33,220 bases of DNA, taken from the NCBI GenBank assembly GCA_030428165.1, contig JAUIBG010000005.1:1-33220 (forward strand), in the 5' to 3' direction. Below are positions 1-33,220 of the stretch, one piece after another (the stretch's first letter is position 1; each line of letters starts with the position of its first letter). The translations under genes and the position numbers were made by a program. Below the pieces are notes generated by a model. The model made no database searches. It had not been told where the DNA came from and worked only from the letters and a program-made list of their open reading frames with translations. Source of the DNA: Actinomycetes bacterium (GTDB taxonomy: Bacteria > Actinomycetota > Actinomycetes > Actinomycetales > Demequinaceae).

Positions 1-672
1 CGTCGGGCCGATCTCCACGATGTGGAGCCCAGCGGAGACCGCGGCTGCCATCAGGGCCTCCCAGCGCCGCGCGCTCGCCCACGAGCTCGCCGGGCCCGAG
101 ACGAAGGCGACGGAGCGGTGGCCGAGTCCGGCGAGGTGGTCGACGAGCTGGCCGATGCCCGGGACCACGTCGGGGGCGACCGAGAGCACGCCCTCGGCCG
201 CGCCGTTGATCATCACGATCGGGGTGCGACCAGCCAGCGTGCGGATCACGTCCCCCTCGAGTCGCGTGTTCGCGAGCACGACGCCGTCGGCTGCCGGCGC
301 GATGCGCTCGACCGTCGCGGCCTCGCGGTCCCCCGACTCCTGCGACTCGGCGAAGATCAGGGTGTAGCCCGCCTCCGCCGCCGCGCGCTCGGCTCCGCGG
401 AGCATGCCGAAGACGACCGGGTTGGTGATGTCCGAGACGACGAGCGCGATCGTGCCGCGGCGCCCGGTCGGCAGCGACCGCGCCATCGGGTTCACCTGGA
501 AGTTGAGCTCTTCGGCGACAGCACGGATGCGGGCCTCGGTCGCGGCGGACACGCGGCCCGGCTGGTTCAGTGCCCGCGACACTGTCGACGGATTGACGCC
601 GGCGCGCTCCGCGACGTCGTAGATGGTGGGCGCCGTCCGGCCCTGGCGCCTCTGCCTGGGTGTGTCTGACAT
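1..672 (-). CDS. LacI-family transcriptional regulator (C-terminus outside window)
   Basis: This is a DNA-binding repressor or activator of the LacI/GalR family, normally a dimer controlling sugar genes. The first 224 residues are present and the frame runs open off the left edge. Residues 17-36 form the helix-turn-helix (TIYDVAERAGVNPSTVSRAL), followed by the hinge helix around residues 55-63 (NPMARSL). The periplasmic-binding-protein-like sensor domain begins near residue 68 with the usual IALVVSDITNPVF-like strand. The start is the ATG at 672. A CAAGAT hexamer lies exactly 6 nt upstream, so the message may be leaderless; no good Shine-Dalgarno is visible. The gene is divergent from menG. 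The ligand and target operon are not in the window and cannot be named. Confidence 0.93.
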   Translation of the reverse strand, partial: MSDTPRQRRQGRTAPTIYDVAERAGVNPSTVSRALNQPGRVSAATEARIRAVAEELNFQVNPMARSLPTGRRGTIALVVSDITNPVVFGMLRGAERAAAEAGYTLIFAESQESGDREAATVERIAPAADGVVLANTRLEGDVIRTLAGRTPIVMINGAAEGVLSVAPDVVPGIGQLVDHLAGLGHRSVAFVSGPASSWASARRWEALMAAAVSAGLHIVEIGPT

Positions 673-706
673 GCGCCCATCTTGCCGCGAGATGCCGATA
701 CCGCTA

Positions 707-718
707 GGACCTGTGTCC
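707..718. promoter_or_regulatory. GGAC-N4-GTCC palindrome between lacI-type gene and menG
   Basis: GGACCTGTGTCC is a 4+4 inverted repeat in the 133-bp divergent spacer. Its geometry is the same as the GGAC-N4-GTCC core of the DosR-like box at 2244-2263, but the flanking G and C of that motif are missing here. It could also be an operator for the adjacent LacI protein, although it lacks the central CG step typical of LacI-family operators. The rest of the spacer shows only the menG ribosome binding site (AGGAGG, 795-800). Confidence 0.3.
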
Positions 719-805
719 GGTGTGGGGGGGTAATCGGAGTGCAAAAGTCATCACAACGGAAGTCCCCGCTTCCGATTGGGATAGTCCCCGACCCAGGAGG
801 TTGCC

Positions 806-1498
806 GTGCGTGCCACCCTTGCGAAGAACCCGGCCGACGTCGAGGCGATGTTCGACGACGTCGCCGCCCGCTACGACCTGACGAACTCCGTCATCACTGC
901 GGGTCAGGACACCTACTGGCGGTGGCGCACCGCCAGGACCATCAAGGCCGGACCAGGCGATCTGGTGCTGGACGTCGCCGCGGGCACGGGCCGCTCGGCG
1001 GAGCCGCTGCTGCGAGCGGGAGCCGATGTCGTCGCGTGCGACCTGTCGGGCGAGATGCTGCAGGTGGCCCGCGACCGCGTCCCCGGCCTGCGTACCGTGC
1101 AGGGCTCCGCGACGGCTCTCCCCTTCGAGGACGACGTGTTCGACGTGGTGACGATCTCTTTCGGCCTGCGCAACGTCGACCGTCCCCACATCGCCCTGGC
1201 CGAGATGCTCCGCGTCACCAAGCCCGGAGGGAAGCTCGTGGTCTGCGAGTTCTCGATGCCGGACGACCCGCTGGTGGCCCTCGCGCACGACGCGTACATG
1301 ACGCGCATCATCCCCACCCTCGTGAAGATGGTCACCCCGGCGTGCGACGCCTACGACTACCTCGCCGAGTCGATCCTCGGATGGCACTCGAAGGAGGAGC
1401 TGTCGGCCACGATCGCCGAGCAGGGCTGGGACGATGTCCGCTTCGCCCAGGTCACCTCGGGAATCGTCGCCATACACTCAGGCGTCAAGCCCGCGTAG
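806..1498 (+). CDS. menG: Demethylmenaquinone methyltransferase (UbiE/MenG family)
   Basis: The enzyme catalyses the last step of menaquinone synthesis, SAM-dependent C-methylation of demethylmenaquinone at the membrane face. The product is 230 residues, the normal family length. The N-terminal VEAMFDDVAARYDLTN signature (residues 12-27) is the UbiE family start, the SAM motif I is LDVAAGTGRS at 55-64, and SFGLRNV follows around residue 120, all typical of MenG. The GTG at 806 is chosen because AGGAGG (795-800) lies 5 nt upstream. The gene is not embedded in a men cluster. The next gene begins 58 nt downstream and may be co-transcribed. Confidence 0.93.
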   Translation: MRATLAKNPADVEAMFDDVAARYDLTNSVITAGQDTYWRWRTARTIKAGPGDLVLDVAAGTGRSAEPLLRAGADVVACDLSGEMLQVARDRVPGLRTVQGSATALPFEDDVFDVVTISFGLRNVDRPHIALAEMLRVTKPGGKLVVCEFSMPDDPLVALAHDAYMTRIIPTLVKMVTPACDAYDYLAESILGWHSKEELSATIAEQGWDDVRFAQVTSGIVAIHSGVKPA

Positions 1499-1556
1499 TC
1501 CGCGCGGCGACGCCAGCCGCCGCGTCCCAGGCGGCTTCCGCGAGGAGGCAGCACGC

Positions 1557-2192
1557 GTGCAGCACGACGACGGCATGACGATGGCCGAGCGCTGGGAGCA
1601 GCGCTACCGCGACGGCGAGATGCGATGGGGCACCTCGGTGAATCCCGCGCTGGCCGATGCGGCGGCTCGACTCGACCTTGTCCCTGGACGCGCGCTCGAC
1701 ATCGGCGCCGGCCACGGAGGCGACGCCGTCTTCCTCGCATCGTTGGGCTGGGACGTTGTCGCCGTCGACATCTCCCCCACCGCGCTGACGCGCGTCGCCA
1801 GCCTCGCTCAGGACCGGGGCGTCGCGGACCGCGTCGCCACCGAGGTCCACGACGTGTCGCAGACGCTTCCCGAAGGGCCGTTCGCGCTCATCGCCGCGGC
1901 GTTCGTGCACAGCCACGACGAGTTCGACCGCGATGCTGCGCTTCGCGAGGCGTCGACGCGACTCTCGGAGGGCGGCGCGCTCGTGGTGATCGACCACGGC
2001 TCCGCCGCTCCGTGGATGGGGCATCACGCGCACTGGGAGTTCCTCAGCCCCGCCGAGACGTGGGCCAGGCTCGCCCTCGGGGACGGCTTCTCGCTCGAGC
2101 AGGCCGAGTCGATCGAGCGCACCGCCACCGGCCCCTCAGGCGAGACGGCGCCTCTGATCGACACCGTCATCGTCGCCCGTCGCGACGCGTAG
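1557..2192 (+). CDS. Class I SAM-dependent methyltransferase, substrate unknown
   Basis: A 211-residue Rossmann-fold methyltransferase. Residues 12-30 (RWEQRYRDGEMRWGTSVNP) resemble the N-terminus of the TehB/thiopurine-methyltransferase-like group. Motif I is ALDIGAGHGGDA at 46-57, and the acidic end of strand 2 is VVAVDIS. The frame stays open upstream to 1434, but the GTG at 1557 has AGGAGG (1543-1548) 8 nt before it, and the alternative longer start would overlap menG and add low-complexity sequence. The position 58 nt after menG suggests co-transcription, without proving a quinone-related role. Detoxification of a metalloid or small thiol is a family-based possibility only. Confidence 0.82.
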   Translation: MQHDDGMTMAERWEQRYRDGEMRWGTSVNPALADAAARLDLVPGRALDIGAGHGGDAVFLASLGWDVVAVDISPTALTRVASLAQDRGVADRVATEVHDVSQTLPEGPFALIAAAFVHSHDEFDRDAALREASTRLSEGGALVVIDHGSAAPWMGHHAHWEFLSPAETWARLALGDGFSLEQAESIERTATGPSGETAPLIDTVIVARRDA

Positions 2193-2243
2193 GGTCACCC
2201 GCGCGGCCGCTCGCACCGGCATCGGCGCTCACCGGAAACCGGA

Positions 2244-2263
2244 CAAGGGACCCAAGTCCCCCA
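2244..2263 (+). promoter_or_regulatory. DosR/DevR-like palindromic box upstream of the 2-oxoacid oxidoreductase operon
   Basis: The sequence CAAGGGACCCAAGTCCCCCA contains GGGAC-N3-AGTCCC, which matches both half-sites of the mycobacterial DosR/DevR consensus TTSGGGACTWWAGTCCCSAA, although the outer bases and the central T are not conserved. Its centre lies about 41-42 bp upstream of the start site predicted from the TACCGT -10 element at 2283-2288. That is where DevR-type activators overlap the -35 region, and no recognisable -35 hexamer is present, as expected for an activator-dependent promoter. The regulator gene itself is not in the window. Confidence 0.55.
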
Positions 2264-2282
2264 ATACCCGCCGGGGTGTGCC

Positions 2283-2288
2283 TACCGT
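2283..2288 (+). promoter_or_regulatory. -10 element for the oxidoreductase operon
   Basis: TACCGT is the same hexamer that stands 6 nt before the leaderless ATG at 27263. It predicts a start near 2295 and a leader of about 67 nt. No -35 match lies at 16-18 bp; that position is taken by the DosR-like box. Confidence 0.45.
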
Positions 2289-2361
2289 GAAGTGAGGCGC
2301 ATCGACGGGCCGAGCTCCCGCGTTCCCACGGGCTCCGACGGGCGCCGTGAAGAGGGCTGCG

Positions 2362-2985
2362 ATGAGGCAGGTCAGAGTCCATGGGCGGGGCGGCCAGGGG
2401 GTCGTCACCGCGGCGGAGATGCTCGCGAGGACGGGATTCATGGCGGGCCACGAGGCCCAGGCAATCCCCTCGTTCGGATCCGAGCGCACCGGCGCTCCCG
2501 TGATCGCGTACTGCCGCTTCGACGACCGTCCACTGCGCACACGCGAGCCGGTGCTCCACCCCGACGTCGTGCTCGTCCAGGATCCGACGCTGCTCGTGTC
2601 GGAGCGGGTCTTCGACGGGGTGCCTGACGGCGGCGTGGTGATCGTGAACACCGAGGGCGACGCTGACGACGTGCGGACCCAGGCCGGGGTCGACAGGCCG
2701 GGCGTCGACGTCATCACGGTGCCGGCGATGCGCATCACGATGGAGCACCTCGGCACCCCCAGGCCGTCAGCGGCGATGTCGGGCGCCTACGCGGCAGTCT
2801 CCGACGACATCACCCTCGAGGCGATCCAGGCCGTCTACCGCACCCGATTCCCAGGACGCGTCGGCGAGGCCAACGCCAGGGCCGCAGCCGCGGCGCGTGC
2901 GCATGTCGCGGCGCAGCTCGCCGGCGAGGACCCGGAACAGGCGGCGGCCGCCGCGGTCGACGCGATGGAGGTGTCCCATGCGTGA
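2362..2985 (+). CDS. porG: 2-oxoacid:ferredoxin oxidoreductase gamma subunit (pyruvate type)
   Basis: Gamma subunit, 207 residues, of a thiamine-diphosphate oxidoreductase that oxidatively decarboxylates a 2-oxoacid to acyl-CoA. The family signature GRGGQGVVTAAEML lies at residues 6-19, and PSFGSERTGAPV around 38-49 is the CoA-associated gamma motif of the PorG group. I chose the ATG at 2362 because GAAGAGGG lies just upstream (2349-2356); a GTG at 2347 would add five residues. The 3' end overlaps the alpha gene by 8 nt, so translation is coupled. Residues from about 170 are an alanine-rich tail. Pyruvate is the likeliest substrate from family resemblance, but 2-oxoisovalerate or an aryl-glyoxylate cannot be excluded. 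Confidence 0.9.
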   Translation: MRQVRVHGRGGQGVVTAAEMLARTGFMAGHEAQAIPSFGSERTGAPVIAYCRFDDRPLRTREPVLHPDVVLVQDPTLLVSERVFDGVPDGGVVIVNTEGDADDVRTQAGVDRPGVDVITVPAMRITMEHLGTPRPSAAMSGAYAAVSDDITLEAIQAVYRTRFPGRVGEANARAAAAARAHVAAQLAGEDPEQAAAAAVDAMEVSHA

Positions 2986-4207
2986 GGTGCTCGAGGGCTC
3001 GCAGGCCGTGGCGATGGCGGTGGCCCGCTGCCGGCCCGGTGTCGTGTGCGCGTACCCGATCTCGCCGCAGACCCACATCGTCGAGGCACTGTCGCGCATG
3101 TCGCGTACCGGGGAGCTCACCGACTGCGAGTATGTGAACGTCGAGTCGGAGTTCTCCGCGATGTCGGTGTCGATCGGCTCGTCTGCCGCGGGATCGCGCA
3201 CCTACACGGCGACAGCCTCGCAGGGCCTGCTGTACATGGCCGAGGCCGTCTACAACGCCGCCGGCATGGGTCTGCCCATCGTGATGACCGTGGCCAACAG
3301 GGCGATCGGCGCGCCGATCAACATTTGGAACGATCACTCGGACTCGATGGCCATGCGCGACGCCGGGTGGCTGCAGCTGTTCGCGATGGACAACCAGGAG
3401 GCCGCCGATCTCCACGTCATCGCCTTCGCGGTCGCGGAGGAGCTGGGGATGCCCGCCATGGTGTGCATGGACGGCTTCGTCCTCACCCACGCGTCCGACG
3501 TGGTCGACGTGCCATCGGCCGAGGACATCGACGCCTTCCTCCCTCCGTTCCGTCCGCTGCAGTCGCTCGACGTCGAGAACCCGGCGACGATCGGCACGAT
3601 GGCGGGCCCGGAGTCCTTCACGGAGACCAAGTACCTCCAGCACATGCGCTTCCTCGACGCGGCCGATGTGATCGCCTCCTGGTCGGCGCGGTTCGCCGAG
3701 CGCTTCGGCAGGGAGGCCGGCGGCCTGGTCGCGCGATTCGACCCCGACACGCTCGACCGCAGCGCGACCGCGCCGCCCGCGAAGTGGGACGACGTCACCG
3801 TGATCGCGATGGGATCGGTGCTCGGCACCCTGCAGGCCGCGATCGAGCCGATGCGCGCCGCAGGCGCGCACGTGAGGCTCGTCGGCATCAGCGCGTTCCG
3901 CCCGTTCCCGACCCAGGCGCTGCGCGACGCGGTGGGCGCGAGCCGCAACATCGTCGTGGTCGACCGCGCACTCGAGCTGGGCGCCCAGGGCGTGCTCACG
4001 AGCTGCGTCGGAGGCGCCCTGGTGGGCACGGGCTCGCGCATCCACTCGGTAGTCGCGGGCCTGGGCGGCAGGCCGATCCTCGCCAGCTCGCTCACCGCGG
4101 TGATCCAGCGCGCGATCGACGGCGATCTGCGCAGGCTCGAGTTCCTCGACCTGAAGGAGGGCGGGGTCCCGGCCCCGAGCCTCGGAGCCACGGAGGTGTC
4201 GCGATGA
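2978..4207 (+). CDS. porA: 2-oxoacid:ferredoxin oxidoreductase alpha subunit
   Basis: Alpha subunit, 409 residues, holding the pyrimidine-binding domain for thiamine diphosphate and the transketolase C-terminal domain. YPISPQT at 26-32 is the typical substrate/TPP motif, VESEFSAMSVSIGSSAAG follows at about 55-72, and the block INIWNDHSDSMAMRDAGW near residue 115 closely resembles PorA of archaeal and Thermotoga pyruvate oxidoreductases. The C-terminal third carries VRLVGISAFRPFP. The ATG at 2978 has GGAGG at 2967-2971. The gene overlaps the gamma gene by 8 nt and the beta gene by 4 nt (ATGA), so subunits are likely made in fixed ratio. Such enzymes are usually oxygen-sensitive. Confidence 0.93.
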   Translation: MREVLEGSQAVAMAVARCRPGVVCAYPISPQTHIVEALSRMSRTGELTDCEYVNVESEFSAMSVSIGSSAAGSRTYTATASQGLLYMAEAVYNAAGMGLPIVMTVANRAIGAPINIWNDHSDSMAMRDAGWLQLFAMDNQEAADLHVIAFAVAEELGMPAMVCMDGFVLTHASDVVDVPSAEDIDAFLPPFRPLQSLDVENPATIGTMAGPESFTETKYLQHMRFLDAADVIASWSARFAERFGREAGGLVARFDPDTLDRSATAPPAKWDDVTVIAMGSVLGTLQAAIEPMRAAGAHVRLVGISAFRPFPTQALRDAVGASRNIVVVDRALELGAQGVLTSCVGGALVGTGSRIHSVVAGLGGRPILASSLTAVIQRAIDGDLRRLEFLDLKEGGVPAPSLGATEVSR

Positions 4208-5199
4208 CCACCGTCCACATCCCCTTCATGCAGACCGGCACGCTCGCCGTCGGCGGACGCCTGCTGGACCTCGAGGAGCGCTCGGTCCAGTCCCAGGCCG
4301 ACAGGCCGTCGTCGCTCACCAAGGGGCACCGCGCCTGCCAGGGCTGCGCCGAGGCGCTCGCTGCCAGGTGGGTCATGGACACGGCCGTCGAGGAGTCAGG
4401 AGGCAAGCTGATCGTCGCGAATGCCACGGGCTGCCTCGAGGTGTTCTCGACGCTCTACCCGGAGAGCGCCTGGAAGCCGCCGTGGATCCACTCGCTGTTC
4501 GCCAACGCCGCCGCGGTGGCCACCGGCATCGCCTCGGCGCTCAGAGCGCAGGGCCGCGACGACGTGCGCGTCCTCGCGCAGGGCGGCGACGGCGGCACGG
4601 TCGACATCGGCCTGGCCGCGGTGAGCGGGATGTTCGAGCGCAATGACGACGTGCTCTATGTCTGCTACGACAACCAGGGCTACATGAACACGGGCGTGCA
4701 GCGGTCGTCCGCCACGCCGCCCACCGCGCGCACCGCCACGACTCCTGCGGTCGGCAAGGCTCCAGGGGCGCCGTACGGCCAGGGCAAGTCGATGCCCAAG
4801 ATCGCGATGGCCCACGAGATCCCCTACGTGGCGACCGCGACGGTCGCGGACCTCAGGGACCTCGAGTCCAAGGTGCGCACGGCCATGTCGATGCACGGTG
4901 CGCGGTACCTCCACGTGCTGGTGCCGTGCCCGGTGGGCTGGGGCACCTCCGCCGCGCAGTCGATCGCCCTGTCGAGGGCGGCGGTCGAGTCCGGCATCTT
5001 CCCGGTGCTCGAGGCGCGCGACGGGGAGATTGTCGCGACGCACCCCATCAGGGAGCGCGTTGACGTCGAGGAGTACCTGCGTCCGCAGGCGCGCTTCGCG
5101 CACCTGTTCAAGCCCGGCGGCGAGGAGGGACTGGAGCGCTGGAGGGCGCTCGCGGAGGCCAACATCCGCCGCTTCCGACTCACGGAGGCGACGCCATGA
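4204..5199 (+). CDS. porB: 2-oxoacid:ferredoxin oxidoreductase beta subunit
   Basis: Beta subunit, 331 residues, with the diphosphate half of the TPP site and one proximal [4Fe-4S] cluster. Cluster ligands are visible as Cys45 and Cys48 (HRACQGC), Cys77 (NATGCLEV) and Cys242 (VPCPVGW), the arrangement known from pyruvate:ferredoxin oxidoreductases. The Mg-TPP motif is GGDGGTVDIG at 127-136, closing at Asn157 in CYDNQGYMNTG. The N-terminal 35 residues before the first Cys are longer than in many relatives. The ATG at 4204 overlaps the alpha stop (ATGA) and has GGAGG at 4192-4196. It overlaps the next gene in the same way, which argues that the flavoprotein downstream belongs to the same complex. 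Confidence 0.94.
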   Translation: MTTVHIPFMQTGTLAVGGRLLDLEERSVQSQADRPSSLTKGHRACQGCAEALAARWVMDTAVEESGGKLIVANATGCLEVFSTLYPESAWKPPWIHSLFANAAAVATGIASALRAQGRDDVRVLAQGGDGGTVDIGLAAVSGMFERNDDVLYVCYDNQGYMNTGVQRSSATPPTARTATTPAVGKAPGAPYGQGKSMPKIAMAHEIPYVATATVADLRDLESKVRTAMSMHGARYLHVLVPCPVGWGTSAAQSIALSRAAVESGIFPVLEARDGEIVATHPIRERVDVEEYLRPQARFAHLFKPGGEEGLERWRALAEANIRRFRLTEATP

Positions 5200-6839
5200 G
5201 CAGCCACGACGCTCCCCCGACGCACGGACTGTCGACGTCTCCGGCGACGTCGCTCGCGTATCACACGGGGACCTGGAGGACCGAGCGGCCGGTCTACGTC
5301 GAGCTCACTCCCCCGTGCCAGCTCGCCTGCCCCTCGGGCGAGGACATCCGCGGGTGGCTGGGCGCCGCCCAGGAAGGCGCTCCCGGCACCGAGAAGGCAT
5401 GGCGGCGCATCGTCAACACCAACCCGTTCCCCGCCGTGATGGGGCGGATCTGCTACCACCCGTGCCAGGAGGGATGCAACCGCGGCGAACTCGACGAGGA
5501 GGTCGGCATCAACGCCGTGGAGCGCTTCCTGGGCGACGCGGCGCTGGCGGCGGGCTGGGCGCTGCCGGCGCCGTCCGCCGCGACCGGCAGGCGGGTCCTG
5601 GTGGTCGGCTCCGGCCCTGCCGGCCTCTCCGCGGCGTACCACCTGCGCCGCATGGGCCACGAGGTCACAGTGCGCGAGGCCGCGGCCGAGCCCGGCGGGA
5701 TGATGCGCTACGGCATCCCCGCCTACCGACTGCCACGCGACGTGCTCGCCGCCGAGATCCAGCGCATCGTCGACATCGGGGTGGTCATCGAGTGCTCGAC
5801 GCGCGTCACCGACCTGGCGCAGGCGCAGCGCGACTTCGACGCCGTCGTGCTGACGGTCGGCGCGGGCATCGGCCACCACGTCGACATCCCCGCGGGGGCC
5901 GCCGCCAAGATCGTCGACGCGATCGACGTCCTGCGCGAGACCGCCGAGGGGCACCCGCCCATGCTCGGCCGCAAGGTGGCCGTCTACGGCGGCGGCAACA
6001 CGGCGATGGACGCCGCGCGCACCGCCAAGCGCATCGGCGCGTCCGACGCCGTCGTCGTCTACCGCCGCACCCGCGAGCAGATGCCGGCGCACCCCACGGA
6101 GCTGGAGGACGCCATCGGCGAAGGCGTGCGCGTGCAGTGGCTGTCCACGATCGCGCAGGTCGAGGGTGAGCGCCTCACGATCGAGCGGATGGAGCTCGAC
6201 GAGGACGGCAGGCCGCACGGGACCGGCGAGTTCGAGGAGCTCGACGCCGATGCGGTGGTGCTCGCCGTCGGTCAGGACGCCGACCTGTCGCTACTCGAGG
6301 GCGCCACCGACATCTCGGTGAACGACGGCGTCGTCGCGGTGGACGAGGGCACCATGATGACCGGCAGGCCGGGGGTGTTCGCCGCGGGCGACGTCTCGCC
6401 AGGCTCGCGCACCGCGACCTACGCGATCGGACGCGGGCACCGCGCGGCCCGCGCGGTCGACCGCTTCCTCGCCGGCCTTCCGATGCCCGCCGAGCCGCCG
6501 GCGCGGGAGGCCACCTACGCGCGCCTCAACACGTGGTACTACTCCGACGCACCCAAGCAGCACAGGGCGACTCTGGAGGCGGCCAGGAGGGTCACGGGCT
6601 TCGAGGAGGTCATGCAGGGTCTCGACGCCGAGCATGCCGTGTTCGAGGCGCGCAGGTGCATGTCCTGCGGCAGCTGCTTCGAGTGCGACAACTGCTTTGG
6701 CATGTGCCCTGACGACGCGATCAGGAAACTCGGGCCGGGGCTGAAGTTCGAGATCGACTACGACTACTGCAAGGGATGCGGGATCTGCGCGAACGAGTGC
6801 CCTGCGGGCTCGATCGACATGATCCCCGAGATCAAGTAG
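5196..6839 (+). CDS. GltD-like FAD/NAD(P) oxidoreductase with C-terminal 2x[4Fe-4S] ferredoxin domain
   Basis: This 547-residue protein probably moves electrons between the 2-oxoacid enzyme and NAD(P). Residues 41-94 form a GltD-type N-terminal iron-sulfur domain (Cys41, 45, 86, 90, 94). The FAD Rossmann motif VLVVGSGPAG lies at 134-143, the second dinucleotide motif VYGGGNTAMDA near 264-274, and FAAGDV near residue 400. The tail from about 486 is a dicluster ferredoxin: a cysteine-dense first site (488, 491, 494, 497, 500, 504) and a classical CxxCxxCxxxCP at 525-536. The separate delta (ferredoxin) subunit usual in four-subunit oxidoreductases is absent from the operon, so this tail may replace it. 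Phenylglyoxylate:NAD oxidoreductase (PadEFGHI) is a known precedent for an added FAD/NAD subunit. The start overlaps porB by 4 nt. Confidence 0.9.
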   Translation: MSSHDAPPTHGLSTSPATSLAYHTGTWRTERPVYVELTPPCQLACPSGEDIRGWLGAAQEGAPGTEKAWRRIVNTNPFPAVMGRICYHPCQEGCNRGELDEEVGINAVERFLGDAALAAGWALPAPSAATGRRVLVVGSGPAGLSAAYHLRRMGHEVTVREAAAEPGGMMRYGIPAYRLPRDVLAAEIQRIVDIGVVIECSTRVTDLAQAQRDFDAVVLTVGAGIGHHVDIPAGAAAKIVDAIDVLRETAEGHPPMLGRKVAVYGGGNTAMDAARTAKRIGASDAVVVYRRTREQMPAHPTELEDAIGEGVRVQWLSTIAQVEGERLTIERMELDEDGRPHGTGEFEELDADAVVLAVGQDADLSLLEGATDISVNDGVVAVDEGTMMTGRPGVFAAGDVSPGSRTATYAIGRGHRAARAVDRFLAGLPMPAEPPAREATYARLNTWYYSDAPKQHRATLEAARRVTGFEEVMQGLDAEHAVFEARRCMSCGSCFECDNCFGMCPDDAIRKLGPGLKFEIDYDYCKGCGICANECPAGSIDMIPEIK

Positions 6840-8052
6840 ACGAGGCCGGCGTCGCGTGGACGGGGACCCGCGCGGCGCCGGTCGCCCGTCCCCATCGCAG
6901 CACGGCGAAGGCCACGAGGCCCGCGACGAGCGCCCAGAAGGCGGCGCCCACGCCCGCCACGGTGACGCCTGAGGCAGCCACCACTAAGGTCAGCGCCGCC
7001 GGGATCCTGTCGCACTCCTCACGCATCGCGGCCGCGAGGGAGGCTGCCAGAGTGCCCAGCAGCGCCAGGCCGGCGACCGACTCGATCACGCCAGCCGGCG
7101 CCAGCGCCACGACGGCGGTCACGGTCGTCGCGCCGAGACCCAGCACCAGGTACGACGCTCCGGCGGACACCGAGGCGATCCATCTGCGCGCAGGGTCGGG
7201 ATGCGCCTCGGCCGATGCCGGCAGCGCCGCAGTGATCGCCGCGAGATTGACCGCGTGCCCGCCAAACGGGGCCGAGACGGCAGAGAGCGCGCCGGTGACG
7301 AGCATCGCCGGCCGCCACGGGACCGCGTAGCCGAGGCCCGACATCACCGCGGCGCCCGGCACGTTCTGGGACGCCATCGTGACGAGGTACAGCGGTAGCG
7401 CGATACCGACGACGGCCGCCAGGTCGAGCGACGGAGCGGTGAGGCTGAGCGCAGGCCAGGCGAGCACGGAGAGCCCACCGGAGAGCGCCGCGTCCACGGC
7501 GACGATGCCGAGCGCGACGGCGAACGCCGCGGGCGCCGACCACCGCGGCGCGAGCCGCTGGAGCACCAGCCAGACCAGGATCACTGGCGCGACGACGAGC
7601 GGCGTCGCGATCGCGGCGGTGACCGGCGCGAGGCACAGCGGCACCAGCACGCCGGCGAGCATCGCCTGGGCGATCGCCGGAGGAATCCTGGCGATCGCCC
7701 TGCCGAGCGCTCCCCACAGCCCGGTGACGACGATCAGGACGCTGGAGACGAGGAAGGCGCCGACCGCGGCGGACCACCCGCCCTGCAGCGCCGCGGAGGC
7801 GGCCAGCATCGCGGCGCCCGGGGTCGACCACGCCAGGGTGACCGGCATGCGATAGCGCAGCGACATGGCGATGATGCCGATGCCCTGGGCGAGGCTCAGC
7901 GCCACCAGTCCTGAGGCGGCCTGGTCGGCATCGGCGCCGACGGCCCGGAGGCCGGCGATCACGACGGCGAACGACGACGAGAAGCCCACGAGCGCTGCCA
8001 CGACGCCGATCGACGCCGCGTGCCACCTGAAGGGATCGCGAGTATGTTCCAT
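6832..8052 (-). CDS. benE: BenE/YdcO-family membrane transporter
   Basis: A 406-residue hydrophobic protein with about 12 membrane segments, resembling the benzoate/H+ symporter BenE family. Family motifs include LVGFSSSFAVVIAGL near the N-terminus, LAWSTPGAAML around residue 72, and the LVTMASQNVPG stretch around residue 225. The ATG at 8052 lies 7 nt from a TAGTGT -10 hexamer whose TTCTGA -35 is 17 bp further, so the message is probably leaderless. The 3' end overlaps the convergent flavoprotein gene by 8 bp. The gene is divergent from an XRE-cupin regulator, the same pairing as ydcO next to ydcN (sutR) in E. coli. Benzoate transport is not proven; no aromatic-degradation genes are nearby. 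Confidence 0.86.
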   Translation of the reverse strand: MEHTRDPFRWHAASIGVVAALVGFSSSFAVVIAGLRAVGADADQAASGLVALSLAQGIGIIAMSLRYRMPVTLAWSTPGAAMLAASAALQGGWSAAVGAFLVSSVLIVVTGLWGALGRAIARIPPAIAQAMLAGVLVPLCLAPVTAAIATPLVVAPVILVWLVLQRLAPRWSAPAAFAVALGIVAVDAALSGGLSVLAWPALSLTAPSLDLAAVVGIALPLYLVTMASQNVPGAAVMSGLGYAVPWRPAMLVTGALSAVSAPFGGHAVNLAAITAALPASAEAHPDPARRWIASVSAGASYLVLGLGATTVTAVVALAPAGVIESVAGLALLGTLAASLAAAMREECDRIPAALTLVVAASGVTVAGVGAAFWALVAGLVAFAVLRWGRATGAARVPVHATPASST

Positions 8053-8062
8053 ATTCAGAACA
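8045..8062. promoter_or_regulatory. Operator copy 1, TGTTC-N8-GAACA
   Basis: TGTTCCATATTCAGAACA has 5-bp inverted arms and overlaps the benE start codon (8050-8052) and part of its -10 element (8060-8065). It shares 14 of 18 bases with copy 2, and the starts are 28 bp apart. It is likely bound by the adjacent XRE-cupin protein. Confidence 0.7.
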
Positions 8063-8072
8063 CTAGCGCGCC

Positions 8073-8090
8073 TGTTCGGTTTTCAGAACA
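8073..8090. promoter_or_regulatory. Operator copy 2, TGTTC-N8-GAACA
   Basis: TGTTCGGTTTTCAGAACA overlaps the predicted -35 of the regulator gene (TTCGGT, 8075-8080; -10 TATCCT, 8098-8103) and the predicted -35 of benE on the other strand (8083-8088). Occupancy of this copy could therefore repress both genes, including the regulator itself. Confidence 0.7.
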
Positions 8091-8109
8091 TCGCGACTAT
8101 CCTGGGCGC

Positions 8110-8634
8110 ATGGAGGCAGAGCTCAGCGTGATCGTCGGCGAGCGGCTGCGCGAGGCGCGCACCGCACGAGGGCTGTCCCTCGGAGCGCTCGCGGGGCAGG
8201 CCGCCCTGGGCAAGGGCACGCTGTCCGAGATCGAGAACGGCCTGCGCAACCCCAACCTGTCGACGCTCTACGCGCTGGCGAACGCGCTCGACCTCCCGCT
8301 CGCGTCCCTGCTCGGCGGCACCACCGGCGCCGAGGTGTCGTCGCCTGGCATCCGCACGAGGCTGCTCGACTCGACTCAGGACCCCGGCGGATCGGTCGAG
8401 GTCTACGAGCTCCTGCTCGAGCCCGGCTCGACTCACGAGTCCGCCCCGCACGGCCGGGGCACCGCCGAGCACCTGTACGTGACCGCAGGCACCGTGCGCG
8501 CCGGCATCGCCGGCGACGAGGACATCGCCTCCTCGGGAGGCTCGCTCACGTGGGTCTCGGATGCGCCCCACACCTACGCGGCAGCGGGCGACGAGCCGGC
8601 CAGGGCCGTGCTCGTCATCACGCGCTCACCCTAG
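8110..8634 (+). CDS. XRE-family regulator with C-terminal cupin (SutR/YdcN-like)
   Basis: A 174-residue regulator. Residues 8-62 are an XRE helix-turn-helix (VGERLREARTARGLSLGALA, then GKGTLSEIENGLRNPNLSTL), and residues 90-172 form a small cupin barrel ending DAPHTYAAAGDEPARAVLV, probably the ligand sensor. The frame is open upstream to 8020, but the ATG at 8110 is 6 nt after TATCCT and there is no Shine-Dalgarno, so the gene is probably leaderless and starts here. The divergent BenE-type transporter is the evident target. E. coli SutR, a close architectural relative next to ydcO, affects sulfur-use genes. The effector here is unknown. Confidence 0.88.
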   Translation: MEAELSVIVGERLREARTARGLSLGALAGQAALGKGTLSEIENGLRNPNLSTLYALANALDLPLASLLGGTTGAEVSSPGIRTRLLDSTQDPGGSVEVYELLLEPGSTHESAPHGRGTAEHLYVTAGTVRAGIAGDEDIASSGGSLTWVSDAPHTYAAAGDEPARAVLVITRSP

Positions 8635-8697
8635 GGCCCGCGGGCGCACCCGCCCGAGCGCCCCGTCGGCAAGTGGAATGCTCACCGACCGACGAGG

Positions 8698-8712
8698 CAA
8701 CCCGGGGGGTTG
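8698..8712. terminator. Short hairpin between convergent genes
   Basis: CAACCC-GGG-GGGTTG is a 6-bp stem with a 3-nt loop in the 80-bp gap between the regulator stop and the surface-protein stop. There is no T-run on either strand, so it is at best a weak or Rho-assisted terminator. Confidence 0.35.
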
Positions 8713-8714
8713 CG

Positions 8715-11700
8715 CTACCCCTCGCGCCTGCGCCGCAGCACTGCGAGTGCCGCACCGAAGGCCATGAGCACCGCACCGAGTGCGGCGATCGGGGCAACGC
8801 CGTTGGCTCCGGTGGCGGCCAGCACCCGAGGCGTGACGTGCTCCGTGCTGCACACCTCGCACTCGCCGCCGGGTGTGCCAGGCGTCGCGACATTGCGCAG
8901 CGTGACCGGTGTCTCAGCATCGCTGACGAGCACCGAGTAGCTCACCTCCACAGACTCACCCGGCGCCACATCGGGCACCGCCCAGGTGAGCGTGTCATCT
9001 ACGAGCGTCAGTCCATCGCCTAGAGACTCGATCGTGGCGTTGTCGAGCACATCGGACAGATCGTCGGTGACCGTGGCGCCCTGCAGCAGCACCTCCGCGG
9101 TGTTGTCGACCTCGAGGGTGTAGGTGATCGTCGACCCGGGGACCACCACCGTGCCGCTCTCCGGGTCGGACGACTTGTTCAGCGTCCAGGCCGGCGTCAT
9201 GTGGGTCGTGGTGCACTCACCCTCCTCGCACACGCCGCCCGGGGGCTCCTCGTCCTCAGTCACCGTGACGACATTGGTGAGCTGCACACCCCTGGCATCG
9301 TCGTCGACGATCACCGTGTACGACAGCACCAGCTCTCCGGACTCCGCATCGAAGTCGGCACTGGCGACCACATCGTCCAGGGAGCCGACCGTCCACACGA
9401 GGTTGGTGCCGTCGAGCACCGTCGTCGTCCCGTCAGGCGCGGCCACGCTCTGGAGCTCGGCGTACGCCAGCACACCGCTCAGGTCGTCGGTGATGACGAT
9501 CTCCCCGCTCGCGCCGAGAGCCGCGACACTGAGCGTGACCGAGTACGTGATGGGCGAACCCGGCAGCACGGTAGACCCGGATTCCGGGTCAGCCGACTTC
9601 TCGACGGAGAAGTCGCCAGCGGCACGCGCCAGCACGTTGGTCAGCGAGACCCGGGGAAGGATCTGCTGCTGCTGAGCGATGATCGCCACCGAGTTCTCCT
9701 GAATCGGCGTGCCCCAGAAGTAGGAGGGATCGGCCTCGATCGGGTTCGTGACCATGATCTCCGTGATCTCGCACGAGGATCCTGCGTAGAGGTCGTACAG
9801 CTCGATGGCCGTGCCGACCTCGATCGGACCCCACGACCCGGTCTGCGGCTCCTCGCCCTCGACCTCGCATCGATAGGTGCCCTCGACCATGATCCCGGAC
9901 AGATCCGGCAGGTTCGCCACGTTGGTGCCGGGCACCACGTACTTGTCGATCGCGAACCCGCCGAACGCACGGTTGATCGTGTTGTCGACCGAGGCGAGGT
10001 GCCCCTCGGAGGAGACGACGACCTCGTCGGTCGCATCGCCATCGATCTCGACGACGCCGTACGCGCCCCAGATGTACGACTCGTTGGCGAGGCCGTTCGC
10101 GAAGCCGTCGGGACCGTCGGGAGCACCCTCGGAGACCGTGCAGGTCCAGCCGACAGGCACATCGGCGATGAGGATGACCGCGGAGGCGCCAGCGACCACG
10201 TCCACCGTGTTGACCCACGGGATCGGCGCGTCTCCCAGTTGACAGGACGCCGTGACCGGGAAGACGGTGCCGTCGACGAGTCCGTCGGCGACGCCGGAGA
10301 GGGTCTTCTCGACCATGATGTCGGCGGTGTCACGCTCGAGCGTGTTCACCACGCGCATCGTTGCCACGGCGCTCGCCGCGGTGGCGTTGTGCAGCCCGGG
10401 CGCCGCCCACTCGAACGACGTGTCGGCGCTGGGTGCCGGGATCGTCGGCTCTGTCGGCGTGCACACCGATCCGATGAGCACCTCGACCGACGATGCCGCG
10501 CTGCCGCCTGACGGTGTCAGCATCGCGAGCGTCCCGCCGTCGTTGTGGCTGGCGTCGACGCCCGACCACGTGCCGGAGACGGTCGCGTTCGGCACGTCGC
10601 CTGGACCGGTGTAGACGCACTGCCAGCCGCCCGAGTAGGTGAGGCCGCTCGAGACGACGCCGGCGTAGTCACCCACCTGCACGTCCTTGCTCAACTGAAC
10701 CGTGCCGTAGACGCGGACGATGTCATTGGTCACCGTCAGCCGCGCCGGCGTCTGCTCGGACGTCACACCGACGGGATCTGAGTAGGACACGGTGCCCCAT
10801 CCGAACGATCCGTCGGCAAGGCCTCCGGTGATCTCCCCCTCGGTCACGGCGCAGTCAGTCGTGCCGAGCGGAATGCCGGTGAACGACACTGACCCGCCGG
10901 CAGCGACATTCTTGGTGCCGTAGTTGACGCTGTCGCAGACCAGCGTCACCGGGAAAATCGCATCGGATCCGCCGGTGAAGCCCACGGTCTCGCCGGTCAG
11001 CGACTTGGACACCGTCACCGAGCCGTAGCGCTCGGAGTAGGAGTTGGTCGCGGACACGGTGACGGCCGCAGCGGACTCGTCGACGTCCTCGGTGTCAGGG
11101 TTGTCGACGGGCGTGGTGAAGGTGTAGCCATCCTCACCGGTCGTGCCGCCTGCGACTCCGTCGTACGTCACGCCATCCCAGCGCCACGGGTCGTTCGGCA
11201 CCGGCAGGTTCGCGTCGAGCTCCCACACGGTGCATGTCGAGCCCGCAGGGATGTCGTCCGGGATGGCAACCGTGTCGCCGACGCCGACCATCACGGGCGT
11301 GCCGCCCACGTTGGTGTAGACGTCGCCGGTGTCCGCGGACTCGCAACGGTAGGCGAAGGCGAACTCGGCGTCACCGGCGACGGCGGCCGCGTCGGACACC
11401 GACTTCGAGATGTTGACCGCGCCCGTCGCCCTGGACAGCGTGTTGGTGACGGTGGCGCTTCCTCCGTTCGCCGCGATCACGACGCCGCTCTGGTCGCCGC
11501 CCACCGTCGTCCAGCTGTACGACGGATCCAGGGGCGACGTCACGGTGTTCTCGGTGACGGTGCAGTCGGAGCCGATGAGGAAGTCGACATCCGGCGACAG
11601 CGTCGCCGTGCCGCCCGCGGAGCCGACGGACCAGGTGCCCGAGACGGGCGTGTCACTGCCGTACTGGCAGGAGTAGGTGCCGGAGAACGTCGCCGGCGTC

Positions 11701-14700
11701 GGTCCGGCGACGCCGGCGACCACCTTGGTGATCGTCAGCGACGCGTAGACCCGGTCGATGTCGTTGGTCACCGTGACCGCGAGCGGCGTCGCCTGGGCCG
11801 TGACCTCCACCGTCGACGACGGCGAGACGGAGTAGCCGTCCCACGCGAAGCTCTCGTCGATGAGGTAGCCGGACGGGGTGACCTCGCTGATGGTGCAGTC
11901 GGCGCCGTCCGGCAGTAGCGGCGTCACGGCCGCCACCGGCGACCCGCCGTTCCAGTCAATCGCGAAGGTGTGGTCGTAGTTGGTCCCCGAGCCGAGCGCA
12001 GGGGCGTCGCACTGCACCCGGATGTCGAACTCGGCGTCGGAGGCGACGGCCGAGGCGAACTCGTCGATCGCCTTGGTCACGGAGATCTTGCCGTAGGTGC
12101 GGATCAACTCGTTCGTCACGGTCACGGTGACCTCGTCACCGGACTGCACCACGAAGGTCGTGTCGCCGGTGCCAGCACCGCTTGGCGAGAACGAGTAGTC
12201 CACGGCGGCCCACTCGAATCCGGGCACGGCACCAGGCGTAACCTCGGTCACCGAGCACGTGACGCCGACCGGCACCCATACGGTGTCGTCCGTGCCGTCG
12301 GCGATCGAGAACCGGTAGTTGCTGTTGCCGCAGTAGATGTTGCCGGTGAAGGTCGGCGATTCGCCGAGCTCGTTGACGTCCCAGCCGAGGAGTTCCTTCT
12401 CGACCGTGATCTCCTCGGAGACGTACCGGTAGGTGTTCGTCAGATCGGCGCGCGCCTCCTGACCCGCGACGATCGGCACGTCGTTGACGGGCGGTGCAGC
12501 GCCGGTCCAGACGTACGACGCAGTCGTGAAGTCTCCCGGCTCGGTGACGGGGGAGTCCTCGGTCACGTCGCACTCGGCCGTTGCCGGGATGCCGGTGATG
12601 ACGAGGTCGGTACCGATGGAGACCGCGCCAGAGCCCGACGCGACCACATCGCCGTCGATCGAACACGTGTAGTTCGCCGTGAACTCGCGGTCGTTTCCGC
12701 CGATCCACGCGCCGGAGTGGTTGGTGGGCGGCTCCACAGTCTTGGTGATGCGAAGCGAGCCGAACTGCTGGGCGTTCGCGTTGGTGAACGTGACGAGGTT
12801 GGGGCTCTTCGGGTCGATCACCACGGTGCCGTCTGCCGGCACCGACGAGGGCGGCGACCATGTCCATGACGTGTCGACGAGCCCGGTCGACGTACCGACG
12901 TGCGCAGTGGACTCCGTCACGACGCAGCTCGCGCCCGCCGGAATGTTGGGCACGGTCACGACTGCGCCAGGGGCGCCGTTGCTGGCGGCAGGGTGGATGA
13001 CCACGCCGGTGTCGGAGATCGGATCACGACCCGGCACCGTGCAGGTGTAGTCGACGAGGAAAGACGCGGCCGTGCCGCCCTCGTATCCGTCACCGGTGAC
13101 CACCTTGGCGATGCGGAGGGTCCCAGTCTCGAACGTGTTGGTGATCTCGCAGGCCACGTCCTGACCGGCATCGACCTGGACCTCGCCGCCCACGACCTCG
13201 ACGTTGCCGCCGGTGTCGTCATCGGTGCACACCCAGATCCCGTCCACGTATCCGGACGTGGACGTCGGGTTGGTGGAGGCCTCGCCCAGGGCATAGGTGC
13301 CGGAGGCGACGGTGCCGCTCGCCCCGCCCGCTCCGGATAGGAACGTCGCGCCAGTGACGCTCTCATCGGTGCCGGTCTGGCGCGTGGCGGACAGCGTCCA
13401 GTCCGTCGCCGCCGCCGGCGTGTACTGGACTGGCATGTCGTCGGAGTCGACGTTCTTCACGAGCGTGAGACCCGAGGTCGGCGTGAAGGTGTTCGTGAAG
13501 GTACAGGTGATCCCGTCGAGGTCCGGGTCAGCCTCGCCGGGGACGCCGTCGAGCGTGATCGTGCCGGTGTCGTAGTCGTAGGCGGCACCCGACAGGACGT
13601 TGTCTCCCTCGTCGACGCACTGCATCGAGGTGAGCTCCCAGCCCGCAGGGAGCGCATCGGGATCGACCTCGGTGATGGTGACCTCGTCCGTGGTGACGTA
13701 TCCGATCGGGCCCTCGGTGTCAGGGGTGGACTCGCTGGGCAGCAGCGAGAAGGTCTCGGGGTCGTTCGAGCCGTCGACCCAGCCGGGGTTGTTCAGCTCG
13801 CTGTCCGTCTCGAAGTCGAAGCTGGGGATCGTGGCGCCCTGCAGACCGTACGGAAGGTCGACCTGCTTCTCGATGGTGACGTCGCGCACCTGCTGCAGCG
13901 AGGCATACAGGCAGCCGTACGTGATCTCGCGCTCCCAGGTGTAGAAGAAATCGTTCATCCCGAAGGTGCTGTCGACGGTGCCCGAGCAGGTGTTGCCGCT
14001 CTGGGGCCGGATGAAGCCGACGAGAACGACCGTGTACTCGATGCCAGCCTGGGTGAACGAGGTCTCCACCGTGTTGTTGAGCCACTCGAGCGTGTCGCGC
14101 GACGCCTCGTTGTTGCCGTCACCGACGTTCGGCGTCTCATTCATCTCATAGTCGAAGACCATCGTCGAGCCGTTGATGTCGAGCTCGAGCTCGCCGCGGT
14201 AGTAGTTGGAAGGCGACTGGATCGGGTTGTTGTTGTGGATGAAGCGGCCGAGGTTGAAGTAGCTGCCGACCGGCACGGCGGAGAGACCAGTCGTCGCGAC
14301 CGGCTCGAAGCCGATCGCGCTCTGCTCGTCCAGATCCAGGGAGGACGGGTCCGGGCCGGACTGGTTGATGTCAGGACACGAGCCGCCGTCGCTGCCGTGT
14401 GCAGCCCAGGCGGTCGTGCCATTCCCGACCCATGCCGTCGCCCCTCCGGGCATGTCCGACGTGGCGAGGTGATTTCCGGTGAGGGTGCCGGTGGGAGTCT
14501 CGACGAACCTGATGCATGCCTCGTCCGTCTCGATCGCGCCACCAGGGAACGCCCCGGTGTACGGCACGTGGTCGTCGAGTCTCGCCTCGAGAGTCGAGAT
14601 GCCAGGATCTGCGGCGCGCGCCGCAGGTGCCGGCGACACCACGGCAACGAAGACCGTGGCCGCCAGTAACGCGAGTACGAGGATCCAACTGATAGGCGGC

Positions 14701-14750
14701 GCCTTCACGACGGCGCGGCCGAATACAGACGTGGAAAAGAATGCAGACAT
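8715..14750 (-). CDS. Large cell-wall-anchored surface protein with tandem DUF5979-like repeats and LAATG sorting signal
   Basis: A 2011-residue secreted protein. Residues 1-46 are a signal peptide (hydrophobic 20-38, cleavage near ARA-A). Residues 48-290 resemble the choice-of-anchor-K type domain (LGRFIHNNNPI). Two prealbumin-like modules start near 290 and 428. Ten related modules of about 105-130 residues follow (starts near 543, 664, 781, 888, 1004, 1111, 1244, 1351, 1478, 1598), each opening with an I-x-K-x-V strand, holding a conserved Cys pair and ending in TNT or TNx. Two DUF11/DUF7507-like modules (DPESG, near 1713 and 1854) precede LAATG (1977-1981), a hydrophobic helix and an RRRR tail. 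LAxTG is the class E sortase signal. The ATG at 14750 has GGGGGA 9 nt upstream. The likely role is a long stalk or adhesin; the ligand is unknown. Confidence 0.88.
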   Translation of the reverse strand: MSAFFSTSVFGRAVVKAPPISWILVLALLAATVFVAVVSPAPAARAADPGISTLEARLDDHVPYTGAFPGGAIETDEACIRFVETPTGTLTGNHLATSDMPGGATAWVGNGTTAWAAHGSDGGSCPDINQSGPDPSSLDLDEQSAIGFEPVATTGLSAVPVGSYFNLGRFIHNNNPIQSPSNYYRGELELDINGSTMVFDYEMNETPNVGDGNNEASRDTLEWLNNTVETSFTQAGIEYTVVLVGFIRPQSGNTCSGTVDSTFGMNDFFYTWEREITYGCLYASLQQVRDVTIEKQVDLPYGLQGATIPSFDFETDSELNNPGWVDGSNDPETFSLLPSESTPDTEGPIGYVTTDEVTITEVDPDALPAGWELTSMQCVDEGDNVLSGAAYDYDTGTITLDGVPGEADPDLDGITCTFTNTFTPTSGLTLVKNVDSDDMPVQYTPAAATDWTLSATRQTGTDESVTGATFLSGAGGASGTVASGTYALGEASTNPTSTSGYVDGIWVCTDDDTGGNVEVVGGEVQVDAGQDVACEITNTFETGTLRIAKVVTGDGYEGGTAASFLVDYTCTVPGRDPISDTGVVIHPAASNGAPGAVVTVPNIPAGASCVVTESTAHVGTSTGLVDTSWTWSPPSSVPADGTVVIDPKSPNLVTFTNANAQQFGSLRITKTVEPPTNHSGAWIGGNDREFTANYTCSIDGDVVASGSGAVSIGTDLVITGIPATAECDVTEDSPVTEPGDFTTASYVWTGAAPPVNDVPIVAGQEARADLTNTYRYVSEEITVEKELLGWDVNELGESPTFTGNIYCGNSNYRFSIADGTDDTVWVPVGVTCSVTEVTPGAVPGFEWAAVDYSFSPSGAGTGDTTFVVQSGDEVTVTVTNELIRTYGKISVTKAIDEFASAVASDAEFDIRVQCDAPALGSGTNYDHTFAIDWNGGSPVAAVTPLLPDGADCTISEVTPSGYLIDESFAWDGYSVSPSSTVEVTAQATPLAVTVTNDIDRVYASLTITKVVAGVAGPTPATFSGTYSCQYGSDTPVSGTWSVGSAGGTATLSPDVDFLIGSDCTVTENTVTSPLDPSYSWTTVGGDQSGVVIAANGGSATVTNTLSRATGAVNISKSVSDAAAVAGDAEFAFAYRCESADTGDVYTNVGGTPVMVGVGDTVAIPDDIPAGSTCTVWELDANLPVPNDPWRWDGVTYDGVAGGTTGEDGYTFTTPVDNPDTEDVDESAAAVTVSATNSYSERYGSVTVSKSLTGETVGFTGGSDAIFPVTLVCDSVNYGTKNVAAGGSVSFTGIPLGTTDCAVTEGEITGGLADGSFGWGTVSYSDPVGVTSEQTPARLTVTNDIVRVYGTVQLSKDVQVGDYAGVVSSGLTYSGGWQCVYTGPGDVPNATVSGTWSGVDASHNDGGTLAMLTPSGGSAASSVEVLIGSVCTPTEPTIPAPSADTSFEWAAPGLHNATAASAVATMRVVNTLERDTADIMVEKTLSGVADGLVDGTVFPVTASCQLGDAPIPWVNTVDVVAGASAVILIADVPVGWTCTVSEGAPDGPDGFANGLANESYIWGAYGVVEIDGDATDEVVVSSEGHLASVDNTINRAFGGFAIDKYVVPGTNVANLPDLSGIMVEGTYRCEVEGEEPQTGSWGPIEVGTAIELYDLYAGSSCEITEIMVTNPIEADPSYFWGTPIQENSVAIIAQQQQILPRVSLTNVLARAAGDFSVEKSADPESGSTVLPGSPITYSVTLSVAALGASGEIVITDDLSGVLAYAELQSVAAPDGTTTVLDGTNLVWTVGSLDDVVASADFDAESGELVLSYTVIVDDDARGVQLTNVVTVTEDEEPPGGVCEEGECTTTHMTPAWTLNKSSDPESGTVVVPGSTITYTLEVDNTAEVLLQGATVTDDLSDVLDNATIESLGDGLTLVDDTLTWAVPDVAPGESVEVSYSVLVSDAETPVTLRNVATPGTPGGECEVCSTEHVTPRVLAATGANGVAPIAALGAVLMAFGAALAVLRRRREG

Positions 14751-14813
14751 GACCCGTGTCCCCCAGACATCGGAAAGCGCATCTTTGCGCTGAAGCCCCC
14801 CGACTTCGTTTTC

Positions 14814-14842
14814 AGACTAGGAGGAGGAACAGGACACGTCAA
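14814..14842 (-). promoter_or_regulatory. Sigma-70-type promoter of the surface-protein gene
   Basis: On the minus strand TTGACG (14837-14842) and TAGTCT (14814-14819) are separated by exactly 17 bp. The DNA just upstream (14845-14880) is strikingly AT-rich for this genome and could act as an UP element. A leader of about 57 nt is predicted. The rest of 14751-14917 contains no gene. Confidence 0.7.
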
Positions 14843-14917
14843 TAGCGGTAGTTGAAAACTCCAAATTTGTATAGTAAAGAGACATGGTGTCGTTTCCTGG
14901 CGGCGACTTCGTCCGCT

Positions 14918-16369
14918 CTACGCCTCCTGCATCGCGGGCAGTGCCGAGACGATCGCCTCGACCTGCGTCTTCGCGTCGCCGAACAGCATCGCCGTGTTCT
15001 CGCGGAAGAACAGCGGGTTCTGCACGCCGGCGTAGCCGGTGGCCATCGACCGCTTGAAGACGATCACCTGCCTGGCGTGCCAGACCTCGAGGACCGGCAT
15101 GCCGGCGATCGGCGAGCCAGGATCCTCCTCAGCGGCGGGATTGACCGTGTCGTTCGCGCCGATCACGAGCACCACGTCCGTGTCCGCGAAGTCGTCGTTG
15201 ATCTCGTCCATCTCGAGCACGATGTCGTACGGCACCTTCGCCTCGGCGAGCAGCACGTTCATGTGACCGGGCAGGCGGCCGGCGACGGGGTGCACGCCGA
15301 AGCGGACGTCCACTCCCCTGGCGCGCAGCTGCTGCGTGAGGGAGGCCACTGGGTACTGCGCCTTCGCCACCGCCATGCCGTAGCCAGGGGTGATGATGAC
15401 GCGCTTCGCGCCCATCAGCACGTCGACGGCGCCGGAGACGTCGATCTCGCGATGCTCGCCCACCGGCGTGCCCGAGGCCGCGGGAGCCGCACCGTCATCG
15501 GACCCGAATCCGCCCAGGATCACCGAGATGAACGAGCGGTTCATCGCCCGGCACATGATGTAGCTGAGGATCGCACCGGACGATCCCACGAGGGACCCGG
15601 TGATGATGAGCAGGCCGTTGCCGAGCATGAAGCCCGCCGCTGCCGCGGCCCATCCCGAGTAGCTGTTGAGCATCGAGACGACCACGGGCATGTCGCCGCC
15701 GCCGATGGCGGCCACCATGTGCCAGCCGAGCGCGAAGCCGATCAGCGCCATGGCGATCACCAGCACGAGGCCGAGAGTCCCGCTGTCCTCACCCAGCACG
15801 ATGAGCCACACCATCAGGCCGACGAAGACGACGAAGGCGCCGAGGTTGAGCCAGTTGCGGCCGGGCAGCACCAACGGAGCCGATTTCATGCGCGCCGACA
15901 GCTTGAGGAACGCGACGACGGAGCCGGTGAAGGTGTAGGCGCCGATGAGCACGCCGAGCGCCACCTCGACGGTGTGCACGGCTCCGCCGACACCCTCGGG
16001 CTCGAGGAAGGAGTTGATGCCGACCAGCACCGCCGCCATGCCCACGAACGAGTGGAAGGCCGCGATGAGCTCGGGCATCTGGGTCATCTCGACCTTGCGG
16101 GCGATCGGGGTGCCGACCAGCACGCCGATGGCGAGGGCGCCCACGATGAGCAGTCCCGTGAGCCATACCGGCAGGCGGTGCTCGGGCTCGGCGTAGGACC
16201 AGTAGAGCGAGTAGACGATGGTGGCGAACAGGGCGAGCGCCATGCCGACCATGCCGGCGAGGTTGCCCATCCTGGCGGTGTCCTGCTTGGACAGGCCGGC
16301 GAGCGAGAGGATGAACAGGACGCCTGCGACGATGTACAGGCCCTGGACGAGCGTGGCGATCCACTCCAT
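14918..16369 (-). CDS. pntB: NAD(P) transhydrogenase beta subunit
   Basis: PntB, 483 residues, is the membrane subunit of the proton-translocating transhydrogenase and carries the NADP(H)-binding domain III. The N-terminal two thirds hold about nine membrane helices. Domain III begins near residue 315 with the [31 protein letters not shown] block, followed by [21 protein letters not shown] and [12 protein letters not shown], all diagnostic. The ATG at 16369 is chosen because [16 protein letters not shown] is the natural start; the frame stays open upstream but that part is the shadow of pntA. AGGAGG lies 10 nt upstream, in the last codons of pntA, so the two genes are coupled with a 5-nt gap. 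Confidence 0.95.
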
Positions 16370-16374
16370 GAGCT

Positions 16375-17988
16375 TTAGGCCTCCTTCCGGAACATGCCGA
16401 GCATTCGGTAGGACACGAGGAATCCGCCGAAGATGTTGATCGAGGCGATCGCCGCGGCGATGAAGGACATCACCAGCACCGCGACGTCGGTCGAGCCCAG
16501 CTGCAGCAGCGCGCCGACGAGGATGATGCCGGAGATCGCGTTGGTCTGCGCCATCAGCGGGGTGTGGAGCGAGTGGGAGACGCCGTTGATGACGTAGAAG
16601 CCCACGACGACCGCGAGCGCGAAGATCGTGAAGTAGGACGCGAAGGACGGCGGCGAGAGCGTCACCGCCACGATGACGAGCACCGCGGCTACGGCGGCCC
16701 AGGCGAGCCTGCCCCGGACCTTGCGCTGCGACTGCAGGGCGTCGAGCCTGGCCTTCTCCTCGAGGTCGACCGCGGGCGCCGCGGGCTCGGCCTCGTGCGC
16801 GGGGGCGGCTGCCGACACCTTGACGGCGGGCGGCGGCCACATCACCGCCCCGTCGTGAGCGACCGTCATGCCGCGCACCACCTCGTCCTCGAGGTTGAGG
16901 TCGACCGCGCCGTCCTTGCCAGGCGTCAGCAGCTTCACGACGTTGACGATGTTGGTGCCGAACAGCTGGGAGGTGTGCTGCGGCATGCGGCTGGTGAGGT
17001 CGGTGTAGCCGATGATCACCACGCCGTTCTCGGTGACGATCCGCTCGCCGGGAACGGTCAGCTCGCAGTTGCCGCCGCCGGAGGCGGCGAGATCGACGAT
17101 CACGGAGCCCGGCTTCATCGCCTCGACCATGGCGGCCGTGATGGTGCGCACGGCCCGACCGCGCACAAGCGCGGTGGTGACGACGACATCGGCCTTCGCG
17201 GTCTCCTCGGCGTACATGGCCTCCGTGAGACGCTGCTGCTCGTCGGTGAGCTCCTTGGCGTAGCCGTCGGAGGAGGCCTCCTGCTGCGCCTGCTCGGCCT
17301 GCACGAAGGTCGCACCCATCGACTCGATCTGCTCCCCGGCCTCGGGACGCACGTCGAACGCACGCACCTGGGCGCCCAGGCTGGCCGCCGCGCCGATCGC
17401 CGCGAGGCCGGCGACGCCGCCGCCGATCACGAACACGTTCGCGGGGCGGGTCTTGCCGGCTGCCGTCACCTGACCGGTGAACATCCCGCCGTAGTTCTCC
17501 GCGGCCTCGATGACCGCGCGATACCCGGCGACGTTTGACATCGTGGACAGGACGTCCATCGACTGTGCGCGGGAGATGCGCGGGACGGCGTCCAGCGCCA
17601 ACCCCGTGATGCCGCGGGAGGCCAGGTCCGCGAGGTACTCAGGGCTGGAGGGCGCGCTCATCATCGAGATCAGGGTCGCGCCCGAGCGCATCAGGTCCAG
17701 CTCGTCCGGAGTGGGCGCGTTCACCGCGCACACGATGTCGGCGGACCACACCGCGGCGGCGTCGGCGACGGTTGCCCCGGCCTCCTCGTAGGCGGCGTCG
17801 GCGTAGGTCGCCTCTGCACCCGCGCCCGACTCGACGACGACCGCGTAGCCCAGCGTCACCAGCTGCGCCGCCGTGGCGGGTGTCGCGGCGACGAGCCGCT
17901 CCCCCGGCTTCGTCTCCCGCGGGACTCCGAGCGTCATCGGCTCCGGGGCCTCATCAGGGGTGGCTGCGCTGTCTTCGGGGACGGACAT
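16375..17988 (-). CDS. pntA: NAD(P) transhydrogenase alpha subunit
   Basis: PntA, 537 residues, holds the NAD(H)-binding domain I and the first membrane helices. Residues 20-55 ([25 protein letters not shown]) are the alanine-dehydrogenase/PNT N-terminal signature. The Rossmann motif [28 protein letters not shown] sits near 185-212. After a linker rich in Ala, Pro and Glu (about 400-420), four membrane helices follow. It is thus the undivided, E. coli-like alpha subunit, whereas many bacteria split it in two. The first 17 residues are a non-conserved acidic extension. The start ATG at 17988 follows GGCAGGAA. With pntB it uses proton-motive force to make NADPH from NADH. Confidence 0.95.
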
Positions 17989-18031
17989 CGTTCCTGCCTT
18001 ACGTCAACAGATATGGGGGACGACCGTCGCC

Positions 18032-18059
18032 ATCCTATTGGCGCATCGGCCGCCCCCAA
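18032..18059 (-). promoter_or_regulatory. Candidate promoter of pntAB
   Basis: TTGGGG (18054-18059) and TAGGAT (18032-18037) on the minus strand with a 16-bp spacer predict a start near 18025 and a leader of about 37 nt. Confidence 0.5.
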
Positions 18060-18100
18060 CCCGGACGAAAGGCCGGTACGGCATCGTCCCCGGGCGCACG

Positions 18101-18132
18101 AAAGCCCCGCCGAGAGGACTCTCGACGGGGCT
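18101..18132 (-). terminator. Intrinsic terminator after the 42-residue gene
   Basis: A 14-bp stem with one mismatch (18103-18116 with 18119-18132) is followed on the minus strand by TTTCGT. It sits 25 nt after the small gene stop and separates it from pntA. Confidence 0.75.
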
Positions 18133-18156
18133 CGATATGCCCGTGACGCGGGTGCG

Positions 18157-18285
18157 TCAGCGGATGTCGGTGAGGCTGGTCGCCTCCATGGCGCTCAGCA
18201 CCTCGTCGCGCAGGGCGGGGGGAAGGTGCGAGTAGTCCTGGCGAGCGTTGCCGCGCACCAGCTTGGTGAGAATCGAGTCACGCAT
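18157..18285 (-). CDS. Small 42-residue protein, family not recognised
   Basis: The protein is 42 residues, soluble, without Cys or a membrane segment: MRDSILTKLVRGNARQDYSH, then LPPALRDEVLSAMEATSLTD and IR. Helix-prone stretches at residues 2-12 and 22-36 are joined by an RQDYSHLP turn. I believe it is a real gene: the ATG at 18285 has a perfect AAGGAG 6 nt upstream, an intrinsic terminator follows the stop, and a promoter with a structured leader lies upstream. A longer frame (start 18363) would begin inside the leader hairpin and is less likely. It forms its own transcription unit between the tRNA pair and pntAB. No function can be named; a small regulatory or accessory protein is one possibility. 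Confidence 0.65.
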   Translation of the reverse strand: MRDSILTKLVRGNARQDYSHLPPALRDEVLSAMEATSLTDIR

Positions 18286-18311
18286 GTGTCTCTCCTTTGG
18301 TCGTACCGGGA

Positions 18312-18344
18312 CCGGGAGAGGGACGAGGCGTCCGGATCTCCCGG
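18312..18344 (-). ncRNA. Nested leader hairpin upstream of the 42-residue gene
   Basis: CCGGGAGA (18312-18319) pairs perfectly with TCTCCCGG (18337-18344), and inside it GGACG (18321-18325) pairs with CGTCC (18329-18333) around a 3-nt loop. It ends about 27 nt before the start codon. Confidence 0.6.
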
Positions 18345-18365
18345 TGGCCCCTCGTTGGGACAATG

Positions 18366-18414
18366 AAAAAGTCCTGCGATGACCGTTGCCGTTACGACGT
18401 TGTCATTGCAGGAC
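18366..18414 (-). terminator. Intrinsic-terminator-like hairpin in the leader (candidate attenuator)
   Basis: Minus-strand RNA would pair 18402-18414 with 18371-18383 (13-bp arms, one G-T type mismatch, 18-nt loop) directly followed by five U (18366-18370). It lies between the promoter and the coding sequence of the 42-residue gene, so it would either attenuate that gene or end a short RNA of about 50 nt. The loop contains a possible 4-codon reading frame (18406 down to 18392) without a ribosome binding site. Confidence 0.6.
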
Positions 18415-18423
18415 ACTGTGTCC
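18411..18423. promoter_or_regulatory. GGACAC-T-GTGTCC palindrome at the predicted transcription start
   Basis: A perfect 6+6 inverted repeat lies immediately downstream of the -10 element at 18424-18429, a position suited to a repressor operator. It overlaps one arm of the leader hairpin. Confidence 0.4.
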
Positions 18424-18453
18424 ACTATATCATCGCCGCGAATGTGACCGCAA
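18424..18453 (-). promoter_or_regulatory. Promoter of the small-protein leader transcript
   Basis: On the minus strand TTGCGG (18448-18453), an 18-bp spacer and TATAGT (18424-18429) predict a start near 18417. Between 18454 and 18618 I see no gene or convincing signal on either strand. Confidence 0.5.
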
Positions 18454-18618
18454 GCACCGCGTCGCGGGCGCGTCGGGGGCGCAGTGCCATCCACCGCTAG
18501 TGGTACGTCTCACACGGGAGAACGGCGGGTTTCCGTGCAGGAGGTTCCATCAATGTCCGCAGCAGGGCCCGGACGGGAACGGTGACTCCGGTGCGAGCGG
18601 GAGCGGCGCATAGTCGAT

Positions 18619-18644
18619 GGCGCCGCGGCACGAGGCGCGGCGCC
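18619..18644 (-). terminator. Hairpin after the minus-strand tRNA
   Basis: GGCGCCGCG and CGCGGCGCC form a perfect 9-bp stem with an 8-nt loop, 9 nt beyond the tRNA 3' end. There is no U-run, so it may be a processing or Rho-aided stop. Confidence 0.45.
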
Positions 18645-18652
18645 GGACTCGG

Positions 18653-18726
18653 TGGGCCAGGTGGGGCTCGAACCCACGACCGACGGATTATGAGTCCGCT
18701 GCTCTAACCGGCTGAGCTACTGGCCC
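18653..18726 (-). tRNA. tRNA with CAU anticodon, probably tRNA-Ile2 (lysidine type), alternatively elongator tRNA-Met
   Basis: A 74-nt cloverleaf with acceptor arms GGGCCAG/CTGGCCC and discriminator A. The anticodon loop is CTCATAA, with the anticodon at 18690-18692, and GGTTCGAGCC forms the T arm. CCA is not encoded. The C4-G69 and C5-G68 pairs known to favour TilS recognition are present, which supports Ile2 decoding of AUA after lysidine modification. The same loop occurs in elongator tRNA-Met, so the identity is not settled. Confidence 0.9.
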
Positions 18727-18843
18727 GCAGCGCCTCCGCGAGGGTGGCGCCGCACGCCCTCGAAGGGCGGCGGCCAGTCTACAGATCGAGGCCGCAGGGC
18801 GGCTCCGGAGCACCTGCTGATCGTGTAACATTGCTGTTCGCGA

Positions 18844-18919
18844 TCCTCCATAGCTCAATTGGCAGAGCATTCGACTGTTAATCGAAGGGTTGTTGGTTCG
18901 AGTCCAACTGGAGGAGCCA
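18844..18919 (+). tRNA. tRNA-Asn (GUU)
   Basis: A complete cloverleaf: acceptor TCCTCCA with TGGAGGA, anticodon stem TTCGA/TCGAA around CTGTTAA giving GUU, T arm GGTTCGAGTCC, discriminator G, and an encoded CCA at 18917-18919. It is divergent from the tRNA at 18653. Confidence 0.95.
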
Positions 18920-18923
18920 GACA

Positions 18924-18969
18924 ACGAGGCCCCGGATCCCGCCAGACGGCGTGGATACGGGGCCTTCGT
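18924..18969. terminator. Bidirectional terminator between tRNA-Asn and phnE
   Basis: A long imperfect hairpin: AGGCCCCG (18927-18934) pairs with CGGGGCCT (18958-18965), then ATCC with GGAT, then CGCC with GGCG. It serves the tRNA-Asn transcript on the plus strand (tail TTCGT) and probably the phn operon on the minus strand. Confidence 0.7.
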
Positions 18970-18989
18970 CGTGTCCGGAAGCGCGGCTG

Positions 18990-19874
18990 CTACAGGAGTG
19001 CCTCGGCCTCCGATGCGGTGTCCTCGTCGCGCGACTTCGCCTTCTCCCCCGCGATGATGCGGTGGCGCACGGCGCCGGAGATCGAGTCGACGATCAGCGT
19101 CACCACGACGATGACGACGAAGAGGATCCCGATGAAGTCCCACTCGCGGTAGCGGAACGCCTGGTTCAGGATCGAGCCGATGCCGCCGGCACCGATGATG
19201 CCGAGGATCGCGGACGCGCGGATGTTGATCTCGAAGCGGTACAGCCAGAAGGCGAGCACCTCGGGCAGCACCTGGGTCCAGTAGGCCCATCGGAGGATCT
19301 CGGCGCCGTTCGCGCCGACGGCCCTGGCCGACTCGACCGGACCCGGGTCGATGCCCTCGAGTGCCTCGGCGGTGAGCTTGCCGAGCGTGCCGACCGCGCC
19401 GACGCCGAGGGCGAGCGCGCCCGCCGTCGCGCCGAAGCCGAAGATCGGCAGCAGCAGGATGATCGCGAAGATGAGCTCGGGCACGGTGCGGATGATGTTG
19501 AGGATCACGCGCGTGACCTGCACCACGACAGGGTGGGCGACGTTGCGCGCGGCCAGGAAGCCCAGCGGGATCGACAGCAGCGCGCCGATCAGGGTGCCGA
19601 CCCACGCCATTGCGATCGACTCCAGCATGCCCGTGAGGGCCTGGAGCCAGTACTCGCTGTAGGGCTCGGCGAACGGGTTCTGGACCACGCCCTGCACCAT
19701 CAGGCCGAAGTACTTCCACCCTTCGGTGAAGAGCGCGCTCAGGCTCCCCCAGTCGGCGTTGGCGAAGAAGCCTCCGCCGACGACGATCGCGACGAGCGCC
19801 AGGGCGCCGAGGGTGGCGCGGAGCTTGCTCGGCTCCTGCGGCCTGGCAGTGGCCGATTCGGTCGGCAAGGTCAT
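18990..19874 (-). CDS. phnE: Phosphonate-type ABC transporter permease (PhnE), second copy
   Basis: A permease of 294 residues with about six membrane helices and a BPD_transp_1 core. The cytoplasmic loop that docks on the ATPase reads EALEGIDPGPVESARAVGANG near residues 180-200, and the PhnE-typical ends NIRASAILGIIGAGGIGS follow near 235. The ATG at 19874 overlaps the stop of the upstream permease (ATGA) with GAGGAGG 5 nt before. It is the last gene of phnD-phnC-phnE-phnE and would pair with the other permease as a heterodimer. The substrate may be a phosphonate, phosphite or related compound; no C-P lyase genes are in the window. Confidence 0.92.
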   Translation of the reverse strand: MTLPTESATARPQEPSKLRATLGALALVAIVVGGGFFANADWGSLSALFTEGWKYFGLMVQGVVQNPFAEPYSEYWLQALTGMLESIAMAWVGTLIGALLSIPLGFLAARNVAHPVVVQVTRVILNIIRTVPELIFAIILLLPIFGFGATAGALALGVGAVGTLGKLTAEALEGIDPGPVESARAVGANGAEILRWAYWTQVLPEVLAFWLYRFEINIRASAILGIIGAGGIGSILNQAFRYREWDFIGILFVVIVVVTLIVDSISGAVRHRIIAGEKAKSRDEDTASEAEALL

Positions 19875-20671
19875 ACCAGCCTCCTCCTCGCGTACTGCGA
19901 GAACTGGTCGATCAGCAGCACCACCACGAACATCGCGATCACGATCGCGGAGACGTTCTCGTAGTTGAAGCGCGCGAACTGGACCTGGATCACCTGGCCG
20001 ATGCCTCCACCGCCGGCGTATCCGATGACGACGGAGGCGCGGATGTTCAGCTCGAAGATGTACAGCGCGTACGACAGGTAGTTGGGCAGGATCTGCGGCA
20101 GCACCGCCCAGCGCGAGCGGCCCGCGGTACCGGCGCCCGCCGCATCTGCCGCCTCGAGCGGCCCGGGGTCGACCGCGTCGATCGTCTCGGAGGTGAGCTT
20201 CGCGGCGATGCCGATGTTGAACACGAACAGCGCGAGGATGCCCGCCATGGATCCCACTCCGACGATGGCCACGAAGATCAGCACATAGGCGACGTCGGGA
20301 AGCGAGCGAAGCACCGCGAGGAACCACTTGGTGGCCTGGTAGAGCCATCCCGACCGGTTCGTGACTCGCGAGGCCATGAACGCGAAGAGCAGACCGACCG
20401 CGACGCCGAAGAAGCTCGCGATGACCGCGATCGAGACAGTCTCCACCCAGGCCGACCACGTGCGGCCGAGGTAGGACCAGTTGGGGTTGAGGAACTGCTC
20501 GATGACCACCCAGCCGTTGGTGAGGTCCGTGAACAGCGGCGTCAGCGTGAAGTCGATCTGGATGGCCGCCCACACGGTGATGGCGACGACGCCGGCCAAG
20601 CCGCCAATCAGGAGGCGGCTGGGCGCCGGCTTGCGGGGTCGTGCGGTGGCCGGAGCCGCTGCGACGCTCAT
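19871..20671 (-). CDS. phnE: Phosphonate-type ABC transporter permease (PhnE), first copy
   Basis: A permease of 266 residues and the partner of the following gene, with the same core. The loop motif ETIDAVDPGPLEAADAAGA lies near residues 164-182, and NIRASVVIGYAGGGGIGQ near residue 212. A hydrophobic N-terminal helix follows a 19-residue basic leader rich in Ala, Pro and Arg. The start ATG at 20671 overlaps the phnC stop by 4 nt (ATGA). An in-frame upstream extension to 21109 is only the shadow of phnC. Two different PhnE proteins in one operon are common for this transporter family. Confidence 0.92.
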   Translation of the reverse strand: MSVAAAPATARPRKPAPSRLLIGGLAGVVAITVWAAIQIDFTLTPLFTDLTNGWVVIEQFLNPNWSYLGRTWSAWVETVSIAVIASFFGVAVGLLFAFMASRVTNRSGWLYQATKWFLAVLRSLPDVAYVLIFVAIVGVGSMAGILALFVFNIGIAAKLTSETIDAVDPGPLEAADAAGAGTAGRSRWAVLPQILPNYLSYALYIFELNIRASVVIGYAGGGGIGQVIQVQFARFNYENVSAIVIAMFVVVLLIDQFSQYARRRLV

Positions 20672-21438
20672 GCGTCGCCAGGCAGCACGTCGCTCGCCTT
20701 GAGCGAGCGGCCGTAGATGCTCTCGAAGACGGCGTCGTCCGCCTCGGCGCCGGTGCCGTCGAACACGACCTGGCCGGCGCGCATGCCGACGACGCGGTCG
20801 CCGAACTGCCTGGCGAGGTCGAGGAAGTGCAGGTTCACGAGCGTCGTGATGCCGAGCTCGCGGTTGATGCGCTGGAGGTCGGTCATGACCATCTGCGCCG
20901 TCGGCGGGTCGAGCGAGGCGACCGGCTCGTCCGCCAGCATCACGCTCGGATCCTGGGCGAGTGCGCGCGCGATGGCGACGCGCTGCTGCTGTCCGCCGGA
21001 GAGCTGCGAGGCGCGCGTCCACGTCTTCTCGACGATGCCGACGCGCTCGAGCGACTGGAACGCGGTCTCCTTCTCCGCCGCGGTCCACGCGCCGATGAGC
21101 GAACGCCACGTGGGGATGCCGTGCAGCTGCCCCATCATCACGTTGTTCATGACGGAGGTGCGCTTCACCAGGTTGAAGGACTGGAAGATCATGCCGATGT
21201 GCGAGCGCACCTCGCGCAGCTGGCGGTTGCTGGCGCCCGCGATCTCGACACCGTCGACGGTGAGCGACCCCGAGGTTACAGGGACCAGGCCGTTGATGGT
21301 GCGGATGAGGGTCGACTTGCCGGCTCCGGAGAGTCCGACGACGACCACGAACTGGCCGTCGGGGATCGTCAGGGAGACGTTGTCGAGGCCGACGACGCCG
21401 TTCGGGTAGCGGACGGTGACGTCCTTGAGCTCGATCAT
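20668..21438 (-). CDS. phnC: Phosphonate-type ABC transporter ATP-binding protein
   Basis: The ATPase of the importer, 256 residues. Walker A is VGLSGAGKST (34-43), the Q-loop lies in IGMIFQSFNLV, the ABC signature LSGGQQQRVAIARAL near residue 144, and Walker B VMLADEPVASLD near 160-171. The H-loop is in LVNLHFLDLARQFGDRVVGM. The start is the ATG at 21438 (MIELKDVTVRYPNG), preceded by AAGGA; the longer frame to 21474 would run into the intercistronic hairpin. It lies 87 bp after phnD and overlaps phnE. Confidence 0.94.
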   Translation of the reverse strand: MIELKDVTVRYPNGVVGLDNVSLTIPDGQFVVVVGLSGAGKSTLIRTINGLVPVTSGSLTVDGVEIAGASNRQLREVRSHIGMIFQSFNLVKRTSVMNNVMMGQLHGIPTWRSLIGAWTAAEKETAFQSLERVGIVEKTWTRASQLSGGQQQRVAIARALAQDPSVMLADEPVASLDPPTAQMVMTDLQRINRELGITTLVNLHFLDLARQFGDRVVGMRAGQVVFDGTGAEADDAVFESIYGRSLKASDVLPGDA

Positions 21439-21460
21439 GGGTCCTTGCCTACCAGGGATG

Positions 21461-21498
21461 GCACCGGCGGCCAACCTCTTCAGGCTGGCCGCCGGTGC
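21461..21498 (-). terminator. Strong intercistronic hairpin between phnD and phnC
   Basis: A perfect 13-bp stem (21461-21473 with 21486-21498) with a 12-nt loop lies in the 87-bp gap between the binding-protein gene and the ATPase gene. There is no U-run, so it more likely protects the phnD message from 3' decay or reduces read-through, giving more binding protein than membrane parts. Confidence 0.65.
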
Positions 21499-21525
21499 GG
21501 ATATCCGTGTGGATGTGTGTCTGGC

Positions 21526-22551
21526 CTACGCGTCGCCGAAGTTCGAGTAGGTCGAGGCCACGATGCCCTCGAAGGCGCTGAGGTTCGCAGCCTCGAGGCC
21601 CTCGATCTCGTAGACCGCGTCGAGGGCGGCGAGGCCGTCCTCGGTCTCGGCGACGGCGAGCAGCGCGTCCGTGATCGCGGACTGCGACTCGGCCGAGAGG
21701 TCGCCGGACACGACGACGCCGTCGTTCGGGATGTTGTCGGTGTAGGCGAACACGACGACCGTGGTGCCGACGTCGGAGAACTCCTCGGCGAGGTTGCCGC
21801 GGGCGTCGTTGTAGGACAGGCCGATGGTGGCGTCGCCGTCGTACACGGCCTGGACCGTCTGCGGGTGGCCGCCGGCGAAGAAGCCGCCGGTGAAGTCCTC
21901 GACGGAGACGCCGAGGATGCCGGAGAGCTGGGTGGCCGGGAAGTAGTAGCCCGAGGCCGAGGTGGCGTCAGTCCACGCGATCGACGCGTCGGCCGGGATC
22001 AGCGCGAGAGCGTCCGCACCCTGGGGACCGTCGTAGCCGGTGGCGCCGTTGCAGTACGAGTACTCGATGCCCTCGTCGTCGGCCTCGGTCGTGACCTCGT
22101 CGAGGCAGTAGGTGGCCGGGTCGTTGGTGAACCACTGGCCCACGTACTCCGACGAGCCGTAGCGAACTGCCTGCAGGACGATCTCAGCGCCGGCCTCCTC
22201 GTGGGCCTGCCACATCGCGATCGGACCGAGGAAGCCGATGTCGGCCTGACCGGTCTGGAGCGCGACGACAACCGCGTTGTAGCTGTCCGGCACGAAGACC
22301 TCGACGGTCACGCCGAGCTCCTCGGACAGGACGGCGGCGAGCGCCTCGCCGTCGGTCGTGATCTGCTCGACGTCGTCCGAGGGGACGAGCGCGAGGGTCA
22401 GCGGGTCGGGCAGCTCGGCGCCGGCCTCGACGGTGGGCTCGGCCGACATCGTGTCGTCGGTCTCGGGGTCTTCCGAGGAGCAGCCGGCGGCGACGAGGGC
22501 GAGACCGCCCACGAGCGCGGCGGCAGCGAAGGTCTTGCGCGCGTTGAACAC
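21526..22551 (-). CDS. phnD: Phosphonate/phosphite-type ABC transporter substrate-binding lipoprotein
   Basis: The periplasmic-type binding protein, here membrane-tethered as a lipoprotein, of 341 residues. The signal sequence ends with a lipobox LVAAGC (Cys24 from this start), followed by an acidic linker. The PhnD core shows ALVPSDDVEQI, VPDSYNAVVVALQTGQADIGFLGP, and later GYYFPATQL and TFGLSYNDARG-like blocks that line the ligand site in this family. The start is uncertain: GTG at 22551 has AAAGGTG 6 nt upstream, whereas the GTG at 22560 would overlap that site. It is the first gene of the operon and lies behind a PHO-box-like repeat. Confidence 0.92.
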   Translation of the reverse strand: MFNARKTFAAAALVGGLALVAAGCSSEDPETDDTMSAEPTVEAGAELPDPLTLALVPSDDVEQITTDGEALAAVLSEELGVTVEVFVPDSYNAVVVALQTGQADIGFLGPIAMWQAHEEAGAEIVLQAVRYGSSEYVGQWFTNDPATYCLDEVTTEADDEGIEYSYCNGATGYDGPQGADALALIPADASIAWTDATSASGYYFPATQLSGILGVSVEDFTGGFFAGGHPQTVQAVYDGDATIGLSYNDARGNLAEEFSDVGTTVVVFAYTDNIPNDGVVVSGDLSAESQSAITDALLAVAETEDGLAALDAVYEIEGLEAANLSAFEGIVASTYSNFGDA

Positions 22552-22690
22552 GTAGGACACCTTTCACAGTGGTGGATGAGACGGAGCGGGCGCGCCAGCG
22601 CGGCCTCGCTCCAATGCCAACCTACGGCGATTTCGCGCCACTCGGCGCTTGCGAGCGGAAAGTTCACCACTGCGCAACACGCAGTTCACA

Positions 22691-22712
22691 GGATCGTGAC
22701 CGGATAGTGACC
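22691..22712 (-). promoter_or_regulatory. PHO-box-like 11-bp direct repeat upstream of phnD
   Basis: On the minus strand GGTCACTATCC is followed immediately by GGTCACGATCC, 10 of 11 bases identical. Streptomyces PhoP binds 11-bp direct repeats beginning G(G/T)TCA, so this fits a phosphate-starvation activator site. On the plus strand GTTCAC also occurs at 22664 and 22684. The remaining sequence of 22552-22745 holds no gene. Confidence 0.6.
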
Positions 22713-22745
22713 TTTCGGCTGGTTGAGCCGTGGTTGCGCCGGAGG

Positions 22746-24605
22746 TCACTCGCCCCGCAGCGCCCGGCGACGGCCCTCGAGCTGGATCATCTCGGCGAAA
22801 GCCGTTGACGCCTCTGGCGTGCCCTCCCCGGCGCGCTGCATGCGTCCGCGGGTCTCCGCCACCTGTCGCGTCAGCGACATGTCGAGCACCCTCGCGAGGA
22901 CCGATCGCGCGTACTCGGGGAGCGTCTCCGGCTTGTCGTGCGGCAACGGCGTCACCGCGAGCCTCGAGACGAGCGGCCGCAGGTCCTCCGGCGCGTCGTC
23001 GACAATGCGGGTGGCCCAGTCGCGGGTCGCGGCGGCCGGCCCGCCCGCGGCTGCAATGAGCGAGAATACGGCGCGATACTGCGGGACGACGAAGGACTCG
23101 GGCTCGAGCTGCGCGGCGATCTCCCCCGCCGAGGCAAGACCCGCGATCTCTGCCGGGGCCTGCAGCAGCACGCCGAGCGCGAGGGCCTCGGCGCGGGTCG
23201 CCGGGTCGGCGGACGACGGGCGAGACGCGGGACGCTGAGCGGATCCCTGAGCACGCGCGCCCGAGGACGCGCTCCTCACGGCGGCCTGCACGGCACCCAG
23301 ATCCATGCCGAGCCACTTTGCGAGCAGCCTGGTGTACTCCGGTCGTAGCGCCGTGTCGCGGATCCCGGCGACGGCCGGCGCCGCCTCTCTGAGGGCCGCC
23401 ACTCGACCCTCAGGATTGTCGAGGTCGTGAGAGGCGAGGCGAGCGCGGATCACGAACTCGAACAGCGGCTGACCGCCGGACACGAGCGCTCTCACCGCCT
23501 CGTCGCCGTCCCGCTGCCTGAGATCGCACGGATCCAAGCCCTCGGGCTGCACGGCGACGTACGTCTGCGCGAGGAACCGATCGTCCAGCTGAAAGGACTT
23601 CAGCGCGGCGTTCTGGCCTGCCTCGTCGCCGTCGAAGGTGAACACGACCCTGGGGCTCTTGCCGCCGACCTTGATCTGGGTCGTCGAGGTGTCCCCCATG
23701 AGCCGTCGCACGACCTTGACGTGGTCCTCGCCGAACGCGGTGCCGCAGGTCGCGACCGCGTTGGTCACGCCGGCGAGGTGGCACGCCATCACGTCCGTGT
23801 AGCCCTCGACGACCACGACCTCCCTCTCGGTCCTGATCGACTGCTTCGCGAGGTCGAGGCCGTAGAGCACGTGCGCCTTCTTGTAGACGGCCGTCTCGGG
23901 GGTGTTGAGGTACTTCGGCCCGTCGTCGCCCTCGGCGAGCCGCCTCGCACCGAACCCGATGACGTCGCCCGAGACATCCTTGATGGGCCACACCAGGCGG
24001 TCGCGGAAGCGGTCGTACACGCCGCGCTGACCCTCCGAGACCAGGCCGGACGCACGCAGCTCGTCCTCGGTGAAGCCCTTGCGCCGCAGCTCCTCGCAGA
24101 TCGCGGACCAGCCGCCGGGCGCGTAGCCCAGGCCGAACTGCTCCGCCACCGCCTTGTCGAACCCTCGACCGCTCAGGAAGTCCCTGGCGTGCTGCGCCGC
24201 AGGCGACGAGAGCTGCTCCTGGTAGAAGCGCGCGGCCGTCGCGTTGGCCTCGAGGACGCGCTTGCGGCCACTGCTCGACGGGCCGGAGCGCTGTCCGCCG
24301 GACTCATAGCGCAGAGTGATCCCGGAGCGCTCGGCGAGCATCTCGACCGCCTCGACGAAGCTGAGGCCGTCCATCCGCATGACGAACTCGATGGCATCGC
24401 CGCCCTCGCCGCAGCCGAAGCAGTGCCAGCGCCCGGACGCCGGGCGCACATGGAATGACGGCGTGCGCTCGTCATGGAAGGGGCACAGGCCCTTGAGCGA
24501 CCCCACGCCGGCGGGCTTGAGCGCGACGTGGGCGCTGACGATCTGCTCGATCGGCGCCCGCTCGCGCACCTGCGCGATGTCGTCCGCGTTGATCATGCCA
24601 GCCAC
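22746..24605 (-). CDS. dnaG: DNA primase
   Basis: The replicative primase, 619 residues, makes RNA primers for DnaB-driven replication. The CHC2 zinc finger is Cys41, His44, Cys62 and Cys65 (CPFHDERTPSF and WHCFGCG). The catalytic core carries FGLGYAP, the TOPRIM glutamate in VVVVEGYTDVMA near residue 262 and the DxD of FTFDGDEAGQNA near residue 310. The C-terminal 150 residues are the helicase-binding region. The start is the GTG at 24605, with TACTGT exactly 6 nt upstream and no Shine-Dalgarno, hence probably leaderless; an ATG three codons later is the alternative. No rpsU or rpoD lies beside it, unlike the classic macromolecular-synthesis operon. Confidence 0.95.
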   Translation of the reverse strand: MAGMINADDIAQVRERAPIEQIVSAHVALKPAGVGSLKGLCPFHDERTPSFHVRPASGRWHCFGCGEGGDAIEFVMRMDGLSFVEAVEMLAERSGITLRYESGGQRSGPSSSGRKRVLEANATAARFYQEQLSSPAAQHARDFLSGRGFDKAVAEQFGLGYAPGGWSAICEELRRKGFTEDELRASGLVSEGQRGVYDRFRDRLVWPIKDVSGDVIGFGARRLAEGDDGPKYLNTPETAVYKKAHVLYGLDLAKQSIRTEREVVVVEGYTDVMACHLAGVTNAVATCGTAFGEDHVKVVRRLMGDTSTTQIKVGGKSPRVVFTFDGDEAGQNAALKSFQLDDRFLAQTYVAVQPEGLDPCDLRQRDGDEAVRALVSGGQPLFEFVIRARLASHDLDNPEGRVAALREAAPAVAGIRDTALRPEYTRLLAKWLGMDLGAVQAAVRSASSGARAQGSAQRPASRPSSADPATRAEALALGVLLQAPAEIAGLASAGEIAAQLEPESFVVPQYRAVFSLIAAAGGPAAATRDWATRIVDDAPEDLRPLVSRLAVTPLPHDKPETLPEYARSVLARVLDMSLTRQVAETRGRMQRAGEGTPEASTAFAEMIQLEGRRRALRGE

Positions 24606-24611
24606 GGGGAC

Positions 24612-24617
24612 ACAGTA
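24612..24617 (-). promoter_or_regulatory. -10 element of dnaG
   Basis: TACTGT on the minus strand is separated by 6 nt from the GTG start, predicting a start site at or next to the first codon. The -35 region is not clear. Confidence 0.5.
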
Positions 24618-24658
24618 CGCGTAGGTAGGCTGGACGCATCACGACAGAAAGGTCACCT

Positions 24659-25108
24659 GTGAGAGTCGACGCCTTCCTGGCAGATTCCGCCGAAGTGGTC
24701 CAGGGCAAGATCTACGCCCTCGGCGCCGGCTGGAACACGATCTTCATGCCCCGCTTCCCCGCGGCGCACCGCCGCCTGGCGGTCGCGGCCACCGTGCACG
24801 TGCCGTTCACGGACACCAACCTCAAGCACCACCTCCAGCTCACCCTCGTCACCGAGGACGGCAAGGACTACCCCATCGGCCTGCGTGCCGGCGAGGACGG
24901 CAAGCCGCAGGCCATCCGCGCCATGGGCGGCGACTTCACGCTGGGCCGCCCGCCCGCTCTCGTCGACGGCGACGAGCAGGTCGCCTGCCTCGCCTTCACG
25001 ATCGAGGGACTGCGCTTCGCGGAGCCCGGGATGTTCAACTGGGTGATCACCATCGACGGCGAGGAGTCCGCTCGCCTGCCGATGCGGGTGCAGCTGAAGA
25101 CGCAGTAG
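24659..25108 (+). CDS. DUF6941-like conserved protein
   Basis: A 149-residue soluble beta-rich protein. The opening VDAFLADSAEVVQGKIYALGAGWNTIF is characteristic of a small actinobacterial family that I associate with DUF6941. An HHLQLTLVTEDG strand and a C-terminal FNWVITIDGEESARLPMRV follow, suggesting a C2-like or immunoglobulin-like sandwich. The start GTG at 24659 has AAAGG at 24648-24652, and a TAGGCT -10 is possible at 24626-24631. It is divergent from dnaG and lies 3 nt before a small membrane-protein gene. Function unknown. Confidence 0.75.
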   Translation: MRVDAFLADSAEVVQGKIYALGAGWNTIFMPRFPAAHRRLAVAATVHVPFTDTNLKHHLQLTLVTEDGKDYPIGLRAGEDGKPQAIRAMGGDFTLGRPPALVDGDEQVACLAFTIEGLRFAEPGMFNWVITIDGEESARLPMRVQLKTQ

Positions 25109-25111
25109 CGG

Positions 25112-25531
25112 ATGGAGCTCTACCACTCCGTCGTCTACCCGCTCACGCTCGTCGTGTTCGGCGCCACGGCGATCATGGGGGCCGTGACGGCGATCACCAC
25201 GCGCTTCGGCTCGGTGCTGGCGTGGTTCGGCACGTCCGTGTGGATCGCGACCGCGATCCAGGCCATCGCCGTCATCATCGGCCTGTTCTCCGGATGGGAC
25301 GTCTCGCTCCCGCTGGTGCTGGGCTACGCCCTGGGCGGTGTCATCCTGCTCTTCCTCCTCGGCATCGGCCGGCTGGGCGAGCCCTCAGCCGCCGAGCTGA
25401 AGGCGGAGCCGGACCGCCCCGTGCTGGCACCCGACCAGGTCGCGCGCGTCAACGGAGTGGCCGCGATCATTGTGGGCGTCGCCGCGATGGTGATCGCATG
25501 GCGACTCGACGTGATCGTCGCCTCCGCATGA
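25112..25531 (+). CDS. Small integral membrane protein
   Basis: The product is 139 residues with four predicted membrane helices (about 9-29, 38-58, 68-85, 113-133) and a polar loop at 86-110 (EPSAAELKAEPDRP). I do not recognise the family. The ATG at 25112 follows the previous stop by 3 nt and no clear ribosome binding site is seen, so translation is probably coupled. The stop overlaps the next start. Confidence 0.7.
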   Translation: MELYHSVVYPLTLVVFGATAIMGAVTAITTRFGSVLAWFGTSVWIATAIQAIAVIIGLFSGWDVSLPLVLGYALGGVILLFLLGIGRLGEPSAAELKAEPDRPVLAPDQVARVNGVAAIIVGVAAMVIAWRLDVIVASA

Positions 25532-25911
25532 GCCCGATCACCCGAGTGGCGATCGTGTCGCTCTACGCGGTGCTGGGCATCGCCGCGACCGGCCGCTCGA
25601 GCTACCAGCTCGCCGTGAAGGCGTCGGAGGCGCCGGTTCCCTACGCACTCTCGGCTGCGGCCGCAGCGCTGTACATCGTGATCGCGCTGCTGGTGTGGCG
25701 CGGAAGGTGGCGCGCGGCCAGCATCGCCGCTGCCGTGGAGCTCGTGGGTGTCGTCGCGGTCGGGCTCGTCACCGTGATCGAGCCCGCGTGGTGGCATGAC
25801 CAGACTGTCTGGAGCTACTTCGGCATCGGCTACGGCTTCCTGCCGCTGATCCTGCCGATCGCGACCCTGCTGCTCACGAGGCGCGAGCGCGCGCGACGGG
25901 CGGCCGGCTAG
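25528..25911 (+). CDS. Small integral membrane protein
   Basis: The product is 127 residues with about four membrane helices (7-25, 42-60, 66-88, 99-118) and a very basic C-terminus (TRRERARRAAG). A WHDQTVWSYFGIGYGFLP segment before the last helix is typical of actinobacterial membrane proteins of unknown function. The ATG at 25528 overlaps the previous stop by 4 nt (ATGA). The two membrane genes and the DUF6941-like gene form one operon. The 3' end overlaps the convergent dgt gene by 4 bp. Confidence 0.75.
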   Translation: MSPITRVAIVSLYAVLGIAATGRSSYQLAVKASEAPVPYALSAAAAALYIVIALLVWRGRWRAASIAAAVELVGVVAVGLVTVIEPAWWHDQTVWSYFGIGYGFLPLILPIATLLLTRRERARRAAG

Positions 25912-27170
25912 TCGATCGACGTCAGGCGGCCGTGCCAGACGCGAGCCGACGCATCGGTGAGCGAGGCCACCTGGTCGATAGCGACACGGCGGCGCGCGTC
26001 GTCATCCTCGGCACGCTCGTAGAACTCGAGCAGCCACGGCTCGAGCACCGCCGCGCCGCCTGCGGAGATCTCGTCGACCAGCTGCGTCAGCATGCTGCGC
26101 TGCTCGACGTACATCGGCGATGACTCCCGCGGCGCCATCAGAAGATGGACGGCGATCGCCTTGAGCACCCGGATCTCCGCCTTGGTCTCCGGGGGCACGA
26201 CGAGCCTGGCGTGGTGCCGGGTGAGCGCGCCGGTGCCGAACTCCTGCCTCGTGGCGCCGATCGCCGACGTCGCGAGCCTGCCGATCAGCTGGCTCGTCAT
26301 GTCCTTGATCGCAGCAAGGGAGCGGTGGGTGCCGTCGAACGACGCCGACCACCATTCGAACCGCTGCAGCCGCTCGAGGGCCTGGCCGAACTCGTCCTCG
26401 TCGAAGTCACCCATCCACGTGTGCGCCTGCTCCAGGAGCTCGCGGCGGCGCCCCGGGTCGGCGAGCATGTCGAGTCCTGTTCCCGTCGTGACCACGGAGT
26501 CCTCGACATCGTGCACCGAGTACGAGATGTCGTCGGCCAGGTCCATCACCTGCGCCTCGAAGCTCTTCTCGAAGCGCGGGGCGCCTGCCCGCAGCCAGTC
26601 GAAGATCTCGCGGTCGTCCTCGTAGACCCCGAACTTGTTGCTGGGGCGGCCCATCGCCTCCTCGGCCTCGTGGCGACGCCACGGGTACTTGACGGACGCG
26701 TCGAGCACAGCACGCGTGAGGTTGAGGCCCACCGTCTCGCCGGTGCGGGGATGGTACGACTTGGGCTCGAGCCTGGTGAGCAGGCGCAGCGTCTGCGCAT
26801 TGCCCTCGAAGCCGCCGATGTCGTCGGCGACGACATTGAGCGCCGCCTCGCCGTTGTGCCCGAACGGGGGATGACCGAGGTCGTGGGCGAGGCATGCGGC
26901 GTCGACCACATCGGGGTCGCACCCCAGCGCCATCCCGAGCTCGCGGCCGATCTGAGCCACCTCGAGCGAGTGCGTGAGCCGCGTACGGGCGAAGTCCTCG
27001 GTCCCCGCTCCCAGCACCTGCGTCTTCTGACCCAGCCTGCGCAGCGCGCTGGAGTGGAGGATCCGAGCGCGATCGCGCTGGAAAGGGGTGCGCTGGGCCG
27101 CCTTCATGGGCTCGGGGATCCAGCGGCTGAGGTCGGCAGCGTCGTACCCCTCGGAGACCATCGCAATCAC
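25908..27170 (-). CDS. dgt: Deoxyguanosinetriphosphate triphosphohydrolase-like protein
   Basis: An HD-domain dNTP triphosphohydrolase, 420 residues, converting dNTPs to nucleosides and tripolyphosphate. The Dgt signature RTPFQRDRARILHSSALRRL is at about 27-46. The HD-motif metal ligands are His in THSLEVAQIG, His-Asp in CLAHDLGHPPFGHNG and Asp in VMDLADDISYSVHDVED. The GTG at 27170 stands 6 nt after TAGGCT and is probably leaderless; the ATG three codons on is the alternative. In many actinobacteria dgt is near dnaG, as here (2 kb apart). Confidence 0.92.
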   Translation of the reverse strand: MIAMVSEGYDAADLSRWIPEPMKAAQRTPFQRDRARILHSSALRRLGQKTQVLGAGTEDFARTRLTHSLEVAQIGRELGMALGCDPDVVDAACLAHDLGHPPFGHNGEAALNVVADDIGGFEGNAQTLRLLTRLEPKSYHPRTGETVGLNLTRAVLDASVKYPWRRHEAEEAMGRPSNKFGVYEDDREIFDWLRAGAPRFEKSFEAQVMDLADDISYSVHDVEDSVVTTGTGLDMLADPGRRRELLEQAHTWMGDFDEDEFGQALERLQRFEWWSASFDGTHRSLAAIKDMTSQLIGRLATSAIGATRQEFGTGALTRHHARLVVPPETKAEIRVLKAIAVHLLMAPRESSPMYVEQRSMLTQLVDEISAGGAAVLEPWLLEFYERAEDDDARRRVAIDQVASLTDASARVWHGRLTSID

Positions 27171-27176
27171 CCGACG

Positions 27177-27182
27177 AGCCTA
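27177..27182 (-). promoter_or_regulatory. -10 element of dgt
   Basis: TAGGCT on the minus strand ends 6 nt before the GTG start, the same geometry as the dnaG and DHFR-like promoters. Confidence 0.45.
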
Positions 27183-27226
27183 TCCACACATGTCCAGAGG
27201 GCATACGCCGCAAACCGGGCATCCGG

Positions 27227-27256
27227 TTCGACACACCCCTGACGCGGTCCTACCGT
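27227..27256 (+). promoter_or_regulatory. Leaderless promoter of the first DHFR/RibD-like gene
   Basis: TTCGAC (27227-27232), an 18-bp spacer and TACCGT (27251-27256), then 6 nt to the ATG at 27263. There is no Shine-Dalgarno. Confidence 0.6.
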
Positions 27257-27262
27257 GAACCC

Positions 27263-27823
27263 ATGATCCGCGTGAATGCCCTGGCAGCGATGTCGCTCGA
27301 CGGATTCGCGATCAGCCTGCAGCAGCTGCCAGAGGACCACCTGGGCACCCAGCTCGACGACCTGCTGCGCACCGCGGGATGCGTGCTGACGGACGGCGTG
27401 ACCTGGCGCGACGCGGTGGAGCACGGGATGGACGCGATGGTGGGCAGCCGCCCGGTGATCGTCGCGTCGAGCCGCCCGGTCGAGCACCGCGGCGCGCGCG
27501 TGATCACGGCGAGCGGGCACATCGCCGGCATGGTCGCGCACGCAAGCGAGGCCGCAGCGGGCCGCGACGTGCTCGTGCTGGGAGGCGACCTGGTGGGGCG
27601 CGTGGTGCGCGCTGGCGACCTCGACGAGATCGCCGTCACGCTCGTGCCGACCGTGCTCGGTCATGGGACGCCTCTCTTCGGCGGGATCGCCTCCCCCGCC
27701 ACGTTCGCCTTGACGCGACTCGAGCGCCTCGACGAGGGCCTGGCGACACTGCGGCTGGCACGCGCCGCATCGGCGGCATCGACTGCGCGATCGCGACGCT
27801 CGCAGTTCGCCGCGGCGCCCTAG
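27263..27823 (+). CDS. RibD C-terminal/dihydrofolate-reductase-fold protein, copy 1
   Basis: A 186-residue protein of the RibD_C family (NADPH-dependent reductases of the DHFR fold), not the classical folate DHFR. It opens with VNALAAMSLDGFAIS, the family strand 1, and carries VLVLGGDLVGRVVRAGDLDEIAVTLVPTVLGHGTPLF near 110-145, the glycine-rich nucleotide-binding part and the V-x-P-x-x-L-G-x-G-x-x-L-F motif. The middle is shorter than usual and the last 25 residues are low-complexity Ala/Ser/Arg. The ATG at 27263 is leaderless. The substrate is unknown. A second, more canonical copy follows under its own promoter. Confidence 0.78.
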   Translation: MIRVNALAAMSLDGFAISLQQLPEDHLGTQLDDLLRTAGCVLTDGVTWRDAVEHGMDAMVGSRPVIVASSRPVEHRGARVITASGHIAGMVAHASEAAAGRDVLVLGGDLVGRVVRAGDLDEIAVTLVPTVLGHGTPLFGGIASPATFALTRLERLDEGLATLRLARAASAASTARSRRSQFAAAP

Positions 27824-27836
27824 CCGGCACGGTCCC

Positions 27837-27865
27837 TTGTCGCCGTCAGACCCGGGTCCTAGCGT
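27837..27865 (+). promoter_or_regulatory. Leaderless promoter of the second DHFR/RibD-like gene
   Basis: TTGTCG (27837-27842), a 17-bp spacer and TAGCGT (27860-27865), then 6 nt to the ATG at 27872. Confidence 0.65.
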
Positions 27866-27871
27866 GAGCGG

Positions 27872-28471
27872 ATGGGAAAGATCACCGGATACCTCGCCAT
27901 GTCCCTCGACGGCTACATCGCCGGTCCTCGCGACGAGATCGCCTGGGTGGAGGAGCAGCGGCCTTCGGGCGTGCCCTTCGCTGCGGGCGCGTGGGCGCAG
28001 CAGGAGCCGGACGCCCTGGGGTTCGCCGAGTACCTGGCGACGATCGGCTGCATGGTGATGGGACGACGCACCTACGACGTCGTGACCTCCTACGAGGGAC
28101 GGTGGCCGTACGGCGACATGCCCATGATGGTGCCCACGCACCGGCCGCTGCCCGGCGACCATCCGAGCGTCGAGGCTGCCGCTGGCGACCTGGGCGCGAT
28201 CCTCGACCGCGCCCTCGAGATCGCGGGAGACAAGGACGTCTACGTCGACGGAGGCACCACGGTGCGCGGTGCAGTCGAGCTGGGGCGACTCGACGAGCTG
28301 ACGCTGTCGGTGATGCCGACGGCGCTCGGCGGCGGCATCGGGATCTTCGACGGGCTCGTGCAGCCCCACGAGTTCACCGTCGAGTCGGTGACGAAGTGGG
28401 GGCCGGGCCTCGTGCAGATGCGCCTGGTGCGCGGCGGGCCCGGGACGCTCGGGCCCGTGCCGGAGATGTAG
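27872..28471 (+). CDS. RibD C-terminal/dihydrofolate-reductase-fold protein, copy 2
   Basis: A 199-residue protein of the same fold. GKITGYLAMSLDGYIAGP at 2-19 is the standard start, CMVMGRRTYDVV near 60-71 is the DHFR-like helix preceding the cofactor site, VYVDGGTTVRGAVELGRLDEL near 123-143 binds NADPH in relatives, and VMPTALGGGIGIFDGL closes the core. It is related to the preceding gene but clearly diverged, so not a recent duplication. The ATG at 27872 is leaderless. It is convergent with dusB. The biological substrate of this family is mostly unknown. Confidence 0.85.
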   Translation: MGKITGYLAMSLDGYIAGPRDEIAWVEEQRPSGVPFAAGAWAQQEPDALGFAEYLATIGCMVMGRRTYDVVTSYEGRWPYGDMPMMVPTHRPLPGDHPSVEAAAGDLGAILDRALEIAGDKDVYVDGGTTVRGAVELGRLDELTLSVMPTALGGGIGIFDGLVQPHEFTVESVTKWGPGLVQMRLVRGGPGTLGPVPEM

Positions 28472-28495
28472 TGCCCGCGCCGGAGCGCCTGCGCG

Positions 28496-29653
28496 CTAGC
28501 CGCCCGAGACGCTGAGCTCGGCCTCGAGCAGACGCGCCTCCATCTCTGGCGTGGTCTCCTGCGTGTCGAGCCAGCCCTCGGGGCAGGACGGGGACTTGGG
28601 CGTGCCCTGGCGCCCGCGCGGCCCCTCCGCAGCGTCGCCCGGATAGGGCGCGTCGAGGTCGAGGGTGTCGAGCAGCGCACGGAGGTCACCGAGGGTCTCG
28701 ACCAGCCCGAGACCCTTGCGCAGCTCGCCGCCGACCGGATAGCCCTTGAAGTACCAGGCCACATGCTTGCGGATCTCCCGCATGCCCTTGAGCTCGTCGC
28801 CGTCGAAGTGGGCGATCATGAGCTCGCCGTGGCGGTAGATCGTGTCGGCCACCATGCGCAGCCCTGGACGCACGCGGTCGTCGCGTCCCTCGAACGCCGC
28901 CTGGAGGTCGGCGAACAGCCACGGACGCCCCTGACAGCCGCGCCCGACGACGACGCCGTCGCAGCCGGTCTGCTCGACCATCGCGACCGCATCGTCGGCC
29001 GACCAGATGTCGCCGTTGCCGAGCACGGGCACGCTCCTGACGGCCTCCTTGAGGCGCGCGATCGACTCCCAGTCGGCGGTTCCGGAGTAGTAGTCGGCAG
29101 CGGTGCGCGCGTGAAGCGCGACGGCGGCCGCCCCCTCCTGCTCCGCGGCCCTGCCGGCCTCGAGGTACGTGAGGTGGTCGTCGTCGACGCCCTTGCGCAT
29201 CTTCACCGTCACGGGGATGCCGTACGGCTCCGCCGCGCGCACCGCAGCGCGGACGATCTCGCGGAAGAGGTCGCGCTTCCAGGGCAGCACCGCTCCCCCT
29301 CCCTTGCGCGTCACCTTGGGGACCGGGCAGCCGAAGTTCATGTCGATGTGGTCCGCGCGGTCCTCCGAGGCGATCATGTGGGCGGCCGCGCCGATCGTCG
29401 CGGGGTCCACGCCGTACAGCTGAATCGACCGCGGCGTCTCATCGGGGTCGTGCCGGATGATGCGCATGGACTCCGGCGTGCGTTCCACCAGCGCGCGCGA
29501 GGTCACCATCTCGGCGACGTAGAGCCCGCCGCCGTGCTCGCGGCACAGCCGCCTGAACGCGGCGTTGGTGATGCCGGCCATCGGCGCGAGGACCACGGGG
29601 GTATCCACGGTCATCGTTCCGATCTCGAGGGGCGGCAGGATCCGGTCAGGCAT
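28496..29653 (-). CDS. dusB: tRNA-dihydrouridine synthase (DusB-type)
   Basis: An FMN- and NADPH-dependent reductase, 385 residues, making dihydrouridine in tRNA D-loops. The TIM barrel starts LAPMAGITNAAFRRLC (23-38). The catalytic Cys is in NFGCPVPKVTRKGGG near residue 106, MRKGV near 152 and HARTAADYYSG near 183 bind RNA and FMN, and GNGDIWS and GRGCQGRPW complete the phosphate site. The start is the ATG at 29653, which overlaps the stop of the yibE/F-type gene by 8 nt and has GGAGGAG upstream. The frame stays open far upstream but that is a shadow. The last 50 residues are a variable tail. Confidence 0.93.
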   Translation of the reverse strand: MPDRILPPLEIGTMTVDTPVVLAPMAGITNAAFRRLCREHGGGLYVAEMVTSRALVERTPESMRIIRHDPDETPRSIQLYGVDPATIGAAAHMIASEDRADHIDMNFGCPVPKVTRKGGGAVLPWKRDLFREIVRAAVRAAEPYGIPVTVKMRKGVDDDHLTYLEAGRAAEQEGAAAVALHARTAADYYSGTADWESIARLKEAVRSVPVLGNGDIWSADDAVAMVEQTGCDGVVVGRGCQGRPWLFADLQAAFEGRDDRVRPGLRMVADTIYRHGELMIAHFDGDELKGMREIRKHVAWYFKGYPVGGELRKGLGLVETLGDLRALLDTLDLDAPYPGDAAEGPRGRQGTPKSPSCPEGWLDTQETTPEMEARLLEAELSVSGG

Positions 29654-30827
29654 GGGTCTCCTCCCCTGCGCCCTCGGCGCCGGTCGCGTCCTCAGCCTGC
29701 GGCGCGCCGGACTCCTTGACCCACACGGGCCCGCTCGAGGCCACGATGGCCGCGATCGCGGTCGTGAGCGGCACCGCCAGCACGAGGCCGATGGATCCCA
29801 CCAGCGTGCGCACGACCTCCTCCGCAATCTCCGAGGCGGTGAGCACGCGCAGCAGCTCGGCGTCGTAGATGCTGAGCAGCATGAGCGTCGGCAGCGCCGC
29901 CCCGGCGTACGCGAAGGCGATCGTGTAGACGGTGGAGGCGATGTGGTCGCGGCCGATGCGCATTCCGGACGCGAACAGCGTCCAGCGTCCCGCATCGGGC
30001 CGGGCCGCGCGGAGCTCCCATACGGCCGAGGCCTGGGTGATGGTCACGTCGTTGAGGATGCCGAGGCCTGCGATCACGATGCCGGCGAGCACCAGACCGC
30101 TGAGGCTGAGATCGGAGTCGTAGAAGCTGAGCGTCTGCGCATCCTCGTCGGCCATGCCCACCAGGTGCGAGTTCGGGACGGCCCATGCCGCGAGCGCCGC
30201 CGTCATCGACAGCCCCGCGAGCGTGCCGAGATAGGCGGTCGACGTGCGGGCGTTGACGCCGTGCGCGAGGTACAGCAGCGCGAACAGCGCACCTGAGCCC
30301 GTCACCATCGCCACCCACAGCGGATCCGAGCCGCTGAACAGCGCCGGGACGGTGAAGAAGGCGATCACGCCGAAGGCGCCGACCAGGCCGAGCAGCGCTC
30401 CGAGGCCACGCCACCGTGCGATCACGACGACAAGCGCGACGTAGGCGATCGCCAGCCACAGGATCGGTGACGATCTCTCGAAGTCCGAGAAGATCATCTG
30501 CCCGGTCGGCAGCACGTAGACGCTCACCCTGTCGCCCGGATAGATCTCGAAGCTCGGGTACGGCAGCTGCTCGAGTGTCACCAGTTCCCCGGTGTCGTCC
30601 ACCGACACCACGACGGTGGGGCCGTCGACCTCCTCGACCGTGACGACGTCGCGCGTCACTCCCTCGGCGTCCAGCTCGACCGAGCCGCGCAGCGTGTCGC
30701 CCTGCGGCCACAGCGCCGCGGCGCCGATGCCGGTGGCCAGCACGATCGCGCCCACCACGGCGGCGAGCGCGAGGGACACCCGCCGTGACGCCCGCGGGGT
30801 GCCCTCGATCGCTCCGTGGCTGTGCAT
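29646..30827 (-). CDS. YibE/F-family multispanning membrane protein
   Basis: A 393-residue membrane protein. It has an N-terminal anchor helix (about 17-41), an extracytoplasmic beta domain (45-115; YPGDRVSVYVLPTGQM is typical), and then about seven helices. LAGIVIAGLGILNDVTITQASAVWEL near 245-270 is the hallmark YibE/F motif, and AGAALPTLMLL follows. It lies 6 nt after glyS and overlaps dusB by 8 nt, so it is the middle gene of an operon. The family is widespread in Gram-positive bacteria and a transport role is assumed but unproven. The C-terminal 25 residues are acidic and disordered. Confidence 0.88.
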   Translation of the reverse strand: MHSHGAIEGTPRASRRVSLALAAVVGAIVLATGIGAAALWPQGDTLRGSVELDAEGVTRDVVTVEEVDGPTVVVSVDDTGELVTLEQLPYPSFEIYPGDRVSVYVLPTGQMIFSDFERSSPILWLAIAYVALVVVIARWRGLGALLGLVGAFGVIAFFTVPALFSGSDPLWVAMVTGSGALFALLYLAHGVNARTSTAYLGTLAGLSMTAALAAWAVPNSHLVGMADEDAQTLSFYDSDLSLSGLVLAGIVIAGLGILNDVTITQASAVWELRAARPDAGRWTLFASGMRIGRDHIASTVYTIAFAYAGAALPTLMLLSIYDAELLRVLTASEIAEEVVRTLVGSIGLVLAVPLTTAIAAIVASSGPVWVKESGAPQAEDATGAEGAGEETHA

Positions 30828-30833
30828 CGGCCC

Positions 30834-32219
30834 CTAGGCGCCGAGGAGTCGGGGCGCCAGGTACTGGGCGACCTGGTCGATCGCCACGCGCTCCTGCGTC
30901 ATGGTGTCGCGGTCGCGGATCGTGACCGCCTGGTCGTCGAGCGTGTCGAAGTCGATCGTCACGCAGTACGGCGTGCCGATCTCGTCCTGCCTGCGGTAGC
31001 GCTTGCCGATCGACTGGGTGACGTCGAGCTCGATGTTCCAGTGCTTGCGGAGCTCGTCCGCGAGGCGCTTGGACACGGGCACGAGGTCCTCGGACTTCGA
31101 CAGCGGGAGCACGGCGACCTTGACCGGCGCGAGGCGCGGGTCGAGCTTGAGCACCGTGCGAGTCTCCGTGCCGCCCTTGGCGGTGGGCACCTCCTCCTCG
31201 ACGTACGCGTCGACCATGAACGCCATCAGCGAGCGTGTGAGGCCGGCCGCGGGCTCGATCACATACGGCGTGTAGCGCTCGTTCGTGGCCGGGTCGAGGT
31301 ACGAGAGGTCCTTGCCGGAGTGCTCCGAGTGCGTGCTGAGGTCGAAGTCGGTGCGGTTCGCGATGCCCTCGAGCTCGCCCCACTGGGAGCCCTGGAAGCC
31401 GAACCGGTACTCGATGTCGACGGTGCGCTTGCTGTAGTGGCTGAGCTTCTCCTGCGGGTGCTCGAACAGCCGCAGGTTCTCGGCGTCGATGCCGAGGTCC
31501 GTGTACCAGGCCATGCGCGTGTCGATCCAGGTCTGGTGCCACTCCTCGTCGGTGCCCGGCGCGACGAAGAACTCCATCTCCATCTGCTCGAACTCGCGCG
31601 TGCGGAAGATGAAGTTGCCCGGCGTGATCTCGTTGCGGAACGACTTCCCGGTCTGGGCGATGCCGAACGGGGGCTTCATGCGTGCGGCGCGCATGACGTT
31701 GTCGAAGTTCACGAAGATGCCCTGCGCCGTCTCGGGGCGCAGGTAGTGCAGGCCGGACTCGTCCGAGGCGGCGCCCAGGTACGTGCGCAGCAGCCCGTTG
31801 AACATCTTGGGCTCGGTGAACTGGCCGCGCGCGCCGCAGTTGGCGCAGGCGATCTCGGCGAGGCCGCCCTCGGGGGCGCGTCCCTTCTTCTCCTCGAACT
31901 CCTCGATGAGGTGGTCCTCGCGGTAGCGCTTGTGGCACTGCGTGCACTCCACGAGCGGGTCGACGAACGCCTTCAGGTGGCCCGAGGCCTCCCACACCTG
32001 AGGGGGCAGGATGACGGACGAGTCGAGGCCGACGATGTCGTCGCGGCTCGTCACCATCGCGCGCCACCACTGGCGCTTGATGTTCTCCTTGAACTCCACT
32101 CCCAGCGGGCCGTAGTCCCACGCCGAGCGGGTGCCGCCGTAGATCTCGCCGCACGGGAAGACGAAGCCGCGGCGCTTCGCGAGCGAGATGACGTTGTCGA
32201 GGCGGGTGGTGTCGGCCAC
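30834..32219 (-). CDS. glyS: Glycyl-tRNA synthetase (single-chain, dimeric type)
   Basis: A class II synthetase charging tRNA-Gly, 461 residues, the alpha2 form found in actinobacteria. [17 protein letters not shown] begins near residue 11, and the zinc cysteines are CTQCHKRY and [10 protein letters not shown]. Motif 2 is [19 protein letters not shown] near residue 200, and motif 3 lies in [16 protein letters not shown] near 325. The C-terminal anticodon-binding domain starts at [10 protein letters not shown]. The GTG at 32219 is chosen because AGGAG lies 6 nt upstream and the length fits; the longer frame to 32351 runs through the promoter. It is first in the operon with yibE/F and dusB. Confidence 0.95.
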
Positions 32220-32257
32220 TGAATGCTCCTGGGATGGGGTGAAGAACTGTCCGCTCG

Positions 32258-32263
32258 ATTCTA
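32258..32263 (-). promoter_or_regulatory. -10 element of the glyS operon
   Basis: TAGAAT on the minus strand predicts a leader of only about 32 nt, too short for a T-box or a glycine riboswitch. The -35 (TCGAGG at 17 bp) is weak. Confidence 0.5.
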
Positions 32264-32344
32264 GACGTGCGGCCGATCTGCCTCGACGTTCGAGAAGCGG
32301 CAGTCGCCGACAGCATCCGCGCTCTCCCCGATCTCTTTCGCTAA

Positions 32345-32373
32345 TTGACAATGATTCTCATTCTGCTTACTCT
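32345..32373 (+). promoter_or_regulatory. Consensus promoter of the znuA-type gene
   Basis: TTGACA (32345-32350), a 17-bp spacer and TACTCT (32368-32373), then 7 nt to the ATG, so the transcript is probably leaderless. Confidence 0.75.
32346..32360 (+). promoter_or_regulatory. Zur-like operator
   Basis: TGACAATGATTCTCA matches the actinobacterial Zur pattern TGAnAATnATTnTCA at all fixed positions and covers the -35 element and adjoining spacer, a repressing position. Confidence 0.75.
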
Positions 32374-32380
32374 GGTGTGC

Positions 32381-33220
32381 ATGAACCTCCCCCAGAAGAC
32401 CCTGGTCGCGCTCGGCGCGGCAGGCGCCCTGACCCTCTCGGCATGCACCGCCGCGACCGACGACTCCGCGGCCTCCGAGGCCTCGCTCACGGTCGCGACG
32501 GCCTTCTACCCGCTGCAGTTCGTCGCCGAGCGGGTGGGCGGCGACGCAGTCGAGATCGTGTCGATGACCCCGGCGGGCGTCGAGCCGCACGACGTCGAGC
32601 TCTCCCCCGCGACCGTGCTGTCGCTCGGCGAGGCGGACCTCGCGCTCTACCTGTCGGACTTCCAGCCCGCGGTGGACGACGCGATCTCGACGACAGGAGT
32701 GACCTCGCTCGATGCGGCGGAGATCATCGCGCTGCACGACGCGGAGGAGCACACGGACGACGATCACGCCGACGAGGACGCTCACGCCGACGAGGAGGAC
32801 GGCCACGACCACGGTGACTCCGACCCCCACTTCTGGCTCGACCCGCATCTGCTGGCCGCCTACGCCGACACGGTCGGCGCCGCCTTCGCCGAGGCGGACC
32901 CGGACAACGCGGACCTCTACACGTCCAACGCTGAGGCGCTGCACGAGGAGCTCGAGGAGCTCGACGGGGCGTACGAAACCGGGCTCGCGCAGTGCGAGCG
33001 CGACACGATCGTCACCAGCCACGACGCGTTCGGCTACCTCGCCGAGGCCTACGGACTGCACCAGGAGGGCATCGCCGGGCTCGACCCCGAGAATGAGCCC
33101 TCCCCCGCACGCCTGCTCGAGCTGCAGGAGATCATTGCCGAGACCGGCGTGACCACGATCTTCACCGAGGACGCGGTGTCGGCCTCAGTCGCCGAGGCGC
33201 TCGCGAACGACGTCGGAGTC
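32381..33220 (+). CDS. znuA: Zinc ABC transporter substrate-binding lipoprotein (C-terminus outside window)
   Basis: The first 280 residues of a cluster-9 metal-binding protein that delivers zinc to a ZnuBC-type importer. The lipobox LTLSAC places the lipidated Cys at residue 22. VATAFYPLQFVAERVGGD is the family start, His64 in GVEPHDVELSP is a likely metal ligand, and the loop at about 124-148 is rich in His, Asp and Glu (HADEDAHADEEDGHDHGD), which is typical of zinc rather than manganese proteins. DPHFWLDP near 147 and SHDAFGYLAEAYGL near 208 carry further ligands. The ATG at 32381 has no Shine-Dalgarno and is leaderless. The permease and ATPase genes probably follow outside the window. Confidence 0.92.
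   Translation, partial: MNLPQKTLVALGAAGALTLSACTAATDDSAASEASLTVATAFYPLQFVAERVGGDAVEIVSMTPAGVEPHDVELSPATVLSLGEADLALYLSDFQPAVDDAISTTGVTSLDAAEIIALHDAEEHTDDDHADEDAHADEEDGHDHGDSDPHFWLDPHLLAAYADTVGAAFAEADPDNADLYTSNAEALHEELEELDGAYETGLAQCERDTIVTSHDAFGYLAEAYGLHQEGIAGLDPENEPSPARLLELQEIIAETGVTTIFTEDAVSASVAEALANDVGV

Follow-up and report, generated by a model that had tools for sequence, protein, structure and literature searches.

A conserved leader RNA with two predicted competing folds precedes a genus-private small-protein gene in Demequina

The window, the whole 33,220-nt stretch of DNA that we analysed, belongs, as contig 30, to a 2.4-Mb genome with relatives in Demequina, and carries on its minus strand a structured leader followed by a 42-codon gene. 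We regard this leader as a real, conserved cis-regulatory RNA that is linked to a genus-private small protein and that we found described nowhere in the sources searched. Our preferred reading, which we hold with slightly better than even confidence, is a two-state translational leader in which the hairpin nearest to the promoter (P1) is the likely sensor. The unit would comprise about 320 nt, with a promoter, a two-state leader of about 135 nt, the 42-codon gene and a terminator. Comparison between genomes shows the promoter position, the ORF and the predicted hairpins P1, P2 and P3; the competing fold R, described below, is a computed structure.

The 42-codon ORF (MRDSILTKLVRGNARQDYSHLPPALRDEVLSAMEATSLTDIR, 18157-18285, minus strand, stop codon included) lies at a normal distance behind a Shine-Dalgarno AGGAG (18292-18296) and is followed by a terminator-like stem with a short U tail (18103-18132), so that the ribosome-binding site that a preliminary description had assigned to this tiny gene is present in the sequence, together with a candidate for the gene's own terminator, also described there. 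The same description had proposed conservation of the 42-residue protein as a check, and in the first search 12 of the 44 Demequina genomes indeed held homologues, compared with none of 55 other genomes. A profile search of the same 44 genomes returned the same 12 together with one weak match (G035, E 0.0044), which was dropped because it lies inside a 389-codon frame, and the sole match among 198 genomes of the order was the window's own. In total 17 small-protein genes were found, some of them in tandem; the family has the signature LP...ATSxxDIR, with the C-terminal ATSxxDIR present in most members. When the final 24 codons of all 17 genes were compared, differences at the three codon positions were 0.28, 0.26 and 0.43, with the third varying most, as is typical of coding sequence; no third-position excess was seen in the first 18 codons of the ten genes with 42 codons. 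Neither NCBIfam nor, above its cut-off, Pfam gave a match to the protein (a UBM match at E 0.0084 fell below the Pfam cut-off). A protein pattern matched 94 stretches in genome contigs, six of which encode a relative, all from Demequina or Demequinaceae, and a short pattern matched 46 stretches in viral contigs, none of which does. Among the genomes searched, the family, as judged by sequence likeness, is private to Demequina. A structural model built from eight sequences predicted two helices (residues 3-14 and 23-39) with modest confidence (mean pLDDT 67.9).

The same leader precedes 15 of the 17 small-protein genes, the other two being second genes of a pair. Because these 15 leaders were picked via the protein, their likeness to each other is independent rather than circular evidence. 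A covariance model built from them recovered a 16th leader in genome G006 (L051, E 6.6e-18), giving 16 leaders in 13 of the 44 Demequina genomes, with two copies in only three of the 13 and E values from 8.7e-37 to 6.6e-18 (15 of the 16 having built the model). One of the leaders belongs to a cultured strain, Demequina salsinemoris NBRC 105323. The 16th leader stands ahead of a 50-codon ORF (L051 1653-1805, MFLKFMTPFAG...) without the LP...ATSxxDIR signature, which by eye has only an amphipathic-looking N-terminus in common with the family. Matches in four further Demequina genomes (E 2.2e-5 to 0.05; G014 0.0027) were treated as chance since the leader's core is absent from them. Outside the genus, a search of 297 genomes of the order gave matches at E 9.9e-4 to 0.09 in 14 that belong to other genera, and none of the 11 inspected has the CCCAACGUGGGG core; among 394 genomes of the class, E 0.001 was passed by the window's own genome alone. 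These order and class searches applied stricter filters, with 8 or 10 candidates scored per genome, and may therefore have overlooked weak relatives. In three further genomes of Demequinaceae, no match was better than E 0.016. Phage and plasmid searches returned 4 and 22 records with short partial matches, those listed covering 9-25% of the query, and the core pattern occurred in five viral contigs, none with the rest of the leader.

The TTGCGG/TATAGT promoter noted earlier can be read in the window as a -10 box TATAGT (18424-18429, minus strand) and a -35-like TTGCGG (18448-18453) separated by an 18-nt spacer. The position of the -10 box is conserved: 14 of the 16 leaders have a TANNNT that begins 23-26 nt ahead of the P1 loop motif, compared with a mean of 1.8 and at most 7 in 2000 shuffles, and no conserved -35 across the leaders was evident by eye. 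A consensus scan of 17000-20000 listed neither this promoter (0 found) nor P1 as a terminator; the -10 box therefore rests on conservation instead, and P1 was missed because the scan allows loops of up to 8 nt and the P1 loop has 18. From the usual distance to a -10 box, transcription would start within a few bases of P1, which would make P1 the 5'-terminal element and the first thing transcribed.

P1 (18371-18414, minus strand) is formed by arms at 18414-18402 and 18383-18371 and is followed by a terminator-like U5 tract (18366-18370). The hairpin and the U5 tract were thus correctly described before; the stem, given as 13 bp, pairs at 12 of 13 positions, with A18407 facing C18378. The stem is kept in the folds of all 16 leaders, and over 15 leaders 94.5% of cells are paired across 10 pairs, five of them with changes on both sides. 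On its loop side, P1 displays a conserved strand (UGACAACGUCG, 18405-18395). Runs of at least four U follow P1 in 12 of the 16 leaders, with three in L006 and L051 and two in L013 and L014. Folding of the first 53 nt (P1 and U-tract) gave a z of -4.59 and that of the whole 136-nt leader -3.89 (0/200 shuffles as good in each case), and the P2/P3 stretch alone reached only -1.53 (15/200).

Two functions that the preliminary description had suggested for this region were not borne out by the relatives. The palindrome at the start site, proposed as an operator (GGACAC-A-GTGTCC, 18423-18411), is perfect (12/12 by eye) only in the window; the four relatives that share the window's promoter type (L002, L003, L006 and L010) have GAACACAGCGTCC there, with 8 of 12 positions self-complementary. 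The proposed leader peptide, an MTTS-stop frame, likewise occurs in the window only: from the equivalent triplet, the frame stops at codon 2, 9 or 23 in one leader each, runs on in 12 leaders and enters the invariant block in a phase that varies between leaders, so that no conserved upstream reading frame was found.

Downstream of P1, the leader can adopt a fold, which we call S, with two further hairpins. P2 (18323-18355, minus strand) pairs ACGAGG (18355-18350) with CCUCGU (18328-18323) and, at its apex, CCGG (18344-18341) with CCGG (18335-18332), matching the second nested hairpin that had been reported. Its outer and apical parts are paired in 99.0% and 95.0% of cells over 15 leaders, and it covaries little because it is mostly invariant. 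Taken together over these 15 leaders (L051 and the two leaderless second genes left out), P1 and P2 have 96.1% of cells paired compared with 28-43% in slid controls, and 21 double-change cells compared with 6.8 ± 2.7 after shuffling (0/500 as many); counting against this, 5/500 shuffles reach the number of double-change pairs and 74/500 the number of pair types.

The third hairpin, P3 (18290-18320, minus strand), pairs CUCUCC (18320-18315) with GGAGAG (18295-18290) and GGUC (18313-18310) with GACC (18302-18299), and so buries the Shine-Dalgarno sequence, a feature that had not been mentioned before. Pairing of P3 within each leader gave -15.39, compared with -12.09 ± 0.50 when the strands were re-paired between the 16 leaders (0/5000 as good). 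This extends to upper P3, outside the Shine-Dalgarno core (-5.38 compared with -3.25 ± 0.42; 1/10000 as good), and, for that same part, to a subset of 13 leaders from which L003, L009 and the second L011 leader were dropped as near relatives (0/10000; Shine-Dalgarno of L006 set by hand). When the leaders are aligned with MAFFT, covariation at the base of P3 is weak (8/500 shuffles for the score, 281/500 for double-change pairs), since this base is fixed by the Shine-Dalgarno sequence, which hardly varies. Covariation in homologous leaders, the comparison by which a structured leader had been proposed to be checked, was thus detected for both P1 and P3. In fold S, at least three of four Shine-Dalgarno bases pair with the anti-Shine-Dalgarno strand in 14 of the 16 leaders, with GGAA taken as Shine-Dalgarno in L006 and L014; the L014 value of 0/4 understates fold S, as the GGAG just after GGAA pairs with CUCC there. 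After the anti-Shine-Dalgarno strand, CGG is found in all 16 leaders.

The most conserved block of the leader, GUCCCAACGUGGGGC, is only partly used by P2 and can close on itself as hairpin A (GUCCC-AACGA-GGGGC, 18347-18361, minus strand; predicted), a block that is almost invariant in the family. In the resulting fold R, hairpin A would use up the 5' arm of P2, and the freed strand ACCGGGAG would then pair with the anti-Shine-Dalgarno strand CUCCCGGU into hairpin B (18311-18345, minus strand), made up of an outer part (18345-18337 with 18319-18311) and an inner part (GGACG 18333-18329 with CGUCC 18325-18321). Hairpin B takes the anti-Shine-Dalgarno strand, and in none of the 16 leaders is a Shine-Dalgarno base paired with that strand in fold R. 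A pseudoknot form of the alternative pairing, considered first, was set aside, as the nested hairpins A and B account for the same conservation.

Hairpin A is paired in 97.8% of cells over 15 leaders with one compensatory change, L012 keeping it through a change from G-C to A-U. In shuffles that keep fold S, the composition and the Shine-Dalgarno pairs, hairpin A (-7.56) compared with -1.58 ± 0.46 and outer B (-14.19) with -5.75 ± 0.76, in both cases with 0/400 as good, a count that is not a probability as the leaders are related. The mean unpaired probability of the Shine-Dalgarno sequence, with GGAA again taken in L006 and L014, rises from 0.20 in S to 0.49 in R and is higher in R in 15 of the 16 leaders, the exception being L007, where it is less open in R than in S. 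The Shine-Dalgarno sequence finds other partners in R, and just 3 of the 16 minimum-energy folds for R leave all four of its bases unpaired. Fold R lies on average 4.1 kcal/mol above S (range -2.5 to +16.6, the latter in L005) and is more stable than S in 4 of the 16 leaders, including the window (-0.9); fold S may be the default, but 'off by default' is not general. Covariation for fold R is thin: outer B covaries weakly (211/5000 re-pairings as good), with CCGG repeats favouring chance pairing, and for hairpin A and inner B, nearly invariant in the 15 aligned leaders, 25/500 shuffles reach the covariation score and 472/500 the number of pair types.

These structures suggest how the leader might work. 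With P2 and P3 formed, P3 would bury the Shine-Dalgarno sequence and translation would be low; with hairpins A and B formed, the ribosome-binding site would be loosened, so that the switch presumably runs from S to R when it turns the gene on. P1, with its conserved loop, would be the likely sensing part, responding to a trigger that may be a metabolite, an ion, a protein or an RNA. The P1 loop strand (GRCAA) can pair with a UUGUC overlapping hairpin A (162/5000 re-pairings as good), which would plausibly connect P1 to the switch but has weak support, and occupation of P1 could decide through this pairing whether hairpin A forms. We read the leader as working like a riboswitch, with ligand binding putative. 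It has the structured, covarying 5' UTR of such elements; the two folds computed in all 16 leaders may alter access to an expression signal, with the partial opening given above and weak covariation of hairpin B.

Termination after P1 may add to translational control, and taken as the main output it offers a different explanation, which we consider possible though clearly not probable. Here, P1 and its U-tract would act as a transcription attenuator that ends many transcripts at about 50 nt, a factor bound to the loop would let the polymerase through, and the short RNA may act in trans; such a mechanism is compatible with a translational switch. A stem and U-tract before the gene, as in an intrinsic-terminator attenuator, are present (U5 in the window), the P1 stem recurs in all 16 leaders with at least four U in 12, and by eye the U-tracts look at least as good as the tails that follow the terminator-like stems downstream of the genes. 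However, with P1 transcribed first, as the promoter position implies, there would be no RNA upstream from which a classical antiterminator could form before the terminator. Moreover, the 18-nt loop of the window is large for an intrinsic terminator, the U-tract is short in L006, L013, L014 and L051, and an attenuator leaves the conserved P2 and P3 unexplained. Translational output through the buried ribosome-binding site is therefore better supported than attenuation at P1.

A simpler role, in which heat melts P3 as in an RNA thermometer or P1 merely protects the 5' end as a stabilising structure without any ligand, appears improbable to us: it agrees with the burial of the ribosome-binding site in P3 and with a 5'-terminal P1, but gives no reason why GUCCCAACGUGGGG is nearly invariant, why the P1 loop strand is conserved or why every leader has CGG after its anti-Shine-Dalgarno strand. 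Slightly less probable again is feedback by the small protein, which would bind its own leader and shut off translation. Leader and protein do occur together in 15 genes, but the G006 leader precedes an ORF outside the family, and the window protein is not basic (6 K/R and 6 D/E, counted from the sequence). A messenger resembling type I toxin-antitoxin systems, with a translationally silent leader ahead of a harmful peptide that an antisense RNA keeps under control, would suit the buried ribosome-binding site, the tiny gene and the patchy, partly duplicated units in different places, but is very improbable, as the peptide has by eye no hydrophobic membrane span and is modelled as two helices; the consensus scan, which also missed the sense promoter, found no antisense promoters.

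The two-state translational reading has partial counterparts among known RNAs. The earlier statement that the element fits no recognised riboswitch or leader agrees with Rfam, which at gathering score gave only tRNAs in the window and nothing in the 13 loci; up to E 5, the one match in 18150-18470 was weak and on the other strand (Ms_IGR-8). Translational T-box leaders exist, as in actinobacterial ileS; here, Rfam gave no T-box match, and the ORF behind the leader, outside Pfam and NCBIfam as stated above, is not recognisable as the amino-acid-related gene expected after a T-box. In translational riboswitch platforms, the anti-Shine-Dalgarno strand is shared by the sequestering hairpin and an alternative partner, which is also how P3 and hairpin B would share it in Demequina, here in one genus only and with a putative aptamer.

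Nearest in design is the Downstream-peptide RNA of picocyanobacteria, also known as the type 2 glutamine riboswitch, a clade-restricted leader before ORFs of 17-100 residues outside known families that is better conserved than the ORF (PMC2864571; PMC6316151) and, according to the review, always present in several copies. The Demequina leader is likewise clade-private and stands before small orphan ORFs, but it belongs to another phylum, has no match to the Rfam model of that riboswitch and, as noted, seldom occurs twice in a genome. To our knowledge, the cyanobacterial RNA has no counterpart to a 5'-terminal P1 with a U-tract. The rpfB RNA switch of Mycobacterium tuberculosis, a riboswitch candidate, has a terminator hairpin, two competing folds and a narrow distribution (PMC6009663), and so shows that narrowly distributed two-fold leaders with a terminator occur in actinobacteria. 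The Demequina leader shares the actinobacterial host, the terminator-like hairpin, two competing predicted folds and the narrow distribution; in contrast, the rpfB switch is transcriptional and precedes a three-gene operon, whereas the Demequina leader stands before a tiny ORF and its most evident output is at the level of translation.

By analogy with the cyanobacterial glutamine riboswitch and its glutamine synthetase inactivating factor, we tentatively put forward a more specific idea, at less than even confidence: the leader could be an undescribed, Demequina-private class of ligand-sensing riboswitch, with P1 as aptamer, that switches on a 42-residue inhibitor or adaptor of an enzyme or membrane complex. 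A literature search on Demequina with small RNA or riboswitch found no publication, and Demequina transcriptome papers, among the matches listed, concerned gut or soil communities and the like. The element would add an RNA family absent from Rfam and a small-protein family absent from Pfam and NCBIfam; should a ligand be identified, the small protein that it controls would be a clue to a physiological response of Demequina. With a candidate sensor made up of the first ~45 nt of the RNA, already folded while the polymerase has barely left the promoter, the switch would be a useful test case for co-transcriptional sensing.

The chromosomal places of the units differ between genomes: among 30 pntA loci fetched (one each for 30 of the 44 genomes), the core was found in the window's alone, and the scanned neighbours of the units showed no common function. 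Five of 15 loci (L082, L088, L092, L093 and L094) have a DUF222-HNH endonuclease gene at a distance of 215-954 bp from the leader, in varied orientation; the fetched flanks (up to 8 kb) of the 10 others contain none, and genomes hold only 0-10 such genes. This looks like an enrichment and perhaps marks an insertion hot spot common to the units; one genome contributes two of the five loci. At L011 (G018:C1:946294-946901), two units stand in tandem, each with its own leader, the downstream one without a TANNNT box at the usual place. In four genomes, the first gene is followed, 2 nt beyond its stop codon, by another tiny ORF (L002 1626-1745, L003 1623-1733, L006 1626-1760 and L010 1614-1748, the last on a reverse-strand reading). 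Its consensus, MxxxxRxGSCRGxxLxGSVxxxPxGxRQGCTA, has two conserved cysteines, third codon positions are the most variable, and across the 44 Demequina genomes strong matches occurred in these four only, with two more at E 0.002-0.003. Elsewhere in the window, the minus strand at 8715-14750 encodes a protein of 2011 residues in which eight stretches match DUF5979 and one region DUF7927.
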